Assembly (NCBI RefSeq): GCF_001517625.2
Contig: NZ_LN999827.1
Span: 1 to 64,000, forward strand
DNA from: Clostridium sp. AT4
GTDB taxonomy: Bacteria; Bacillota; Clostridia; Lachnospirales; Lachnospiraceae
Direction of reading: 5' to 3'
Length of the DNA stretch: 64,000 nucleotides
Part shown: positions 1 to 64,000 of the stretch, in pieces
Position numbering within the stretch: the stretch's first letter is position 1
Layout of the letters: each line of letters opens with the position of its first letter
Position numbers and translations under genes: made by a program
Notes under the pieces: model-generated
Database searches by the model: none
What the model saw: only the letters and a program-made list of their open reading frames with translations
What the model was told of the DNA's origin: nothing

Positions 1-83
<83 letters not shown>

Positions 84-286
84 GTTGATTCTTATTCAAG
101 ATTACTTAGCTTGGCTAATGTTATCTTAAACCGTTTTACTTGGTTTTTGTTCTGAATTTTCTCAAATCCTAAGGTCTAAACCAAACCTTTTGAATTGTTA
201 GAATTTTCAGGGTTTTACATACTGTTTAATCTTCAATTTTCAAGGAACTTCTTTGTTGTTTGACTTTTCGTCCGCAACGGTTATTT
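84..286 (-). other. rRNA operon leader
   Basis: AT-rich leader between the 16S 5' end and the proximal rrn promoter. It has no credible reading frame. On the minus strand it contains a stretch around 229-252 (GTTCCTTGAAAATTGAAG) like the conserved pre-rRNA sequences of Firmicutes used in antitermination and processing. That role is inference from similarity. The rest of the gene-free stretch (287-493) is promoter DNA described separately. Confidence 0.6.
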
Positions 287-315
287 ATTATAACCGATCG
301 TTTTTCATTTGTCAA
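287..315 (-). promoter_or_regulatory. rrn promoter P2 (proximal)
   Basis: On the minus strand TTGACA (310-315) is followed by a 17-base spacer and TATAAT (287-292). This is a perfect sigma-A promoter, preceded by an A-tract typical of UP elements, and it points into the 16S gene. Confidence 0.85.
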
Positions 316-380
316 CAACTTTTTTAAATTTATTTTTTCTTTTTTTCAAACGCCCCTGCGCTCTCTCAGGCGCGAGATAT

Positions 381-409
381 ATAATATCAAACATATCTTC
401 ATATGTCAA
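381..409 (-). promoter_or_regulatory. rrn promoter P1 (distal)
   Basis: On the minus strand TTGACA (404-409), 17 bases, TATTAT (381-386). The -35 lies in the same AAAAAGTTGACA context as the proximal promoter, so the two look like a duplicated promoter module about 94 bases apart. Tandem promoters are usual for rRNA operons. Confidence 0.75.
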
Positions 410-493
410 CAACTTTTTTAAGATTTTTTATTTTATTTTTTCTCAACCAGGCGTTTCCCTGATTTGTGTGATCAAAAGCGAATATTTAGACAA

Positions 494-519
494 TTTCAGG
501 CTTCCGAAGAAGCCTGAAA
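494..519 (-). terminator. Terminator-like hairpin after uvrA
   Basis: A perfect 11-bp inverted repeat (494-504 with 509-519) closes a loop that reads UUCG in the minus-strand transcript, an exceptionally stable tetraloop. It lies 20 bases past the uvrA stop. The downstream U-tract is weak, so it may act partly as an RNA 3'-end stabiliser. It also insulates the rrn promoters. Confidence 0.65.
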
Positions 520-539
520 CCCATCTGCGCCAAAGGCGT

Positions 540-3365
540 TTACAGAAGATATTTCTTTATATATCTCCCTGTATAGGATACCGGGCTTTCCGATACTTCT
601 TCCGGCGTTCCCTTTGCGATCACCGTACCGCCCTTGTCTCCGCCCTCAGGGCCGATATCAATAATATAATCTGCCGTCTTGATCACATCCAGATTGTGTT
701 CGATTACAACTACCGTATTCCCTCCGTCAGAAAGGCGGCGCAGAATCTCGATCAGTTTATGAACGTCAGCAAAATGAAGTCCTGTGGTAGGCTCGTCCAA
801 AATATAGATGGTCTTTCCGGTTCCTCGCTTGGAAAGCTCTGTCGCCAGCTTGATCCTCTGCGCCTCACCGCCGGAAAGTTCTGTGGAGGGCTGTCCCAGA
901 CGGATATATCCAAGCCCTACATCATAAAGGGTCTGGATCTTTCTGGTAATGGAAGGTACATTTTCAAAAAACGTCAGGGCATCCTCCACTGTCATATTTA
1001 ATACATCATAGATCGTCTTTCCCTTATACTTTACCTCCAGCGTTTCTCTGTTATACCGCTTTCCTCCGCAAACCTCACATGGCACATATACATCCGGAAG
1101 AAAATGCATCTCAATCTTGATGATCCCATCGCCGGAGCAGGCCTCGCAGCGTCCGCCCTTCACATTAAAGCTGAAACGCCCTTTGCTGTATCCCCTGGCT
1201 TTTGCATCACTGGTGGATGCAAACAGATCGCGGATCAGGTCAAATACTCCCGTGTAGGTGGCAGGATTCGATCTTGGAGTACGGCCAATGGGAGACTGGT
1301 CAATGGCAATAATCTTATCCAGCTGCTCTGCCCCCTCAATACACTTATGCTTTCCCGGTATGGTTCTGGCGCGGTTCAGCTTCTTCGCCAGAGCTTTATA
1401 CAGAATCTCATTCACAAGGGAGCTCTTTCCGGAGCCGGATACACCAGTAACGCAGGTCATCACTCCCAAAGGGAAGGATACATCAATATTTTTCAGATTA
1501 TTTTCCGCCGCCTTTCGCACTGTGATCCAGCCTGCTGGCGTCCGGCGCTTGTCCGGTATGGGAATACGGATGCGGCCGCTTAAGTAAGCCCCGGTAATCG
1601 AATCCGGATTTGCCATGATCTCCTCTGCCGTACCTACCGCTACGATCTTCCCACCATGTTCACCGGCCCTGGGACCGATATCCACAATACAGTCCGCTGC
1701 CCGCATGGTATCCTCATCATGCTCCACCACCAGAACACTGTTGCCCAGATCCCTCAAATGCAGCAGCGTCTTTAAAAGCTTGTCATTGTCCCTCTGGTGA
1801 AGGCCGATACTTGGCTCATCCAGAATATAGGCCACGCCTACCAGTCCGGAACCAATCTGCGTTGCCAGACGGATGCGCTGGGCCTCTCCGCCCGATAAAG
1901 TGCCTGTAGCCCGCGAAAGAGACAGATAATCCAGTCCCACATCAATAAGAAAGCTGATCCTGGCCCGGATCTCCTTTAAAATAGATTCTCCAATGGTCTG
2001 CTGCATAGGAGTCAGCTTCAGCTCATCCATAAACTCCTTAAACTTCACAATGGACATATTGGTGGCTTCATAGATATTCCTGCCTCCTACCGTTACTGCC
2101 AGAGATTCCTTTTTCAGTCTCTGTCCGCGGCACACCGGACAGGGCGTAATACGCATATATGTCTCATATTCCGCCTTGGACGCCTCAGAAAAGGTTTCCT
2201 TGTAACGGCGGCTGACATTTTCAATCAGCCCCTCAAAGGCCACATCATAGACGCCTTCGCCTCTCTGGCTCTTATAGCGTACCTTTACCTCATGTCCTCC
2301 GGTACCGTACAGCAGGATATCATGGATTTCCTTCGGATATGCCTCAAAGGGCGTATCCAGATCAAAGTGGTACTCTTTCGCCAGAGCATCAAGGATCGCC
2401 CTGGTAAAGCTTCCCTTATCCGTGCAGGACTGCCAGCCTAAAACCACGATGGCCCCCTGGTTAATGGACAGGGACGGATCCGGAATCATCAGGCTTTCAT
2501 CAAATTCCATCTTATACCCCAAGCCAAAGCACTCCGGACAGGCGCCAAAGGGATTGTTAAAGGAAAAGCTTCTCGGTTCTACCTCATCGATACTGATATT
2601 GCAGTCCGGACAGGAAAAGCTCTGGCTGAAATTAACTGGCTCCCCTCCGATCACATCTACCGTCATCAGGCCGCCGCTTAAGGCCATAACCGTCTCAATG
2701 GAGTCTGTCAGACGATTTTCAATCCCTTCTTTCACTACCAGACGGTCTACCACGATCTCTATATTGTGTTTGATATTCTTTTCAAGATGAATCTCCTCAG
2801 AAAGCTCATAGAGATTTCCATCAATCCGTACACGCATATAACCGCTTTTTCTGGCCTGCTCCAGAACCTTTACATGCTCTCCCTTCCGTCCCCGGACCAC
2901 AGGCGCTAACAGCTGCAGCCTTGTACGCTCCGGCATAGCCATAATCTGGTCTACCATCTGATCAATGGTCTGCTTGTGAATCTCCCTTCCGCACTTCGGA
3001 CAATGGGGGATTCCCACTCTGGCATAAAGAAGCCTCATATAATCATAAATCTCTGTCACCGTACCCACCGTGGAGCGCGGATTACGGTTCGTGGATTTCT
3101 GATCAATGGAAATGGCCGGAGACAGGCCTTCAATGCTTTCTACATCCGGCTTTTCCATCTGTCCTAAAAACTGACGGGCATAGGAGGACAGGGATTCCAT
3201 ATAGCGTCTCTGTCCCTCTGCATAAATCGTGTCAAACGCCAGTGAAGATTTTCCAGAGCCCGAAAGGCCCGTCAAAACCACCAGCTCATCTCTGGGAATA
3301 TCCACGGAAACATGCTTCAGATTATGTTCGCTGGCTCCCCGGATCTTAATGTATTGCTTTGCCAT
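540..3365 (-). CDS. uvrA: UvrA, excinuclease ABC subunit A
   Basis: DNA-damage recognition subunit of nucleotide excision repair; an ATPase dimer that loads UvrB at lesions in the cytoplasm. It is a full-length tandem ABC ATPase: first Walker [15 protein letters not shown] near residue 35, zinc-binding Cys pairs (CPKCGR; CPDC...CPEC; CEAC...CEVC), two LSGGEAQRI signature motifs, and the second P-loop [15 protein letters not shown]. The start chosen is [10 protein letters not shown] at 3365, because TTAGGAG lies 8 bases upstream; an in-frame start 30 bases earlier lies inside the promoter leader and has no ribosome-binding site. At about 941 residues it has the normal length. An SOS box and promoter lie directly upstream, and a hairpin ends the transcript. 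Identification is secure. Confidence 0.98.
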
Positions 3366-3397
3366 GGCGTAAACTCCTAAAATCATTTGATGCAATC

Positions 3398-3426
3398 AGT
3401 ATATCACATCAAAGCCTGTTTTTCAA
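3398..3426 (-). promoter_or_regulatory. uvrA promoter
   Basis: On the minus strand TTGAAA (3421-3426), 17-base spacer, TATACT (3398-3403), with a TG one base ahead of the -10. The -35 overlaps the LexA-type operator described separately, as expected for a LexA-repressed promoter. Confidence 0.85.
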
Positions 3427-3437
3427 ACATTTGTTCG
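3424..3437 (-). promoter_or_regulatory. SOS box (LexA/DinR operator)
   Basis: The minus strand reads CGAACAAATGTTTG, matching the Gram-positive LexA consensus CGAAC-N4-GTTYG. It overlaps the -35 of the uvrA promoter. uvrA is a classic SOS gene, so damage-inducible control is very likely. Confidence 0.85.
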
Positions 3438-3458
3438 ATATTACAAAAAAGGAAATTC

Positions 3459-3743
3459 CTATCTGCACAGACATTCCCTTCCTTTAAAAACCTCGCACAT
3501 AATTCCGGCTCCCAGACGAAATCCGTCACAGAAGGTCTGGCTTTTTTCTATATAAGTCAGCTCCAGATAATGCTCTAACAGCGCATCAAAACTCTTTCGG
3601 CTTTCATCGTCCAGCTTTTTTGAAAATTCCTCGATTTCCTGAACTGACTGTCTGCACAGCCGGTCATACTCCTCATTTCCCTGAATCACGTTTTCTGCCG
3701 GAGTTAAATCTCCCGCATACAGCTGCTCCAAAATACTGCTCAT
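3459..3743 (-). CDS. DUF6809 family protein
   Basis: A 94-residue soluble, acidic, helix-rich protein of unknown function. The sequence pattern (start LEQLYAGDLTPAENV, end FCDGFRLGAGIMCEVFKGRE) matches small proteins grouped as DUF6809, common in Lachnospiraceae and Ruminococcaceae. That match is from memory of the family, not a search. It sits between ftsH and uvrA on the same strand, with an AAAGGCAGGTAAG ribosome-binding region upstream, separated from ftsH by a long hairpin and from uvrA by the SOS promoter. It is therefore probably transcribed mainly on its own or by read-through from ftsH. No catalytic motif is visible. Confidence 0.75.
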   Translation of the reverse strand: MSSILEQLYAGDLTPAENVIQGNEEYDRLCRQSVQEIEEFSKKLDDESRKSFDALLEHYLELTYIEKSQTFCDGFRLGAGIMCEVFKGRECLCR

Positions 3744-3799
3744 CTGTCTTACCTGCCTTTCTTAATTTAGTACATATGTTCGGGTATTTCATCATAACA

Positions 3800-3856
3800 C
3801 AGCCCCGGAGCAAATGCAATCGAACAAAACCTTACGATTGCACCCGTCCGGGGCTG
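3800..3856 (-). terminator. Two-part hairpin between ftsH and the DUF6809 gene
   Basis: Nested inverted repeats: outer CAGCCCCGGA (3800-3809) with TCCGGGGCTG (3847-3856), inner TGCAATCG (3815-3822) with CGATTGCA (3835-3842). They begin 12 bases past the ftsH stop. There is no good U-tract, so this is either a weak terminator or a stabilising 3' structure. Confidence 0.55.
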
Positions 3857-3867
3857 TAATCTTTCTT

Positions 3868-5757
3868 TTATTCTTCCTCTTTCAAGGTATTTTCCCCATC
3901 TGCGCTCTGTTTTTCAAAAATCTCCATAAACTCTTCCCCGGTGATCGTCTCCTTATCCAGAAGATAAGCCGCAATCTCATGGAGCTTTGTCTCGTTTTCC
4001 TTTAAAATGTGAATTGCCTTTTCATGCTGCTCCCGGACGATCTGAACTACCTTTTCATCAATCCGTTTGGCTGTTTCCGGAGAGCACATCAGAGAGGTAT
4101 CTCCTCCCAGATACTGATTATTCACCGTTTCCATGGCAACCATGTCAAATTCATCCGTCATGCCATATCGCGTTACCATGGCTCTTGCGATCTTGGTTGC
4201 CTGCTCGATATCATTGGAGGCTCCTGTGGTAATAGAATGGAAAATAACTTCCTCTGCCGCCCGTCCGCCTGTAAAGGTGGCAATCTTATTTAACGCCTCA
4301 TCCCGGCTCATCAGATACCGTTCGCCCTGATCAACCTGCATGGTATATCCAAGGGCTCCTGAAGTTCTTGGAATTATGGTAATCTTCTGAACGGGAGCGC
4401 TGTGGGTCTGACAGGCCGCTACCAGAGCGTGTCCCACCTCATGGTACGCCACGATCCGGCGCTCATCCGGCGGAATCACCGCGTTTTTCTTCTGGTAGCC
4501 TGCAATGACGGTTTCCACACTTTCCTGAAGATCCTCCTGGCACACCGCCTTTCTTCCAAAGCGCACCGCCCGCAGCGCAGCCTCATTGACAATATTTGCA
4601 AGTTCTGCGCCGCTGGCTCCTGCCGTAGCCCTGGCAATGGCATTATAATCTACATCATCGGACATCTTAACCTTCTGTCCGTGTACCTTTAAAATTGCCT
4701 CTCTTCCCTTTAAATCAGGCAGCTCTACCGGTACCCGGCGGTCAAACCGTCCCGGACGCAGCAGGGCCGGATCCAGGGATTCCGGACGGTTGGTTGCCGC
4801 GAGGATTACCACGCCCTTCTTTCCGTCAAAGCCGTCCATCTCTGTCAGAAGCTGATTTAAGGTCTGCTCTCTCTCATCATTTCCGCTCATACCGCCGCCG
4901 TCGCGCTTCTTTCCGATGGTATCGATCTCATCAATAAACACAATACAGGGAGCCTTTTCATTGGCCTGCTTAAAGAGATCTCTCACCTTGGCAGCGCCCA
5001 TACCCACAAACATCTCTACAAATTCTGAACCGGAAATGGAAAAAAACGGAACATGGGCTTCGCCTGCCACAGCCTTTGCAAGAAGGGTTTTTCCCGTTCC
5101 GGGAGGGCCTACCAAAAGAGCGCCCTTTGGCAGATTGGCTCCGATATCCGCATATTTTTCCGGATTGTGAAGGAAATCTACAATCTCCTTTAAAGCGTCC
5201 TTGGCCTCTTCCTCTCCAGCCACGTCACGAAACGTAACGCCGGTTTCATTTTCCCCGTAAATCTTTGCATTGGACTTGCCAAAGGTCATGGCGTTTCCGC
5301 CGCCCATGCGCTTTGCCATCATCCGCGCCATAATCTGTCCGATGACTACAAACATCAGGATTGGGAAAATCCATGTCATCAGAAAATTAACCAGGGGGGA
5401 TTCCTTGTGCGGGATCTGTTTGGTATAAACCTCCACCCCTGCCGCTGAAAGCTTGGCCTCCAGTTCATCTTCCGTAACCATATTTCCTGTCTTGTAGGTT
5501 ATGGCAGACCACTGGGGTCTGGCTCCCTCCTCCGGCTTTAACGAATAAACAATCTCTGTATTGTCACTGCTTACATATGCCTCTTTGATATTTCCCGCAT
5601 CCAGCTGAGCCGTAAACTCACTGAACGGCACCTCCATGGAGCGTTCCATCATAGACGGGAATACAAGTGCATTTAAAACCATCACGACCAGAAGGACGAT
5701 GATGTAATAATAGAGAAACGGCTTTTTATTTCCGTCATCGCTGTTTTTTATACCCAT
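3868..5757 (-). CDS. ftsH: FtsH, ATP-dependent zinc metalloprotease
   Basis: Membrane-anchored AAA+ protease that degrades misassembled membrane proteins and some cytosolic regulators. Visible features: two membrane segments flanking a short extracytoplasmic domain (roughly residues 12-32 and 120-140), Walker A GPPGTGKT, Walker B IVFIDEID, second region of homology ending [22 protein letters not shown], and the zinc site HEVGH. The start MGIKNSDD at 5757 is preferred over one 33 bases upstream because AAAGGAAG precedes it. At 629 residues it is typical in length. Its own promoter lies just upstream. Identification is secure. Confidence 0.98.
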
Positions 5758-5817
5758 ACAGTTTCTTCCTTTCCCAGACCGGCTGCGCATATTTTACCAC
5801 CGCCGCTGTATATAGCT

Positions 5818-5846
5818 AAGATAATACCAATTTTACCTTTTATCAA
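5818..5846 (-). promoter_or_regulatory. ftsH promoter
   Basis: Minus strand TTGATA (5841-5846), 17 bases, TATCTT (5818-5823), about 60 bases before the ftsH start codon. A good sigma-A match in an AT-rich gap between two convergently insulated operons. Confidence 0.65.
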
Positions 5847-5887
5847 TAGACTTTATCAAATATTCTCATAATTTATTGGAATTTAAT

Positions 5888-5935
5888 CAAAAAATCCCGC
5901 AGCTGGCACATACAGCGCCGAAGCCGCAGGATTCC
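5888..5935 (-). terminator. Rho-independent terminator of the amino-acid ABC operon
   Basis: Minus strand stem AATCCTGCGGCT pairs with AGCTGCGGGATT (5893-5904 with 5922-5933, two G-U pairs) and is followed by six T. It lies immediately past the transporter ATPase stop at 5941. Confidence 0.85.
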
Positions 5936-5940
5936 CTGTT

Positions 5941-6690
5941 TTATAATACCTTGCTTAAAAAACTCTTTAAACGCTCATTTTTAGGATTTGTGAAAAATTC
6001 CTCAGGAGCTGCCTCCTCCATAATATAACCGCCGTCCATAAACAGAACGCGGGTAGCTACCTCTCTGGCAAAGCCCATCTCATGGGTAACGACCACCATC
6101 GTCATCTTCTCTTCTGCCAGATCGCGCATAACGTTTAATACTTCTCCTACCATCTCCGGATCAAGGGCTGAGGTAGGCTCATCAAAGAGCATCACATCCG
6201 GCTTCATGCAGAGAGCTCTCACAATAGCGATTCGCTGCTTCTGTCCTCCGGAAAGCTGGCTGGGATAAGCATGGGCACGGTCTGCCAGCCCCACGCGCTC
6301 TAACAGCCGCATGGCCTCTTTTTCTGCCTCCTCCTGGCTGATTCCCTGAAGCTTTACAGGGCCGATGGTAAGATTTTTCATAATGTCCATATGAGGGAAC
6401 AGATTAAACTGCTGGAATACCATTCCCATCTTCTGGCGATGCTTATCAATGTTTGTCTTTGGATCTGTGATATCGGTTCCCTCAAAGAAAATATGGCCTC
6501 TGGTGGGCTCCTCCAGACGGTTTAAGCACCGAAGGAAAGTACTCTTTCCGGAGCCGGAAGGTCCGATCACGAAAACCACATCGCCTTTATTGATATCTAC
6601 ACTGATATCCTTTAATACATCTACGGCTCCAAAGCTTTTCCCAAGACCCTGAACATGGATCAGCGCTTCTTCTTTCTTATTACCGCTCAT
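5941..6690 (-). CDS. Polar amino-acid ABC transporter, ATP-binding protein
   Basis: GlnQ/HisP-type ATPase that powers amino-acid uptake at the cytoplasmic face. Motifs: Walker [13 protein letters not shown] (near residue 42), Q-loop [12 protein letters not shown], signature [15 protein letters not shown], Walker [18 protein letters not shown]-loop [10 protein letters not shown]. The 249 residues are the usual length. The gene overlaps the permease gene by 11 bases and has AAAGGAGG ten bases upstream of its ATG. It is last in a binding-protein/permease/ATPase operon and is followed by a clear terminator. The precise substrate cannot be read from this subunit; glutamine, cystine or basic amino acids are all possible. 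Confidence 0.95.
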
Positions 6691-7372
6691 TCTGACGCAG
6701 CCTCCTTTCCAGAATCTGGATCAGTTTTGTAAAGATCAATACAATCGTAAGATATACCAGCGCCACTGCGATCAAGGGCATAAATGCGCTGTAGGTCCTG
6801 CTTCGTATAATATCGCCGCCCTTGGTAAGATCCTGAATGGCAATATAACCCGAAACAGAGGTTTCCTTTAAAAGAGAAATAAACTCATTACACAGGGTAG
6901 GAAGCACAACCTTAAATGCCTGAGGCATAATGATGTAGCGCATGGTCTGAAAATAGTTAAAGCCAAGGCTTCGTCCTGCTTCCATCTGTCCCGGATCGAT
7001 CGACATGATACCGCTTCGGAAGATTTCAGCTACATAAGCGCCGGAATTGATTCCAAAAGCCATAATCGCCACGATCACCTTGTCGATGCGTGCGCTGCCG
7101 AATACAACAAAATAGATGATCAGCAGCTGTACTACAACCGGCGTTCCGCGGATTACGGTCAGATAAATCTGACAGATCACATTGAGGAATTTAAGTTTTC
7201 CCGTTTTATCATGGGTGGAGCGGATCATTCCCACAATAAAGCCCAGCACAATACCCATAAGGCAGGCAAAGCAGGTGATGATCAGAGTTGTCTGCAGACC
7301 ATCTGTAATATAACGCCACCGATCCTCAGATATAAAATTTAAATAAAATGCATTTGTAAAATTTTCCCACAT
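6680..7372 (-). CDS. Polar amino-acid ABC transporter, permease
   Basis: HisM/GlnP-type membrane subunit with about five transmembrane helices. The first is around residues 25-48 ([22 protein letters not shown]) and the last near the C-terminus ([15 protein letters not shown]). The EAA loop that docks on the ATPase is visible as [24 protein letters not shown]. At 230 residues it is typical. Only one permease gene is present, so the channel is presumably a homodimer. A strong hairpin separates it from the upstream binding-protein gene, while it overlaps the downstream ATPase gene. Confidence 0.94.
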
Positions 7373-7516
7373 TCCACTTTTCCCTTTCTTTTATGAATGT
7401 GTAAGCCAGAACAGTTCCTTCGTTCCGGAATCTGTCTCACCTCTGCTTGCTGCTCTGTGACGGGACGCAGACAGACAGCCGCCCGCAGCAGATTTCAGAC
7501 AGGCTCCGGAAAAGAC

Positions 7517-7539
7517 CCGGCCCGCACCTGGCGGACCGG
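7517..7539 (-). other. Intercistronic stem-loop (attenuator or stabiliser)
   Basis: Minus strand CCGGTCCGC, 5-base loop, GCGGGCCGG: nine base pairs, one of them U-G, eight of them GC. It lies 14 bases past the binding-protein stop and before the permease gene. It is followed by GTCTTTT, only a partial U-tract. Such hairpins commonly raise binding-protein mRNA relative to permease mRNA; that role is inference. Confidence 0.6.
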
Positions 7540-7553
7540 ATATTGGCTGATTC

Positions 7554-8396
7554 TTATTCTGCTGTGATGTATTTTGCTACGATCTCATCCAGAGTCCCCT
7601 CGGACTCTAACTCAGAAAGTGCGCCGTTGATCTTGTCAAGGAGTTCTGTATTTCCCTTCTTAACAGCAATCGCATATTCCTCCTCTGTAAAGGCCTCATC
7701 TAACATTTTGATGCCCTCAGTCTCAGCTACGAACGTCTTTGCCGGCTCGCCATCGATCACAACTGCATCGATCTTGCCCTGGCTTAATGCCTGAACAGCC
7801 TCAAAACCCTTGTTGTAACGCTCTACGGTCGTTCCCTCTGCCTCCAAATCGGAAACATAGATATCGCCGGTGGTTCCCAGCTGAACGCCTACTACAACAC
7901 CCTTTAAGTCATCCGGGCCTGCAATCGCGCTGTCTTCTTTTACGATGATCATCTGGGATGCCTTTGCGTAAGTATCAGAAAAATCTACAGACACTTTTCT
8001 GTCCTCAGTTACGGTCATGCCAGCCAGACCCATATCGGCCTTTCCGGAAGTAATTTCAGGAATAACGGAATCAAATGCTACATCCTCGATCTCTAATTCC
8101 ATGCCCATCTTATCTGCAATGGCTTTTGCGATCTCTACGTCAATGCCAACGATCTCGCCGCCGTCATGGTACTCATAAGGCGGGAACTCTGCGTTGGTTG
8201 CCATTACCAGAACACCGCCTGCTGCTTCGGTCTCTTCCTTAGCCGCTGTGGTCTCTTCTGCCTTTGGGTCCTCTGCCTTGGTATCCTCTGCTTTTGCCTC
8301 TGTCTTAGCTGCTGTGGTCTCTGCAGCAGAACCGCCGCAGGCAGTTAACGATGCTGCCATTAAAGCTGCTGTAAATGCAAGTACATATTTTTTCAT
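7554..8396 (-). CDS. Amino-acid ABC transporter, substrate-binding lipoprotein
   Basis: Extracellular binding protein anchored by a lipid. The N-terminus is a signal peptide with lipobox SLTAC-GG (Cys at residue 20), followed by a low-complexity Ala/Glu/Lys/Thr linker to about residue 60 and then the SBP_bac_3 fold: VLVMATNAEFPPYEYHDGGEIVGIDVEIAKAIA. The family's ligand-contact patterns are present (GKADMGLAGMTVTEDR; GVQLGTTGDIY). At 280 residues it is normal in length. It is first in its operon, with GAGGAG eight bases upstream of ATG, and a promoter plus palindromic operator ahead. The substrate is unknown; ligand contacts fit polar amino acids. Confidence 0.95.
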   Translation of the reverse strand: MKKYVLAFTAALMAASLTACGGSAAETTAAKTEAKAEDTKAEDPKAEETTAAKEETEAAGGVLVMATNAEFPPYEYHDGGEIVGIDVEIAKAIADKMGMELEIEDVAFDSVIPEITSGKADMGLAGMTVTEDRKVSVDFSDTYAKASQMIIVKEDSAIAGPDDLKGVVVGVQLGTTGDIYVSDLEAEGTTVERYNKGFEAVQALSQGKIDAVVIDGEPAKTFVAETEGIKMLDEAFTEEEYAIAVKKGNTELLDKINGALSELESEGTLDEIVAKYITAE

Positions 8397-8428
8397 AATG
8401 CTCTCTCCTCTTTCCGTTTTGCTTAATC

Positions 8429-8444
8429 ATGCATATGTATGCAT
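8429..8444. promoter_or_regulatory. Palindromic operator candidate in the transporter leader
   Basis: ATGCAT-ATGT-ATGCAT is a perfect 6+6 palindrome with a 4-base spacer, about 20-35 bases downstream of the predicted transcription start of the transporter operon. The geometry TGnAT-N4-ATnCA resembles an ArgR/AhrC half-operator pair (TGAAT-N4-ATTCA) but differs at the third base of each arm, so the regulator is only a suggestion. Confidence 0.4.
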
Positions 8445-8469
8445 AAATATAAATTCAGTAACGTTTTAT

Positions 8470-8497
8470 ATTATAGACACTTTTTTCATTTTCGCAA
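8470..8497 (-). promoter_or_regulatory. Promoter of the amino-acid ABC operon
   Basis: Minus strand TTGCGA (8492-8497), 16 bases, TATAAT (8470-8475), about 75 bases upstream of the binding-protein start codon. Confidence 0.7.
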
Positions 8498-8533
8498 GAG
8501 GTAATTTTTGATTCACCTCATTTTGTCCGGTTT

Positions 8534-9379
8534 TTACTGTAAAACATTGCTTCGGGCTGCCTGAATCAGATGCTTTGCCAGTACTGCAGTGGTTACGGCT
8601 CCTACGCCTCCCGGCACTGGTGTAAGGAGAAGGTTCCGGCTCTCCATGGATGCCTGATCCACATCACCGCAGAGTTTTCCGTTTTCGTCCACATTAATGC
8701 CCACATCGATCACCACCGCGCCATCTGATACCCAGCTTTCTTCCACCATTCCCGCCTTTCCTGCCGCAGCTACTAAGATCTCAGCCTGCCGGCAGATTTC
8801 AGGAAGCTCTTTGGTGCGCGTATGGCAGATCGTCACGGTAGCGTTTTCCTTAAGGAGCAGCATGGACAGCGGTTTTCCTATTACCATGCTCCGTCCGATC
8901 ACTGCCGCACGCTTTCCTTCTATAGAAATGTTATTTGCTTTCAGTATCTCGATCACCGCCTCTGCAGTACAGGGTGCAAAGCCGGAAGGATCTCCTGAAA
9001 ACACCTTTGCAATGTTTACCGGTGAAATACCATCCAGATCCTTTCCAGGATCGATCATGGCTTCAATCTCCTTCTCCTTTATCTGCCCCGGAAGCGGGCG
9101 CAGAAGCAAAATGCCCGTAACATCCGGATCCTTATTGATCTTCTGAAAGGCTTCTTTAAACTCTTCGTCTGAAATATCCTTCGGAAATACAAAGGTCTGC
9201 ACCCTCAGCCCAAAGGCTTCCATCTTTTTTACAGCACTTCTTTCATAGGACATATCGTCCGGTTTTTCTCCTACCCGGATAATGGCAAGCTTGGGAACCG
9301 ATCCCTGAAGCTGTTTTATTTCCTCCGCAGCCCACTCTCTGATGGCAGCAGAAACAGGAGCGCCCTTTAAAAATTCCAT
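8534..9379 (-). CDS. folD: FolD, methylene-THF dehydrogenase / methenyl-THF cyclohydrolase
   Basis: Bifunctional one-carbon enzyme interconverting 5,10-methylene-, 5,10-methenyl- and 10-formyl-tetrahydrofolate, NAD(P)-linked, cytoplasmic. Motifs: the SYERSAVKKMEAFG region carrying the catalytic Lys, substrate loop GILLLRPLPGQI, DPGKDLDGI, Rossmann segment AAVIGRSMVIGKPLSMLLL, and the C-terminal TPVPGGVGAVTTAVL. The start MEFLKG at 9379 fits GAGGAGG eight bases upstream; a Met two codons earlier is only two bases from the ribosome-binding site. Length is about 281 residues, as usual. It follows the cyclodeaminase gene by about 36 bases, forming a one-carbon operon. Confidence 0.96.
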   Translation of the reverse strand: MEFLKGAPVSAAIREWAAEEIKQLQGSVPKLAIIRVGEKPDDMSYERSAVKKMEAFGLRVQTFVFPKDISDEEFKEAFQKINKDPDVTGILLLRPLPGQIKEKEIEAMIDPGKDLDGISPVNIAKVFSGDPSGFAPCTAEAVIEILKANNISIEGKRAAVIGRSMVIGKPLSMLLLKENATVTICHTRTKELPEICRQAEILVAAAGKAGMVEESWVSDGAVVIDVGINVDENGKLCGDVDQASMESRNLLLTPVPGGVGAVTTAVLAKHLIQAARSNVLQ

Positions 9380-9415
9380 TTTCATTTCCTCCTCATGTTT
9401 AATGGTTCTGTGTCA

Positions 9416-10051
9416 TCAGCCCTGAAGCTGCTTTACTATTTTTTCATAGATCCGATCCGCAGCGTCTGTCCCTTCTTTTGTAAGACGCTTCGCTTCACGG
9501 TTCAGTTCTTCTGCCCTTTTGCGATCCTTCATGGATCGGGTATTGATATACACGTTCATCACAGCCCCCAAAATGGCAGTACGGACAAACTGAACGCCTA
9601 CTCCCACATCACTGACCGCCATAACGCTTCCCTTCTCTGCCAGCTCCTTTAAAATCCCCAGCATTTCTGCTGCCTTTTCCATGATTTCCAGAGGAACATA
9701 GCTGGCCTGTACAAGCCGTTCCTCCATTACCTTTTCCTTATATGCCTTTTCTTCCTCCGTTGATGAGGGGAGGCGGTAACATTCTGCCAGAGGGGCAAAC
9801 ACCTCTGCATCCTTATCTGCCAGCATCAGAAATTCCTGCTGAAGACGTTTCAGCTCTCTTTCATAGTTCAGCATATCCTGCTCTGCCTGCGCATACCTCT
9901 TCTTTCCCAGGGTCAGGTGTACCACCATCTGTCCCAGGCTGTCTCCCAGTGCGCCTGCAAGAGCAGAGGCTCCTCCGCCGCCCGGTACGGGGGCTTTAGA
10001 TGATAATAATTCCAGATAATCTTTAATCTGTGCTTCTGCTGTCATGATCAT
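9416..10051 (-). CDS. fchA: Cyclodeaminase/cyclohydrolase family protein (FchA-like)
   Basis: Probably methenyl-tetrahydrofolate cyclohydrolase or formimino-THF cyclodeaminase. The family pattern is clear: IKDYLELLSSKAPVPGGGGASALAGALGDSLGQMV near the N-terminus, a helical middle, and AVSDVGVGVQFVRTAILGAVMNVYINT toward the C-terminus. At about 211 residues the length is typical for FchA. The start is uncertain among three close Met codons; the second (10051) is best spaced from AAAGGA. It lies directly upstream of folD, which carries the neighbouring reaction, supporting a folate role. A long imperfect palindrome separates it from the PHP gene upstream. Confidence 0.88.
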   Translation of the reverse strand: MIMTAEAQIKDYLELLSSKAPVPGGGGASALAGALGDSLGQMVVHLTLGKKRYAQAEQDMLNYERELKRLQQEFLMLADKDAEVFAPLAECYRLPSSTEEEKAYKEKVMEERLVQASYVPLEIMEKAAEMLGILKELAEKGSVMAVSDVGVGVQFVRTAILGAVMNVYINTRSMKDRKRAEELNREAKRLTKEGTDAADRIYEKIVKQLQG

Positions 10052-10136
10052 ATGCATCCTTTCTACTGTACTTTAATGCCTTAATCCTGTCCCCCATCAT
10101 ACCACGACCTGCCTCTGTGCCACAAGGACTTTTATA

Positions 10137-10261
10137 CTTGAGTTTCCGCATTTTGCAGTGCGCTCTGGCATCTGGTGTTCAGGACGACTTTGAAGGCCAT
10201 AAGAAAACCGGAGCCCTGAACACCAGACGCCGGAGTGCGGTGTAAAGTGTGGAAACTCAAG
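10137..10261. repeat. Long inverted repeat (47-bp arms, 31-base loop)
   Basis: Left arm 10137-10183 and right arm 10215-10261 match at 39 of 47 positions. If transcribed from the plus strand, six of the eight mismatches become G-U pairs and only two positions stay unpaired. The minus-strand RNA would pair less well. Short A/T-rich CTTTTATA flanks extend the symmetry on both sides. It lies between the PHP gene stop and fchA and has no terminal T-run. It could be a MITE-like element, a processing or stabilising structure, or a small RNA. No second copy was noticed in the window. Confidence 0.75.
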
Positions 10262-10281
10262 CTTTTATAAAAGAGATTTCC

Positions 10282-11004
10282 TTAAAAAAGCCCTCTGCGC
10301 AGTGTATCCACAACAGCCTTGGCAGACCGCTCTGCAGCCGGCAGCGTGAATCCCCGTTCGTTGATATGCTCCAGATAATGTGCGTCTGAATTACTGATGA
10401 TGCGGCAGTGCTCCAGATAAGGGTGTTCCCGTTTCAGAGAATGAAGCTTCTTCATATCCTTCAGTTCCACAGTCTGAAAGGAGCTGTCCGGAGGAATAAA
10501 GCCCAGATTGGCAATGAGGCTGTTGGAATTTTTATCAATATGGGCCGGAAACATGACACCCCCGTAGGAAGCCGCCTTTTCCCACACCCCCTCAAAAGAC
10601 AAATTAACGGCATTGATAAGCAGACAGGATTCTTCCCTGTAGACAGAATCATTTTCATCATAAATCTGCTGTTTTCCAAAAATTTCCGGGCGATTTTTTA
10701 CCTTAATGAGACGGCTGTACACAAAGCGGTCAAATTCCATCGCCTGATAAAGCTCCGGAAACAGACAGACTGCGTGGACTTCCTCTGAAGTTGTCAGTTC
10801 CATCCCCGGAATCCCGATGATCCCGTATTCCTTCGCCGCAGCCAGGAACGCAGGGCAGTTTTTACAGCTGTTGTGGTCTGTGAGAGCCACTGCATCCAGC
10901 CCTTTTAACGCTGCCATTCCCGCAATATTGGCCGGCGTCATATCATCATCCCCACAGGGCGATAAGCAGGAATGGATATGAAGATCATATGCCAGCTCTG
11001 TCAT
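10282..11004 (-). CDS. PHP-domain metal-dependent phosphoesterase
   Basis: A 240-residue PHP protein with the metal ligands in order: DLHIHSCLSPCGDDD (HxH at residues 9-11), ALTDHNS, GMELTTSEEVHAVCLF, FPAHID and ISNSDAH near the C-terminus. Family members hydrolyse phosphoesters such as nucleotides or pAp. The exact substrate is unknown. Its start overlaps the DRTGG gene stop by ATGA, so it is translationally coupled to a cassette of a DRTGG protein, a sensory hydrogenase-like protein, a HATPase and a second DRTGG protein. In other anaerobes PHP and DRTGG genes also cluster beside bifurcating hydrogenases. A role in processing a nucleotide signal is possible but is inference. Confidence 0.9.
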   Translation of the reverse strand: MTELAYDLHIHSCLSPCGDDDMTPANIAGMAALKGLDAVALTDHNSCKNCPAFLAAAKEYGIIGIPGMELTTSEEVHAVCLFPELYQAMEFDRFVYSRLIKVKNRPEIFGKQQIYDENDSVYREESCLLINAVNLSFEGVWEKAASYGGVMFPAHIDKNSNSLIANLGFIPPDSSFQTVELKDMKKLHSLKREHPYLEHCRIISNSDAHYLEHINERGFTLPAAERSAKAVVDTLRRGLF

Positions 11005-11333
11005 TTTAACAGCTCCTTTACAGCCAGGGCCGTCTCAAATACCGGTTCCTCTGTCCGCAGCACCGTGATCCCCTGAAGAGCAGCCTTCTTCACAGCAGCC
11101 TCATCCAGCATGGCGCCCTCTGCCAGAATCACACAGGCCGCATCCGCAAGAGCTGCCACTGCCAGCGTATTTAAGTTTCCCATTACCGTAACCCAGGCAC
11201 AGCCTGCCGGAGCCCGTCCCATGGCAATGCTTAAAAGATCGCAGCAAAAGGGCTTTGTGATGCTCCGGTCTGTATCGTCCCCTATATTAATCTCCTGAAA
11301 AACATTTTTATCAATCAGTTCCTGTACGGTCAT
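11001..11333 (-). CDS. DRTGG-domain protein (first copy)
   Basis: A 110-residue single-domain protein resembling the DRTGG domain found between CBS and phosphotransacetylase modules. It starts MTVQELIDKNVFQEINIGDD and contains the hydrophobic strand-helix pattern WVTVMGNLNTLAVAALADAACVILAEGA. DRTGG domains are thought to bind ligands, probably nucleotides; no enzyme motif is present. It overlaps both neighbours by 4 bases (ATGA), which indicates tight coupling to the hydrogenase-like sensor upstream and the PHP gene downstream. It is a distant paralogue of the protein encoded at 13217-13564 in the same operon. Confidence 0.8.
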   Translation of the reverse strand: MTVQELIDKNVFQEINIGDDTDRSITKPFCCDLLSIAMGRAPAGCAWVTVMGNLNTLAVAALADAACVILAEGAMLDEAAVKKAALQGITVLRTEEPVFETALAVKELLK

Positions 11334-12727
11334 TCTTCCTCCCCCTCTTCCCGGCTGTCCAGAGAAGACATCTCATCCGAAATCCGCCGTATGCACTCTT
11401 TTAATGTATTTAAGGTATCCTGGCTGCTTTTATCCTTGCTGTGAAGATCGTCTGCCAGTATGGCTACCTCCTCAGAAAGCCTGTGGAGATTTTCTCTCAG
11501 ATAATACACGCAGTCGGTCTCACTGGCCTCTCCCCGGACAATGTCCTCCGCCAGGGCTTTACAGGTAGGAGCTCCGCAGGAACCGCAGTCCAGTCCCGGA
11601 AATTTCTTCACAAGCCGCTCCGCCTGATTTAAACGCAGAAAGCTTTCCATCATATTATTTCCCAGATTAAATACGGGTTCAAACTGGATCTGCGTTGTCC
11701 ATTTTACCGCATCCAGCTCACCATCCTCCATATGGTTTCTGGCAACAGGCATATATTTGCGCAGGCGCTTTAGCTTCACCTCTGCCACATAGGGATTTTC
11801 CACCGTAAGCACACCGCCCACACAGCCTCCGTTGCAGGCGTTCAGCTCCACAAATTTCAGATTGGTAAACTTCTGATCTTCCATATCCTCTAACACACGG
11901 ATCACATTTTCAATACCGTCCGCTGCCAGATAATTTTCCGTAAACAGCCCGCTGGCTTCCCCGCCGCTGTGCCCCCAGCTGATGCCGATTTTTCCGGAAG
12001 TTCCAATAGCTGGATAATCCTCTCCCGCTACCGACTTCATGGCTGCTAACAGTCTGGGATACACATCCTTGATAGCAAGCACCTTGTCCACCTGGCTCTT
12101 TTCCGTACCAAGAGGCGCTCTCACATAGGTTACCTTGGAGGGGCAGGGAGAAATAAACATAATTCCTATCTTCTCTCTGGGAAGCCCCGTTTTCTCCATG
12201 GCCCTTCTGGCCGCCAGAATAGCCGCTACCTCTACCGGGGGATTTAAAGGAAGCAGGTGAGGAATCAGGGATGGAAAACGCACCCGGATCAGCCGCACCA
12301 CAGAAGGACAGGCGGTACTGATCAAAGGAAGCTGTTCCTCATGATCGGATATGTACTGTCTGGTGGCTTCACTGACCAGCTCTGCCGCCGCGCTGACCTC
12401 GAATACATCATCAAAGCCCATACGAAGAAGGGCCTTTAACACAATATTAGAGTCATCCAGATTGTTGAACTGGCTGTACAGAGACGGCGCCGGAAGCGCC
12501 ACCGTATATTCGTACTGATTCATCGTATCCAGCTTATCGTAGGTTGCGTGTTTTGCATGATGAGGGCAGACGCGGATGCACTCTCCGCAGTCTATGCAGA
12601 ACTTTTTATTGATGCTTGCCTTTCCCCCTCGGACGCGGATGGCCTCTGTAGGACAGCGCTTAATGCAGTTAATGCAGCCTTTGCACAGAGAAGGGTCAAG
12701 CCGCACGGAATGATAGAATTTATCCAT
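11330..12727 (-). CDS. Sensory [FeFe]-hydrogenase-like protein (HydS type, no PAS)
   Basis: 465 residues. Two N-terminal [4Fe-4S] motifs (CKGCINCIKRC at 15-25, CIDCGECIRVC at 44-54) precede an H-cluster domain with all four expected cysteines: STACPS (C140), SPCPSK (C195), NACNGGCVGG (C298, C302). A further Fe-S domain follows (CGSCGAPTC...C, 381-406), then a helical tail. The residue before the L1 cysteine is Ala where catalytic enzymes have the proton-relay Cys, as in the sensory HydS of Thermotoga. This suggests slow turnover and H2 or redox sensing. It sits in an operon with a HATPase and DRTGG proteins and is divergent from the bifurcating hydrogenase, like the Thermotoga locus. It is cytoplasmic, with no signal peptide. 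The sensing role is inference. Confidence 0.87.
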   Translation of the reverse strand: MDKFYHSVRLDPSLCKGCINCIKRCPTEAIRVRGGKASINKKFCIDCGECIRVCPHHAKHATYDKLDTMNQYEYTVALPAPSLYSQFNNLDDSNIVLKALLRMGFDDVFEVSAAAELVSEATRQYISDHEEQLPLISTACPSVVRLIRVRFPSLIPHLLPLNPPVEVAAILAARRAMEKTGLPREKIGIMFISPCPSKVTYVRAPLGTEKSQVDKVLAIKDVYPRLLAAMKSVAGEDYPAIGTSGKIGISWGHSGGEASGLFTENYLAADGIENVIRVLEDMEDQKFTNLKFVELNACNGGCVGGVLTVENPYVAEVKLKRLRKYMPVARNHMEDGELDAVKWTTQIQFEPVFNLGNNMMESFLRLNQAERLVKKFPGLDCGSCGAPTCKALAEDIVRGEASETDCVYYLRENLHRLSEEVAILADDLHSKDKSSQDTLNTLKECIRRISDEMSSLDSREEGEEE

Positions 12728-12739
12728 TCCTCCACCCCC

Positions 12740-13162
12740 TCAGATATATACTGTCATGGTGATCTTTGTTCCCTCTCCGATCCGGGTATCGATCTCCATC
12801 TGGTCTGAATATTTTTTCATATTGGGAAGCCCCATCCCCGCTCCAAAGCCCAGAGAACGGATCTCATCCGGAGCCGTGGAATATCCGGCCTGCATCGCCA
12901 GCTCCACATCCTTAATCCCCGGCCCTTTGTCATCCAGGATCATATCGATCTTTTCCGGAGTAATCTCTACTGTAATCTCCCCTCCGTCTGCATGGATTAC
13001 CATATTGATCTCCCCCTCATACATGGCGATGGCCACCTTCCGGATGGCCTCCGGATTCACCCCCATCTGCTTGAGCTTGCGCTTTACATCGCTGCTGGCT
13101 TCCCCTGCCCGTGTAAAATCCTCTCCGGATATGGGATATTTTAAAATAATTGCTTCTTCCAT
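12740..13162 (-). CDS. Anti-sigma-type HATPase (RsbW/SpoIIAB-like)
   Basis: A 140-residue single HATPase_c domain. N-box AMYEGEINMVIHADGG, G1 box DDKGPGI, G2 region GFGAGMGLPNMKKYSD. This is the architecture of anti-sigma serine kinases that phosphorylate STAS anti-anti-sigma proteins, without a histidine-kinase dimerisation domain. The gene lies 12 bases upstream of the hydrogenase-like sensor gene and 54 bases downstream of a DRTGG gene. No STAS protein or sigma factor is present in the window, so its partners are unknown. A SpoIIE-type phosphatase occurs in the second hydrogenase locus at 46934-48112, which invites a partner-switching hypothesis. Confidence 0.88.
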   Translation of the reverse strand: MEEAIILKYPISGEDFTRAGEASSDVKRKLKQMGVNPEAIRKVAIAMYEGEINMVIHADGGEITVEITPEKIDMILDDKGPGIKDVELAMQAGYSTAPDEIRSLGFGAGMGLPNMKKYSDQMEIDTRIGEGTKITMTVYI

Positions 13163-13216
13163 AGAAAATCTTTCCTTCCTGAATTTCCATATATCGTCGT
13201 ATCAGCGCAGCACTCT

Positions 13217-13564
13217 CTAGATTGCCCCGCTGTTAAGCCCTGCCTGATAAAGCATTCCGCAGGAAGAAAACATCCTGTGTCCGGTGGCAAGAACCACAAG
13301 ATCCCTCTCCCTTGCCATCTCAAGCATACTTTCATCCGGCTTTTTTCCTCTCACAAATATAATGCACACAATATCAAGCATCTCTGCTGTACGGATCACC
13401 TGGGGATTGCACAATCCTGTCAGCAGTACGGAATGATCCTTTGAAAATGCCAGCACATCGCTCATCATATCAGAGCCGCAGGCAGACCTTACCTCCCTGT
13501 CCAGATGCTCCTCTCCGGCCAGCACCCTGGCGCCTAATACCTCTCTTACATCTCTCACTGTCAT
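13217..13564 (-). CDS. DRTGG-domain protein (second copy)
   Basis: A 115-residue DRTGG-like protein, first gene of the sensory operon. It starts MTVRDVREVLGARVLAGEEHLDREV and continues with CGSDMMSDVLAFSKDHSVLLTGLCNPQVIRTAEMLDIVCIIFVRGK, the same fold pattern as the copy at 11001-11333. AGGAGA sits eight bases upstream of the ATG. Two Cys (SACGSD, FSSCGM) could be redox-relevant but that is speculation. Its own promoter with an extended -10 lies 47 bases upstream, back to back with the hydrogenase promoter. Confidence 0.82.
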   Translation of the reverse strand: MTVRDVREVLGARVLAGEEHLDREVRSACGSDMMSDVLAFSKDHSVLLTGLCNPQVIRTAEMLDIVCIIFVRGKKPDESMLEMARERDLVVLATGHRMFSSCGMLYQAGLNSGAI

Positions 13565-13610
13565 ACGCGTTCTCTCCTACCTGTTTGGTTCTGTGTTTCC
13601 GGCTACTGTC

Positions 13611-13639
13611 AGCATATCATTTATCCCCAATTCTTTCAA
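13611..13639 (-). promoter_or_regulatory. Promoter of the sensory hydrogenase operon
   Basis: Minus strand TTGAAA (13634-13639), 17-base spacer, TATGCT (13611-13616) with the extended -10 TG one base upstream. It drives the DRTGG/HATPase/HydS/DRTGG/PHP operon. Confidence 0.7.
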
Positions 13640-13690
13640 TAAATATGTCTCTGTTTTTGCACATTTTATCCGCAATTCCACACAAAGTTT

Positions 13691-13718
13691 TTGACACATT
13701 TTCCCAGAAATGTAGATT
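13691..13718 (+). promoter_or_regulatory. Promoter of the bifurcating hydrogenase operon
   Basis: TTGACA (13691-13696), 16 bases, TAGATT (13713-13718). The -35 is perfect, the -10 matches at four of six. The Rex-like operator starts about 15 bases downstream of the -10, so a bound repressor would block early transcription. A second TTGACT at 13722-13727 has no well-spaced -10. Confidence 0.55.
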
Positions 13719-13732
13719 TTTTTGACTATATG

Positions 13733-13748
13733 TGTTAGAATATTAACA
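13733..13748. promoter_or_regulatory. Rex operator upstream of hydC
   Basis: TGTTAGAATATTAACA matches the Rex core TGTTAA-N4-TTAACA at 11 of 12 defined positions, and the symmetry extends to TGTG...CACA (13731-13750). Rex represses fermentation and hydrogenase genes and releases DNA when NADH/NAD+ is high, which fits an NADH-linked bifurcating hydrogenase. No rex gene lies in the window. Confidence 0.8.
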
Positions 13749-13784
13749 CATTGCATAATGTACAACGACGAGGAGGTAAAAACG

Positions 13785-14279
13785 ATGGCGTGCAAAAAAC
13801 AGACGGTTCCCTTTCGGGGAACACCTGAGCAGGAGGCCGCGCTGAAAGCGGTAATTGCTGATCTTAAAAGCCAGCCGGGCGCTCTGATGCCGGTGATGCA
13901 GAAGGCTCAGGAAATTTATGGATATCTTCCCATTGAAGTGCAGACCATCATCTCAGACGAGATGGAGGTTCCGTTAGAAAAGGTTTACGGCGTAGCGACC
14001 TTTTATGCACAGTTTGCCTTACAGCCCAAGGGACAGTATAAAATTTCTGTCTGTCTGGGAACAGCCTGCTATGTGAAGGGTTCCGGGGAAATCTTTCACA
14101 AGCTGGAGGAAATTTTAGGGATTACCAACGGTGAGTGTACACCGGACGGCAAATTCTCACTGGATTCCTGCCGCTGTGTAGGCGCCTGCGGACTGGCTCC
14201 TGTTATGATGATCAACGGAGAAGTTTACGGCCGTCTTACCCCCGACGACATTCCGGGCATTTTAGCCAAGTATAACTAG
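13785..14279 (+). CDS. hydC: HydC, NuoE-like subunit of electron-bifurcating [FeFe] hydrogenase
   Basis: A 164-residue thioredoxin-fold [2Fe-2S] subunit of the trimeric NAD-dependent, ferredoxin-dependent hydrogenase. NuoE pattern: helical N-terminus, then LPIEVQTIISDEMEVPLEKVYGVATFYAQF, and the cluster Cys in CLGTACYVKGS and SCRCVGACGLAPVMMI. The start MACKKQTVPF at 13785 is set by GAGGAGG eight bases upstream; an upstream in-frame ATG at 13722 lies inside the promoter and Rex site and is rejected. First gene of hydC-HATPase-ferredoxin-hydB-hydA. It transfers electrons between the flavin subunit and the H-cluster subunit in the cytoplasmic complex. Confidence 0.93.
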   Translation: MACKKQTVPFRGTPEQEAALKAVIADLKSQPGALMPVMQKAQEIYGYLPIEVQTIISDEMEVPLEKVYGVATFYAQFALQPKGQYKISVCLGTACYVKGSGEIFHKLEEILGITNGECTPDGKFSLDSCRCVGACGLAPVMMINGEVYGRLTPDDIPGILAKYN

Positions 14280-14282
14280 CCT

Positions 14283-14840
14283 ATGATGCCGGAAATTTCC
14301 TTAAATATACTGGATGTAGCAGAAAATTCCACACGGGCAGGCGCCTCTCTTGTGACTATAAACGTCACAGCAGATACAGACGCCGACCGTCTGACCATAC
14401 AGATCGGGGATAATGGCTGCGGCATGAGCGAAGAACAGCTTTCCCATGTAACAGACCCCTTTTACACCACCCGCACAACGCGGAAGGTAGGACTGGGCGT
14501 TCCTTTTTTTAAAATGGCTGCCGAAAGCGCCGGAGGGAGCTTTTCCATCCATTCCCAGATTGGAGAAGGCACAGAGGTGACTGCCGAATTTGGCTTATCC
14601 CACATTGACCGTATGCCTCTGGGGGATATAAACAGCACCATCCACAACCTGATCGTGTATCATCCGGACACGGATTTTTGCTATACATATACATACAACG
14701 GAGCTTCCTTTACCCTTGATACCAGGCAGATGAAGGAGATCCTTGGCGGTATTCCATTAAATACGCCGGAAGTATCCGCCTATATTTTGGAATTTCTGAA
14801 TGAAAATCAGAAGGAAACCGACGGCGGCGCATCGCTGTGA
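14283..14840 (+). CDS. HATPase-domain protein in the hydrogenase operon
   Basis: 185 residues with a GHKL ATPase core: N-box ISLNILDVAENSTRAGAS, G1 GDNGCGMSEEQL, an ATP-lid, and G2 RKVGLGVPFFKMAAESAGG. There is no HisKA domain or sensor, so it is not a conventional histidine kinase. The C-terminal third (HNLIVYHPDTDFCYTYTYNG...) resembles nothing I can name. It is inserted between hydC and the ferredoxin gene, starting 3 bases after the hydC stop with no clear ribosome-binding site, so it is probably translated by coupling. Such genes are often seen inside clostridial hyd operons; the function is unknown and regulatory phosphorylation is a guess. Confidence 0.85.
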   Translation: MMPEISLNILDVAENSTRAGASLVTINVTADTDADRLTIQIGDNGCGMSEEQLSHVTDPFYTTRTTRKVGLGVPFFKMAAESAGGSFSIHSQIGEGTEVTAEFGLSHIDRMPLGDINSTIHNLIVYHPDTDFCYTYTYNGASFTLDTRQMKEILGGIPLNTPEVSAYILEFLNENQKETDGGASL

Positions 14841-14875
14841 CCGCTGCCCCTTAGACAGAAGGAGGTTTATAACCC

Positions 14876-15253
14876 ATGAAAACTCTTGCTGAATTACAGG
14901 CCATCCGCGAACGGATGCAGAGCCAGGTAAACCTGCGCGCGGAAGACCATAACCATACCCGCGTAGTAGTAGGCATGGCCACCTGCGGAATCGCCGCAGG
15001 TGCCAGACCTGTTCTCAATACCTTTGCCCAGGAGATCCAGTCCAGAGGCCTTACAGACCGCATCAGCGTAACTCAGACCGGCTGCATCGGGCTGTGCCAG
15101 TATGAACCCATTGTTGAGATCATGGAACCCGGCAAGGACAAAATTACATATGTAAAAATGAACCCTGACAAGGCCTTAGAGGTGATCGAGCGCCATCTGG
15201 TCGGCGGACACCCGGTTGAGAAATATACCATGGGCGCTGCAGGATTAAAATAA
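14876..15253 (+). CDS. [2Fe-2S] thioredoxin-like ferredoxin of the hydrogenase operon
   Basis: A 125-residue protein with a thioredoxin-like ferredoxin core: VVVGMATCGIAAGA...TQTGCIGLCQYEPIVEI. Three cysteines are visible in the expected CxG/CxxxC positions, and the first motif (ATCGIAAGA) is shorter than the usual CxxxxC. The C-terminus resembles the N-terminal domain of HydB, which follows 14 bases later. AAGGAGG precedes the start. It probably shuttles electrons or is an accessory subunit of the bifurcating complex; similar small genes occur in other hydABC operons. Confidence 0.85.
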   Translation: MKTLAELQAIRERMQSQVNLRAEDHNHTRVVVGMATCGIAAGARPVLNTFAQEIQSRGLTDRISVTQTGCIGLCQYEPIVEIMEPGKDKITYVKMNPDKALEVIERHLVGGHPVEKYTMGAAGLK

Positions 15254-15267
15254 AGGAGGGACTATCT

Positions 15268-17058
15268 ATGTATCGTTCACATGTGCTTGTCTGCGGCGGT
15301 ACCGGATGTACCTCTTCCGGAAGCCCCCAGATCATGGATATATTAAAAAATGAATTAAAACGCCAGGGACTGGAGGAGGAAGTAGCGGTTGTAGAAACCG
15401 GCTGCCACGGCCTCTGTGCCCTGGGCCCGATTATGATCGTTTACCCGGATGCTACCTTTTATTCAATGGTACAGCCCGGAGACATCCCTGAGATCGTATC
15501 CGAACATCTCTTAAAGGGTCGTGTAGTAACCCGTCTTCTCTATCAGGAGACCGTAAGCCCCACTGGAGGCATCAAGGCCTTAAGCGACACAGACTTTTAT
15601 AAGAAGCAGCACCGTATCGCCCTTCGCAACTGCGGTGTTATTGACCCTGAAAATATCGAAGAATACATCGGAACCGGCGGCTATCAGGCTCTGGGAAAGG
15701 TTCTTACGGAAATGACCCCGGAGGATGTGATCCAGACCCTTTTAGACGCAGGCCTGAGAGGCCGCGGAGGCGCAGGCTTCCCCACCGGCTTAAAATGGAA
15801 GCTCTGCCGTCAGAACGACGCAGACCAGAAGTATGTCTGCTGTAATGCAGACGAGGGCGATCCCGGCGCATTTATGGACCGTTCCGTGCTGGAGGGCGAT
15901 CCCCATGCAGTGCTGGAGGCCATGGCCATCGCCGGCTATGCCATCGGTGCAAACCAGGGCTATATCTACGTCCGTGCCGAATACCCCATCGCAGTAGAAC
16001 GCCTGCAGATTGCCATCAAGCAGGCCCGCGACATGGAACTTTTAGGCAAAAACATTTTCGGAACCGGCTTTGATTTTGATATTGACCTCCGTCTGGGCGC
16101 AGGCGCTTTCGTCTGCGGCGAGGAAACGGCTCTTATGACCTCCATTGAGGGAAAACGCGGTGAGCCAAGGCCCCGTCCTCCATTCCCGGCGCAGAAGGGC
16201 TTATTCGGAAAGCCAAGCATCTTAAATAACGTAGAAACCTACGCCAATATCCCTCAGATCATCTTAAACGGTCCAGAATGGTTTGCTTCCATGGGTACGG
16301 AAAAGTCCAAGGGCACCAAGGTATTTGCCCTGGGAGGCAAGATCAACAACACCGGTCTGGTAGAGGTTCCCATGGGAACCACCCTAAGGACCGTAATCGA
16401 GGAAATCGGCGGCGGCATCCCCGGCGGAAAGAAGTTCAAGGCCGCACAGACCGGAGGACCTTCCGGCGGCTGTATCCCGGCTGAACACTTTGATATCCCC
16501 ATTGACTATAACAACCTGATTGCCATAGGTTCCATGATGGGCTCCGGCGGTCTGATCGTTATGGATGAGGATGACTGTATGGTAGACATTGCCAAATTCT
16601 TCCTTGAATTTACTGTGGAGGAATCCTGCGGCAAGTGTACTGCCTGCCGTATCGGCACCAAACGTATGCTTGAAATCCTCACAAAGATCACCAAGGGACA
16701 GGCCGATATGGCTGACCTGGATAAGCTGGAAGAACTCTGCTACTATGTAAAGAACAATTCCCTCTGCGGCCTGGGACAGACAGCCCCCAATCCGGTGCTG
16801 TCCACCCTGCGCTATTTCCGCGACGAGTACGAGGCCCATATCAAGGAGAAGCGCTGTCCTGCCGGCGTCTGCAAGGCGCTCTTATCCTACAACATTGACC
16901 GTGACAAGTGCCGCGGCTGTACTCTGTGCGCCCGCACCTGTCCTGCCGGAGCAATCATCGGCTCTGTAAAGAATCCGCACATTATTGATCAGAACAAGTG
17001 CATCAAGTGCGGTGCCTGCATGGAGAAATGTAAGTTCGGCGCAATCTACAAAAAATAA
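15268..17058 (+). CDS. hydB: HydB, NADH-binding flavin subunit of bifurcating [FeFe] hydrogenase
   Basis: A 596-residue NuoF-type subunit that binds FMN and NAD(H) and is the likely bifurcation site. Domains in order: N-terminal [2Fe-2S] thioredoxin-like domain (CGGTGCTSSG...CHGLC, residues 1-90), FMN/NADH domain (GLRGRGGAGFPTGLKW, CNADEGDPGAFMDR, GAGAFVCGEETALM, RPPFPA), SLBB-like region, the SCGKCTACRIGTKRM cluster near residue 455, and two C-terminal [4Fe-4S] motifs (CRGCTLCARTC, CIKCGACMEKC). AAAGGAGG is at the start. The full domain set matches the Thermotoga-type HydB. It lies 14 bases after the ferredoxin gene and 17 before hydA. Confidence 0.96.
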   Translation: MYRSHVLVCGGTGCTSSGSPQIMDILKNELKRQGLEEEVAVVETGCHGLCALGPIMIVYPDATFYSMVQPGDIPEIVSEHLLKGRVVTRLLYQETVSPTGGIKALSDTDFYKKQHRIALRNCGVIDPENIEEYIGTGGYQALGKVLTEMTPEDVIQTLLDAGLRGRGGAGFPTGLKWKLCRQNDADQKYVCCNADEGDPGAFMDRSVLEGDPHAVLEAMAIAGYAIGANQGYIYVRAEYPIAVERLQIAIKQARDMELLGKNIFGTGFDFDIDLRLGAGAFVCGEETALMTSIEGKRGEPRPRPPFPAQKGLFGKPSILNNVETYANIPQIILNGPEWFASMGTEKSKGTKVFALGGKINNTGLVEVPMGTTLRTVIEEIGGGIPGGKKFKAAQTGGPSGGCIPAEHFDIPIDYNNLIAIGSMMGSGGLIVMDEDDCMVDIAKFFLEFTVEESCGKCTACRIGTKRMLEILTKITKGQADMADLDKLEELCYYVKNNSLCGLGQTAPNPVLSTLRYFRDEYEAHIKEKRCPAGVCKALLSYNIDRDKCRGCTLCARTCPAGAIIGSVKNPHIIDQNKCIKCGACMEKCKFGAIYKK

Positions 17059-17075
17059 AAGGGAGGGAATAGACG

Positions 17076-18821
17076 ATGGAAACGATCAAACTGAAAATCA
17101 ACGGCATTGAAATCACTGCTCCCAAGGGCTCAACCATCCTGGAGGCAGCAAGACTGGCGCATATCGAGATCCCTACCTTATGCTTCTTAAAAGAGATCAA
17201 CGAAATCGGCGCCTGCCGCGTATGTATTGTCGAATTAAAAAATGGAAAGCTGGTTACTTCCTGCGTATATCCTGCGGAAGACGGAATGGAAGTATTTACC
17301 AATACTCCAAAGGTCATGGATTCCAGAAAAAAGACCATCCAGCTTTTATTATCCAACCATAACCGCTCCTGCCTGTCCTGCGTACGCAGCGGACACTGCG
17401 AGCTTCAGGAGCTGGCACGAGAGCTTGGCGTAGAGGATGAGGGCTATTATGACGGCGAGACCACACCCTCTGAGATCGATACCTCTGCCGCCCATATGAT
17501 CCGTGACAACAGCAAATGTATTCTCTGCCGCCGCTGCGTGGCAGTCTGCAGCGAGGTACAGGGGATTGGCGTCATCGGCGCCAACAACCGGGGCTTTGCA
17601 ACTGAAATCGGCTCTGCCTTCGGTATGGGCCTTGGCGAGACCTCCTGTGTATCCTGCGGCCAGTGTATTGCCGTCTGTCCTACGGGAGCCCTTCAGGAAA
17701 AGGACTGCACGTCCGAGGTATTTGCAGCCATTGCAGATCCTTCCAAGCATGTGATCGTACAGACTGCTCCTGCTGTCCGTGCCGCTTTAGGCGAAGAATT
17801 CGGCCTTCCCATCGGCACCAATGTGGAAGGAAAGATGGCTGCCGCCCTGCGCCGTCTGGGATTTGATCGCGTATTTGATACAGACTTTTCCGCTGACTTG
17901 ACCATCATGGAGGAGGCACATGAATTTTTAGACCGCGTGAAAAACGGCGGTGTCCTGCCTATGATCACCTCCTGTTCTCCCGGCTGGGTTAAATACTGTG
18001 AGCACTATTTCCCGGATATGACGGAAAATCTTTCCACCTGCAAATCCCCTCAGCAGATGTTCGGAGCCATTGCCAAATCCTACTATGCTGAGAAGATGGG
18101 CATTGATCCAAAGGATATCGTATCTGTCAGCGTTATGCCCTGTACGGCAAAGAAGTTCGAGATCGGAAGAGAGGACGAGGCGGCAAACGGCGTTCCGGAT
18201 GTGGATATCTCCATCACCACCAGAGAGCTGGCCCGGATGATCCGCAAGGCAAGGATCCGCTTCCTGGATCTGCCGGATGAGAGCTTTGACGAGCCTTTAG
18301 GCCTTGGCTCCGGTGCAGGCGTGATCTTCGGCGCTACGGGAGGCGTTATGGAGGCTGCATTAAGAACTGCAGTTGAGACACTTACCGGCGAAGAGCTTCC
18401 AAAGCTTGAATTTCACGAGGTCCGCGGCACTGCAGGCATCAAGGAAGCCACCTATCATGTGGCAGATATGGATGTAAAGGTAGCGGTCGCCTCCGGCCTT
18501 GGAAATGCCAGAGAGCTGCTTAAAAAGGTAAAGTCAGGAGAGGCAGATTACCACTTCATCGAGATCATGGGCTGTCCCGGCGGCTGTGTCAACGGCGGCG
18601 GCCAGCCTCAGCAGCCGGGTTATATCCGCAACACGGTGGATATCTGCGGCTTAAGAGCTAAGGTTCTCTATGACAGCGATGAGGCAAATACCATCCGCAA
18701 ATCCCATGAAAATACGGCGATTAAGGAGTTATATGCCACCTATCTGGGCGAGCCCGGAAGCGAAAAGGCGCACCATCTGCTCCATACCAGCTATGTAAAG
18801 AGAAGTATTAATCAGCACTGA
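17076..18821 (+). CDS. hydA: HydA, catalytic subunit of bifurcating [FeFe] hydrogenase (group A3 type)
   Basis: A 581-residue H2-evolving subunit. N-terminal [2Fe-2S] (C36, C47, C50, C63), His-ligated [4Fe-4S] (NHNRSCLSC...HCELQ, about 95-110), two [4Fe-4S] ferredoxin motifs (CILCRRCVAVC, CVSCGQCIAVC), then the H-cluster domain: TSCSPGW (C300), MPCTAKK (C356) and GCPGGCVNGGGQP (C500, C504), closing with the small-subunit-like C-terminus (TIRKSHENTAIKELYATYLG). With HydB and HydC it couples NADH plus reduced ferredoxin to proton reduction, or the reverse. Maturases HydE/F/G are not in the window. A strong bidirectional terminator follows. Confidence 0.97.
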   Translation: METIKLKINGIEITAPKGSTILEAARLAHIEIPTLCFLKEINEIGACRVCIVELKNGKLVTSCVYPAEDGMEVFTNTPKVMDSRKKTIQLLLSNHNRSCLSCVRSGHCELQELARELGVEDEGYYDGETTPSEIDTSAAHMIRDNSKCILCRRCVAVCSEVQGIGVIGANNRGFATEIGSAFGMGLGETSCVSCGQCIAVCPTGALQEKDCTSEVFAAIADPSKHVIVQTAPAVRAALGEEFGLPIGTNVEGKMAAALRRLGFDRVFDTDFSADLTIMEEAHEFLDRVKNGGVLPMITSCSPGWVKYCEHYFPDMTENLSTCKSPQQMFGAIAKSYYAEKMGIDPKDIVSVSVMPCTAKKFEIGREDEAANGVPDVDISITTRELARMIRKARIRFLDLPDESFDEPLGLGSGAGVIFGATGGVMEAALRTAVETLTGEELPKLEFHEVRGTAGIKEATYHVADMDVKVAVASGLGNARELLKKVKSGEADYHFIEIMGCPGGCVNGGGQPQQPGYIRNTVDICGLRAKVLYDSDEANTIRKSHENTAIKELYATYLGEPGSEKAHHLLHTSYVKRSINQH

Positions 18822-18871
18822 TCGGAACTAAAAACAGAGATGCCGGCGTCACTCCGGCATCCCCTTAAATA

Positions 18872-18921
18872 AAAAGCTTCCCCGCAGGACGAACCATCTG
18901 ATCGTCTGCGGGGAAGCTTTT
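18872..18921. terminator. Bidirectional terminator between hydA and the histidine-kinase gene
   Basis: A 20-bp stem with one bulged base (18872-18892 with 18902-18921) begins with AAAA and ends with TTTT, so it serves both convergent transcripts. A second, shorter hairpin with GATGCCGG arms (18839-18846 with 18854-18861) lies just before it. Confidence 0.9.
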
Positions 18922-18923
18922 AT

Positions 18924-21500
18924 TTATGGTTCATCCGTTTCCTTCTCTTCTTCCTGTTCCTCTAACATCTCATTTTTTTCAGGATCCCACCAGGTAAATG
19001 AGGCCGGAACCGGCGGACGTGAACCGGAAGGCTGCAAACCAGAGGGCTGCGAACTGACGGGCTGTACATCCGAAACCTGTGGATCAACAGGCTGCAAATC
19101 TGAAACCTGTGGATCAACAGGCTGCAAATCTGAAACCTGTGGATCGACAGGCTGCAAATCGGCAGATTTTAGGGGATCGGCTTCCTCCACCGGTTCCCTA
19201 TGGACGGGAGGTTTTTCCATCTTTTCCTCCTTCCAGCGGACGGTAACCTTAAAGAGGTCATCCTCTGCTTCCAGCTTCATCGTACCGCCCTGGGCCTCAG
19301 TAAAGCTTCTTGCAATGGCAAGCCCCAGGCCGGAGCCTTCCGTATTGCGGGATTCATCCCCCCGTACAAAGCGCTCTGTGAGCTCATCCGGGGATACCGT
19401 TAATTCATGTTCTGAAATATTTCGCATAGAAACAGCCACATAGCCGTTTTCCTCCCGCCTGATCTGGATATAGGCTCTGGTTCCCTTCATGGCATACTTT
19501 GTAATATTTACCATGAGGTTTTCAAAGATACGGCAAGTTTTCTGGCCGTCCAGATGAAGGTATATTTTTTCCTCCGGCAGCTGGAAACGGAAGTCCACAC
19601 CGCTCTTTTCAATCTTGTCGGCCAGCTCGCAGCGCACCTGCTTTAACAGGCTGACAATCTCCACCTCTTCCAGGTGGAGGGTCACGGTACCGCTGTTTGC
19701 CTTACTGACCTCAAAAAGATCTTCGATCAGCTCCTTCAAGCGCATGGCTTTGCGGTCCAGTACCTGGATATAGGAACTGCGCTCCTCTTCTGACAGATTT
19801 TCCTGCTTTAAGAGATTGATATAAGTGATAATCGCCGTCAAAGGCGTCTTTAGATCATGGGACACATTGGTGATCAGCTCCGATTTGGTATGCTCGCTTT
19901 TTACCTCCTGGGCCACTGCTTTTTTAAATCCGTCCCGGATATGGGAAAGCTGTTCCTTGAGAGGCTCAAAAATCCCCAGATCTTCATCAAACTCCACATC
20001 CAGATTTCCCTCTGCCATGGCATTAATGCCCTTTAAGAGAAGCTGATATTTTTCTTCCATTTTTCCCCAGTATTTCTTAAAAAGGAAAAACAGTACCAGA
20101 GAGTAGATTACTAACGCCCCAATCCCCCAGAACCACAGGCAGGAAATGAGAGCCAGAATAATAAAATTGGCAATCACAGCCTTTCCAATGATCCGCGTGG
20201 ACTTTCCTTCCCAGTCTGTATTGGAAAAGAGATCCAGACCCTTCAGAGTCCAGCGCTTGCAAAAGCGCAAAAATCGTCCAAGCCAGGTGCGTTCCTTAAA
20301 ATAGCGCCACAGTCCCAGAGTAAATACGGCCCGTATACAGGTAATTCCCCAGTAAAGAATACCGTAAATGATGATCCAGAACATGACATTGATCAGCAGC
20401 GTCATCATATGCGCCGCTCCATCTGTAAATCCGGCCTGCAGCCACTCTCTGGATAAACGGCCTTCCATGGTTGCATGGATCAGATCTACCGGAATACTGC
20501 TGATCACAGTAGCGAACCACAGCGTTCCACTGGCACATAGGGGTTCAAAGGACAAACGGCACAGTGCGCTGCGTCCTATCTCCAGGGAACGGATTCCCGG
20601 AAGTGCAAGAGCTGTGAGCGTAATCACTGCCGCGATCGCACATACAACGGAAAAATATCCGCCTCCGCTCTGGTAATCCCAGCTTCTAACCCCTGTTTCC
20701 TCTATATCACTGCCATAAAAACTGCTGCCCGCATTGGATAGATCACAGATAAAATGAATCTTCATATCCTTTGGCCCCTGAAACTCCACTCCGCTGCTGC
20801 GGTACTGGCTTCCCAGACGGGTCTCAATAGGATCATAAAACTCATAGGAGGTCATTGACTGGAACATACGGCTGCAGCTGTCCCCATCTCCCGCTATATC
20901 GGAAATACTTAATCTGCCTCCGGAAGCAAATTCCGCCGTAAACCGGATTTCATTCGCCCCGATTCCCCTTGAAAACACACTTTCTGCATCAATTACATTG
21001 CTGCGCAGACACTGTCCGTCAGGGCCTGTGACCATGTAACGGATCAGAGTTCCATTGTAGCGTTCATACATCTCTTCCCAGCGCCGTCCCAGTTCTTCGA
21101 TCTGAGACTGGGCTTCATGCATCATTTCCAACTGATCCGTCTGCTCCGGGAGCTCATACTCACCCTCATAAGTGATGTCTTCTTCCATGTATGCGTCTTT
21201 CTCTGCTTTGGCTATCTTTTCATCCAGTCCCGGCAAAAAGGTCTGGGAATAGGTCAAAATCCCGCCCTTTTCCTCCTGCTTTTGCTGATGCCAGATCACA
21301 TAGCTGAAATTCATAACCTGTGTTGCCAGATTGTCAAAGCGTCCGGTGTCATTTTTCCATTCCTGCCGGCTTAGGCTGCTCTGGTTTACAGCTTTTTGTT
21401 TCATATAGGGATAAAATCCCACAGTTGCTGCCGCAGATACGATTACCAGTATCACGATCAGCAGTACGCCGATCCAGTGCCTGCTACGGCTGTTTTTCAA
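18924..21500 (-). CDS. Membrane sensor histidine kinase with repeat-rich tail
   Basis: About 858 residues. Order: membrane helix (residues 13-33), extracytoplasmic domain to about 283, a block of helices (about 285-480), a short HAMP-like linker, HisKA with SHDLKTPLTAI (His 552), N-box ENLMVNITKYA, and G2 GSGLGLAIARSF. The C-terminal 90 residues are a Pro/Asp/Gln-rich tail with tandem repeats. It transmits an unknown envelope signal to the adjacent response regulator. No ATG start exists: TTG at 21512 abuts GGGGAG, so TTG at 21500, 12 bases downstream of it, is preferred but not certain. The gene overlaps the regulator stop by about 17-29 bases. Confidence 0.9.
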   Translation of the reverse strand: MKNSRSRHWIGVLLIVILVIVSAAATVGFYPYMKQKAVNQSSLSRQEWKNDTGRFDNLATQVMNFSYVIWHQQKQEEKGGILTYSQTFLPGLDEKIAKAEKDAYMEEDITYEGEYELPEQTDQLEMMHEAQSQIEELGRRWEEMYERYNGTLIRYMVTGPDGQCLRSNVIDAESVFSRGIGANEIRFTAEFASGGRLSISDIAGDGDSCSRMFQSMTSYEFYDPIETRLGSQYRSSGVEFQGPKDMKIHFICDLSNAGSSFYGSDIEETGVRSWDYQSGGGYFSVVCAIAAVITLTALALPGIRSLEIGRSALCRLSFEPLCASGTLWFATVISSIPVDLIHATMEGRLSREWLQAGFTDGAAHMMTLLINVMFWIIIYGILYWGITCIRAVFTLGLWRYFKERTWLGRFLRFCKRWTLKGLDLFSNTDWEGKSTRIIGKAVIANFIILALISCLWFWGIGALVIYSLVLFFLFKKYWGKMEEKYQLLLKGINAMAEGNLDVEFDEDLGIFEPLKEQLSHIRDGFKKAVAQEVKSEHTKSELITNVSHDLKTPLTAIITYINLLKQENLSEEERSSYIQVLDRKAMRLKELIEDLFEVSKANSGTVTLHLEEVEIVSLLKQVRCELADKIEKSGVDFRFQLPEEKIYLHLDGQKTCRIFENLMVNITKYAMKGTRAYIQIRREENGYVAVSMRNISEHELTVSPDELTERFVRGDESRNTEGSGLGLAIARSFTEAQGGTMKLEAEDDLFKVTVRWKEEKMEKPPVHREPVEEADPLKSADLQPVDPQVSDLQPVDPQVSDLQPVDPQVSDVQPVSSQPSGLQPSGSRPPVPASFTWWDPEKNEMLEEQEEEKETDEP
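19051..19160 (-). repeat. 30-bp tandem repeat within the histidine-kinase gene
   Basis: Two identical 30-base units (19081-19110 and 19111-19140) flanked by a diverged unit (19051-19080) and a partial unit (19141-19160). They encode repeats of DLQPVDPQVS in the cytoplasmic tail. The identity of the units suggests recent slippage and possible length variation between strains. Confidence 0.9.
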
Positions 21501-22194
21501 TCTTGTATCCAACTCCCCACACCACCTTTAAATATTTTGGTTCTTTCGGATTTACTTCTATCTTTTCCCGGAGATTGCGGATATGAACCATAACCGTATC
21601 CGTATTGATGGCCCGTTCGTTCCACACCCGTTCATAAATCTCATCTGCCGGGAATACCCGGCCCGGATTGCGTATCAAAAGCAGAAGGATCTTAAATTCG
21701 ATGGGCGTTACCTTTACCGGCCGGTCATCAATGGTAACGCCTACCGTATCCTCATTTACCTCCAGGCCTCCGGCCCGGTAAATCCGTGCGCTTTCTTCTG
21801 CCCTTGAATGTAAACGGTCCATAAAGCGGTGATAACGTCTCAGATGGGAATTCACTCTGGCTAAAAGCTCCATTGGCGTAAAGGGCTTTGTAATGTAATC
21901 ATCCGCCCCCATGTTCAGCCCCAGTATCTTATCTACTTCCTCTGATTTTGCAGATAGGAAAAGTACTGGAAAGTCGAAACTTTCCCGCAGTCTTGCTACC
22001 ATGGTAATACCGTCCATCCGCGGCATCATCACATCTACAATTGCAAGATCGATGGGCTGATTTTTAAGGATTTCCAGGCCCTCAAGGCCGTCGGCTGCCT
22101 GAAAAACCTCATATCCCTGGCTTTTTAAAAAGATTTCCACACCTTCCCGTATCTCTTTATCATCCTCCACTAACAGGATCCGATCCCCACTCAT
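21484..22194 (-). CDS. OmpR/PhoB-family response regulator
   Basis: A 236-residue DNA-binding regulator, partner of the adjacent kinase. Receiver domain: acidic pair EDD (residues 10-12), phospho-acceptor Asp 54 in AIVDVMMP, Ser/Thr switch in LFLSAK, Lys in YITKPF. Winged-helix C-terminus: KVTPIEFKILLLLIRNPGRVF...NTDTVMVHIRNLREKIE...VVWGVGYKIE. The start MSGDRILLVEDD at 22194 has GGAGG eight bases upstream; the longer frame is rejected as having a non-homologous N-terminus. Targets are unknown. Confidence 0.95.
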   Translation of the reverse strand: MSGDRILLVEDDKEIREGVEIFLKSQGYEVFQAADGLEGLEILKNQPIDLAIVDVMMPRMDGITMVARLRESFDFPVLFLSAKSEEVDKILGLNMGADDYITKPFTPMELLARVNSHLRRYHRFMDRLHSRAEESARIYRAGGLEVNEDTVGVTIDDRPVKVTPIEFKILLLLIRNPGRVFPADEIYERVWNERAINTDTVMVHIRNLREKIEVNPKEPKYLKVVWGVGYKIEKQP

Positions 22195-22290
22195 ATCTGT
22201 TTCCTCCTTACATCCATATGATAAAATATAAAAACAAAAATAAGGTGTATAAAATATAAAAGACTTTCTAAAGATTGATTGTAGCATTTT

Positions 22291-22332
22291 AAAAGGACAG
22301 AGTCACCCCCTAAACAGGGATTCTCTGTCCTC
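22291..22332 (-). terminator. Terminator downstream of the pectate-lyase gene
   Basis: AGGACAGAG pairs with CTCTGTCCT, with an inner CCCTGTTTAGGGG hairpin. The minus-strand transcript ends in TTTT and the plus strand also has CTTTTT, so it may work in both directions. It lies 11 bases past the lyase stop and before the response-regulator gene. Confidence 0.75.
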
Positions 22333-22342
22333 TTTTTATGGT

Positions 22343-24715
22343 TTATTTTCTCTCCAGAAGTCCGTTTAACAGGAGGGAACCATCCTCTGCCCGTTTCGGC
22401 ATCACAGTAGTATCCAGGGATACGAACCAGTCGTCCGTTACCTTCTCTCCCTTGCTGTTTTCGTAGGCCTTCGTGTCCTCATGATAGAAATAATTGGTTT
22501 CGCTGTAAATGCTGCTTGCATCCTGACCCTTCAGCTGAATGTCCTCACTGTGGCCTTCCCCTGTGCCATAGGAAATATTCCCCTCTGCCACATAGGCCGT
22601 ATCTGCCCGGTTGGCGGTATAGATGGCAATATTAGGGCCTTCATTGTTGAAAGAAACATTATTGTAGATTTCAATATCCGGACAGCTGTTGGAATCAATG
22701 CCCTTTGCTTTGTTTTCGTAGGTAATGCTGTTTTTTAACACATGATGGCCGCTGATGCCGCTGCCTCCCATTTTAAATCCGTTTCCGTTTCCTGCATCGA
22801 TCACGCTGCCGGATTCATCATACACATAACCGTTTTTAAATGCCACGCAGTCCTCAATGGTCACTGCTCCGATTTTTCCTGTGGCGATCTTGGCAAAGAG
22901 ATCCCAGCCGTCATCTGCATTATAGGCAGCAATGCAGCCTCGGAACACATTTCCTTCTCCGCAGGTCAGCTTGGCTGCAAAGCCATCTGCATCCTCCATG
23001 GCTTCATCGCAGTTATTATAGGAGGTACAGTTTAAGATCAGGTTGTCCGAAGGCCACATATCAATGGTCTCCTCGGATGTTCCGCTGACCTGAAGGCCGG
23101 TGTTTCCGTTATTATAGGTCTTAATTCCCTCTAAAATATTGTGATGGCCTGAAAGGCGGATTCCACAATTTCCGTCGGAGGCATTGCATACGTCAATATT
23201 TTTAATATGCCAGTAATCCCCCCAAAGCTGAAGGCCTGTGCCTTCCTTTGCAAAGTCCAGAACTGCCCTTTCTCCCTCTGCCGGAGCCAGAACAATGGGC
23301 GCATCCTCTGTTCCGTCTACGCCGCGCAGAACGGTCAGCCCTTCCTTAAAGGTATAGGTACCTCCTTCCATTACAAAGCTCTGTCCGGGAGCCCCATACC
23401 GGAACGCCGTTGCCAGATCAATGGGAGCTTCCTTTGTTCCCGTCCCATCGGGTGTGCCGTCTTTGGAAATAAAGATGGTATCACCGGATAAGATACGGCA
23501 GCTTACTGTCTCATCAAAAGAAACAGTTCCGTAATTTGCAAGCTCTGTATATTCATTGATCTTATATCCCTCTTTGGGAGTAAATGCGATGATAAAATGA
23601 TTTTCTCCCTCTTTTACCGGATAGGAAGCCTTTACCGGAACCTCTGCCTTTACTTCCAGAGTATCCAAAGCATTTCCTTCTTTATCGGAGATCACAGCCG
23701 TACCGTCTGCATTCGTCTTAAAGGAAAGGGGATACTCGCTGGAACCGGACGTATTGGAGGAAAGGAAGGTAAAGCTTACATTTTCCTTTTCTACAGGACG
23801 TTCCTCTGCAGGCGCATCTTTTGCCGGGTCTGTTACCTCAAATTCAATGTTGTTAAAAGTGGCATTGCAGCCTCTGGCTACAGCAAATCCTGCATAAACT
23901 GAATTATCAATTACATTCAGGTTCTCAGCACCATACAGGGTGCGGGAATATTCATTTCCCTCTTTGTCATAATAAGCTGCCTCATAGCCTGTATTGGTCT
24001 TTCGCAGCTCCATGGTGTAGGTTTCTCCCGCTGTCAGCAGTGTTTCCTTGTCAAATGCCTCTGAATCCAGAGTCAGCTTTCCTGCCTCCGGCGGCGTAGT
24101 GTCCGATTCTACTCCTGTGATCATCCGGTATCCGATGCCGTCCTTCATGGAGGTCTTTGTGCCGTCCTCATCATAATAGCTTAAACTGCTTCCGATGACT
24201 GCCGCGGAATTTGTAAAAAAGGAGCAGTCTGCCACTGTATCCTCACCAATACTGTCTCTGGCAATAATGGCTACTCCCTCCTGGCCGTCCGGCTTGGGAT
24301 TGATATAGTCAATGGTTACGTCTGCCTTTAAACGGAAATTCTCTGTTTCAGGGTCAATGACTGTATAATAAAAGGAAATGCCGTCATAGCCTTCTCCTGC
24401 TGCAAATTTTCCGCCTTTTTTGTCAATGCTTCCGTCTTCCTTTACCGTACAGGAGGTAAGAGAAATCCCATTTTTCAGGCTTCCTCCCTCTGCCATGGTA
24501 TTTGACTTTTCGTTGGTAGATGTGCCGAAATATGTAAACTGCCAGGTGTGCTCTTCTGCTGTTTTCGTTTCAGAAGCTGCGTCCGTTTCTGCCTCTGTCT
24601 GTACCTGTGGTTTCTCTACGTCTGCCGCTGTTGTTTCCGCCGTCTGGCTGCAGCCCTGAAGGCCCGCAGCTGCCAGACCTATGAGTAGAAGCTTTCCTAT
24701 GTCTCGTCTTTTCAT
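22343..24715 (-). CDS. Secreted PL9-type pectate lyase lipoprotein
   Basis: 790 residues. Signal peptide with lipobox GLQGCSQ (Cys 22), Thr/Glu-rich linker, an N-terminal beta-sandwich-like region (residues 60-300) resembling a carbohydrate-binding or jelly-roll domain, a middle domain (310-420), then a right-handed parallel beta-helix from about 430. The segment ADGFAAKLTCGEGNVFRGC...YNADDGWDLF is the hallmark of polysaccharide lyase family 9 with its Ca-binding Asp residues. It should cleave polygalacturonate by beta-elimination at the cell surface. It follows an esterase gene by 46 bases in one operon. The PL9 assignment is from motif recognition. Confidence 0.88.
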   Translation of the reverse strand: MKRRDIGKLLLIGLAAAGLQGCSQTAETTAADVEKPQVQTEAETDAASETKTAEEHTWQFTYFGTSTNEKSNTMAEGGSLKNGISLTSCTVKEDGSIDKKGGKFAAGEGYDGISFYYTVIDPETENFRLKADVTIDYINPKPDGQEGVAIIARDSIGEDTVADCSFFTNSAAVIGSSLSYYDEDGTKTSMKDGIGYRMITGVESDTTPPEAGKLTLDSEAFDKETLLTAGETYTMELRKTNTGYEAAYYDKEGNEYSRTLYGAENLNVIDNSVYAGFAVARGCNATFNNIEFEVTDPAKDAPAEERPVEKENVSFTFLSSNTSGSSEYPLSFKTNADGTAVISDKEGNALDTLEVKAEVPVKASYPVKEGENHFIIAFTPKEGYKINEYTELANYGTVSFDETVSCRILSGDTIFISKDGTPDGTGTKEAPIDLATAFRYGAPGQSFVMEGGTYTFKEGLTVLRGVDGTEDAPIVLAPAEGERAVLDFAKEGTGLQLWGDYWHIKNIDVCNASDGNCGIRLSGHHNILEGIKTYNNGNTGLQVSGTSEETIDMWPSDNLILNCTSYNNCDEAMEDADGFAAKLTCGEGNVFRGCIAAYNADDGWDLFAKIATGKIGAVTIEDCVAFKNGYVYDESGSVIDAGNGNGFKMGGSGISGHHVLKNSITYENKAKGIDSNSCPDIEIYNNVSFNNEGPNIAIYTANRADTAYVAEGNISYGTGEGHSEDIQLKGQDASSIYSETNYFYHEDTKAYENSKGEKVTDDWFVSLDTTVMPKRAEDGSLLLNGLLERK

Positions 24716-24761
24716 GTCCTGTTTTCCTCGTACCCTGATGTCCTGTTTTATTTATCCTGTT

Positions 24762-25640
24762 CTAAAAATGCTCCAGCCATTTTTCCGCCAGAACGATCCA
24801 GCTCTGGCACTGTGGCTCTATATTGCTCTCCTGCCCGTCTGCCGTTTCCTCCGTCGCCAGGGCAAGTCCGTGGCGTCCAACGGGATAAAGGTGAAGCTCC
24901 AAAGAAACGCCGCTCTTTATCAGGGCCTCTGCCAAAATCAGAGCGTTTCTCACCGGAACCGTCTGGTCTGTTACGGTATGCCATAAAAACACAGGAGGCG
25001 TATGGGAACCGACCTGCTTTTCAAGAGAAATCAACTCTCTCAGCATTTCCTTTTCTTCCGTCCCGCGCTCCGGGATCATCTGCTCCTCTTCCGTAAGCAT
25101 CTGTCCCCACAAGAGACGTTCCACCGAGCCTCTGTGGCAGCCTTCTCCTGCCGTCACTACCGGATAGCAGAGGATAAGCCCATTAGGGCGGATCTGCTCA
25201 GGCGTTAATCCCAGAGGCCCTGACAGCCATTCCTTATCCCAGTGAACCCCCAGGCTCAAAGCCAGATGGCCTCCGGCAGAAAAGCCAGATACGATGATTC
25301 CCTCTGAATCAATCCTCCATTCGTCTGCATGCTCCCGTATCTTTGCCGTAAGCAGAGCCAGCTCCCTTAAGGCTGTGGGGAATCGCTCCGGAGCCAGACT
25401 ATAGTGAAGCACAAACACATGATAGCCCATGGCCAGATATTTCATGGCAATGGGTTCTCCCTCTCTGGGAGAAAGATGCTCATATCCGCCTCCCGGACAG
25501 ATTATCACTGCTTTTCTCTTCTTTTCCTGTGTTTTTCCGGATTTTCCCAGAATCCAGGCTGTGTAGCTGGCCGGTTCCTTCTGCAGACGTTCCTTCCGCA
25601 GTTCTTCCGGCAGTACCAGATCCTCTGTCCACATGTTCAT
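24762..25640 (-). CDS. Alpha/beta hydrolase, acetyl-esterase-like
   Basis: A 292-residue cytoplasmic esterase of the acetyl-xylan/BD-FAE-like group. Oxyanion motif ICPGGGYEHLSPREGEP, nucleophile GFSAGGH, acid Asp in WHTVTDQTVPV and catalytic His in PVGRHGLAL. There is no signal peptide, so it acts on imported acetylated oligosaccharides. GGAGG is eight bases upstream of ATG. First gene of the operon with the pectate lyase, so deacetylation of pectic oligomers is a sensible inference. A cre-like palindrome lies upstream. Confidence 0.9.
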   Translation of the reverse strand: MNMWTEDLVLPEELRKERLQKEPASYTAWILGKSGKTQEKKRKAVIICPGGGYEHLSPREGEPIAMKYLAMGYHVFVLHYSLAPERFPTALRELALLTAKIREHADEWRIDSEGIIVSGFSAGGHLALSLGVHWDKEWLSGPLGLTPEQIRPNGLILCYPVVTAGEGCHRGSVERLLWGQMLTEEEQMIPERGTEEKEMLRELISLEKQVGSHTPPVFLWHTVTDQTVPVRNALILAEALIKSGVSLELHLYPVGRHGLALATEETADGQESNIEPQCQSWIVLAEKWLEHF

Positions 25641-25688
25641 GGGTGTACCTCCTGTGTATGGATTCAGTGTTTTCTAAATATTCTGTAT

Positions 25689-25702
25689 TGTAAGCGCTTA
25701 CC
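25689..25702. promoter_or_regulatory. cre-like site (CcpA) upstream of the esterase-lyase operon
   Basis: TGTAAGCGCTTACC contains a perfect 12-base palindrome GTAAGCGCTTAC and matches the cre consensus TGWAANCGNTNWCA at all but the last base. It lies about 50 bases upstream of the esterase start. Catabolite control fits a pectin-use operon. No convincing -35/-10 pair was found around it; TACAAT overlaps its right edge on the minus strand. Confidence 0.75.
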
Positions 25703-25809
25703 TGAACTATCTTATATTTTTTTACATAAAAAGGAAACTGGTATCCTGCACAAAGATATGTTCTGTTTTTTGAGTATTTTGCCGGTAAGAAAAGACTTGA
25801 CTTTAGAGA

Positions 25810-26976
25810 TTAAAATGTTTCATACGTTCCCTTTACAAGCAGTTCTCCTGCCTCCATCATCACCCGCCCTCTGGCAATCACCGTATCCAGAGCAAGGGCT
25901 TCTCCCATTAAAAGCAGATCTGCGTCCGCTCCCGGCGCGATACAGCCTTTTTTCGGGAACAGCTCCAGGGCCTTTGCAGGATTGGAAGTGAAAAAGGAGA
26001 GAGCCTCTGAAAGTACAAACCCTCCGTTTAACACCAGCGAACGAAGCTGGGCATACATATTTCCCACATCCGTAACCCCCATTTCCACCAGGTTTCCATA
26101 TTCGTCATAATTGGACCAACTTCCCTGTCCGTCTGAGCTTAAAGTCATCCGCTCCATGGGAACACCGGCCCGGCGGGCTTCCTCCAAAAGGCCGATCACA
26201 GGATCCTTTCCGTCTTCGATCAAACCATGAGGGAAATCCTCACAGGTCAGATCAATGGTTCCCCCAAGCTTCGCCAGCTTAAGGCTGTCCAGAAACAGCT
26301 CATGATTGCGGTTTACATGGGTGGGCTGAAAGGTTTTCACGGGAATCTCCGTCTCCTCCAGTGCCTCAAAAACCTGACTCAGCATCTTTTTTCCATCCCC
26401 CATATGAAGCACCACACAGCCGCACTTTCCGCTGATCATGCCTGCAGTCCGCACATCGCTTGCCAGACGGATCAGCTCCTCTGTGGAAATATTGGGTGCT
26501 CTGTGGTCGGAGACTGCCAGCTTTAAACCCAAAATCTCATCAATAAAGGCAATATCCTTCTTTATGCTTCCTGTAATGGCAGGGGAAGGCACACCATAAG
26601 CGCCGCAGAGGGCATACGCTGAAATTCCTTCCTCCTTTAAGGCCTTTACCTTGGCGATCAGATCCTCCGGCGTACGGCTTACATCATCTGTTCCCAGAAG
26701 GCCCACCAGAGTCGTGATCCCAGCTCTTATAACAGATGAAAGCTGTATCTGGGGCGTACGGGTATGAAAACTTCCCTCTCCGCCTCCTCCGGTCACATGG
26801 ACATGGCGGTCAATCAGTCCCGGCGTCAGCTTTTTTCCCTCTGCATCTATGATCCGGCAGCCGCTTCCTCCTTCCAGACCTTCTCCCACCGCCTCAATCT
26901 GTGCTCCGCATATCAGCACATCCTTAATCCCCAGATGCTCCGGTGCATATACGTCTGCATTTTTTATCAGTATCAT
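25810..26976 (-). CDS. iadA: Isoaspartyl dipeptidase (beta-aspartyl peptidase)
   Basis: A 388-residue amidohydrolase that cleaves isoaspartyl dipeptides formed from damaged proteins. Motifs: metal site DRHVHVTGGGGEGSFHTRTP near residue 57 (HxH), ALCGAYGVPSPAITGS, metal His in VVLHMGDG and QPTHVNRN, and the active-site Asp in LSSDGQGSW. Length matches the family. It overlaps the ABC-F gene by 4 bases (ATGA) as the last gene of a three-gene operon. Gene symbol by family similarity. Confidence 0.92.
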   Translation of the reverse strand: MILIKNADVYAPEHLGIKDVLICGAQIEAVGEGLEGGSGCRIIDAEGKKLTPGLIDRHVHVTGGGGEGSFHTRTPQIQLSSVIRAGITTLVGLLGTDDVSRTPEDLIAKVKALKEEGISAYALCGAYGVPSPAITGSIKKDIAFIDEILGLKLAVSDHRAPNISTEELIRLASDVRTAGMISGKCGCVVLHMGDGKKMLSQVFEALEETEIPVKTFQPTHVNRNHELFLDSLKLAKLGGTIDLTCEDFPHGLIEDGKDPVIGLLEEARRAGVPMERMTLSSDGQGSWSNYDEYGNLVEMGVTDVGNMYAQLRSLVLNGGFVLSEALSFFTSNPAKALELFPKKGCIAPGADADLLLMGEALALDTVIARGRVMMEAGELLVKGTYETF

Positions 26977-28907
26977 TCTGCATCCTCCTTTGATTCCAAA
27001 TCAGCGAACTTTTCCGGTTCAGGCGCCTCCGGCTCCGGGTGCAGCTCACTCCATATCTCATACCAGTCCATGCAGGCCTGATGCCACTTCTCCCACAGAG
27101 GCGCTATATCCTCCAACGGCTGGGCTTCCAAAGCGGAAGCTGGCTGCTCCTCGGCCTGCTCCCACAGACGTTTCAGACGGTTCTCCTCCCATACCTTGAT
27201 CTGCTCCTCTGCCTGCCCTGCCGCCTCTTTCATGGCATCCTCTGCCATTTTAAGCCTCCACTGGTCATAGGCTTCTTCGGTGGGAATCTCTCTCAGTCTG
27301 TGGCGTTCCGCCCTGGGAACCGCCTTTAAGCCGGCGATCAGAGCCTGCTCCTCCGCCTGAATCCGTGCTGCCGGTGAAAGTCCTTCTTTTTCCTTTTCCA
27401 GCCGTTCCAGATAGTGCTCATACCCAAAGGGGTAATACATAGCCCTTGCGCCCTCAAATATAAGCACCGACTTTGCCACCTGCCGGATAAAATACCGGTC
27501 ATGGCTTACAAAAAGAATGGTTCCCTGATAAGCCTGAAAGGCAGATTCCAGAGTTTCTCTTGCCTGTATATCCATATGGTTGGTGGGCTCATCCAGAATC
27601 AGGAAATTGGGGCGGCTCTGCAAAAGCTCTGCCAGCACCAGTCTGGCCTTTTCCCCGCCGGACAGGGAGCTTACTTTTCTGGATGCCTCCTTTCCCGGAA
27701 AGAGATAGGAGCCCAGGATCGTCCGCACTTCCTTCTGGTTCAGGGACGGGAAAAGCTCTGAAAAATGCTCCGCTACCGTTTGTTCCGACTCAATGGCTGA
27801 GGAATACTGATCAAAATAACCGATGGTAATATTATTTCCAAGGGAGCAGACTCCATCCACCGGAGGAAGGAATCCGGCGGCTGTCTTTAAAAATGTAGTC
27901 TTTCCCGCTCCATTTTCCCCTAAAAGAGCGATCTTCTGCCCCTTTCTCATCCGTAGGCTCAGTTCCAAAAGCGGATGGCCTTCATAACCGATCTTTAAAT
28001 GCTCCGCCTCAAGAACCCATTTGCTTCCGGGCACCGCAGGAAGGATCTCTCCGGTAAAAATGTGTGCCGTATCCTCTCTGGGCGCTTCCACCCGTTCCAT
28101 GCGCTCTAACATCTTTTTTCTGGATCTGGCAAAGGAGGCCTTGGCCGGTTTATTCTTAAACCGGCGGATCAGCTCCTCCTGCCGGGCAATCTCCTCCTGC
28201 TGGCGGATATAGGCCTTTTTCTGAAGCTCGTAATCCTTTCGTTTCTTCTCTCGGTAGGCTGTATAATTTCCCGGATATTTTGTAAGCTTCCTGTCCTCCA
28301 GCTCGTATACGATCTGTGCCGTACGGTCTAAAAAGAAGCGGTCATGGCTTACCATAACCACCGCCCGATCATAATTTCTTAAATACCCTTCCAACCACTG
28401 AACTGTTTCCATATCCAGATGGTTGGTTGGCTCATCCAAAAGAAGGATATCCGGTTTCTCAAGAAGCAGTCCGGCCAATGCAGCCTTTGTCCGTTCTCCT
28501 CCTGAAAATGTGCTTAAAGGCCGCTTTTTATCTTCTTTTTTAAAACCAAGTCCTGTAAACAGGCAGTCATATTCCCGTTCGTATTCGAACCGCTCCCTGT
28601 CAAAAAGCCCTTTTGCCGGACAGCGGCTCATCAGGTATTCCTCCACGGTGCGCTCCTCATGGAGCAGCGCCTGCTGATGAAGCATTCCTATGGTCAGCGT
28701 TCTGGAGCAGCAGATTCCCGGCCCCTGGCGCCTGTCATCCCGTTCCAGCTCCAGCTCTCCTGCAATCAGGCGCAGAAGAGTGGTTTTTCCGGCTCCATTC
28801 CGTCCTACGACCGCAACTTTCTGCGCGCCCTGTATCTCAAAATCAATATGGGAAAGCACAGTTTCCCCACCCGGGGCAGCCGTCCCGTCTATTATCTGGT
28901 ATTTCAT
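26973..28907 (-). CDS. ABC-F family ATPase
   Basis: A 644-residue tandem ATPase with no membrane domain. First cassette GRNGAGKTT, TFSGGERTKAALAGLLL, LLLDEPTNHLD; inter-domain linker of charged helices (about 215-275); second cassette GENGAGKTT, LSGGEKARLVLAEL, LILDEPTNHMD; then a C-terminal extension of about 130 residues that is acidic and helical. ABC-F proteins bind the ribosomal E site, either as translation factors or as antibiotic-resistance proteins. The linker and extension do not let me place it in a named resistance class. It overlaps both neighbours by ATGA. Confidence 0.93.
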   Translation of the reverse strand: MKYQIIDGTAAPGGETVLSHIDFEIQGAQKVAVVGRNGAGKTTLLRLIAGELELERDDRRQGPGICCSRTLTIGMLHQQALLHEERTVEEYLMSRCPAKGLFDRERFEYEREYDCLFTGLGFKKEDKKRPLSTFSGGERTKAALAGLLLEKPDILLLDEPTNHLDMETVQWLEGYLRNYDRAVVMVSHDRFFLDRTAQIVYELEDRKLTKYPGNYTAYREKKRKDYELQKKAYIRQQEEIARQEELIRRFKNKPAKASFARSRKKMLERMERVEAPREDTAHIFTGEILPAVPGSKWVLEAEHLKIGYEGHPLLELSLRMRKGQKIALLGENGAGKTTFLKTAAGFLPPVDGVCSLGNNITIGYFDQYSSAIESEQTVAEHFSELFPSLNQKEVRTILGSYLFPGKEASRKVSSLSGGEKARLVLAELLQSRPNFLILDEPTNHMDIQARETLESAFQAYQGTILFVSHDRYFIRQVAKSVLIFEGARAMYYPFGYEHYLERLEKEKEGLSPAARIQAEEQALIAGLKAVPRAERHRLREIPTEEAYDQWRLKMAEDAMKEAAGQAEEQIKVWEENRLKRLWEQAEEQPASALEAQPLEDIAPLWEKWHQACMDWYEIWSELHPEPEAPEPEKFADLESKEDAE

Positions 28908-29680
28908 ATCGGTTCTCCGTTTACAAACTCTCCTGCTGCCTTTCCCGCAGCCTGTCCCACTTCATTGTAGGCCTTCTGATAGTAATGAAATTCGTCCTTC
29001 ATCAGCCCACGCTCCTTCATGGTGTGAAACGCATCGCAGACCAGCTTCACTCGCGGATCCTGCTGTGCCAGTTCCAGCTGCGCCTGACGGATCCGGCTGT
29101 AGTCATATCCCTTTTCTCCATTATACTCACCAATCGTAATCAGAAAACAGGTTTTAATTCCATTCTCTCCCAAAATATCCAGCATATGGGTAAAACAGGT
29201 CTTGTATTCTTCCCCGGATGTTCCCAGATCGCCGTCCGTTTCTCCCTGACACCACAGCACAAACGGATGCGCAGGAACCATCTGCCTTCGTTTCAGATAT
29301 TCCTGAGCCCGTTTAAGGCGCATCAGGGCATCTGTAAGATAATCCTCATTCCCCTGCCACTGGCCGATGGATGAACCGCCCTTGCTGGCGGAAACTCCGA
29401 TCACACTGCGCCCGGAAGCCGCATAATACGCATTAACAAACGATGTTACCATGGAACCCGTTTTCATCCCCGGCTCAAAAATCCCCCCTGGATGATTCTC
29501 CGCCGCCCCAAAGGGCTCTTCTATTTCATGCAGCTGCTCCGGATCGGAAATTGCCCGGTATTCATATCCGGCTCCTGAAGCAGCCTTCGGCGCAGGCTCC
29601 GGCCACTGAGGCGACGTAATGCCCCGGCCCGCCATATTAGACTGTCCCATAAACAAAAATAAATCGTAGATCTTTTCCAT
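28904..29680 (-). CDS. SGNH-type esterase (sialate O-acetylesterase-like)
   Basis: A 258-residue cytoplasmic SASA/DUF303 hydrolase. Nucleophile in FLFMGQSNMAGRG, block III-like VLWCQGETDGDLG, Gly-rich SASKGGSSIGQW, and catalytic Asp/His in MKDEFHYYQKAYNEVG. It removes O-acetyl groups from sugars such as sialic acid or acetylated xylan. The start MEKIYDLF at 29680 is chosen because the first in-frame Met lies one base from AAAGGAG and the second seven bases. First gene of the operon, with a strong promoter close upstream. Confidence 0.9.
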   Translation of the reverse strand: MEKIYDLFLFMGQSNMAGRGITSPQWPEPAPKAASGAGYEYRAISDPEQLHEIEEPFGAAENHPGGIFEPGMKTGSMVTSFVNAYYAASGRSVIGVSASKGGSSIGQWQGNEDYLTDALMRLKRAQEYLKRRQMVPAHPFVLWCQGETDGDLGTSGEEYKTCFTHMLDILGENGIKTCFLITIGEYNGEKGYDYSRIRQAQLELAQQDPRVKLVCDAFHTMKERGLMKDEFHYYQKAYNEVGQAAGKAAGEFVNGEPI

Positions 29681-29700
29681 TATCATTCTCCTTTTTCCCC

Positions 29701-29728
29701 ATTATACAATGACTCAAACCATTGTCAA
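29701..29728 (-). promoter_or_regulatory. Strong promoter with internal palindrome
   Basis: Minus strand TTGACA (29723-29728), 16-base spacer, TATAAT (29701-29706), both perfect. The spacer holds the palindrome CAATG-N8-CATTG (29707-29724), which would place a dimeric regulator over the promoter. The leader to the esterase start codon is only about 15-20 bases. Confidence 0.85.
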
Positions 29729-29741
29729 GAAGCCCGGACAA

Positions 29742-29793
29742 ACAAAAAGAGCCCCTCTTTCCTGTCTTTCGGCCGGGAAAAGAAGCTCCTTTT
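29742..29793 (-). terminator. Terminator of the peptide-use operon
   Basis: Imperfect A/T-capped stem: AAAAGGAGCTTCTTTTCC pairs with GGAAAGAGGGGCTCTTTT on the minus strand and runs into TTTTTGTTTG. It lies about 80 bases past the serine-hydrolase stop and just upstream of the next operon's promoter. Confidence 0.75.
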
Positions 29794-29871
29794 GCTGTCT
29801 TTTTATCTTTTTTGTCTTTTATCAGTTAAATATGCTTTCTAAGTTTACGTCCTTCGTTCAGCCTGTAAATG

Positions 29872-31290
29872 TCAGGCCTTGGGGAAGATACGGCTTCCGT
29901 ATCTGGCGGCAAATACCGTTCCGTTTTCATCTCTGAACGCGGTCAGATATACGTCGCTGTATTTCTTTCTTACCATTCCCTGCCATGGATAAACGGACTT
30001 CATCTCAATGGGCGTGCCGTTTACTTCCATGGAGAGCTCACCGTTTTCCAGCTCTTTGATGCTGAAACGGTCGCCTTCTCCGGAAATGTAATCGCCTGCA
30101 AGCTCACGTTTCTCCTCTTCACTCCAGAACCGTGGCATATGCTCTGTCCGCTCTGCCTCTAAAGGTAGGCCGCAGTACAGGCGGAGAGCCATAGTTCCGA
30201 TGGAGTACACCGGCACATCCATAGTATTGCACAGTACGATCACTCCGATGCCCTTCTGGGGACAGAAGCACAGGTTTGAGGATACGCCCGGAAGGCTTCC
30301 GCCGTGCTCTACTAAAACCATGTCCTCCATCTGGCTCATTTCCAGACCGTATCCGTAGTAAACGCCCGGCTTTACGATCTGTCTGGGACGGCACATTTCC
30401 TCAATGGAATCACGGTCAATGACCTGGGTTCCGTCCTGGCTCTTTCCCTCGTTTAAGTACATGGAAACATACTTAAGCATATCGCCCAGAGCGGACTTTA
30501 AGGCGCCGCCTCCGTGGAGCACAAAGGCATCGTTTTCATAATCATGGTCTGCCCGCCATGTTCCATCCTCCAGAGTGTAAAGCGTGGCCGCATTTTCATC
30601 CAGAGAATTGCGCAGAAAGCTGATATTGCTCCGCTCCATGCCAAGGGGCTTAAAGATACGCTCCTTCAGATATGCGCTGAAGGAACCGTATCCGGAATGG
30701 CGGCGTACAATATCGGACAGAAGGCCGAAGCCATCGTTGCAGTAGCTCATGCGCTGTCCGGGACGGCCGGTAAAATGGGTCTGGCTGTCCAGACGGCCTG
30801 CCACCCTGCGGATTCCTTCCTCCGCAAAGTCTTCTCTGTCCACCAGTTCCTCTTCCAGACTGTCTTTTATCCCCATTTCCTGAGCAGTTTTATCCACAAC
30901 GATTCTTGGAAGGGGGAAGTAGCCGCCACTGTGGCTCATCAGATGGCTTAATCGCACTGGCTCCTTCTGGTTTTTATTGGTAAATTCTGGAATATAAGCA
31001 AATACTGCGTCATCCACGGACAGAATCCCGTCTTTTTGCATCTGCATGATGGAAAGAGCAGTAAAAGACTTTGTCACAGATGCCATTCCGAAAATAGTAT
31101 CCCGGTTAATGGGAAGCTTCTTTTCCTCATCCCGGTAACCAAAGTATTTCTCATAAAGGATCCTTCCCGTCCGGTCTACCACGCCTACGGCAATGCCTCT
31201 GGCCTTTGCCTCCTCCATGATCTGGGCGGTATGGGCTTCCAGACGGCTGATCCCCTGTGTCATTTCTTCCTCTGTCACTGCCCTGCTCAT
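29872..31290 (-). CDS. Beta-lactamase-fold serine hydrolase
   Basis: 472 residues, class C/PBP4*-type fold: SxxK at SVTKS (Ser 71, Lys 74), YxN as YCN, and the third motif HGGSLPG (EHGGSLPG). A C-terminal domain of about 100 residues follows (ELAGDYISGEGDRF...), as in D-aminopeptidases and similar esterases. There is no signal peptide, so it acts in the cytoplasm rather than as a secreted beta-lactamase. It overlaps the dipeptide-epimerase gene by ATGA and ends the operon that begins with an oligopeptide transporter. Cleavage of D-residue or murein peptides taken up by that transporter is a reasonable inference. Confidence 0.88.
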   Translation of the reverse strand: MSRAVTEEEMTQGISRLEAHTAQIMEEAKARGIAVGVVDRTGRILYEKYFGYRDEEKKLPINRDTIFGMASVTKSFTALSIMQMQKDGILSVDDAVFAYIPEFTNKNQKEPVRLSHLMSHSGGYFPLPRIVVDKTAQEMGIKDSLEEELVDREDFAEEGIRRVAGRLDSQTHFTGRPGQRMSYCNDGFGLLSDIVRRHSGYGSFSAYLKERIFKPLGMERSNISFLRNSLDENAATLYTLEDGTWRADHDYENDAFVLHGGGALKSALGDMLKYVSMYLNEGKSQDGTQVIDRDSIEEMCRPRQIVKPGVYYGYGLEMSQMEDMVLVEHGGSLPGVSSNLCFCPQKGIGVIVLCNTMDVPVYSIGTMALRLYCGLPLEAERTEHMPRFWSEEEKRELAGDYISGEGDRFSIKELENGELSMEVNGTPIEMKSVYPWQGMVRKKYSDVYLTAFRDENGTVFAARYGSRIFPKA

Positions 31291-32372
31291 TGGAACATTT
31301 CCTCCTTTAAGCGGACAAGTCCCAGTCCTGGATTCTCGGACAGAACCAGATCTTTTGTATTTTCAATGGTAAATCCACCCTCATAAGGAAGCGCCTTTAA
31401 AGAGAAGCTTGCATCCAGGTCTGCTCTTGTGATGTTGCCGAGAGCTGCGCCCAATGCCGCTGCTGCATTGATGGCGATTCCGCTCTCCTCTGCCATACAG
31501 CCAAGCATGATTTCTACGCCTGCTGCTTCAGCAATATTTACGATCTTCTTTGCTTCCCACAGGCCGCCGCACTTCATCAGCTTGATATTGATGAAATCCA
31601 CTGCTCTCTCAGAGACAAGACGGAGGGCGTCCTTAGAGTCCCAGCAGCTCTCATCTGCCATAACAGGCACAGGGCTGTTGGCAGTTACATACTTTAAGCC
31701 TTCAAAATCAAAGCGGCGTACCGGCTGCTCTACCAGCTCAATATCGTATTCGTTAAGGCGTTTTAAAAGTTCTACAGCCTCCCGTGCATGCCATCCCTGG
31801 TTTGCATCCAGACGGATTTTCACATCATCGCCTACTGCCTCACGGATGGCCTTTACTCTGGCAATATCGTCTGCGATATTCGTTCCAACCTTGGTCTTTA
31901 TCACACGGAAGCCTGCAGCCACATGCTCCTTTGCGGCAGCAGCCATAAGCTCCGGAGTATCAATTCCCACGGTCATATCCGTTTCAATGGTATTGGAAAG
32001 TCCTCCAAGAAGCTTGTAAAGAGGAAGACCAGCTGCTTTTCCCAGAATATCGTGGCAGGCAATATCCACTGCCGCCTTTGCAGTTCCCGCATAAGCAACC
32101 GCACGGTTCATCACAGCATTGATTCCCTCAATGTCTCTTGGATCCATTCCGATGAGCTTTTCACGGAACACACGCAGGGTCTCTACCGTCCCCGGCAGGT
32201 TTTCGCCTGTGATCAGAGGGCCTGGAGAACCTTCGCCGTATCCGGTGATCCCTGCGTCGGTCTCAATCTCCACCAGGCAGCTCACCGCATGGGTAATTAC
32301 ACCCAGAGAAATGCGGAAGGGACGAACCAGGGGAACCTGCATCATGTGAACCTTCATGTCCGTAATCTTCAT
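31287..32372 (-). CDS. Dipeptide epimerase (L-Ala-D/L-Glu epimerase-like)
   Basis: A 361-residue enolase-superfamily enzyme. N-terminal capping domain, then a TIM barrel with KTK (VIKTKVG), metal ligands in LDANQGW, ELVEQP and MADESCWD, and second-base Lys in INIKLMKCGG. C-terminal GCMAEESGIAI is typical of dipeptide epimerases. It converts L-Ala-D-Glu from peptidoglycan to L-Ala-L-Glu, or acts on similar dipeptides; specificity cannot be read exactly. It follows oppF by an 81-base gap containing a GC-rich hairpin (about 32392-32423) and is coupled to the serine-hydrolase gene. Confidence 0.92.
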   Translation of the reverse strand: MKITDMKVHMMQVPLVRPFRISLGVITHAVSCLVEIETDAGITGYGEGSPGPLITGENLPGTVETLRVFREKLIGMDPRDIEGINAVMNRAVAYAGTAKAAVDIACHDILGKAAGLPLYKLLGGLSNTIETDMTVGIDTPELMAAAAKEHVAAGFRVIKTKVGTNIADDIARVKAIREAVGDDVKIRLDANQGWHAREAVELLKRLNEYDIELVEQPVRRFDFEGLKYVTANSPVPVMADESCWDSKDALRLVSERAVDFINIKLMKCGGLWEAKKIVNIAEAAGVEIMLGCMAEESGIAINAAAALGAALGNITRADLDASFSLKALPYEGGFTIENTKDLVLSENPGLGLVRLKEEMFQ

Positions 32373-32453
32373 AACTGTTGCCTCCTTCTTTGATCCGGCC
32401 CGTGCTTCCTGCTTCGGGTCGGTAATTTACATCATTTACAGCTTAAATCCATT

Positions 32454-33452
32454 TTATTTCTGGCATCCCCCGCAGAAATGACAGGCGCACATATGGCCGC
32501 CGCCGATATCTTTAAGCTCCGGCTTCTGCACAGAGCAGATTTCCTGAGCCATAAAGCATCTTGTATGGAACACACAGCCGGAAGGCGGATCTGCGGGACT
32601 TGGAAGATCGCCCTGAAGCAGGATCTTCTTTCTGGTGCTGTGGCGCTCCGGCATAGGAATTGCTGACAGCAGAGCCTGGGTATATGGATGGGAGGGATTG
32701 TCATATAACTGGTGTTTATCAGCCAGCTCCACCACATGACCCAGATACATTACCATCACACGGTCGGAAATGTGGCGGATAACGCTTAAGTTATGGGAAA
32801 TAAAAATATATGCCATTCCCATGGACTCCTGCAGATGGCGCAGAAGATTTAATACCTGTGACTGAATGGATACGTCCAGAGCGGAAACCGGCTCGTCACA
32901 GACAACTAAGGACGGCCCTAGTACAATGGCTCTTGCGATACCGATTCTCTGGCGCTGGCCGCCGGAGAACTCATGAGGATAACGGTTGTAATATTTCGGG
33001 TTTAAACCTACGACCTCCATCACCTCTAAAACATGGGCTCTCATCTCTTCCTTTGAAGCGAAACGCTTCTGGATCTTTAAGGGCTCCTCGATAATTTCAC
33101 CGATGGTCATACGGGGATTTAAGGATGCGTATGGATCCTGGAAAATAATCTGCATTTCTGCACGCATTTTCCGAAGCTCCTGACCGGACGCCTTTTTAAA
33201 ATCCTGCCCCTTATAGATGATCTCACCATCTGTAGGCTCGATCAGACGCAGTACGGAACGTCCCATGGTAGATTTTCCGCATCCGGACTCTCCTACCACA
33301 CCAAGGGTTTCTTTTGGGTTTAAGGTAAAGGAAACATCATCCACAGCCTTGATAAATGTCTTTTCTCCGGACCGGAATGTCTGTTTCACCGGGAAAAGCT
33401 TTCTTAAATGCTTTACCTCCAAAAGGGGCGTTTCATTTATATGTTCGCTCAT
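32454..33452 (-). CDS. oppF: Oligopeptide ABC transporter 1, ATP-binding protein F
   Basis: About 332 residues. Walker [18 protein letters not shown]-loop [14 protein letters not shown], signature [15 protein letters not shown], Walker [18 protein letters not shown]-loop ISHNLSVI, and the Opp-type C-terminus with Cys residues ([22 protein letters not shown]...CACHFC) that in relatives holds an Fe-S cluster or metal. The start MSEHINE at 33452 overlaps the oppD stop by ATGA; an upstream Met at 33470 coincides with the ribosome-binding site and is rejected. It powers peptide import with OppD. Confidence 0.95.
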
Positions 33453-34441
33453 TTGGCGCTTTCCTCCCATCCTTTCATATATTTAAAGCAACGCACCCTG
33501 CGTCCATTTACTTCCTCTAACTCCGGCATCTGCTTTCGGCAGATTTCCTTTGCATAAGGACATCTTGGACAGAAGGCACAGCCCTCAGGCATATCGTCAA
33601 AGCTTGGCACCATGCCCTCGATCACACTTAATTCCTTTGTGTCATCGCCGTCCAGTCTGGGGATACAGCTCATAAGGCCTGCGGTGTAGGGATGCAGCGG
33701 TTCATCAAAGATCTGATCGCAGGTAGCATGCTCTACTACCTTTCCCGCATACATTACCATTACATCATCCGCAACCTCGGCAATTACGCCCAGATCGTGG
33801 GTAATCATCATAACAGAGGTGCCTGTCTCTTCCTTCAGCTCATTGATCAGATCCAGAATCTGAGCCTGGATGGTAACATCCAGAGCCGTAGTAGGCTCAT
33901 CGCAGATCAGAAGCTGGGGATTGCAACATAAAGCCATGGCGATCATCACTCTCTGGCGCATACCGCCGGAAAGCTGATGGGGATACTCGTCAAAGCGCTT
34001 CTCTGCCAGAGGGATCTTAACCTTTTTAAGCATCTCAATCCCCTTTTCTCTTGCCTGCTGCTTTGTAACATTTTCATGGAGCAGAATGGCCTCCATCAGC
34101 TGCTGGCCGATGGTGAATACAGGGTTTAAGGAGGTCATGGGCTCCTGGAAGATCATAGCCACCTTATTGCCTCGGATCTGACGCATCTGATCCTCATTCT
34201 TCTTTAACAGATCCTCTCCCTCAAACAGGATCTCTCCTCCTGCATGGATTCCGGGAGGCGTCTCCACCAGTCCCATAATGGAAAGAGAAGTGATACTTTT
34301 ACCGCAGCCGGATTCTCCTACGATCCCCAGGGTTTTTCCCCTCTCAACGGAAAAGGTTACGTCATTGACCGCCTTTACCAGTCCGGCATCGGTACGAAAA
34401 TATGTCTTTAAATTTTTAACTTCCAGTATTTTATCTGCCAT
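33449..34441 (-). CDS. oppD: Oligopeptide ABC transporter 1, ATP-binding protein D
   Basis: About 330 residues. Walker [19 protein letters not shown]-loop [14 protein letters not shown], signature [15 protein letters not shown], Walker [18 protein letters not shown]-loop [11 protein letters not shown], and C-terminal [22 protein letters not shown]. The start MADKILEV at 34441 is five bases from GGAGG; the first Met at 34456 overlaps that site. It forms a heterodimer with OppF under the OppBC channel. Confidence 0.95.
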
Positions 34442-34455
34442 TGGGTCCTCCTTCA

Positions 34456-35364
34456 TCAGTTTTTCAGCTTGGGATCTAATGCATCTCTTAAGCCGTCACC
34501 GAAAATGTTAAATGCGATTACCGTGATCATGATTGCCACACCAGGCATAATGCTGTAGACCGGACGGTAGCTGATAAAGGTCTGAGCTGCAGAAATCATA
34601 TTTCCCCATGAAGGTGTAGGTGGCTGGATACCAATACCAAGGAAACTTAAGGATGCCTCATACATGATCGCATTGGGGATACCCAGAGTAACTAAAACAA
34701 TGATGGTAGAGAGGCAGTTGGGAACCAGTCCCTTGGTGATGATCCAGAAGGTAGATGCTCCGCAGGCGCGGCTGGCCTCTATGTACTCCTTTTCCTTTAA
34801 CTGCATCACAGAGCCGCGGATCATGCGGGCTGTGCGCACCCAGGTTAAAAGTCCCAGTGCGATAAACAGGTTTAAAACACCCTTTCCAAGGAAAGTCATA
34901 ATCGCCATAGCAAAGATCAGATCCGGGAATGCCTGGAAAATTTCCATAATACGGGAAATCACACTGTCAATACGGCCGCCGTAGTAGCCTGCAACAGCAC
35001 CCAGGGTAACTCCTACAATGGAAGCCACGATCTGAGCTACAATACCGATACTTAATGAAACACGGGAACCGTAAATAATTCTGGAAAGAATATCACGGCC
35101 GTATTCGTCGGTTCCAAAGGGATGAGCCATGCTGGGCTCTGCCAGTACGGCAGAATAGTCCTGATAGGTTGGGTCATAGGGAGCAATGACAGGTGCAAAA
35201 ATAGCAACCAGCACTAAAAGCACCAGTATTCCTGCACAGAACATAGCCATTTTATTCTTCTTTAAGCGGCGGAGGCTGTCTCCGTAAAAACCGGAGGAAT
35301 ACTGCATCCCCTGCTCCATCATATCCTGTTCAAACTGTTTCTGTTTATTAAAAAAACGTATCAT
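34456..35364 (-). CDS. oppC: Oligopeptide ABC transporter 1, permease C
   Basis: A 302-residue DppC/OppC-type channel subunit. N-terminal cytoplasmic stretch, first helix near residue 40 (MFCAGILVLLVLVAIFAPVIA), family marker PFGTDEYGRDILSRIIYGSR, EAA loop EASRACGASTFWIITKGLVPN, and the final FNIFGDGLRDALDPKLKN. About six transmembrane helices. Seven bases separate it from oppB, consistent with a BCDF operon. Confidence 0.95.
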   Translation of the reverse strand: MIRFFNKQKQFEQDMMEQGMQYSSGFYGDSLRRLKKNKMAMFCAGILVLLVLVAIFAPVIAPYDPTYQDYSAVLAEPSMAHPFGTDEYGRDILSRIIYGSRVSLSIGIVAQIVASIVGVTLGAVAGYYGGRIDSVISRIMEIFQAFPDLIFAMAIMTFLGKGVLNLFIALGLLTWVRTARMIRGSVMQLKEKEYIEASRACGASTFWIITKGLVPNCLSTIIVLVTLGIPNAIMYEASLSFLGIGIQPPTPSWGNMISAAQTFISYRPVYSIMPGVAIMITVIAFNIFGDGLRDALDPKLKN

Positions 35365-35371
35365 CGCTTAC

Positions 35372-36304
35372 TTACGCTGCTCCTTTCCCATATCGAATTC
35401 TTGGATCCAGGAATGCATAGGAAATATCTACCAGCAGATTCACGATTACGAATACGAACGCAATATACATAACCGTTCCCTCAAGAAGAGGAAGATCGCG
35501 GTTTGACATAGCGTCAACTGCCAGCTTTCCGATACCCGGAATTGAGAATACCTTTTCAATCAGCATGGATCCTGTCAGCATATAGCCGAAATCCGTTCCC
35601 ACCAGGGTAACAATGGGGATCATTGCATTCTTTAATGCATGCTTGAGGATAACAGACCAGCGCTTTGCGCCCTTTGCCCTGGCGGTACGGATGTAATCCT
35701 GATTTAATACCTCCAGCATACTGGTTCTTGTGATCCTGGCCATACTTCCCGCATATCTGGCGCCTAAAGCCACGCTGGGAAGGATATAGGAAGCAGCAGA
35801 ATCAAAGCCGGAAATAGGAAGGATGTTCAACTTTAAGCCAAACACGATCTGAAGAATGATCGCTACCCAGAAGGCCGGAGCAGAAACTCCTACGATGGAG
35901 AGGATCATCACTGCCGTATCAATGCCCTTTCCTCTCTGTACTGCGGAGAAAATTCCGCAGGGAATACCGATCACTGCTGCAAATGCAAAAGACATGCAGG
36001 CCAGCTTCACTGTCACTTTAAAGCAGCGAAATAAAGCGTCTGAAACGACTTCTTTTGTAAAATAGGAAGTTCCGAAATCAAAGCGGACCGCTCCCTTTAA
36101 GAAATTAAGGTACTGGACATGGTAAGGAAGATCCAGTCCCAGTTCGTGGCGAACCTTGGCGATAGTCTCGGGATCCGCACGTTTCTCCAGCATCATGGCA
36201 ACCGGATCTCCCGGAACAACCTGCAGCAGGATAAAGGTAATAAGACTGATACCCAGAAGTACGAAAATGGTCTGGGCCAGACGTTTTGCCGTATACGAAA
36301 GCAT
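35372..36304 (-). CDS. oppB: Oligopeptide ABC transporter 1, permease B
   Basis: A 310-residue DppB/OppB-type channel subunit with N-terminal MLSYTAKRLAQTIFVLLGISLITFILLQVVPGDPVAMML, the EAA region RTARAKGAKRWSVILKHALKNAMIPIV, and terminal LVDISYAFLDPRIRYG. Six helices. AGGAGGAAAT precedes the start. A terminator-like hairpin separates it from the upstream binding-protein gene, which probably lowers its expression relative to that gene. Confidence 0.95.
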   Translation of the reverse strand: MLSYTAKRLAQTIFVLLGISLITFILLQVVPGDPVAMMLEKRADPETIAKVRHELGLDLPYHVQYLNFLKGAVRFDFGTSYFTKEVVSDALFRCFKVTVKLACMSFAFAAVIGIPCGIFSAVQRGKGIDTAVMILSIVGVSAPAFWVAIILQIVFGLKLNILPISGFDSAASYILPSVALGARYAGSMARITRTSMLEVLNQDYIRTARAKGAKRWSVILKHALKNAMIPIVTLVGTDFGYMLTGSMLIEKVFSIPGIGKLAVDAMSNRDLPLLEGTVMYIAFVFVIVNLLVDISYAFLDPRIRYGKGAA

Positions 36305-36319
36305 AATTTCCTCCTGATA

Positions 36320-36366
36320 TAAAAAATAGGGGGCGGGAGCATATTACGCGCTCCTTTTGCCCCCCT
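36320..36366 (-). terminator. Attenuator hairpin between binding-protein and permease genes
   Basis: Minus strand GGGGGGC...GGAGC / GCTCC...GCCCCC followed by TATTTTTTATA. The stem is 11 GC-rich pairs with a small internal loop. Its position after the binding-protein gene and before oppB suggests partial termination that keeps the binding protein in excess. Confidence 0.8.
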
Positions 36367-36378
36367 GTTTCACATGGA

Positions 36379-37989
36379 TTACTGCTGAATATCCGCATTC
36401 TTCCAGAACATACGGAAGGTAGCATCCATCTTAAAGCCAGTGATCTTCGGATTTAAAAGATAGAACTTTGTTTCATTGTACAGAGGTGTGGTTGCCCAGT
36501 CCTCTCTTGTCATGATGTGTTCTGCCTTTGCGTAAATCTCCTGACGCTCGGCCGGATCTGTAGTTGCGATTCCATCTTCCAGAAGCTGATCAAATTCTGC
36601 ATTGTGCCAGAAGCTGGAGTTGGAATCTGTCTTAGTCATCGGATAAAGCATACTCTCAGGATCGGAGTAATCTACATACCAGTTGGCAATACCGCAGTCA
36701 ACACCGCCGTTCTTCTTCATATCAGACCATGCAGCAGAGTCAACCTGCTCAACCTCAACCCGGATGCCGGCTGCCTTTGCCTGCTGCTGGAATGCAGTAA
36801 CGATTGCAACGTTACCCTGATACTTGGTATTTACAGTCACACGCAGATCAATTCCGTCCGGATAGCCGGCTTCCGCTAAAAGAGCCTTTGCCTGCTCCGG
36901 ATTATACTCGAACTCAGGAAGAGTCTCGTCATGTCCGATGATGCCTGCCGGAATGTAGGAAGTAGGAACGGTTGCTGTTCCGTGAAGGATGCTCTCACAG
37001 ATCGACTTGCGGTCGATAGAAAGAGCGATTGCCTGTCTTACCTTTGGATCCGGGAAGGTCTTTGCATTTAAGGTCAGAGTATAGTTTCCGGTAGGCTGGA
37101 AGCCGTGCATCTGATCCTTGATCTGGGGATTACTGGAGTATACGGGGTAAATGGAAGGATCCACATCTACATAATCTACATTGCCCTTCTGGTATTCCAG
37201 TACCTGTGTATTTACATCTTCGATAAATTTGTAGTCCAGTCCGTCTAACTTCACAGCGCCGCCGTGGTAATCATCAAATCTTGACAGTACAACGCCTACG
37301 CCGCTCTGATAGCTGTCCATCTTGAAAGGACCGGTTCCGTATAATACCTGCATACCCCAGGTATCTCCTGCTTCCTCGCAGGCTGCCTCAGGATAAATCG
37401 CACAGTATCCGGTAGAAAGAACGGAAGCGAATGGCGCGTATGGCTTAACCAGCTTGATGGTAAAATGAGTATCATCCTGTACCTGAATACCGGACATCTC
37501 CTCAGCTGCGCCGTCAGCCAGTTCTTTATAGCCCTCTACATTCTCCATCAGAGTTGCCATCTTTGTAAGCTTTACCAGACGCTCAAAGGAATACTTTACA
37601 TCAGAGGCCTTTAAAGTCTCCCCATTGTGGAACTTCACATCGGGAAGCAGCTCGAAGCTGTAGGTCATGCCGTCCTCGGATACCTCCGGAAGAGCGGTAA
37701 GAAGATTAGGCTCCAGACTTCCGTCTTCCATCGTAGTAATCAGAGACTCTGTTACATTGTCTGTGATCTTCATAACAATACTATAGGTATACTGCTGGGG
37801 ATCCAGCGCTACCTGTGGGTCAACTGCAGCGACTCTTACAACCTTGCCGCCGGCCGGTACTCCTGCTGCTGGTGCCGCAGTAGTGCTTTCTGCTGCTGCC
37901 GTTGTTTCCGTCTGACCGGAACCGCCGCAGGCTGACAAAGAAAGTGCAGTTGCAATTAAACATACGGCTGCCGCAAATCTCTTTTTCAT
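36379..37989 (-). CDS. Oligopeptide ABC transporter 1, substrate-binding lipoprotein
   Basis: About 536 residues, SBP_bac_5 family. Signal peptide MKKRFAAAVCLIATALSLSACGG with lipobox Cys at about residue 21, Thr/Ala-rich linker, then VVRVAAVDPQVALDPQQYTYSIVMKITDNVTESL and the family block SFELLPDVKFHNGETLKASDVKYSFERL. The start at 37989 has AGGAGG seven bases upstream; the longer frame is rejected. It captures peptides outside the membrane. First gene of the operon, with a strong promoter 50 bases ahead. Confidence 0.95.
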   Translation of the reverse strand: MKKRFAAAVCLIATALSLSACGGSGQTETTAAAESTTAAPAAGVPAGGKVVRVAAVDPQVALDPQQYTYSIVMKITDNVTESLITTMEDGSLEPNLLTALPEVSEDGMTYSFELLPDVKFHNGETLKASDVKYSFERLVKLTKMATLMENVEGYKELADGAAEEMSGIQVQDDTHFTIKLVKPYAPFASVLSTGYCAIYPEAACEEAGDTWGMQVLYGTGPFKMDSYQSGVGVVLSRFDDYHGGAVKLDGLDYKFIEDVNTQVLEYQKGNVDYVDVDPSIYPVYSSNPQIKDQMHGFQPTGNYTLTLNAKTFPDPKVRQAIALSIDRKSICESILHGTATVPTSYIPAGIIGHDETLPEFEYNPEQAKALLAEAGYPDGIDLRVTVNTKYQGNVAIVTAFQQQAKAAGIRVEVEQVDSAAWSDMKKNGGVDCGIANWYVDYSDPESMLYPMTKTDSNSSFWHNAEFDQLLEDGIATTDPAERQEIYAKAEHIMTREDWATTPLYNETKFYLLNPKITGFKMDATFRMFWKNADIQQ

Positions 37990-38040
37990 AATTACATCCT
38001 CCTGTGCTTTTGTATAAACATTCGATTTTACACTTTTTTT

Positions 38041-38069
38041 AGTATAATATTTCACTGACCGTTTGTCAA
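38041..38069 (-). promoter_or_regulatory. Promoter of peptide transporter operon 1
   Basis: Minus strand TTGACA (38064-38069), 17 bases, TATACT (38041-38046). A near-perfect sigma-A promoter. Confidence 0.85.
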
Positions 38070-38122
38070 GGACATATGTTGCAGAAACAGCGACAATTCT
38101 TTTTATTAAAAATTTCCATTTC

Positions 38123-38548
38123 TCACAAAAAATCTCCCAGGAACTTCACCAGCCAGGGAAGCATAAAAAGGGCGCCGCAGATCAGGCTGGCTGCCAGACT
38201 GCATACAGTCCGCTCCTCTTCTGATAATTCCTCATAGGACACAATATGCTCATCTGCAAAATCCACAATGTCCGTATAGCTTTTTCTCACCAGCTTCTTT
38301 TTCTTCCGCTCCTCCAGCATATAGTGGATTGTTACCCCGTCCAGATGGAGATAGGAAAACCAGGCCATACAGAAAAATAAAAGCCCTGCCGTGAGACAGC
38401 CGTCTCTAAGCAGCGAGAACCGCCCCGCTGTATTTATAAATCTGTCCCACAGAAGAAGGGCAGTTACAGCAAGGGCGGCTCTTGTTACGCATTTGTATAA
38501 AACGGGCCGTATCATATAAGTTTTAAATAACGAACCTTTTTTATTCAT
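38123..38548 (-). CDS. Small membrane protein of unknown function
   Basis: 141 residues with three predicted membrane segments (about 22-38, 52-70 and 118-136), a basic N-terminus (MNKKGSLFKTYMIRPVLYK) and a charged middle (LEERKKKKLVRKSYTDIVDFADEHIVSYEELSEEE). I do not recognise the family. It starts 6 bases after the second OppF-like gene and is the last gene of transporter operon 2, so it may be an accessory of that transporter. A promoter for operon 1 follows about 55 bases downstream without a clear terminator between. Confidence 0.75.
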   Translation of the reverse strand: MNKKGSLFKTYMIRPVLYKCVTRAALAVTALLLWDRFINTAGRFSLLRDGCLTAGLLFFCMAWFSYLHLDGVTIHYMLEERKKKKLVRKSYTDIVDFADEHIVSYEELSEEERTVCSLAASLICGALFMLPWLVKFLGDFL

Positions 38549-38554
38549 TGCATT

Positions 38555-39490
38555 TTATCCTTCGATCTCTTTCCGATATCCTTCCAGTTCTCTCTGATTG
38601 CCCCAGACAAAATGGCCAGGCAGAATTTCTTCCCAGACAGGCTTATCTGTGCTGTAATCATGGATGGACGGATCATAAACCAGAAGCTTCTTTTTCTTTT
38701 CCAGTTCCGGATCCGGGATCGGCACCGCCGACAGCAGCGCCTTGGTATAAGGATGGAACGGATGAAGGAACAGTTCTTCTGCCTCTGCCAGCTCCACGAT
38801 CCTTCCTTTGTGGATAACCGCAATCCGGTCGGAAATAAACCGTACCACGGAAAGATCATGGGCAATGAACAGATAGGTCAGGCCTCTGGTCTGCTTTAAA
38901 TGATTTAACAGGTTTAATACCTGAGCACGGATGGATACGTCCAGAGCGGAAATCGGCTCATCCGCCACCACAAATTCCGGTTCCATGATCAACGCCCTGG
39001 CAATACCGATACGCTGGCGCTGGCCGCCGGAGAATTCATGGGGGAAGCGGGAAGCAAACTCCGGCAGAAGTCCTACCTCACGGAGCGCATGCTCTACCTT
39101 TCTCTTTCTGTCAGTTTCATCCTTGTAAAGATGGAAATTGATCAGTCCCTCTGAAACAATGTAGTCTACCTTGGCCCGTTCATTTAAGGAAGCCATAGGA
39201 TCCTGGAAGATCATCTGGCAGGACTTAACCACCTTGCGGTCCAGTTCCTTTGAAATTTTTCCGCTGATGCGCTCTCCCCGGTAAAGGATTTCTCCGCCGG
39301 ATACAGGATTGATCCGGGTAATAGCTCGTCCGATGGTAGTCTTTCCAGATCCGGACTCGCCTACCAGCGAAAAGGTCTCTCCCTTATAAATGTCAAAGTT
39401 TACATGGTCAACAGCTACAAACTTCCTTTTGCCGCTTCCGAAGGTAATCTGCAGGTCTTTGATTTCTATCAGTTTTTCTTTCTCTGCCAT
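38555..39490 (-). CDS. Oligopeptide ABC transporter 2, ATP-binding protein F
   Basis: A 311-residue OppF/DppF-type ATPase: Walker [16 protein letters not shown]-loop [14 protein letters not shown], signature [15 protein letters not shown], Walker [18 protein letters not shown]-loop IAHDLSVV. The C-terminus is divergent ([22 protein letters not shown]) and lacks the Cys-rich segment seen in transporter 1, so it belongs to a different Opp subfamily, possibly with non-standard peptides or sugars as substrate. Six bases separate it from its neighbours on either side. Confidence 0.93.
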
Positions 39491-39496
39491 TGCGTC

Positions 39497-40546
39497 TTAC
39501 CCTCTTCCTTTCATTTTTTCACGGAGTTTGCGGATGGAATTCGGCTGTTCGATCTTCGGAGCCCTTGGATCCAGATACCAGGTCTTTGCCTTGTGGGTAG
39601 GACTCACATCGAAAAATGGAGGCTCCTCCTCAAAATCAATGGCAAGCGCCATACGGTTTCTGGGAGCAAAGGCGTCTCCCTTGATCTCATTAAACAGGTT
39701 TGGCGGCGTTCCCTCAATGGTTGGAAGCTCCTCTCCCTTGATACCCAGCTGAGGCAGGGCGGAAAGAAGCGCCCAGGTATATGGATGCCATGCATCATAA
39801 AATATCTCATCCACCTTACCATACTCTACGATCTGTCCTGCGTACATAACAGCCACACGGTCGGCCACATTGGCAACTACGCCCAGGTCATGGGTAATGT
39901 AGATAACCGTCATGTTCAGTTCCTTCTGCAGATCGCGGATCAGGTTTAAGATCTGTGCCTGAATGGTAACATCAAGAGCCGTCGTCGGCTCGTCGCAGAT
40001 CAGGATCTGAGGGCGGCAGGCAGCGGCTATGGCGATCACCACGCGCTGTCTCATACCGCCGGAAAATTCGTGGGGATACTGCTGATACCGGCGCTCCGGA
40101 TCCGGGATCCCTACTTTCTTCAGCATCTCCAGAGCCATCTTCTTTGCTTCCGGCCCCTTGATGCCCTGATTTAATTCTATACTTTCCTCAATCTGACGGC
40201 CGATCTTTTTAAGAGGGTTCAGTGAGGTCATAGGATCCTGCATAACCATGGAGATTTTCTTTCCCCGAATGGTCATCCAGTCCTTTTCTGTCTTATATTT
40301 TGCCAGATCCTTTCCTTCAAACAGGATGGAGCCGCCGGTAATGGAACCGTTGGCATCCAGCATTCCCAGGAAGGATTTGGTAAATACCGATTTGCCGGAG
40401 CCGGACTCACCTACAATGGCAAGCGTCTCCCCCTGGTATAAATCCAGGGAGCATCTGCGGATAGCATTTAACTTTTTGCCCCGCAGGCTGAAGGAGATCT
40501 CTACGTCTCTGGCAGATAAGATCGGTTCTCTTTCCATATTTGCCAT
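39497..40546 (-). CDS. Oligopeptide ABC transporter 2, ATP-binding protein D
   Basis: About 349 residues. Walker A GESGSGKSVFTKSFLG, Q-loop MVMQDPMTSLNPLK, signature [14 protein letters not shown], Walker [18 protein letters not shown]-loop ITHDLGVVANV, and an OppD-type C-terminus (NRMALAIDFEEEPPFFDVSPTHKAKTWYLDPRAPKI) without the usual Cys motif. The start MANMEREP at 40546 lies eight bases from GGAGG. An upstream in-frame extension to 40591 would overlap the oppC stop region and is rejected. Confidence 0.93.
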   Translation of the reverse strand: MANMEREPILSARDVEISFSLRGKKLNAIRRCSLDLYQGETLAIVGESGSGKSVFTKSFLGMLDANGSITGGSILFEGKDLAKYKTEKDWMTIRGKKISMVMQDPMTSLNPLKKIGRQIEESIELNQGIKGPEAKKMALEMLKKVGIPDPERRYQQYPHEFSGGMRQRVVIAIAAACRPQILICDEPTTALDVTIQAQILNLIRDLQKELNMTVIYITHDLGVVANVADRVAVMYAGQIVEYGKVDEIFYDAWHPYTWALLSALPQLGIKGEELPTIEGTPPNLFNEIKGDAFAPRNRMALAIDFEEEPPFFDVSPTHKAKTWYLDPRAPKIEQPNSIRKLREKMKGRG

Positions 40547-40562
40547 GAACATTTCCTCCGTT

Positions 40563-41492
40563 CTATACATGATTTCTTGGATCTGCCGCATCTGAGAAGG
40601 CGTTGCCCACCAGATAGAAGGTGATTGTAATAAGAGATACGATCACCGCCGGGAACACAAGAAGGTATGGATACTGAAGGAAATAGTTTCTGGCATTTCT
40701 TAAAAGAATACCTAAAGAAGGCGTATTTACATCCAGTCCCAGGCCCAGATAGGACAGTGTGGACTCAAGAGCAATGGTCTGTGGAATGGACAGGGCCAGA
40801 CGAAGAATTACCACACTGATCAGATATGGGAAAATGTTCTTAAGCAGAATTCTCCATACGGGAGTGCCAAGACATCTGGAAGCCAGATTATATTCCCGGT
40901 CACGGTACATGAGCACCAGGTTCCGCACGTTTCTTGCCATTACCAGCCAGCCGAAGGCAATCATGGCAAGAGCCATATTGCGGAAGCTCTGTCCAAAGAC
41001 AAGGGCTGCCAGAGTCATGTAAATAATAATCGGAATATTGTTAATTACATTGTAAATCTCGGTAAAGATGCGATCCAGGCTGCGCACATAGCCCCAGATA
41101 CAGCCGATGATTACGCCGATGACGCACTCTCCTGCTGCAACGATCAGAGCCAGCTTAATGGAAACCTGAGCCGCATACCATACCTGACACCAGTAATCAC
41201 GGCCCAGATTATCTGTTCCAAACCAGAATTCGCTGTTTGGCTTTGTAAATGCCAGAGACGAATTTGCCATGATCTGAGCCTCAGAGTAGTTATACTTTCC
41301 AATGCTCAGCGCAATAAAGGAAAAGATTACCAGTGCAAAGAAGACACCCGCCATAACAACGGCGGATTTCTTCTTGAAAAAGTTCTGAAAAACAGACTTC
41401 CAGTAGGAGTAATCGGAATAGCCGATTCGCTCTGCCGCATCTGCGGAATATTCCACAAACCGGAATTTATCCTTTTGTGTATCGTTGTTCAT
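40563..41492 (-). CDS. Oligopeptide ABC transporter 2, permease C
   Basis: About 309 residues, OppC/DppC type: one helix near residues 43-66 (VVMAGVFFALVIFSFIALSI), marker FWFGTDNLGRDYWCQVWYAAQVS, EAA region LASRCLGTPVWRILLKNIFPYLI, C-terminal NAFSDAADPRNHV. The ATG at 41492 shares one base with the oppB stop (TGATG). An adjacent in-frame TTG at 41495 is possible but less likely. The channel partner is the OppB-type subunit upstream. Confidence 0.93.
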   Translation of the reverse strand: MNNDTQKDKFRFVEYSADAAERIGYSDYSYWKSVFQNFFKKKSAVVMAGVFFALVIFSFIALSIGKYNYSEAQIMANSSLAFTKPNSEFWFGTDNLGRDYWCQVWYAAQVSIKLALIVAAGECVIGVIIGCIWGYVRSLDRIFTEIYNVINNIPIIIYMTLAALVFGQSFRNMALAMIAFGWLVMARNVRNLVLMYRDREYNLASRCLGTPVWRILLKNIFPYLISVVILRLALSIPQTIALESTLSYLGLGLDVNTPSLGILLRNARNYFLQYPYLLVFPAVIVSLITITFYLVGNAFSDAADPRNHV

Positions 41493-42442
41493 CAACGGCT
41501 GCCTCCTTTGTCTGTCAGTTTAATTCTCGGGTCCAGGGTCATCATCAGAATATCGCCCAGGAATACACCGATAATTCCCAGAGCGGCATAAATAATAACC
41601 AGAGTCTGAACTACATTTAAGTCGTAGCGTGTAATGGCGTCTGTCAGCAGGGGACCCATACCCGGAACAGAGAAGAAACGCTCTACCAGGAGAGAACCGC
41701 TGATGGTCAAAAGGAAAGACGCCGGAATATACTGTACCAGAGGGACAAAGGCATTTTTCAGAACATGTTTTACCATAATATTCTTAGAGGACATACCCTT
41801 GATCCTGGCAAGCTTAATATAATCCTTATTCAGCTCGTCTACCATATATCGTCTGGTCCACAGCGCATAGTGGGCAATGGAGGTTAACGCAAGGCATACG
41901 ATCGGAAGGATGCTGGAGCGGGTGGCATTTCTGGTGGAATACAGCGCCGGAAGGTTCAGCAAATTGGCGCCAAAGGCCAGCACCAGCGAGTAGGATACCA
42001 GCGGCGGAACAGCATTTACAAAAACCGTGTACGCCGTTCCCACATGATCCAGCATCCGGTCCTTATTTCTGGACTGGATAATACCCATGGTTACGCCGAT
42101 TAAAAGAGCAATCACCAGGGCAATACACCCCAGACGCATAGATACGGAAAATTTAGTTCCGATTACCTTAAGAACAGGAGCGCCGTTCTGAATTCTGCGG
42201 GATGTACCGAAGTCCAACCGCAGAAGCTGCCCATAAAAACGGCCCAGCTGCTGTTCCATCGGATCTAACAGGCCGGCTGCCTCCAGCTGCGCGTTCTTCT
42301 GCTCTTCCGTAAGCTTCATTACCTGATCCTCTGTAAAGTAGTAATCTGTGGGAAGCATACGCATAAGCAGGAACACGATGGTGGCGACAACCAGCACTGT
42401 AATCAGGGACTGAAGCAGTCGTTTGGCGGTATATTTTACCAT
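41492..42442 (-). CDS. Oligopeptide ABC transporter 2, permease B
   Basis: A 316-residue OppB/DppB-type channel: MVKYTAKRLLQSLITVLVVATIVFLLMRMLPTDYYFTEDQV at the N-terminus, EAA region KLARIKGMSSKNIMVKHVLKNAFVPLV, and C-terminal ILMMTLDPRIKLTDKGGSR. About six helices. It starts 3 bases after the binding-protein stop, with no hairpin between them, unlike transporter 1. Confidence 0.93.
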   Translation of the reverse strand: MVKYTAKRLLQSLITVLVVATIVFLLMRMLPTDYYFTEDQVMKLTEEQKNAQLEAAGLLDPMEQQLGRFYGQLLRLDFGTSRRIQNGAPVLKVIGTKFSVSMRLGCIALVIALLIGVTMGIIQSRNKDRMLDHVGTAYTVFVNAVPPLVSYSLVLAFGANLLNLPALYSTRNATRSSILPIVCLALTSIAHYALWTRRYMVDELNKDYIKLARIKGMSSKNIMVKHVLKNAFVPLVQYIPASFLLTISGSLLVERFFSVPGMGPLLTDAITRYDLNVVQTLVIIYAALGIIGVFLGDILMMTLDPRIKLTDKGGSR

Positions 42443-42445
42443 ATA

Positions 42446-44425
42446 TTATTTCGCCTCAGATGCTGCCTGGAATTCCTTGTACTGTTCTGTAGTATAGGCG
42501 TCTACAGAAGTCTTCCAGTTCTTATACGTGTAGTTCTGAATACCGTACATGGCGTTCATCTTGGAGTAATCGTTGATCTTGGTCAGCTGCCACTGAATCT
42601 CATACTCCATAGGAATCGTAAGCGCATGCTGTAAGAGATAAACCTCAGCGTCTACATATGCATCATAACGCTTGTCAGGTTCATCATAGATAGCACCTGC
42701 TGCCTCTGCCAGAGCGGAGAACTCCTTGTAGGTTGCAATCAGGTCTTCATCCGTTGCATTATTAATTCTGGAATAGTTGTTGGAGTAGTAAGCGCCGTCA
42801 TAGCCGTAACGTTCCTGGTCAATGAAGTTTGCAGGATCACCGTAGTCAGCTCCCCAGCCGCTGATATAGAAGGAGCCCAGACCAGGCTGTACGACCTCCT
42901 TGGTCTGACTGGAAACAAAGGTTTTGATGTTTAAGTTCACATACTCTGCTCCCAGGCACTCAGCGAAGGTCTGCTTTAATACGGTTGCCTTATCAAGAGC
43001 ATCCTGATTGCCTGCGATGATGTAGTAATCCATCTCTACCGGGAAGGAAACGCCCTTAGCAGCCAGTTCTTCCATCGCCTGCTTCTTATACGCTTCTGCC
43101 TTTGCAGCATCGAAACGTCTTGGGTTCTCGCCGTCAGAAGGGGCAAATCCCATCTTCTCCTCTACCTTTGCAGCATAATCGGTGCCGTCAGAGTAATACA
43201 GGAGACCCTTCATAGTGTAGCCCACATTCTCGCAGTGAAGAGGCTCGATAAAGTTGGTTCTTGACCAGTAGTTTCTCAGATCCAGTCCGTAGTATAAAGA
43301 AAGGCGGAAGGCTTCGTTTGCAACTGCCTTGTTCCAGTTTTCATCTGCTGAACCGTCATCCTTGAACTTGTCAAAATTAAAGTGCATCTGGTAGGAATAC
43401 TTTTTCGGTCTTGTCTCGCTCAGATAGGGCTTCCATTCATTGCTGTCATCATTGTAAATCGTTCTTAAGTCAGCCTCTGCCAGAGCGATGTTGTCCAGCT
43501 CGCCGTTCTGCCACAGCTGATATAACTGAGTGCCGTCTACCATACGGACGGTAACTGTATCAAACAGCTTTGCATCCTTATCAAAATAATTTTCATTCTT
43601 TGTAAGGATCTTTTCGTTGTTCATGGTAAAGGTTGTCTCAAAATAGGGACCTGTATACCACATGGTTTCGTTTGTCATGCCGACCATGTTATCAACGCCC
43701 AGCTCATCAATCAGAGCCTGGGAGATAGGATACATGCAGGCTGATGTACATACGGTATCAAAGTAAGGAGCGTTGAGCGCACAGTGATAGATCAGGGTAT
43801 AATCATCCGGAGCCTCAATGCCTACCATCTCCAGCATCTTGGATGTATCAAGAGCCTTGGCCTCTTCTGCGGAAAGCTCCTTGGTATAATTGTAATAATC
43901 CTCAGCCCCCTTAATCAGAGCCAAAGGCATCGATGTGTTGTTGGATCCGTTCTTGTGGAAGTTTAATACCCACTCCATTGCGGTAATCCAGTCCTGAGCT
44001 GTACAGTCAGCCTTTACATTGCCGTTGATATCAACCCACTTAACATCGTCTCTCAGCTTAAAGGTCCAGGTAAGGCCGCCGTCCTCCGTTCCCCATTCCT
44101 TGGCAACTGCCGGTCTTAATTTACCGTTTTCATCTACCTCGATAAGTGGTGCATAGAGATTACAGAGTATATTTAAGTCAGCTGCCTTCTCTGTATTCAG
44201 AATAAAAAATCCTTCCTGCTCTCTATTTGGAGCTTCATAGGTTACCAGATCCTTAATTGCATTCTTATCACTTTCCTCTGCCTGAGTACTGCTTCCAGAA
44301 CCTGCATTACCTCCGGCACTGGTGTTTCCCCCACCATTTCCAGTGCTCTGTCCGCCGCCGCAGGCTGTAAGAGCCATCGCTGCGCCCAGCATAAGAGCTG
44401 CAATTTTTGCTGCATTTTTTCTCAT
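42446..44425 (-). CDS. Oligopeptide ABC transporter 2, large substrate-binding lipoprotein
   Basis: About 659 residues, SBP_bac_5 family, longer than the usual 540-560. Signal peptide with lipobox MALTACGGG, Gly/Ser/Asn linker, then EGFFILNTEKAADLNILCNLYAPLIEVDENGKLRPAVAKEWG and TWTFKLRDDVKWVD. The extra length lies in inserts of the peptide-binding domains. The start MRKNAAKIA at 44425 has AGGAG ten bases upstream; a 41-residue upstream extension lies in the leader and is rejected. First gene of operon 2. Confidence 0.93.
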   Translation of the reverse strand: MRKNAAKIAALMLGAAMALTACGGGQSTGNGGGNTSAGGNAGSGSSTQAEESDKNAIKDLVTYEAPNREQEGFFILNTEKAADLNILCNLYAPLIEVDENGKLRPAVAKEWGTEDGGLTWTFKLRDDVKWVDINGNVKADCTAQDWITAMEWVLNFHKNGSNNTSMPLALIKGAEDYYNYTKELSAEEAKALDTSKMLEMVGIEAPDDYTLIYHCALNAPYFDTVCTSACMYPISQALIDELGVDNMVGMTNETMWYTGPYFETTFTMNNEKILTKNENYFDKDAKLFDTVTVRMVDGTQLYQLWQNGELDNIALAEADLRTIYNDDSNEWKPYLSETRPKKYSYQMHFNFDKFKDDGSADENWNKAVANEAFRLSLYYGLDLRNYWSRTNFIEPLHCENVGYTMKGLLYYSDGTDYAAKVEEKMGFAPSDGENPRRFDAAKAEAYKKQAMEELAAKGVSFPVEMDYYIIAGNQDALDKATVLKQTFAECLGAEYVNLNIKTFVSSQTKEVVQPGLGSFYISGWGADYGDPANFIDQERYGYDGAYYSNNYSRINNATDEDLIATYKEFSALAEAAGAIYDEPDKRYDAYVDAEVYLLQHALTIPMEYEIQWQLTKINDYSKMNAMYGIQNYTYKNWKTSVDAYTTEQYKEFQAASEAK

Positions 44426-44514
44426 AGTGCATATTCTCCTTTCATAGATAAAAGACAAGGAGCCGTGTTCAAAAACTGTCCAAAACAGTGTGACCCTCTG
44501 CCATCTAGTGAAGT

Positions 44515-44544
44515 ATTTTATCATTAAACACCGTCTTGTGTCAA
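44515..44544 (-). promoter_or_regulatory. Promoter of peptide transporter operon 2
   Basis: Minus strand TTGACA (44539-44544), 18-base spacer, TAAAAT (44515-44520), with an extended TG one base ahead of the -10. A small leader hairpin ACTGT-N5-ACAGT lies downstream near 44476-44490. Confidence 0.75.
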
Positions 44545-44611
44545 GCACCGGCGTACATTTGACCGCGTACTATTTACCATCACAGACATATTCACGAAAA
44601 CCGGCCTTTTT

Positions 44612-45304
44612 TTACCATTTTTGTTGTTCTTTTACCACAATAAGCGAATAATACCCTGCCTGGTCCGGAATTTGCTCCGTTCCCCTGTAAATCGTTTCAT
44701 TTTCCAATCCGCAGTTTTCCACCATAACTGCCCCTGCTTTCTGTTCCAGCAGCGTTTTTTTCACCACGTCCATTTTAGAGGCTGCCTTCATAAGCACCTT
44801 TGTACCGGGAAGAGCAAGAGCCTCTTCCACGCCATAGGCGGAGGGGATGATATGGAGCTGCTCGGAGCGGTCCGCAAGGCTGTCCCCAAGACGGGCGCTG
44901 ACCGCGCAGAAGGAAGGAACGCCGCTTATGATCTGCGTTTCGTAGCCCCTGGCCTTTATGATACGGTGAAGATAAATATAGGTACTGTATACCGTAGGAT
45001 CGCCCAGAGTCAGGAAAGCTACATCCCTTCCGGCTTTTAACTGCTCCTCTGCCAGATCCGCGGCCTGCTCATAAGCTGCATCTAAAACGCTCCTGTCCTT
45101 TGTCATGGGAACTGCAAGGGCAATACACTCCTTTTGATCCAGCTCAGGCAGAAGCCCTCTGGCAATCTGGTAACTCACTGCCTGCTCTCTTGTCCGGGCA
45201 GGGACAGCCAGAACCTCACATTTTTTTATAGTGTCTGCCGCAAGAAAGGTCATAAGCCTTGGATCTCCCGGTCCTACGCCTACGCCGTATAAAATTCCAT
45301 GCAT
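44612..45304 (-). CDS. cobI: Precorrin-2 / cobalt-factor-II C20-methyltransferase
   Basis: A 230-residue SAM-dependent tetrapyrrole methylase (CobI/CbiL). N-terminal ILYGVGVGPGDPRLMTFLA, the GDP motif FLTLGDPTVYSTYIYLHRII, and GVPSFCAVSARLGDSL mark the family. It adds a methyl at C20 in cobalamin synthesis. No other cobalamin gene lies in this window, so it is either a stray member of a split pathway or the rest is elsewhere. It lies after the terminator of the hydrogenase locus and has no obvious promoter of its own. The CbiL/CobI split (cobalt-factor-II versus precorrin-2) is not resolvable here. Confidence 0.93.
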   Translation of the reverse strand: MHGILYGVGVGPGDPRLMTFLAADTIKKCEVLAVPARTREQAVSYQIARGLLPELDQKECIALAVPMTKDRSVLDAAYEQAADLAEEQLKAGRDVAFLTLGDPTVYSTYIYLHRIIKARGYETQIISGVPSFCAVSARLGDSLADRSEQLHIIPSAYGVEEALALPGTKVLMKAASKMDVVKKTLLEQKAGAVMVENCGLENETIYRGTEQIPDQAGYYSLIVVKEQQKW

Positions 45305-45347
45305 AAATAATCATTCTTCCTTTCTCTTGTTTTTATTCTTTTAAAAA

Positions 45348-45384
45348 ATCAAAATCCGGGAAGCATATCCGCCTCCCGGATTTC
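45348..45384 (-). terminator. Terminator of the group B-type hydrogenase operon
   Basis: Minus strand AAATCCGGGA...TCCCGGATTT (45352-45361 with 45374-45383): a 10-bp stem followed by TTTTGATTTTTT. It starts 5 bases past the hydrogenase stop at 45388. Confidence 0.88.
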
Positions 45385-45387
45385 TTT

Positions 45388-46839
45388 TTAATGTCTGTGC
45401 ATAGAGAACTGATCCATGGGATATTTCTTCAGATTTTCCAGAATTCTTCTGTCATCTGCCTCTCCGATCAGCTGGTCTCTGGCCTTCTTTGCCTCTGTCT
45501 CACCCTTATGCTTGCTGGGGCCACCGACACAGCCCCCTGCGCAGACCATGCCCTCGACAAAGTCCTCAGGCAGACGGCCTACCTTCATGAGAAGAAGCGC
45601 CTTTTTACACTCGGCTCCTCCGTTGCAGCGAAGTACCTTTGCGTCAAAGTTTTCTTCTCTCTCCTTCATGCACTCTAAAACAGCCGCCGTTACGCCTCCG
45701 CCGTTTCCAAAACGCTTTCCGAATACAGAGCCTTCCTGATACTCGTTCGTTGCAGGCTGCAGTTCTACGCCCTTGGCGCGCATCATGGCGCGGATCTCTC
45801 CAAAGGTCATAACATAGTCTGCATTTCCCTCGATATTCAGATCCAGGCTCTCGCTCTTTTTCGCAATACACGGGCCGACAAATACTGTCACTACGTCATG
45901 GTCCTGGCTCTTTAACATTCTGGATACGGCGCACATGGGAGATACGGTCGTAGACATATTGTCAAGAAGCATCGGAAAATGCTGCTTGATCATATTTACA
46001 AAGGCAGGACAGCAGGAGGTCGTCATCTTCTTTCCCTCTTTGTAGGCCTCTGCCCACTCCTCTGCCTCATAAGCTGCCGTCATATCGCCGCCCAGAGCCA
46101 CTTCAACCATGTCTGCAAAGCCCAGCTGCTTTAAAGCCACGCGCCAGCTCTCCATAGTGATATCCGAGCCGAACTGTCCTTCTGTCGCAGGCGCCACCAT
46201 GGCGACTACCTTCTTTCCTGCCTTGATCAGACGGATCACGTCTACCATAAAGGTCTTGGAACCAATGGCTCCGAACGGACAGCTGTGAATGCAGGCGCCA
46301 CACTGGATGCACTTCTTTTCATCGATCACACAGATACCGTGCTCGTCATATGTAATCGCATCGACCGGACAGACCTTTTTGCAGGGGCGCTCCAGATGAG
46401 CGATCGCATTATACGGACAGGCCTGGGCGCACTTTCCGCACTCCTTGCACTTATTTGGATCAATATAGGCATGGTCGTGACCCATGGTGATGGCTCCAAA
46501 ATTACAGGAATTCTGGCAGGCCTTTCCCATACACTTACGGCAGTTATCCGTAACAATGTAGGACGCAATGGGACACTCCTCACAGGCTGCATTAATGACC
46601 TGAACCACATTGGCACTGTCTCTGCCTGTAGGGCACTTGCCCTCTGCCAGACGGACTCTCTGCTTAATGATCTCACGCTCTTTGTAGATACAGCAGCGGT
46701 AGCTGGCCTGAGGGCCGGGGATCATATCATAGGGGATCTCATCCCTTTTTTCCTCCAGATTTCCCTCCCATGCGGCTTTCGCGACCTCATAGAGCACGTC
46801 ATGTTTCAGGCGCAGGATCGTTGCATCATTTGTTACCAT
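45388..46839 (-). CDS. [FeFe] hydrogenase-like protein, group B type
   Basis: 483 residues. A Cys-rich N-terminal region (CEECPIASYIVTDNCRKCMGKACQNSC at 86-112) and further [4Fe-4S] motifs (CKECGKCAQAC, CIQCGACIHSC, about 131-187) precede an H-cluster domain with TTSCCPAF (C276-C277), VGPCIAKKSE and GMVCAGGCVGGP. The layout is that of group B [FeFe] hydrogenases, common in Clostridia and of unclear physiological role. No accessory electron-transfer gene follows. It is last in an operon with a HydS-PAS protein and a SpoIIE-type phosphatase. Catalytic versus sensory function is open. Confidence 0.9.
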   Translation of the reverse strand: MVTNDATILRLKHDVLYEVAKAAWEGNLEEKRDEIPYDMIPGPQASYRCCIYKEREIIKQRVRLAEGKCPTGRDSANVVQVINAACEECPIASYIVTDNCRKCMGKACQNSCNFGAITMGHDHAYIDPNKCKECGKCAQACPYNAIAHLERPCKKVCPVDAITYDEHGICVIDEKKCIQCGACIHSCPFGAIGSKTFMVDVIRLIKAGKKVVAMVAPATEGQFGSDITMESWRVALKQLGFADMVEVALGGDMTAAYEAEEWAEAYKEGKKMTTSCCPAFVNMIKQHFPMLLDNMSTTVSPMCAVSRMLKSQDHDVVTVFVGPCIAKKSESLDLNIEGNADYVMTFGEIRAMMRAKGVELQPATNEYQEGSVFGKRFGNGGGVTAAVLECMKEREENFDAKVLRCNGGAECKKALLLMKVGRLPEDFVEGMVCAGGCVGGPSKHKGETEAKKARDQLIGEADDRRILENLKKYPMDQFSMHRH

Positions 46840-46862
46840 TTTTCATTTCCTCCATTCATAAT

Positions 46863-46931
46863 CCCGGACGCCTGTTTTAAGCGCCCGGACAGCAAATATA
46901 TATCTTGGAAGGCCCAAAGGGCCCATTGCCA
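46863..46931 (-). other. Two intercistronic hairpins
   Basis: CCGGACGC (46864-46871) pairs with GCGCCCGG (46881-46888), one U-G pair, and GGCCC-AAA-GGGCC (46911-46923) forms a short hairpin flanked by TTGG/CCAA. They lie in the 94-base gap between the phosphatase and hydrogenase genes and have no T-run. They may stabilise or attenuate the downstream message. Confidence 0.5.
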
Positions 46932-46933
46932 AC

Positions 46934-48112
46934 TTAATAATAGGTGATAACCACCTTTTTTCCCATATCCTCGATCAGATGGCGCAGCTGCTCCACCAGA
47001 TTCTGACGGATTCCCAGATCGAACGGAAGGCCCGGATTCTGATAGGCACTGTTGACGGCCTTTCCCACATACAGATGAACCTCCGTACAGTCCTCGATCA
47101 GGATCTTTGCCACCATGGAGCCGCCATTGGGCTTATCCAGTTCCTCAAAAAAATCCTCCGATACGGTTTCATTCTTTACATACCGCCGCAAAAGCTGCAG
47201 CACGCGGTTCAGCGTAAGGACGCCTTCTGTCACCAGATCTACCCCGTCCATATAGGCAATGGGCGGAATCTCCGGATCCACATAGTCCAGCGATACATCC
47301 AGCTTCCGGTTCAGAACCCGTGACACAATGGTAGCGCTGGTGCCGCCGCATACAATGGTCGTGGCATTGGGATCGGACATAAAATCCTCTACCATGGCTG
47401 TATCATCCTCTGGATTTCGGGCCGGACCAGTCATCAGATGAACCGGCTTGCTGTTTATGATGCGCATACAGGCCACTGTGGTATCGTCTCCCGGATGAAA
47501 CTGGTACAGCTCATCACAGGCACGGCTGATGGATGCAGCCAGACGCATGGCGGAAACGGTGATCTGATACTGGCGCACCGCATAGTCCGCTATATCCTTC
47601 CACAGCCAGCCAAAGTTTAAAAGATCGCCAACTCCCGCATGAATGGTGCCGTCGCTCATAAGGATCAGAGCGTCTCCCTTCTGCACCTTAAAGCGGTATT
47701 CATTGATCCGTTTTCCCTGAAGTTCCCGGATATTCTGAGGAATTTCCATCAGCTTTCCGTCCCGGATAAAGATGCAGCCCGGATTGTCATACTCCACCAG
47801 ATAGGCATCTCCATTATGGAAAACCTGCAAAATACTGAAGGTAGAGTAGGCCACCTGGCGCACCTGGCAGATCGGAAGGGTCTCACTGATGGTATCCACA
47901 CATTCCTCCAGAGTAGCCCCGTTTAAAAACATGGTTCCCAGGATTTTTGAGGTAAGCGTGGATAAAATATTGGCTTTGACCCCGCTTCCCATACCGTCGG
48001 CCAGAATCATAATATTGGAATCCTCTGTCTGAAGAATTTCCACCTTGTCGCCGCAGAGGATCTCACTGTACTTGTTCAGGCTTTTGTAAGCAACATCTAC
48101 CGTTATCTCCAT
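46934..48112 (-). CDS. SpoIIE-type PP2C protein phosphatase
   Basis: A 392-residue soluble phosphatase. Metal-binding Asp pattern: LADGMGSGVKANILSTLTSKIL, LILMSDGTIHAGVGDL, GDDTTVACMRI. No membrane helices, so unlike SpoIIE itself it is cytoplasmic. The C-terminal 160 residues (from MTGPARNPEDDTAMVEDFM) form an added domain I cannot name. It is located between a HydS-PAS sensor gene (4 bases upstream) and the hydrogenase gene. Its usual partners are phosphorylated STAS proteins; none is encoded here. It could act with the HATPase at 12740-13162, though that is speculation. Confidence 0.92.
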   Translation of the reverse strand: MEITVDVAYKSLNKYSEILCGDKVEILQTEDSNIMILADGMGSGVKANILSTLTSKILGTMFLNGATLEECVDTISETLPICQVRQVAYSTFSILQVFHNGDAYLVEYDNPGCIFIRDGKLMEIPQNIRELQGKRINEYRFKVQKGDALILMSDGTIHAGVGDLLNFGWLWKDIADYAVRQYQITVSAMRLAASISRACDELYQFHPGDDTTVACMRIINSKPVHLMTGPARNPEDDTAMVEDFMSDPNATTIVCGGTSATIVSRVLNRKLDVSLDYVDPEIPPIAYMDGVDLVTEGVLTLNRVLQLLRRYVKNETVSEDFFEELDKPNGGSMVAKILIEDCTEVHLYVGKAVNSAYQNPGLPFDLGIRQNLVEQLRHLIEDMGKKVVITYY

Positions 48113-48115
48113 GCG

Positions 48116-50119
48116 CTACCTCCCAAAGCCCGGAGGCTTAGGCCGGATGCTCCCCAGATGGACATAGCCCGCCGGCTTCTCTGCCGTTTCAGAGCTGTCC
48201 GCCTTGGAGGCGGATGCTCCCGATGCTCCCGGCCGTATACCCGTCGCTCCTGAAATGACAGCCTGTGCTCCTGCCTGCCTTGGAGCACCGCCTCCCAGGG
48301 AATCCCTTGTCATCACACCGCTTAGGGGAACTGCCCCGCTTCCCATATGGACATTTCCCACAGGCGATTCCATTTCATCCTCCTCATGGAGAGAGGAATC
48401 GTCTAACAGAGAACGGCACAGTTTGCTTAAGGTGGTTTTTGTTTCCGCCGTTGTTTCTCCCAGAAGGCCTGCAATCTCCTGAGCCACCATCATCTGCTTG
48501 TGGATTACCTTCTGAGCCAGATCAATGGTTTCCAGCTTCTTCTCATAATCCTCCTGAGCCAGTTCCTCCTCACGGGTGATATCAATAAAGGTAGCAAGCA
48601 CTGCATTTTCCTTTTCTATGTATACAATGTTCTGGAGTGTGGACAAATGGTACTCCGGATAGCTGACCCGCTTTCCATGGATATTCTGATGGGTATCGAA
48701 TACCCACTGGAAATCCACCGGATCAATAAATTCATACAGATACATCTCAAGAGCCTCTGAGCGTGTCTTTCCAAAGTATTTCTCTCCCACATCGGAATAC
48801 TCTAAAATCCGCATATCCGGCCCTACAATGAGCACAATATTGGGAGAAGTTTCCATTACCAGATTAGACATGGATTCTGCCTTTTCATGCATATAGGGAA
48901 TGCACATGGAAACCTCTGCCTTGTGCTGGAATACGGCGATTGCCTTTTCCCGACAGGTAGGATAACCGCAGGCCCCGCAGTTTAACTCATCCTCCGGCTT
49001 AAATTTATTCGTCATGCGCAGGATCTGGCGGATCTGCTCCTCCGTCGGCATAGGATCTTTGGGCGAACGGTCTAAAAACTCTTTTCTGAAAGAAACTGCC
49101 TCAACCGCATGCTCCATCTGGGAACGGTCGGCCGGCTCCCTGCAGATCCGTTCCTCCATATCCAGCTTTACTTTAAAGCGTGAAATAAACTCCTCATCAT
49201 CCACCGTCGGCCCCTTAATACAGCCGCCGGCGCACATATTCATTTCAATAAAGCACCCTTTGATCTCTCCCCTGGCCATGCTCCTGCACAGGTCAATACA
49301 GTTTGTCTCCCCATGGACATAGAACTTGCGGTAGCCGTCTCCCCTGCTTTCTTCCTCAGCCAGTACCGAATTTACCACTCCGTTTGTAACAGGATACAGG
49401 CGGTTTACCTTGGGATCAAAGGCCGTAAAGGGCATATCCTCACAATCCTCAATGGAAATTTCCTCCTGATCCAGCCATTTTTTCATATCCCGGAAATTCA
49501 AGACCGCATCAATGCAGTTATCATGGCGAGGATCGTTTGCCTCCTTCTTTTTTGCAATACAGGGGCCTAAAAATACTATCTTCACCTCACGCCCCAGTTC
49601 TTCCTTTAAAATGCGTCCGTGGGCGATCATGGGAGATACCACCGGCGCAAGGTATTTTACCAGCTCCGGATAGTAAATCTCGATCAGGTCATTGACACTG
49701 GGGCAGCAGGTGGTAATGATATTTTCCATCTGATGCTCCTTAAGCAGTCTGGCATACTCTGCCGTCACATAGGCAGCGCCCTCGGATGTTTCCCTCACAT
49801 CCTCAAACCCCAGACGGATCAGTGCCCCACGGACCTGGCCGATGGTCTTATATTTTAACAGACCCATATAAGAGGGTGCAATGGAAACCACTACCCTCTC
49901 GCCGGCTGCGATCCAGCCCTTCACCAGCTCCAGATCGCTTCTGAGCGTCTTTGCAGACTGCGGACATATCTTCAGGCAGTGGCCGCAGAGAATACATTTA
50001 TCAGGCATGATCACGGCTCGTCCATCCTTGACCTGGATGGCCTTTACCTCGCAGTAGCGGACGCATTTATAGCAGTGCTTACATTTTGTGGCCTTGAAAT
50101 CAATGATTTCCATGCCCAT
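48116..50119 (-). CDS. HydS-PAS: sensory [FeFe]-hydrogenase protein with PAS domain (group C type)
   Basis: About 667 residues. Two [4Fe-4S] motifs (CKHCYKCVRYC, CILCGHCLKIC), H-cluster domain with TTCCPSVND, LGPCIAKKKE, NMCAGGCIKGP, a further Fe-S domain (CGACGYPTCREKA...C), a PAS domain (about 430-525: SPNIVLIVGPDMRILEYSDVGEKYFGKTR), a helical segment, and an extended Ser/Gly/Ala-rich tail with two VH(M/L)GS repeats. The order matches group C sensory hydrogenases. It lacks a kinase domain, so signal output probably goes through the adjacent phosphatase. The start MGMEIIDF at 50119 lies 9 bases from GGGAG; GTG at 50125 overlaps the ferredoxin stop. Role in H2/redox sensing is inference. Confidence 0.9.
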   Translation of the reverse strand: MGMEIIDFKATKCKHCYKCVRYCEVKAIQVKDGRAVIMPDKCILCGHCLKICPQSAKTLRSDLELVKGWIAAGERVVVSIAPSYMGLLKYKTIGQVRGALIRLGFEDVRETSEGAAYVTAEYARLLKEHQMENIITTCCPSVNDLIEIYYPELVKYLAPVVSPMIAHGRILKEELGREVKIVFLGPCIAKKKEANDPRHDNCIDAVLNFRDMKKWLDQEEISIEDCEDMPFTAFDPKVNRLYPVTNGVVNSVLAEEESRGDGYRKFYVHGETNCIDLCRSMARGEIKGCFIEMNMCAGGCIKGPTVDDEEFISRFKVKLDMEERICREPADRSQMEHAVEAVSFRKEFLDRSPKDPMPTEEQIRQILRMTNKFKPEDELNCGACGYPTCREKAIAVFQHKAEVSMCIPYMHEKAESMSNLVMETSPNIVLIVGPDMRILEYSDVGEKYFGKTRSEALEMYLYEFIDPVDFQWVFDTHQNIHGKRVSYPEYHLSTLQNIVYIEKENAVLATFIDITREEELAQEDYEKKLETIDLAQKVIHKQMMVAQEIAGLLGETTAETKTTLSKLCRSLLDDSSLHEEDEMESPVGNVHMGSGAVPLSGVMTRDSLGGGAPRQAGAQAVISGATGIRPGASGASASKADSSETAEKPAGYVHLGSIRPKPPGFGR

Positions 50120-50121
50120 AA

Positions 50122-50361
50122 TCACAGTCTCCCTTTGATCTCGTTTTCAAAAAACGCTTCTGTGTCCTCCGGCTTCAATGAATATAACTCTCCGTCCACA
50201 GTCACACATACGCCGTGGTCGCAGTTTCCGGAGCAGAAAGCTCCGTTTAAGTCAACCTGTTCCGACAGGCCGTTTTCATTTACAAGCTTCTGAAGCTTTT
50301 CAATAATCTCTCTGGAACCCTTTAAATGGCAGGCGCTTCCAATACATATTGTTACTTTCAT
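50122..50361 (-). CDS. Thioredoxin-like [2Fe-2S] ferredoxin
   Basis: A 79-residue small NuoE/HydC-like ferredoxin: MKVTICIGSACHLKGSREIIEKLQKLV, then GAFCSGNCDHGVCVTVDGELYSLKPEDTEAFF. The Cys positions (CxxxxC...CxxxC) fit a [2Fe-2S] ligand set. The start at 50361 is chosen after GGAGGGTGAAG; the upstream extension is not conserved-looking. First gene of the sensory hydrogenase operon. It is probably the electron donor or acceptor of the HydS-type protein. A similar small ferredoxin gene neighbours HydS in Thermotoga. Confidence 0.85.
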   Translation of the reverse strand: MKVTICIGSACHLKGSREIIEKLQKLVNENGLSEQVDLNGAFCSGNCDHGVCVTVDGELYSLKPEDTEAFFENEIKGRL

Positions 50362-50444
50362 TTTCACTTCACCCTCCGTTATTCGTTTCACTCTGTCTGT
50401 ATGTTCTTTATCCTTTATACAGGGGTCTCCCCACATGTAATGCC

Positions 50445-50473
50445 ATTATCTCATATTGTCATATTTTTATCAA
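50445..50473 (-). promoter_or_regulatory. Promoter of the second sensory-hydrogenase operon
   Basis: Minus strand TTGATA (50468-50473), 17 bases, GATAAT (50445-50450), then a leader hairpin GGGG-AGA-CCCC (50424-50434). Opposite in direction to the patatin gene. Confidence 0.65.
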
Positions 50474-50514
50474 TAATATTTCTGCAAAAACAAAGGTTTT
50501 CCGATGGAAAAGTG

Positions 50515-50523
50515 TGGTATACT
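50515..50523 (+). promoter_or_regulatory. Promoter of the patatin gene (extended -10)
   Basis: TGGTATACT is an extended -10 motif (TGnTATACT) about 70 bases upstream of the start codon. No convincing -35 was found. Confidence 0.5.
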
Positions 50524-50591
50524 GGATATATTTCAAACGATATGCCTGCCGGACAGAACCGCCCGGCAAAGCCAAATGGAGGAATCAGAAA

Positions 50592-51449
50592 ATGGAACAA
50601 AAGACAGGACTTGTGCTGGAAGGCGGCGGAATGCGCGGGATCTATACAGCCGGCGTGCTGGATCTCTTTATGGATCAGGGAGTAACCTTTGACGGAGTGA
50701 TCGGAGTATCCGCAGGAGCCATCCACGGCTGCAGCTTTCTTTCCGGACAGCGCGGGCGGAACATCCGATATTATAAAAAATACTGTCAGGATCCTCGCTT
50801 TATGAGCGTTAGAAACCTTATCCTCACCGGAGACATCGCAGGAGAACGGTTCTGCTACCACACGCTGCCGGAAAAGCTGGATCCTTATGACTATACAGCC
50901 TTTAACAATAATCCGGCCGAATTTTATGTAGGCTGCAGCAATGTAGAAACAGGAAAACCGGAGTATCTGCATCTGACCGACATGAAACAGCAGATCGACT
51001 ATCTGCGGGCCTCTGCATCACTGCCTCTGGTATCAAAAATCGTACATACCGGAGGGAAAAAGCTGTTAGACGGCGGCTGTACGGACAGCATCCCGGTAAA
51101 AGCCTTTATGGAGCTTGGATACCCAAGGAATGTTGTTGTCCTTACCCGCCACAGGGGTTACCGGAAAAAAGCAGAGGGAACCCGGCTTACCGAACTGTGC
51201 TACCGCCATTATCCAGCCTTTGTAAAAACCATTAAAAACCGGCCATCCGTGTACAACCGGACGCTGGATGAGATCGAGTCTCTGGAAAACAGCGGCCAGG
51301 CCTTTGTGATCCGCCCCAGCAGGCCTCTTACCATCGGACGAATGGAAAAGGATCCGCAAAAGCTTCAGCTTGTTTACGAGCTTGGGTATCAGGACGCAGC
51401 CAGATGCCTTTTAGACCTTTTATCCTGGAAACAGGGACCGGCCAGATGA
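50592..51449 (+). CDS. Patatin-like phospholipase
   Basis: A 285-residue patatin-family hydrolase. Oxyanion motif LEGGGMRGIYTAGVLDLF at the N-terminus, nucleophile elbow GVSAGAIHG, and catalytic Asp in LLDGGCTDSIP, giving the Ser-Asp dyad. No signal peptide or membrane helix, so it is cytoplasmic. It probably acts on lipid acyl esters; related proteins (YjjU/RssA-like) have unproven substrates. The start at 50592 follows GGAGG by 9 bases; the longer frame to 50349 is rejected. It faces the sensory hydrogenase operon and ends in a strong hairpin. Confidence 0.92.
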   Translation: MEQKTGLVLEGGGMRGIYTAGVLDLFMDQGVTFDGVIGVSAGAIHGCSFLSGQRGRNIRYYKKYCQDPRFMSVRNLILTGDIAGERFCYHTLPEKLDPYDYTAFNNNPAEFYVGCSNVETGKPEYLHLTDMKQQIDYLRASASLPLVSKIVHTGGKKLLDGGCTDSIPVKAFMELGYPRNVVVLTRHRGYRKKAEGTRLTELCYRHYPAFVKTIKNRPSVYNRTLDEIESLENSGQAFVIRPSRPLTIGRMEKDPQKLQLVYELGYQDAARCLLDLLSWKQGPAR

Positions 51450-51464
51450 CCGGTCCCTGTTTCC
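51427..51464 (+). terminator. Terminator of the patatin gene
   Basis: A perfect 15-bp inverted repeat GGAAACAGGGACCGG / CCGGTCCCTGTTTCC with an 8-base loop that contains part of the stop codon. The T-rich part is inside the right arm. It lies between convergent genes and may serve both. Confidence 0.8.
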
Positions 51465-51490
51465 ATTCAGAAGTTTACCTGCTGCAAATT

Positions 51491-51877
51491 CTAATTGCAG
51501 CCGCCGCTGTCTCTTCCGCAGCAGCTTCCTTCTCTTTCACAGGTGCTCCCCTCTCTGCCATTCCGGCCCCAGACAGCATCATTCCAGCCCTGCCAGTACC
51601 CCCAGTTCCAGCCGTCGCGGTATCCCTGACGGTATGCCCGGCGTTCCCTGTCCGCTTCCTGTGTTCCGCCGCAGCCGCAGGAATCGGTCGTTCCGGTACC
51701 GCCAGACCCCGTATTGCAGTTTCGGCAGCCGCAGCAGCAGCCGGAAATTCTGCATCCGCAGCCGCATCTGTTTTGGCATCCGCAGCCACATCTGTTTTGA
51801 CATCCACAGCCAGAGCCATTTCCATTCTGTTCTGCATTTCTGCATCCATTATTACAACAGCATAAAAGACAACACAT
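51491..51877 (-). CDS. Cys-rich small protein, candidate spore-coat component
   Basis: A 128-residue hypothetical protein with about one Cys in five residues in the N-terminal two thirds, including QNRCGCGC repeats, then a Gly/Trp/Tyr/Arg-rich stretch (YRQGYRDGWNWGYWQGWNDA) and a Cys-rich end. No signal peptide. It is read in this frame because AAAAGGAG precedes the ATG by 10 bases; overlapping frames lack a ribosome-binding site. It is divergent from the cotJ operon, and a sigma-K-like -10/-35 pair sits upstream. Cross-linked or metal-binding coat or crust protein is a plausible role but is inference. Confidence 0.65.
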   Translation of the reverse strand: MCCLLCCCNNGCRNAEQNGNGSGCGCQNRCGCGCQNRCGCGCRISGCCCGCRNCNTGSGGTGTTDSCGCGGTQEADRERRAYRQGYRDGWNWGYWQGWNDAVWGRNGREGSTCEREGSCCGRDSGGCN

Positions 51878-51911
51878 AATCTCTACTCTCCTTTTTTAAT
51901 TGGTTGTACCA

Positions 51912-51939
51912 TATCATATGGGACAGTGAGACAAAGTGT
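51912..51939 (-). promoter_or_regulatory. Sigma-K-like promoter for the Cys-rich gene
   Basis: Minus strand AC (51938-51939), 17 bases, CATATGATA (51912-51920), matching the mother-cell sigma-K pattern AC-N16/17-CATAnnnTA. It lies about 35 bases ahead of the start codon. Motif matching is by eye. Confidence 0.5.
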
Positions 51940-51957
51940 TCCTGCGCAAAAACCGTC

Positions 51958-51984
51958 ACCTGTTATGTATCTCTTCATAAAATA
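51958..51984 (+). promoter_or_regulatory. Sigma-K/E-like promoter for cotJABC
   Basis: AC (51958-51959), 16 bases, CATAAAATA (51976-51984), also fitting AC-N16/17-CATAnnnTA. Its start would lie about 30 bases ahead of the cotJA start codon. It faces away from the similar promoter on the minus strand, which argues for shared mother-cell control of both transcripts. Confidence 0.5.
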
Positions 51985-52016
51985 ATAAAGAAAGAATAAA
52001 AAGGAGATTTCAAACA

Positions 52017-52433
52017 ATGGAAGCATATATGGATGCAAAAGCTTCAACCTGCAGCTGCGGATGCGGATGCAGAAGCCGTGTCGTTCCCGGCGTATCAGAC
52101 AGACCGGCCGCACAGCCGGAATATTCCGGACCATCCCCCCAGATGTGGCCCGGATGGGATATGAATCAGTCCCTTCCTTATGGGGAAGCCGGATATCCCC
52201 AGACAGGATATCCTCAGATAGGAACAAATATGAATCAGGGAAGTACCGTATGGCCCATCGTGAACTGCCCGGATACCACAGCCGGTTATCTGGAGCAGCA
52301 TCACCCCGTAGCTATGGCCTATGTACCGTGGCAGCAGTGGCAGACTGCCTATGCACCTGAACGCGGCCTCATGCAGGGAACCATCTTCCCTGACCTGGAT
52401 CTTCCATTTAATTACGGGAGGTGCGGACGATGA
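52017..52433 (+). CDS. cotJA: CotJA-like spore-coat protein
   Basis: A 138-residue protein with a Cys-rich N-terminus (CSCGCGCRSR), a Pro/Gly/Tyr/Gln-rich middle with YPQ repeats, and the CotJA core MAYVPWQQWQTAYAPERGLMQGTIFPDLDLPF at the C-terminus. The core is that of the spore-coat associated JA family. AAGGAG precedes the start. First gene of cotJABC, with the stop overlapping the cotJB start by ATGA. The N-terminal Cys stretch resembles the divergent Cys-rich gene. Confidence 0.9.
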   Translation: MEAYMDAKASTCSCGCGCRSRVVPGVSDRPAAQPEYSGPSPQMWPGWDMNQSLPYGEAGYPQTGYPQIGTNMNQGSTVWPIVNCPDTTAGYLEQHHPVAMAYVPWQQWQTAYAPERGLMQGTIFPDLDLPFNYGRCGR

Positions 52434-52702
52434 CAGAACATCTTCAGAACCCATCAAGAGGAGCCATGCTCCAGGCAGTAAACCAGACCAGCTTTGCCGT
52501 GGTGGAGGCCAATCTCTATCTGGACACTCATCCCTGTGATATGGAAGCTCTCTCCTATCTCAATCAGATGATGGAAGCCTACAAAAACGCAAAAGCCGCC
52601 TATGAGGCCCAGTTTGGCCCCTTAAATGCGGGCAATGTGACTGAAAATGCCTACTGGACCTGGGTCAGTGATCCCTGGCCATGGGAAGGAGGGAATTTAT
52701 AA
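52430..52702 (+). CDS. cotJB: CotJB-like spore-coat protein
   Basis: About 90 residues, start MTEHLQNPSRG. Pattern LQAVNQTSFAVVEANLYLDTHPCDMEALSYLNQM...AYEAQFGPLNAGNV...WTWVSDPWPWEGG is that of CotJB, including the C-terminal W-rich end. Translationally coupled to cotJA (ATGA) and shares a base with the cotJC start (TAATG). Confidence 0.92.
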   Translation: MTEHLQNPSRGAMLQAVNQTSFAVVEANLYLDTHPCDMEALSYLNQMMEAYKNAKAAYEAQFGPLNAGNVTENAYWTWVSDPWPWEGGNL

Positions 52703-53319
52703 TGTGGATTTATGAAAAACGTCTCCAGTTTCCGGTAAATATTAAGGAGCCGAATGCCAAACTGGCGCAGTTTATTATGAGTCAGTACGGCGGCCCCGAC
52801 GGCGAGATGGGCGCATCCATGCGCTATCTGTCCCAGCGCTACGCCATGCCTTATAAAGAAGGCAAGGCTGTTTTGACCGATATCGGCACAGAGGAATTGG
52901 CACATCTGGAAATGATCGCCGCCATTGTCCATCAGCTGACCCGGAACCTCACAGCCGAGCAGCTGGTAGAACAGGGCTTCGGACCCTATTATATTGACCA
53001 TGCCACCGGAATCTGGCCTCAGGCCGCAGGCGGCATTCCCTTTAATGCCTGCGAATTCCAGTCCAAGGGCGATGTGATCACAGACCTTCATGAAGATATG
53101 GCAGCAGAACAAAAAGCCCGGAGTACCTATGACAACATCCTCCGGGTAGTAACAGACTATGACGTATGCGAACCTATCAAGTTCCTGAGAGAACGTGAGA
53201 TCGTCCATTACCAGCGGTTCGGTGAAACCCTCCGAATCACCCAGGAAAAACTGGACAGCCGCAATTTCTATGCCTTTAATCCGGCCTTTGATCCGGATCA
53301 GGCGCCCCAGCCCCGATAA
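52702..53319 (+). CDS. cotJC: CotJC-like manganese-catalase-family coat protein
   Basis: A 205-residue CotJC/Mn-catalase-like protein. Ferritin-type motifs: QYGGPDGEMGASMRYLSQRYAMP, TDIGTEELAHLEMIAAIVHQL (ExxH), then a second segment HEDMAAEQKARSTYDNI (EDMAAE). It may detoxify peroxide in the spore coat. The start MWIYEKR at 52702 follows AGGAGG. No terminator was seen: the stop lies 7 bases from the convergent ABC gene. Confidence 0.95.
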   Translation: MWIYEKRLQFPVNIKEPNAKLAQFIMSQYGGPDGEMGASMRYLSQRYAMPYKEGKAVLTDIGTEELAHLEMIAAIVHQLTRNLTAEQLVEQGFGPYYIDHATGIWPQAAGGIPFNACEFQSKGDVITDLHEDMAAEQKARSTYDNILRVVTDYDVCEPIKFLREREIVHYQRFGETLRITQEKLDSRNFYAFNPAFDPDQAPQPR

Positions 53320-53326
53320 ACAGCCC

Positions 53327-53914
53327 TTAATCCAGCTGTATCCGGACTCCGCCAAGGAGCTTTACGTCTTCCTCCTGATGGGTTGTGATCAGGAGGAAGC
53401 GGTTCCGGCGGTTTTCCAGAATATAGCGGATCACCTCCAGTTTAAGGGCCTCATCAAGCCCGGTAAAGGGTTCGTCCATTACAAGCATATGGGAAGGCGC
53501 AAGAACGGCCCGCAGGATGGCGGTGCGCCGCTTCATCCCTCCGCTCAAGGTGGACACGGGGCGGGTAAGGCATTCTTTAGGAAGTAAGCAGGTCATGGCC
53601 TGGGCCAGTTTTTCTTCCTTCCATTTTTCTTTTAATGCCATCTGCACATTTTCCATAGGGGAAAAGGAAGGACAGAGACGATCCTCCTGAAAAACTGCAG
53701 AAATCCTCAAAGGCCACCTAGGCCCATCCTGAGTAAAAATCCTTCCGCTGTCAGCCGTTTCAAGCCCCATGAGGATCCGAAGAAAGGTTGTTTTTCCTGA
53801 GCCTGAGGGCGACATCAGGCAATAACAGGCATCCTGCTCCAGCGTCAGGCTCAGATCCCGAAGGACCTGCAGTTCTCCGTATTTTTTAGAAAGATGCTCG
53901 ATGCAAAGCTTCAT
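53327..53914 (-). CDS. NitT/TauT-type ABC transporter, short ATP-binding protein
   Basis: A 195-residue ATPase, about 50 residues shorter than typical SsuB/TauB, missing the usual C-terminal segment. Walker A PSGSGKTTFLR, Q-loop AVFQEDRLCPSF, signature LSGGMKRRTAILRAVL, Walker B MLVMDEPFTGLDEAL, H-loop ITTHQEEDV. All core motifs are intact, so it is likely functional; truncation is a family habit rather than damage. GAGGAGG precedes the start. Partner permease and binding protein are upstream. Confidence 0.92.
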   Translation of the reverse strand: MKLCIEHLSKKYGELQVLRDLSLTLEQDACYCLMSPSGSGKTTFLRILMGLETADSGRIFTQDGPRWPLRISAVFQEDRLCPSFSPMENVQMALKEKWKEEKLAQAMTCLLPKECLTRPVSTLSGGMKRRTAILRAVLAPSHMLVMDEPFTGLDEALKLEVIRYILENRRNRFLLITTHQEEDVKLLGGVRIQLD

Positions 53915-53926
53915 ACAACCTCCTCA

Positions 53927-54673
53927 TCAGTGGCGTACCCGCATAAGCAGGCTCAGAAAAAAGCGCTCAAAGACAGCGCTGATCACAATAATGGCAAAGG
54001 TCCAGGCAAACAGGCCCGCTGTATCCAGATAGAGCTTGGAATAGTAGAGCTGCTCTCCGATCGACGCCTGAGGTATGCCGATCACCTCTGCCGCAACTCC
54101 TGATTTCCAGCTCATCCCAAGAGCCGTACGGCAGCTGCTTAAAAGATAGGGGTGAACGGCCGGAATATATATATATCGAAGGCGTTTGAAAAAGGAAAAC
54201 GAAAAAACTCGGCTCATTTCCAAAAGCTCCCTGTCCGTATGTTCCAGACCGGTCAGCGTTCCCGTATAGATCATAGGGATCACAACCAGAAATGAAATAA
54301 ACACGGACAGGCCGTCAGAGCCGATCCAGATCAGTGCCAGGATCACAAAGGAGGCCACGGGAACGGAACGGATCAGCAGCATGGGAGGTTCCAGAGGATC
54401 CTTTACAAAGGAACAGGCGTAACTGGCCCACCCCAGGAGAATCCCCAGAACAAAAGCCATGAGAAAGCCGGCGCTGATCTTAAAAAACGAATGAAGCAGC
54501 GTCTGCCAGAAGGAAACTTCCGGTAAAAGCTGCCAAAGGGCCCCAAGCATATCGAAGGGCCCCACAAAAATCACATCATTCTGGATGGCTAAGTGGGCGG
54601 CCTGCCAGAGAACCGCCCAGAAAAGCCATATCATATATGTTTTTAAACGCGAAGATATTTTCATGTTTTTCAT
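53927..54673 (-). CDS. NitT/TauT-type ABC transporter, permease
   Basis: A 248-residue SsuC/TauC-like membrane subunit with about six helices (first around 13-29; LIRSVPVASFVILALIWIG as the characteristic loop; EMSRVFSFSFFKRLRYIYIPAVHPYLLSSCRTALGMSWKSGVAAEV as the EAA region). The start overlaps the binding-protein stop (TAATG), so translation is coupled. Substrate (nitrate, sulfonate, taurine, thiamine precursor or similar) is not readable. Confidence 0.92.
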   Translation of the reverse strand: MKNMKISSRLKTYMIWLFWAVLWQAAHLAIQNDVIFVGPFDMLGALWQLLPEVSFWQTLLHSFFKISAGFLMAFVLGILLGWASYACSFVKDPLEPPMLLIRSVPVASFVILALIWIGSDGLSVFISFLVVIPMIYTGTLTGLEHTDRELLEMSRVFSFSFFKRLRYIYIPAVHPYLLSSCRTALGMSWKSGVAAEVIGIPQASIGEQLYYSKLYLDTAGLFAWTFAIIVISAVFERFFLSLLMRVRH

Positions 54674-55800
54674 TATGGCAGATAGTAGAAGTCATCTCCG
54701 GGAAGCGTTCCGCCGATGGACTTGGCATCCTGTCCGGAAAGCACCTCCAGATAGCCGGAAAGGGCCTGTTTCATTTCTTCACCGGTAATGCATACAATAT
54801 TGCAGAGAGGCATCGCTTTCTGGGCCATAGCAGCCTTTTCTACGATCCCAATATCAGCTACCAGCTGTGCGGCCTTTTCAGGCTCAGCAGATGTATACTC
54901 CGCAGATTCTGCATGATCCTTTAAAAACTGCTCCACAGCAGCCTCATGCTCCTCTAAAAATCCGGTGCGGACAATGGTAACTCCCGTAACCATGCGGCTC
55001 TTTCCTTCCTTATTTAAAAGATCCCACTGCTCGGTCAGATCCATCACTGTTTTCAGCTCCGGATTCTGCATACAGGCCGCTGAAGCAAAGGGCTGAGGGA
55101 GCACGCCGATGGCAGACGGATCTTCCTTTAATATAGAAGCAACCTCTGCAGCCTCGGATTTAAACTCCATGGTTACATCCCCGGAGCCAAGGCCGTTTTC
55201 AGCCAGAAGATAATTCATGGCAAATTCCGGCGTGGTTCCTTTTCCTGTCATATATACGGTTTTACCCTTCAAATCTTCCATTGTGGAAATGGAATCATCC
55301 GAAGCCACTACATACAAAACTCCCAGTGTATTGATATCAATGACCTTTACCTGCCCCTGCGTCTTATTGTAAAGCACGCTGGCTACATTGGCAGGCACCA
55401 GCGCAATATCCAGGCTTCCGTTTGCAATATTTCCTACCAGCTCATCTGCCTTCCCTGCCATGGTAAATTCATATGTATTGGCAGTTTCTCCGTTTTTGGC
55501 AGTTTCCATCAGATAGGCCAGTCCCATAGAGGTAGGTCCCTTTAAGGAGCCCACACGGACAGCGGCTGCGCCGGAACCTTCCTTCTCCTCTTCTGAAACC
55601 GCCTCAGATCCGGTCTCTGCCCCGGTACTTTCTGCCTCAGTGGATTCTGCCTCTGAATGTTCCGTTTCCTCTGGAACCTCCTGAGAAGCTGCCTTGGAAG
55701 AAGCGGAAGGAGCCGCGTTATCGCCGGATGCGCCGCAGCCGGTTACAGCGAAGGCTGCTGCAGTTAAGAGTGCAGTCAATACAGAAATTTGTTTTTTCAC
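54673..55800 (-). CDS. NitT/TauT-type ABC transporter, substrate-binding lipoprotein
   Basis: About 375 residues. Signal peptide with lipobox AVTGCGAS, then a Ser/Glu/Ala linker, and an NMT1/TauA-like core from VRVGSLKGPTSMGLAYLMETA. Contains DELVGNIANGSLDIALVPANVASVLYNK, a hallmark of the family. The start is GTG at 55800, eight bases from GAGGAG; a longer frame to 55836 is rejected for lacking a signal-like N-terminus. It defines a putative sulfonate or thiamine-precursor importer, but the ligand is unknown. Confidence 0.92.
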   Translation of the reverse strand: MKKQISVLTALLTAAAFAVTGCGASGDNAAPSASSKAASQEVPEETEHSEAESTEAESTGAETGSEAVSEEEKEGSGAAAVRVGSLKGPTSMGLAYLMETAKNGETANTYEFTMAGKADELVGNIANGSLDIALVPANVASVLYNKTQGQVKVIDINTLGVLYVVASDDSISTMEDLKGKTVYMTGKGTTPEFAMNYLLAENGLGSGDVTMEFKSEAAEVASILKEDPSAIGVLPQPFASAACMQNPELKTVMDLTEQWDLLNKEGKSRMVTGVTIVRTGFLEEHEAAVEQFLKDHAESAEYTSAEPEKAAQLVADIGIVEKAAMAQKAMPLCNIVCITGEEMKQALSGYLEVLSGQDAKSIGGTLPGDDFYYLP

Positions 55801-55925
55801 AGTACATTCTCCTCTCCGGCACCCTCTGGATGCCATCCCTTACTATAGCACATTTTTTCCTGTTTTTCCATCCTCACCGCCGGAAAAACAGAATCGACCC
55901 CAGCGTTCGAACAGCTCAAATCCAT

Positions 55926-55963
55926 AAAAACGGACGGCCCTCAACGGGATTCCGTCCGTTTTT
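55926..55963. terminator. Bidirectional terminator downstream of cstA
   Basis: AAAAACGGACGG pairs with CCGTCCGTTTTT (55926-55937 with 55952-55963), a perfect 12-bp stem including the A and T runs at both ends. It lies 38 bases past the cstA stop and upstream of the binding-protein gene. Confidence 0.9.
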
Positions 55964-56000
55964 CTTATTTTCTTAAATACTCATTTTTCCCCTGGATCAT

Positions 56001-57728
56001 TTATGCGCCTGCCTGAATACCGGTCTTTCCCACGCTCTTTTCCCGAACCTCCTTTTTCCGAAACAGCTCACGACCGGAGGTATACACGATGATCACACCG
56101 AGAACCATTAAAAGAGCGGCAATGATCAGCTGCAGTCCCTCTACCATAAATACGGCGCTTCCTGCGCCAAAAGCATGAACAAGTGCAATGGAACGCTCAA
56201 TTAAAGCGGTAAAGGTAACGCAGAGCATGATAATAAGCGGAGGGAACAGCGTTCTGTTTTCTCTGCCCGTAACCTTTAAAAAGACGCACAGAGTAATGAG
56301 AACCAGAGCACTCAAAAGCTGATTGGCGCTTCCAAAAAGAGGCCAGATATTGGAATATCCGATTTTTGTCAGGATAAAGCCGCAGGCTAATGTGATCATA
56401 GTTGCAAAATATTTATTGCATACCACCTGCCTCCAGTGCTCCGCCTGTTCCATATCATCTGTACTGAACAGCTCCTGAAAGGACATACGGCCGATTCTTG
56501 CAACGGAATCAAGGCTTGTAAGAGCCAGAGCTGATACACACATGGTCATAAAGCACTGGGCTGCATACATAGGAATTCCAAACATTTCCAGAAATCCTGC
56601 CACACCGGCTGAAAAGATCTGGAAGGGAGTACCCACAGCAGGCGTTCCGTCTGCTCCTGCAGCAGCGCCTGCCACACACAGGGCCAAAACTGCCAGAAGA
56701 CTTTCCAGAACCATTGCTCCATATCCCACTTTCAGCATATCCTTTTCATTGGAAATGGTCTTGGATGAAGTTCCTGATGATACCAGGCTGTGAAATCCGG
56801 ATACAGCTCCGCAGGCTACCGTAACAAACAGAATAGGAAACATATCTCCCATGGATGCATTTTTAAAGCCTGTGTATACAGGGAGGTTCATGGACGGATG
56901 CGCCACTGCCAGACCCGCCGCAGCACCAATGATCATGCCGGCAAACATAAAGGTTGTCATATAATCCCTGGGCTGCATCAGAAGCCACATAGGAAGCACG
57001 GCTGCCATGAAGATATATGCAAAGGTCAGATAGGACCAGGTATCCTTTCCTGCTGCCAGCGGAAATGCCATTCCAATCCCAAGAGCAGCCGCCGTACAGG
57101 CCAGTCCCGCTGCCGTTTTCTTCCAGCCCTTTAACTGTAGTTTTTTCTGGATCACTCCAAATATCATCGCAAATACAATAAACAGAAGGGAAATACTTCC
57201 TGCCGCTCCATTGGTCTGTGCGGCCGGAGAAAGAACTGCCGCTCCGTCAGCCATGGTATATGCGTTAAACGTACCTGCCACCATATCTGCAAAAGCTGCG
57301 ATTACGATCAGGGTAAAGAGCCAGCAAAATAAAAGAAACAGTTTTCTCCCTGTCTTTCCAATATACCGCTCGATCAGAAGCCCCATGGACTTTCCTTCAT
57401 TCTTTACACTGGCATACAGTGCTCCGAAATCCGTAACTGCTCCAAAGAAAATGCCTCCCAGGATCACCCACAAAAGCACGGGCAGCCATCCAAAAGCAGC
57501 GGCCTGGATCGCTCCGGTCACAGGGCCGGCCCCCGCAATGGATGAAAACTGGTGGGCGAATACCGTCCATCCGTCTGTAGGCACATAATCCTGTCCGTCT
57601 TCCAGTGCACAGGCAGGCGTTTTGGCCTTGGGATCTATGCCCCATTTTTCTGCCAGCCACCGGCCATACAGGGTATATCCCGCCAAAAGACATACCGCTG
57701 CAATCATTACAATTACAAGTGTGTTCAT
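56001..57728 (-). CDS. cstA: CstA-family carbon-starvation / pyruvate transporter
   Basis: A 575-residue multi-pass membrane protein (about 14-16 hydrophobic segments) of the CstA/BtsT family. Family marker TDGWTVFAHQFSSIAGAGPVTGAIQAAAFGWLPVLLWVILG near residue 55, SGFHSLVSSGTSSKTISNEKD, and SLDSVARIGRMSFQELF in the second half. It imports pyruvate or peptides; pyruvate is better supported for BtsT relatives. The length is shorter than E. coli CstA (about 700) but typical for Firmicutes. A promoter sits 30 bases ahead. Confidence 0.93.
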   Translation of the reverse strand: MNTLVIVMIAAVCLLAGYTLYGRWLAEKWGIDPKAKTPACALEDGQDYVPTDGWTVFAHQFSSIAGAGPVTGAIQAAAFGWLPVLLWVILGGIFFGAVTDFGALYASVKNEGKSMGLLIERYIGKTGRKLFLLFCWLFTLIVIAAFADMVAGTFNAYTMADGAAVLSPAAQTNGAAGSISLLFIVFAMIFGVIQKKLQLKGWKKTAAGLACTAAALGIGMAFPLAAGKDTWSYLTFAYIFMAAVLPMWLLMQPRDYMTTFMFAGMIIGAAAGLAVAHPSMNLPVYTGFKNASMGDMFPILFVTVACGAVSGFHSLVSSGTSSKTISNEKDMLKVGYGAMVLESLLAVLALCVAGAAAGADGTPAVGTPFQIFSAGVAGFLEMFGIPMYAAQCFMTMCVSALALTSLDSVARIGRMSFQELFSTDDMEQAEHWRQVVCNKYFATMITLACGFILTKIGYSNIWPLFGSANQLLSALVLITLCVFLKVTGRENRTLFPPLIIMLCVTFTALIERSIALVHAFGAGSAVFMVEGLQLIIAALLMVLGVIIVYTSGRELFRKKEVREKSVGKTGIQAGA

Positions 57729-57760
57729 ACTCTTATCTCCTTCCTTCTGGAATAACTGTC

Positions 57761-57788
57761 ATTATAATCCCTTTTATTCGGAAGTCAA
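57761..57788 (-). promoter_or_regulatory. cstA promoter
   Basis: Minus strand TTGACT (57783-57788), 16 bases, TATAAT (57761-57766), then AAGGAAGGAGA before the cstA start. A good sigma-A match. Confidence 0.75.
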
Positions 57789-57832
57789 TCAGATAGAACA
57801 TACCGTATTTTCATATTTTTTATTCTTTCAGG

Positions 57833-58276
57833 TTATGTTTGTGCCATAATCTCATAACTGCCAGACATATTTCCGCCAGACCGGAAATACCATTCCAGCC
57901 CCAGGCTGGCTGCCATGGCGCGGTCCACACCGCCCATCTGCCGCCGGTCCAGGTGCCCTATGTATTCCTTTAAGCGGCTGCGGTCAATGGTGCGGATCTG
58001 CTCTGTAAGCACCGTAGAATCCTGTTTTAATCCGCACAATGTCTTATCCAGGCTTACATGGGTAGGAATCACCGCCTTGGTGGTCCGGCTGGTAATGGCA
58101 GCTACGATCACCGTCGGGCTGTGGCGGTTTCCCGTGTCATTCTGGATGACTAAAACAGGCCGGATCCCTCCCTGCTCCGATCCCTTGACCGGTGAAAGGT
58201 CTGCATAAAAGAGGTCTCCCCGGATCACCGGGCGGTACGTCTGTCTATTTCCATTCCAGTCTGAATTTCGTTCCAT
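57833..58276 (-). CDS. PemK/MazF-family mRNA endoribonuclease-like protein
   Basis: About 147 residues. Family core [56 protein letters not shown] and the second half [23 protein letters not shown] match MazF/PemK toxins, ending in a short C-terminal extension. The start MERNSDWN at 58276 has AGGAG seven bases upstream; the longer frame to 58315 is rejected. No antitoxin gene is seen upstream (58316-58370), so it appears to be an orphan, as in several Clostridia. It lies between cstA and the biosynthetic cluster on the same strand. Confidence 0.88.
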
Positions 58277-58370
58277 GGCTTGTCTCCTTATTTTGAGTTT
58301 CATCACTTCATTCATACACTCATAGGATTCCCAATTCCGGAGATTTCAAACATTTCCTGAAAAAAACATG

Positions 58371-58399
58371 AAAAAGCCCCATCCTCAGAGGACAGGGCC
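58371..58399 (-). terminator. Terminator of the biosynthetic cluster
   Basis: Minus strand GCCCTGTCCTC-TGA-GAGGATGGGGC with 11 pairs including G-U, followed by TTTTT. It lies 28 bases past the ligase stop. Confidence 0.82.
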
Positions 58400-58426
58400 A
58401 TTCATTTTCCTTTATTCTGTTTTGCT

Positions 58427-59908
58427 TTAAAACCGCTTGATTTTTCCTGCGGCTGTCCGTTCAAAAGGCACTCCTCTCACGATCAGCCTGGCAATGCGCT
58501 TATAGACAGGCATAGACCCATTCAGGCGGTCAACCAGCTCCTGAAGAAGCAGCTCTGGCTCTGTAATCGTATGCTTTTCCATATATTCCGGATCCGGGAA
58601 GATCTCTGCCTCGATGACCTTCTCATGCTCGCGCACCAGAATCTCTTTTACCAGATCATTGCGTCCCAGCTCATTTTCCAGCTCCTCAGGAGATACATTT
58701 TCTCCATTTGCAAGGATGATCAGGTTCTTTCTGCGGCCGGTAAGGAATACAAAACGATCCTCGTCCACATAGCCTAAGTCTCCTGTCTTTAACCAGCCGT
58801 CCTCCAGAGCGGCAGCCGTTTCCTCAGGCATCTTGTAATATCCCTGCATCACGCTGCTTCCCCGTACCCAGAGCTCGTAATCCACGGTCTTTGCCTCGCA
58901 GTTTGGCAGAAGTTTTCCTACGGATCCGATCTTATTTTCCCACTCCAGATTGGTGCTAATCACAGGAGAACACTCCGTCATGCCGTATCCCTGAAGAATG
59001 GTGATGCCAAACTCCTTAAAAAGACGGATACAGTCCGGATCGAGGTAAGCGCCTCCGCTGCAGATGGTCTTAAGCTTTCCGCCGAATATGGCCGCTGCAG
59101 CCTGTTCCTTTGGAACAGACGGATCGATCTCCTTTAATTTTCCTGCCAGCGATTCGATGATCATAGGCACCAAAAGCACGATTTCCGGCTGGAACAGCTT
59201 TAAATTTCTCTGGAACCGCATGATCGAATCATTGATGCAGATGATCATTCCAATGGAAATGCCCTTTATAATGTCCATGGTCAGACAGTACACATGGTTA
59301 ATGGGAAGAACGGTCAGGGATACGGTTCCCTGAGGGATCTTCATATCCAGACACAGGGCATTGTCCGCCAGATTCCGGTGGGTCAGCATAACGCCCTTGC
59401 TCTTTCCTGTGGTTCCTGAGGTAAAAAGAATGGTACACAGATCCTCCGGTTTTACCTCACAGTGAAATTCTCCCCGGTATGCCTCTAAAAGCTCGGGCAG
59501 AGACTGGATGGAAAGAAACTCACGGATCTTTGGACAGGAAGAAGCGGCCGCCTCTGCCACATCCATCCTCACCTCATCAAACACCAGCATTTCCACATCT
59601 GCCCGGTTTAGGAGCTCACAGACTGCCTCTGCAGGAAGCTGTACATCAATGGGAACTGCCACACTTTTACTATTTGCTGCGCCAAAATATGAAGTGATCC
59701 ATCCATAGCTGGTAGGGCCGATGACAGCAATATGCTTTCCTCTCATCCCCTTTTCTTCCAGCATACGGCCAAAGGCCATGGTATCCCTGGGCAGATCTTC
59801 ATAGGTCTTTTCCTCAAGCTCCCGCTTTACTTTATAGCGGAACGCGGTCTGGCTGCCGTAAGAATCAGCCGCCCGGCTTATGATCTCCTGTAATGTATTT
59901 GCTTCCAT
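58427..59908 (-). CDS. AMP-forming ligase (adenylation / acyl-ACP synthetase-like)
   Basis: A 493-residue ANL-superfamily enzyme that activates an acid as acyl-AMP and loads it on CoA or a carrier. Motifs: P-loop TILFTSGTTGKSKGVMLTH (about 160-177), GGAYLDPDCIRLF, GYGMTECSPVIS, TGDLGYVDEDRFVFLTGRRKNLIILANGENVSPEELE, and terminal AAGKIKRF with the catalytic Lys. The pattern is closer to fatty-acyl ligases than to amino-acid-specific NRPS A-domains, but substrate cannot be read with confidence. It lies 33 bases after the carrier-protein gene and is the last gene of the cluster, suggesting it loads that carrier. Confidence 0.9.
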   Translation of the reverse strand: MEANTLQEIISRAADSYGSQTAFRYKVKRELEEKTYEDLPRDTMAFGRMLEEKGMRGKHIAVIGPTSYGWITSYFGAANSKSVAVPIDVQLPAEAVCELLNRADVEMLVFDEVRMDVAEAAASSCPKIREFLSIQSLPELLEAYRGEFHCEVKPEDLCTILFTSGTTGKSKGVMLTHRNLADNALCLDMKIPQGTVSLTVLPINHVYCLTMDIIKGISIGMIICINDSIMRFQRNLKLFQPEIVLLVPMIIESLAGKLKEIDPSVPKEQAAAAIFGGKLKTICSGGAYLDPDCIRLFKEFGITILQGYGMTECSPVISTNLEWENKIGSVGKLLPNCEAKTVDYELWVRGSSVMQGYYKMPEETAAALEDGWLKTGDLGYVDEDRFVFLTGRRKNLIILANGENVSPEELENELGRNDLVKEILVREHEKVIEAEIFPDPEYMEKHTITEPELLLQELVDRLNGSMPVYKRIARLIVRGVPFERTAAGKIKRF

Positions 59909-59941
59909 TCCTTCTCCTTCCTCTTTCCCGCCTCAGACAGC

Positions 59942-60166
59942 CTACTGCAGGGACTGGATATACTCCATGGCGTCCTTTACTGTCTTTACATTGACCACTT
60001 CCCGCTCGTCCACTTCAACGTCCCAGTGCTCCTCGATCTCTCCGACCATACTCATAAAATCATAGGAATTAAAGCCCAAGTCCTCCACAAAACGAGAATC
60101 CTCCCGGATTTCTCCCGGTTCTACATCTACATACTCACAGATCATCTCTTTTAACTCTTCAAACAT
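59942..60166 (-). CDS. Free-standing acyl/peptidyl carrier protein
   Basis: A 74-residue acidic four-helix carrier. Motif DLGFNSYDFMSMVGEIEEHW with the phosphopantetheine attachment Ser (residue 34), in the variant N-S-Y rather than the usual D-S-L. The start MFEELKEM at 60166 lies 9 bases from GGGAG; a longer frame to 60199 overlaps the condensation gene and is rejected. It carries acyl or aminoacyl intermediates between the ligase and the condensation protein. The primary fatty-acid ACP is expected elsewhere in the genome. Its own phosphopantetheinyl transferase is in the same operon. Confidence 0.92.
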   Translation of the reverse strand: MFEELKEMICEYVDVEPGEIREDSRFVEDLGFNSYDFMSMVGEIEEHWDVEVDEREVVNVKTVKDAMEYIQSLQ

Positions 60167-60185
60167 ATCCTTTTTCTCCCTCTTT

Positions 60186-61601
60186 TTATACCATGTCAAT
60201 AATCTCTCCTACCGTCCTGCTGCAGTCCTCCACACCTCTGAAAATGATCCTGCACAGATAGTAGTATACCTCTTCCAGTTTCTGGGGCGTCACAATACCG
60301 GTCTGGTACTCAAAGCAGAAATCCAAACCATCGTCCAGAGCGCGGTGGCTCACAGTCAGATACAGCGGCTGTCCTGCCACACCATTGGAGTAACGGGCTG
60401 TATCATAGCGGATCCCGCCCATCTTATCAAGGCCCGGCCCCTCATATTTCATAGCCAGAGGCTGATAGGTCAGAGCCAGGGGCTCATAGGTCAGGCCGTC
60501 TTCCAGGTTATAAAATTTCTTTCTGTAATTAAAATACTCCGTAGGGCTGTAGCTTGCGTGCCGGAAATACTGATTCTGTGTATCCCGGATGATCTCCATT
60601 CCCTCTAAGAAGGTCTTGTCCCGTGAAATAATGGTTCTAAAGGGGAAGCAGTGGATCCTGGTACCGCCGCATCGCTTCTCGGTCAGAGTGGCCCTTCTTG
60701 CAATAGTGGTCGTAAGAGAAACATCCTCATTTCCGTTCTGCTTCTGAAGATAGGTCCTAAGGCCCATGAGCAGAAGGCAGGTCATGGAGATCCTGTGTTC
60801 CTCACAGAACGTTAAAAGCCGTTCCGACGGCTCCGGTTCCAGCCGGAAAGTGGTAATATTGGCTGATACATCCTCCGGAATGGTGCGGGCCGCCCTCTGA
60901 TCCGGGTTGCCGGAAGCCTTTCTCTGCTGTTCAAGAAGCCCTGGACCGTAGATGCTGTTAAAGATCGGCTCCGATGTGCCGATCAGCTTTTCAAAAAATT
61001 CCCGGTCTCTCTGGCTGGATGTACTTCCCGCCTCATAAGCCAGATCCTTTTCCAGCTGCTTTATGTAAGAGGTCATGGCCTTTGGATAAGCAATCACCTC
61101 GTCTCCAAACATCTTATGGCTGTAGATTTCAATGATATCCCTGTAAAACAGGATCAGGGACTGGGCGTCCATGGTCATGTGGTCTACGCACACATAGGTT
61201 CCCTGAAAGCCGTTTGGAAGGCGGATCATCACAATGCGGTGCATGGGAGAATCGTAACGCTCAAAGGGAAGCTCGGTCCACTCCCTCATCTTCGCCTCTG
61301 CGTCCTCCATTTTCCATCCGCAAAAGTCAAAGTGTCCGATCTCAGAGTGATCCTCCTTTACCACATACTGGTACTCTTTTCCCTCTTTTTTGTCATGGGC
61401 AAAACGGATCCGCATTCCCTCGCAGCGGGAAATCGCTTCCTTAATGCTCTCCCGCAGCACCTCCCAGTCCAGATCGATCTCAATAGTCAGGCTGGAGCCG
61501 ATATTTAATACCTGCTTTTTGGGACAGTATTTCAGACAGTAAAAATGCAGCTTCTGCGCCTCGGTCAGCGGATATACCTTACAGCCCCTTCTCGTTTTCA
61601 T
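60186..61601 (-). CDS. Free-standing condensation-domain protein
   Basis: A 471-residue protein with the condensation-domain fold of NRPS and polyketide acyltransferases (PapA/WES-like): N-terminal YPLTEAQKLHFYCLKYC, active-site region YVCVDHMTMDAQSLILFYRD (His 141, Asp 145) in place of HHxxxDG, and a C-terminal YLTVSHRALDDGLDFCFEY. The first His and the Gly are replaced, but the catalytic second His is kept. It probably forms an amide or ester between a carrier-bound acyl group and an acceptor. It overlaps the alpha/beta-hydrolase gene by 4 bases (ATGA). Confidence 0.85.
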   Translation of the reverse strand: MKTRRGCKVYPLTEAQKLHFYCLKYCPKKQVLNIGSSLTIEIDLDWEVLRESIKEAISRCEGMRIRFAHDKKEGKEYQYVVKEDHSEIGHFDFCGWKMEDAEAKMREWTELPFERYDSPMHRIVMIRLPNGFQGTYVCVDHMTMDAQSLILFYRDIIEIYSHKMFGDEVIAYPKAMTSYIKQLEKDLAYEAGSTSSQRDREFFEKLIGTSEPIFNSIYGPGLLEQQRKASGNPDQRAARTIPEDVSANITTFRLEPEPSERLLTFCEEHRISMTCLLLMGLRTYLQKQNGNEDVSLTTTIARRATLTEKRCGGTRIHCFPFRTIISRDKTFLEGMEIIRDTQNQYFRHASYSPTEYFNYRKKFYNLEDGLTYEPLALTYQPLAMKYEGPGLDKMGGIRYDTARYSNGVAGQPLYLTVSHRALDDGLDFCFEYQTGIVTPQKLEEVYYYLCRIIFRGVEDCSRTVGEIIDMV

Positions 61602-62566
61602 TCCTCACATACCCCTTTCGTAAATGCACGTTCCATCAGTTTCCTTACAGCCGCCTCATAAGCCGGACGATCCTTATAATATGCCTCTGCATGGGAAGCT
61701 CCCTCTATAATCAGAAGATCCTTTGGAGCAGCGCAGGCTTCGTAGAGCTCATGCACCATAGAGCAGGGCACAAAGGTATCCTTTGATCCGTGGATAAACA
61801 GCATGGGGATCTTAGACTTTTTTACCTCATCTCTGGCATTGCACTCATCCAAGCCATATCCGGCTTCCTTTTTTGCCATCCGGTCGGACAGATCCATTAA
61901 GGGAAATGCCGGCATATGATAGGTTGTCTTAAGAACAGAGGTAAATACCTCTTTGGCAGAGGTAAAGGCGCAGTCGGAAACAGCCCCCTTTACCTGCGGC
62001 GGAAGCTCAAGTCCTACTGCCATATCCACCGTAGCGGCTCCCATGGAAATGCCCTGAAGCAGAAGCTCACAGTCCTCTCCCAGACGCCCTGCCATGTATT
62101 CCATCCATTTTTTTGCGTCCAGACGATCCAGACAGCCAAAACCGATATAGGTACCCTCGCTGTCTCCATGGGCTCTCTCATCCACCGTCAGGACGCCCAG
62201 CCCGCAGCCCATATAAAACCGGGCCAGGGACGGGTAATCATTCAGTCCCCGGCTGGTATAGCCATGAAAGCAGATCACGGCCCGTTTGGGATCCTTTCCC
62301 GGAAAGTATGTTCCATGAAGCTTTAAGCCATCCTCAGACTGTATGTATACATTCTCATGGGGCTGGCTTAAAAACCACTGGCGGTTTTCCTCCATAAAGG
62401 GCAGATAGACGCTCCAGTCCGTACCTGCCATTTTCTGGGTCCGCTTATTATCCGCCTTTCCCCGCATCAGCGTCCGGCGCAGAAAATAGCGCGCCAGCGC
62501 ATACTCTCCCGCAGCAAGCAAAGCTGCCGCTCCGGCTCCCATTCCCAACATCCACTTTATTTTCAT
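61598..62566 (-). CDS. Membrane-anchored alpha/beta hydrolase
   Basis: A 322-residue hydrolase with an N-terminal membrane anchor (residues 5-25) and the fold motifs AVICFHGYTSRGLND (HG oxyanion), VLTVDERAHGDSEG, nucleophile LLQGISMGAAT, acid Asp in FIHGSKDTFVP, and His in GASHAEAY. It looks like FrsA/BAAT-like and YqkD/YtaP-type hydrolases. In this operon it could act as an editing thioesterase or remove a protecting group, which is inference. It overlaps both neighbours by ATGA. Confidence 0.9.
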   Translation of the reverse strand: MKIKWMLGMGAGAAALLAAGEYALARYFLRRTLMRGKADNKRTQKMAGTDWSVYLPFMEENRQWFLSQPHENVYIQSEDGLKLHGTYFPGKDPKRAVICFHGYTSRGLNDYPSLARFYMGCGLGVLTVDERAHGDSEGTYIGFGCLDRLDAKKWMEYMAGRLGEDCELLLQGISMGAATVDMAVGLELPPQVKGAVSDCAFTSAKEVFTSVLKTTYHMPAFPLMDLSDRMAKKEAGYGLDECNARDEVKKSKIPMLFIHGSKDTFVPCSMVHELYEACAAPKDLLIIEGASHAEAYYKDRPAYEAAVRKLMERAFTKGVCEE

Positions 62567-63192
62567 CCTGCCGCTCCTTTTTTATCCGGATCCGTATCCC
62601 TCATACAGACCCCTATATGATACGCATCTCCCAGCTGGGCCTCAAAAAAGCGCCAGCCGGGGATATCTGCTGTAAAACCGTGGCGATCTCCCAGATCCAG
62701 AGGAAGTTCAAAGGAAGCTGTCCCATAAAAAATACACTCCGGCTCTCTTTCCAGCCTGTTTGCAAATGAAATCTGCCGAAAGGGAAAGGCAAGTCCCCTG
62801 CCGTCTGCCTTTGCATAGCTTTCCTTTAACGTCCACAAACGGAGCGCAGTTTTCTCTGCCTCTTTCTCCTTCTTTTCACAAATCCATCTATATTCTTCCG
62901 GAGAACATATCCTCCTGACCAGCCCTTTGCTGCAGGGCTTTCGGACCTGGATATCAATCCCTACTGGATGGCTGCAGACCGCACAGACGGCTATTCCCTC
63001 TGTATGGCTGATACTAAAAAAAACTCCTGGATTGTCTTTTAGAAAGGGTTTTCCATTTTCCGGAGCTATCACCTCCCAGGTTCTCCCATATTCCTGCAAA
63101 AGCCCCCGCTCAAGAAGCCTTCTTCCCAGGATATGTTCTCTGGACCGGTCGCATTTCCTGCCCTCCGGCCGGTATGCGGCTGCGTAGATCAT
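62563..63192 (-). CDS. 4'-phosphopantetheinyl transferase (Sfp type)
   Basis: A 209-residue PPTase that activates carrier proteins. Motifs: KPFLKDNPGVFFSISHTEGIAVCAVC, GIDIQ (Asp 80), and WTLKESYAKADGRGL (120-134). The length and motif set fit Sfp-type enzymes, which serve secondary metabolism. First gene of the cluster, directly after the operator/promoter region. The ATG at 63192 has GGAGG at the expected distance (GGGGGAGTATG context). Confidence 0.92.
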   Translation of the reverse strand: MIYAAAYRPEGRKCDRSREHILGRRLLERGLLQEYGRTWEVIAPENGKPFLKDNPGVFFSISHTEGIAVCAVCSHPVGIDIQVRKPCSKGLVRRICSPEEYRWICEKKEKEAEKTALRLWTLKESYAKADGRGLAFPFRQISFANRLEREPECIFYGTASFELPLDLGDRHGFTADIPGWRFFEAQLGDAYHIGVCMRDTDPDKKGAAG

Positions 63193-63241
63193 ACTCCCCC
63201 TCCTGCTGCGTTCCCATGGTTTTCCCTGGTTTTTCCGTGTT

Positions 63242-63258
63242 TTCGACCGCTAGTCGAA
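63242..63258. promoter_or_regulatory. Operator 1, TetR-type palindrome
   Basis: TTCGACC-GCT-AGTCGAA is a 17-base near-perfect palindrome, downstream of the -10 of the cluster's promoter and therefore a roadblock position. It shares its left half with operator 2. Confidence 0.75.
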
Positions 63259-63271
63259 TCGTTTCTGCCTT

Positions 63272-63300
63272 ACAATATCATATTTTCGACCAGCGGTCAA
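63272..63300 (-). promoter_or_regulatory. Promoter of the biosynthetic cluster
   Basis: Minus strand TTGACC (63295-63300), 17-base spacer, TATTGT (63272-63277). The -35 lies within operator 2. About 80 bases upstream of the PPTase start codon. Confidence 0.65.
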
Positions 63301-63301
63301 G
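63285..63301. promoter_or_regulatory. Operator 2, TetR-type palindrome
   Basis: TTCGACC-AGC-GGTCAAG, same spacing and half-site as operator 1, 43 bases away centre to centre (about four helical turns). It covers the -35 of the cluster promoter and lies close upstream of the TetR promoter, so one regulator could control both directions. Confidence 0.75.
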
Positions 63302-63323
63302 TGTGGATTTTTTATATCACATA

Positions 63324-63332
63324 TGCTATACT
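63324..63332 (+). promoter_or_regulatory. Extended -10 promoter of the TetR gene
   Basis: TGCTATACT is an extended -10 (TGnTATACT) 51 bases ahead of the predicted start codon; the -35 region is poor (TGGATT). It lies 22 bases downstream of operator 2. Confidence 0.5.
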
Positions 63333-63383
63333 CGAACCATTCTGAAAACCATCCATATGACACTAAAAGAAAGCAGGAACATC

Positions 63384-64000
63384 ATGCAGTATCTGAATAA
63401 ACGCGAAAAAATCCTGGATGCCATGCAGCAGCTGATGACAACCGCTGATACCCGTTCCATTACGGTCAGTGAGATCGCTCAGAAAGCCGGCATTGGAAAA
63501 GGAAGCATCTATTATTATTTTCCCTCTAAAAATGATATTCTGGACGGAGTCATTGAGCGGGCCTATTCCCGCGTTCTGGAAAAGGGAAAGGCTCTGGCCG
63601 CTGCCTCAGACATAGATGCCTTCTGTAAAATGGAGATCATCTATCACGCCTGTCTGGAAGCCTCTAAGGAGCTGCGCCGTCAGGAGTCCTTTAACGCCGC
63701 CCCCGACGGCCAGGAGCGGGCCTTCATCCATCTGAAATTTGCCAAAGCCATTATCACCCATTTAAGACCTATTCTTGCAGATATCCTCCGGCAGGCTGTG
63801 GCAGAAAACGGTGCGGTCTGCGAATATCCGGAGGAAACAGCCTATATCATCCTTCTGGTATTAACCGCCACTCTGGACAACCGTCTGGTACCCATGAAGG
63901 AAAGCGACGTAAGCCGGATTCTCACTGCATTTACCCAGATGCAGGGCCAGGGGCTCAATATTCCGCCGGAGGTTCTGCATTTTCTGATCCGGGAGGTATA
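63384..64000 (+). CDS. TetR-family regulator (partial, runs off the window)
   Basis: The reading frame from ATG at 63384 stays open to the window edge (205 codons, no stop). N-terminus MQYLNKREKILDAMQQLM, then the TetR helix-turn-helix ITVSEIAQKAGIGKGSIYYYFPSKNDILDGVIERAY at about residues 26-60. The rest is a ligand-binding domain of helices without named motifs. A weak AGGA precedes the start; an in-frame ATG at 63357 lacks a ribosome-binding site. It is divergent from the biosynthetic cluster and is the obvious candidate to bind the paired palindromes between them. Ligand unknown. Confidence 0.92.
   Translation, partial: MQYLNKREKILDAMQQLMTTADTRSITVSEIAQKAGIGKGSIYYYFPSKNDILDGVIERAYSRVLEKGKALAAASDIDAFCKMEIIYHACLEASKELRRQESFNAAPDGQERAFIHLKFAKAIITHLRPILADILRQAVAENGAVCEYPEETAYIILLVLTATLDNRLVPMKESDVSRILTAFTQMQGQGLNIPPEVLHFLIREV

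Follow-up and report, generated by a model that had tools for sequence, protein, structure and literature searches.

A five-gene cassette in Clostridium sp. AT4 very probably (roughly 0.85) serves the synthesis of fatty acid amides (FAAs) and would belong to a type already known from gut Clostridia. The window, that is, the whole stretch of DNA analysed, comprises 64,000 nt (contig NZ_LN999827.1, positions 1-64,000; assembly GCF_001517625.2). By analogy with published systems, the most likely function of the cassette would be the activation of a free fatty acid, its loading onto an acyl carrier protein (ACP), and its transfer to a free amine. The FAA reading is based on the match of the condensation (C) protein to PDB chain 12kh, the fit of its motif, the split of the C-protein tree, the chemistry of OaaA, OaaACP, and OaaC, the co-occurrence of hydrolase and SCP2 genes, and the operator-like sites.

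Gene content and layout of the cassette

The features of the locus are as follows.
62563..63192, minus strand: Sfp-type 4'-phosphopantetheinyl transferase (PPTase), 209 aa; PF01648, 63 bits
61598..62566, minus strand: alpha/beta hydrolase, membrane-anchored, 322 aa; Pfam Hydrolase_4
60186..61601, minus strand: C protein, free-standing, 471 aa; Pfam Condensation; OaaC homologue
59942..60166, minus strand: ACP, 74 aa; PF00550, 43 bits
58427..59908, minus strand: free-standing AMP-forming acyl ligase (adenylation protein), 493 aa; PF00501, 207 bits
58375..58399, minus strand: terminator-like hairpin 3' of the ligase gene; consensus match only
63384..64000, plus strand: TetR-family regulator, divergent, 205 aa; TetR_N and TetR_C_39
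63285..63300, minus strand: operator-like site O1, TTGACCGCTGGTCGAA; overlaps the -35 hexamer of the promoter-like site
63242..63257, minus strand: operator-like site O2, TCGACTAGCGGTCGAA; 43 bases downstream of O1
63272..63300, minus strand: promoter-like site TTGACC-17-TATTGT, reading into the cassette; consensus match only

The original prediction had placed five minus-strand genes and a divergent TetR gene here, with no module fused. All six genes are present. The five cassette proteins exceed the Pfam curated cut-offs for ACPS, Hydrolase_4, Condensation, PP-binding, and AMP-binding, respectively, which matches the identities proposed, as do the two TetR domain matches. Every part is a separate ORF, and the fused C-A-PCP modules of modular NRPSs are absent. 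The order of transcription is PPTase, hydrolase, C, ACP, and ligase, and neighbouring genes overlap by 4 bases or are separated by gaps of 19-33 bases. Because of these short distances and the terminator-like hairpin after the ligase gene, the five genes look like one operon. The stop codon of the TetR gene ends at contig base 64001 of the extended contig, one base past the window.

The condensation protein and its partner enzymes

In a sequence search, residues 8-470 of the C protein matched PDB chain 12kh (E 9.9e-99, 334 bits), versus 32 bits for the second-best PDB chain. We take 12kh to be OaaC; the entry label is 'Condensation Domain Protein', and its length and sequence features fit the available text of PMC13142362. 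According to that text, FAA C domains carry the signature (D/H)HxxxD(S/A/G), with S, A, and G after the Asp in 42%, 36%, and 17% of cases, respectively (n = 127). The motif of the window's C protein, DHMTMDA (His141 and Asp145), fits this signature. Across clade 1, the clade of the window's cassette, xHxxxDAQ was present in 108 of 109 rows (duplicates included), and its first position was D in 85, N in 17, H in 5, and S in 1.

A 54-row tree was built with two fused NRPS rows as the outgroup and with starter C domains left out. The free-standing C proteins were split from the two fused NRPS C domains (100/100), with long branches flagged. OaaC fell in one main group (14 rows, 100/99) and the window's C protein in the other (37 rows, 91/86); hence, the amine may differ.

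The AF2 single-chain model of the C protein (pLDDT 89.5) has a C-domain fold. Chain 12kh, found by sequence, was absent among the 50 matches listed by Foldseek for this model against the PDB (to 2026-04-08). As described in the available text, the Chang and OAA type of FAA cluster features an inserted helix on the surface where an adenylation domain would make contact, and a homodimer that opens upon holo- or acyl-ACP binding. The OaaC helix aligns to residues ~220-230 of the window's C protein, assuming that the paper's numbering runs two behind that of the PDB chain, and the model has a helix at 221-230. The cassette's C protein is the only PF00668 match in the window's genome; thus, no larger NRPS is on hand.

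The ligase ends in GKIKRF at its C-terminus. The NCBIfam models that fit it best stand for fatty acid and related acyl-CoA ligases, and none reaches its cut-off; therefore, we infer from the context that it would load the ACP rather than CoA. The phosphopantetheine serine of the ACP lies in DLGFNSYDF. In the hydrolase, an N-terminal helix spans residues 2-32, and Ser174, Asp263, and His292 are invariant. Its best match by both fold and sequence is the Pf2001 esterase of Pyrococcus furiosus (5g59; 24% identity, TM 0.68 by query length and 0.79 by target length), which differs from the cassette hydrolase in being archaeal and in its unrelated context. Hydrolase relatives of at least 52% identity occurred in 29 of 299 family genomes, and these are identical to the 29 genomes with a clade-1 C protein. 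Four family genomes in which C has no match hold more distant hydrolase relatives (39-46% identity), which counts against the FAA reading.

The PPTase is an optional member of the cassette. It occupies this position in 6 of the 98 distinct clade-1 loci, a set that includes the best 80 of 583 relatives. A PPTase-family match was found in 39 of the 40 cassette-bearing genomes examined, and all 39 have at least one outside the cassette; the PPTase is therefore placed outside the minimal set. The original prediction had read the five genes as the minimum for activating an acid, holding it on a carrier, and transferring it to an acceptor. This stands for the stand-alone enzymes and was revised for the PPTase.

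Conservation, regulation, and alternative functions

The usual clade-1 arrangement is TetR< / SCP2> hydrolase> C> ACP> ligase>. The order hydrolase, C, ACP, ligase was kept in 93 of the 98 distinct clade-1 loci, which include the best 80 of 583 relatives (L085-L164) and so lean to close kin. The 299-genome family sample is less biased; there, the order was repeated at 27 of 29 clade-1 places in 29 different genera, which is far beyond chance. From hydrolase to ligase, the gene order reported in the original prediction is thus conserved across relatives. The 80 loci were called clade 1 by an identity of at least 56%, and 9 of them are in the tree. Two loci tallied as incomplete by the script (L046 and L127) have the usual order, the tally reflecting start-site and overlap artefacts. 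L108 and L132 reach contig ends. In L074, the C protein and ligase are shortened and no ACP was found.

The window's cassette lacks the SCP2 gene that most relatives carry there, a component thus outside the view of the original prediction, and the genome has two SCP2 copies on another contig, C4. Among the 17 genus genomes, SCP2 occurs in all 8 that bear a C protein and in one further genome whose cassette is partial; the remaining 8 lack it. For this assignment, two cassette copies and both C4 copies were scanned, and other copies were assigned by profile. Relatives have a short conserved ORF between the TetR and hydrolase genes; its reading as a small holo-ACP synthase was rejected, since the scanned copies are SCP2.

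A TetR-operator-like site with at most one mismatch lies between the TetR gene and the cassette in all 71 distinct loci tested, and 63 of the 71 have two. In shuffled regions, such a site was found in 0.10 of 71 on average. Exact sites number two genome-wide, both at the cassette; hence, membership of the C4 SCP2 genes in the same TetR regulon was rejected. No site with at most two mismatches was found in the 14 kb around those genes. At the same threshold, the whole window holds 6 sites versus 3.55 expected, which is not clearly enriched. The operator-like place at 37001-37017, inside the CDS of an apparent peptide-binding protein, was taken as a chance match.

The alternative that survives best, itself somewhat unlikely, is that the chief purpose of the cassette is scavenging or detoxification, namely the handling and conjugation of free fatty acids or amines, with host-active amides as a by-product. 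It differs from the FAA reading in purpose; the chemistry is the same, and the two are mutually compatible. The membrane esterase, SCP2, and TetR resemble a substrate-responsive lipid-handling module. One genus member (G299) keeps these three genes with C, ACP, and ligase missing, so they can persist without amide synthesis, which counts against the FAA reading. In 6 of the 98 distinct loci, the cassette has a MatE-family transporter gene no more than 120 bases away (4 of the 6 confirmed by Pfam). However, flanking families are not widespread. The largest flanking cluster, which loosely groups ABC proteins from scattered positions, occurs in 21 of the 98 distinct loci, and the MatE-type cluster occurs in 13 at low identity. 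Since no flanking family exceeds 21 of 98 loci, a conserved transporter or other flanking partner was rejected.

Acyl modification of a larger acceptor (a surface polymer, peptide, or protein) instead of a small free amine is improbable. The same ceiling of 21 of 98 distinct clade-1 loci, with six flanking proteins annotated, indicates that no gene for an acceptor protein or polymer travels with the cassette as a rule. Moreover, the characterised homologue OaaC takes small free amines, according to the available text of PMC13142362.

Least probable is that the locus performs ordinary carrier loading, as a Dlt-like system of teichoic acid metabolism or an accessory of fatty acid synthesis (FAS) would, with the C-like protein as a primary-metabolism acyltransferase. 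In its favour, the ligase and ACP families are very broad, and the best NCBIfam matches of the ACP, which fall somewhat short of cut-off, are to generic acyl carrier proteins. Against it, the C protein matches OaaC at 334 bits, and C matches, present in 44 of 299 family genomes and in 8 of 17 from the genus, are too sporadic for primary metabolism. The whole unit is also cleanly missing from a close relative, which has an empty site. An MBOAT protein and DltD are encoded at Dlt loci, and there is no space for them among the five genes and TetR. D-alanylation and FAS carrier loading are near-universal and have no condensation protein, whereas the cassette is sporadic and has one. ACP and ligase jointly accompany the C protein in 94 of the 98 distinct clade-1 loci (each alone in 95), which speaks against ordinary loading in all relatives, the outcome that would have refuted the original prediction.

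Proposed mechanism and relation to known systems

In the FAA reading, the PPTase would prime the ACP, and the ligase would use ATP to couple a free fatty acid to the ACP's phosphopantetheine arm. From there, the free-standing C protein would pass the acyl chain to an amine that diffuses freely, and no thioesterase would be needed to release the N-acyl amide. This adenylation (A), ACP, and C chemistry would be carried over from the published homologue: OaaA, OaaACP, and OaaC yield FAAs in vitro, and OaaC with oleoyl-CoA gives no product, as described in the available text (PMC13142362). We infer the roles of the hydrolase, SCP2, TetR and its ligand, and the product. The membrane-anchored hydrolase probably acts at the membrane on exogenous acyl esters, from which it releases fatty acids. 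SCP2, which the window's genome encodes in trans, is probably a carrier for the substrate or product lipid. TetR would repress the cassette via two operators across the promoter until released by a ligand, perhaps the acyl substrate or product. The N-acyl product put forward in the original prediction is upheld, as a predicted one. A PF00282 aromatic-amine decarboxylase was considered as the amine source and rejected, as the window's genome has no PF00282 match; this absence weighs against the FAA reading.

A more specific version can be offered tentatively, at somewhat less than even odds. Clade 1 may be a separately evolved FAA branch with amide formation tied to a lipid-supply front end, in which the membrane esterase would free acyl chains, SCP2 would hand them to the ligase, and TetR would sense the acyl pool via the paired operator. 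Its product would differ from oleoyl aminovaleric acid, and the window's genome would supply SCP2 in trans from two relocated copies.

One clade among such cassettes is a tight, separable unit with recurrent esterase, SCP2, and TetR partners and operator-like sites. These partners hint at a route of substrate supply and at gating of expression. Metabolites could be compared between natural pairs, given the patchy presence of the cassette within the genus (8 of 17 genomes) and the clean empty site of a close relative.

The original prediction knew of no described pathway with exactly this layout. That claim was not sustained: FAA clusters with free-standing A, ACP, and C proteins are known in gut Clostridia (Chang et al., 2021, Nat Microbiol, doi 10.1038/s41564-021-00887-y, via the available text of PMC13142362), and the window's C protein is an OaaC homologue. 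As far as their text is available, Chang et al. (2021) is cited in PMC12479983, PMC13292554, PMC11500036, and PMC11979265, the last of which attributes to it oleoylethanolamide from Eubacterium rectale, and FAAs from gut Clostridia can act on host GPCRs (PMC13142362). Lipids of this kind can thus imitate signals of the host. In the accounts available, those clusters resemble the window in being compact and NRPS-like, in belonging to gut Clostridia, and probably in joining exogenous fatty acids to amines. The product that Chang et al. (2021) found is reportedly lauroyl tryptamine, at odds with the oleoylethanolamide account.

VibH is a free-standing C domain that acylates a free amine; unlike in the FAA cassette, its partner is a siderophore NRPS and its donor is aryl. 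VibH, from vibriobactin synthesis, is named as a fold comparator in the available text of PMC13142362. The terms SCP2, hydrolase, and TetR are absent from the available main text of the same paper. As described there, the OAA cluster of Coprococcus eutactus (OaaA, OaaACP, and OaaC) resembles the window in its free-standing adenylation protein, ACP, and C protein. Both have C proteins homologous over nearly their full length, a noncanonical DHxxxD motif, and no thioesterase. They differ in that OaaC carries DHxxxDSC, whereas the window's C protein carries DHxxxDAQ and belongs to the other main group of the tree, and in the additional genes of the window's cassette (hydrolase, PPTase, and a divergent TetR gene with its pair of operator-like sites).

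Cassette genes and their order in relatives

As the original prediction had stated, five minus-strand genes and a divergent TetR gene lie within the last 5.6 kb of the window, which spans bases 1-64000 of a 617-kb contig (C6) of a 3.41-Mb genome assembled in seven contigs. The last base of the TetR gene is contig base 64001, and next to it comes an apparent class A penicillin-binding protein gene (PBP1A, named by eye).

57833-58315: MazF/PemK-like gene (named by eye), directly downstream of the cassette
58427-63192, minus strand: cassette genes for PPTase, hydrolase, condensation (C) protein, carrier protein (ACP) and ligase
63242..63257, minus strand: operator-like site O2
63285..63300, minus strand: operator-like site O1

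Each of the five products matched one Pfam family above the cut-off (ACPS, Hydrolase_4, Condensation, PP-binding and AMP-binding). The top scores of the ligase were to fatty acid and similar acyl ligases, every one below the curated cut-off. The hydrolase has an N-terminal helix (residues 2-32) and invariant Ser174, Asp263 and His292. Its best match by fold and sequence was Pf2001 esterase, with monoglyceride lipases and cinnamoyl esterases ranked lower, and it is a putative lipid esterase.

The C protein was searched in 299 family genomes at a threshold of E 1e-20. Matches were found in 44 genomes at 45 places: 29 in clade 1 (the window side), 13 in clade 2 (the side of OaaC), one, L076, where the genes are ordered differently, and two within NRPS fusion proteins. 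Hydrolase, C protein, ACP and ligase genes occurred together at 27 of the 29 clade-1 places, with SCP2 at 25 and a divergent TetR at 23. When 80 named loci were added and duplicates removed, the four genes were grouped in 93 of 98 distinct clade-1 loci. The five exceptions were two script artefacts with intact order (L046 and L127), two loci at contig ends, and one with shortened genes (L074). An SCP2 gene was upstream of the hydrolase gene in 82/98 loci, a divergent TetR was found in 71/98, and an upstream PPTase in 6/98, although some loci were cut off too soon for these genes to be scored. Of the six with an upstream PPTase, the window alone has no SCP2. In Clostridium saudiense and a relative (L135 and L145), the PPTase gene is between those for ACP and ligase, and TetR and SCP2 were not found.

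No widely shared flanking family was found among the 98 loci; the biggest cluster (21/98) was a loose lump of ABC proteins. A MatE-type transporter was present in 13/98 and at most 120 bases from the cassette in six, where it may be an exporter in a minority of species. In these six it is on the 5' side in L053, L127, L128, L144 and L157, and on the 3' side in L129.

In clade 2, ACP and ligase accompany the C protein at 11 of 13 places, and the hydrolase is upstream at three (script) or four (by eye). For two solo OaaC-side C proteins, L070 (G149:C1) and L072 (G046:C1), neighboring ACP and ligase genes were not found; a 1434-codon frame adjoins the C protein of L070.

In a survey of 40 of the 44 cassette-bearing genomes, PF01648 was matched in 39, in 38 of them over the cut-off. 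Since each of the 39 has at least one match outside the cassette, a PPTase in the cassette is optional. Inside-cassette places were found only in the window's genome and G149; the former has a second, AcpS-sized PPTase on contig C7.

In a 54-row tree, the free-standing C proteins were split from the two fused NRPS C domains (100/100). OaaC grouped with 13 other rows (100/99), which L076, a long row, joined weakly (89/54). The window grouped with 36 other rows at 91/86, below the program's starred threshold. Its nearest named rows were [Clostridium] citroniae, Clostridium sp. 1001271st1 H5 and [Clostridium] clostridioforme, which we take to be Enterocloster or its kin. The deep branching order is tentative because long branches were flagged and starter C domains were left out of the tree.

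SCP2, a partial cassette and an empty site

Hydrolase relatives of at least 52% identity were found in 29 of the 299 genomes, and it is these 29 that have a C protein of clade 1; weaker relatives (39-46%) were found in four genomes without a C protein. Among 17 genus genomes, the C protein was found in eight and SCP2 in nine, those eight plus G299; several of the genomes with neither are incomplete assemblies. G299 retains the genes for TetR, SCP2 and the hydrolase, along with the two operator-like sites, next to the same PBP1A gene. The 19 kb of sequence retrieved around them showed nothing of the C, ACP or ligase genes, nor was any C protein found genome-wide; the hydrolase and SCP2 may have their own separate role. 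This partial cassette (L180, G299:C1, 3569-5664) is followed by an apparent nth (endonuclease III) gene.

In the window's genome, SCP2 is outside the cassette, as two copies at C4:123.6-125.8 kb. These share 73-78% identity with the most similar cassette SCP2 proteins, about the same level as the C proteins compared likewise (72-73%). The simplest reading of these sequences is that the cassette SCP2 was relocated and duplicated. The two SCP2 genes flank apparent cotJB/cotJC spore coat genes (L084, G000:C4, 5625-7820), and a similar cotJB/cotJC-like pair (named by eye) is at window 52421-53319. A genus member, G309, has a second C protein (L177, G309:C161) with 42% identity to that of the window, while a C gene of clade 1 is present there as two fragments on different contigs from L177.

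PBP1A was matched in 10 of the 17 genus genomes, the last at 40%. The most similar was that of G119, at 85%; seven others reached at least 73%, with values of 73-75%. G119 has the same flanks as the window (MazF-like 92%, CstA 90%, PBP1A 85%), with about 232 bases in place of window bases 58355 to ~64050. In the 19 kb fetched, the cassette genes, a TetR of the cassette kind and an operator-like site at one mismatch were all absent, and no C or SCP2 match was found genome-wide. Between the MazF-like gene and PBP1A, this close relative has a clean empty site (L179, G119:C9, 14243-15000). Since the C gene and PBP1A are on one contig, less than 10 kb apart, in six other genus members, G119 is more likely to have lost the cassette than the window's species is to have gained it.

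Predicted regulation

A promoter-like TTGACC-17-TATTGT is overlapped by TTGACCGCTGGTCGAA, and TCGACTAGCGGTCGAA is 43 bases downstream. These two sites are the only exact matches to TYGACYNNNGGTCGAA in the genome. The TetR-to-first-gene region was usable in 71 distinct loci (80 before duplicates were removed). At one mismatch or fewer, TYGACYNNNGGTCRAA had at least one site in 71/71 loci and two sites in 55/71. At two mismatches or fewer, two sites were found in 63/71, with a spacing of 42-45 bases in all but two of these (61). For one site at one mismatch, shuffled regions averaged 0.10/71, and control stretches taken elsewhere in these loci averaged 0.00. Because the regions tested also supplied the pattern, its wording is favored, and the shuffles keep base content only. 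A repressor bound at these predicted operators would block the promoter.

Comparison with the OaaC system

Residues 8-470 of the C protein matched PDB 12kh (E 9.9e-99, 334 bits; next chain, 32 bits), and its AF2 model has the C-domain fold (pLDDT 89.5, pTM 0.87). The entry is labeled only 'Condensation Domain Protein'; we read it as OaaC from its fitting length and sequence features. A preprint on OaaC from Coprococcus eutactus reports its crystal structure, describes the coupling of ACP-bound fatty acid with a free amine, and places OaaC in the fatty acid amide (FAA) clusters found by Chang et al. in gut Clostridia (PMC13142362). The original prediction of a layout with no described pathway thus fails, since this kind of pathway is already known from the FAA clusters and OaaC. 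The terms 'SCP2', 'hydrolase' and 'TetR' are absent from the preprint's main text (PMC13142362), and the clade-wide arrangement of esterase, SCP2 and TetR with operators was not met in the literature covered; a literature search on five terms yielded no further paper with three of them. No priority is claimed, because Chang et al. (2021) is outside the literature covered.

By analogy with the reconstituted OAA system, a fatty acid would be activated with ATP and loaded onto holo-ACP, and the C protein would pass the acyl group from ACP to a free amine. In that system, oleoyl-CoA with OaaC is reported to give no product (PMC13142362). No PF00282 decarboxylase was found in the window's genome, so the amine may be of outside origin. 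For the FAA motif, the preprint gives (D/H)HxxxDS, the last position being S in 42%, A in 36% and G in 17% (PMC13142362); the window's C protein has DHMTMDA.
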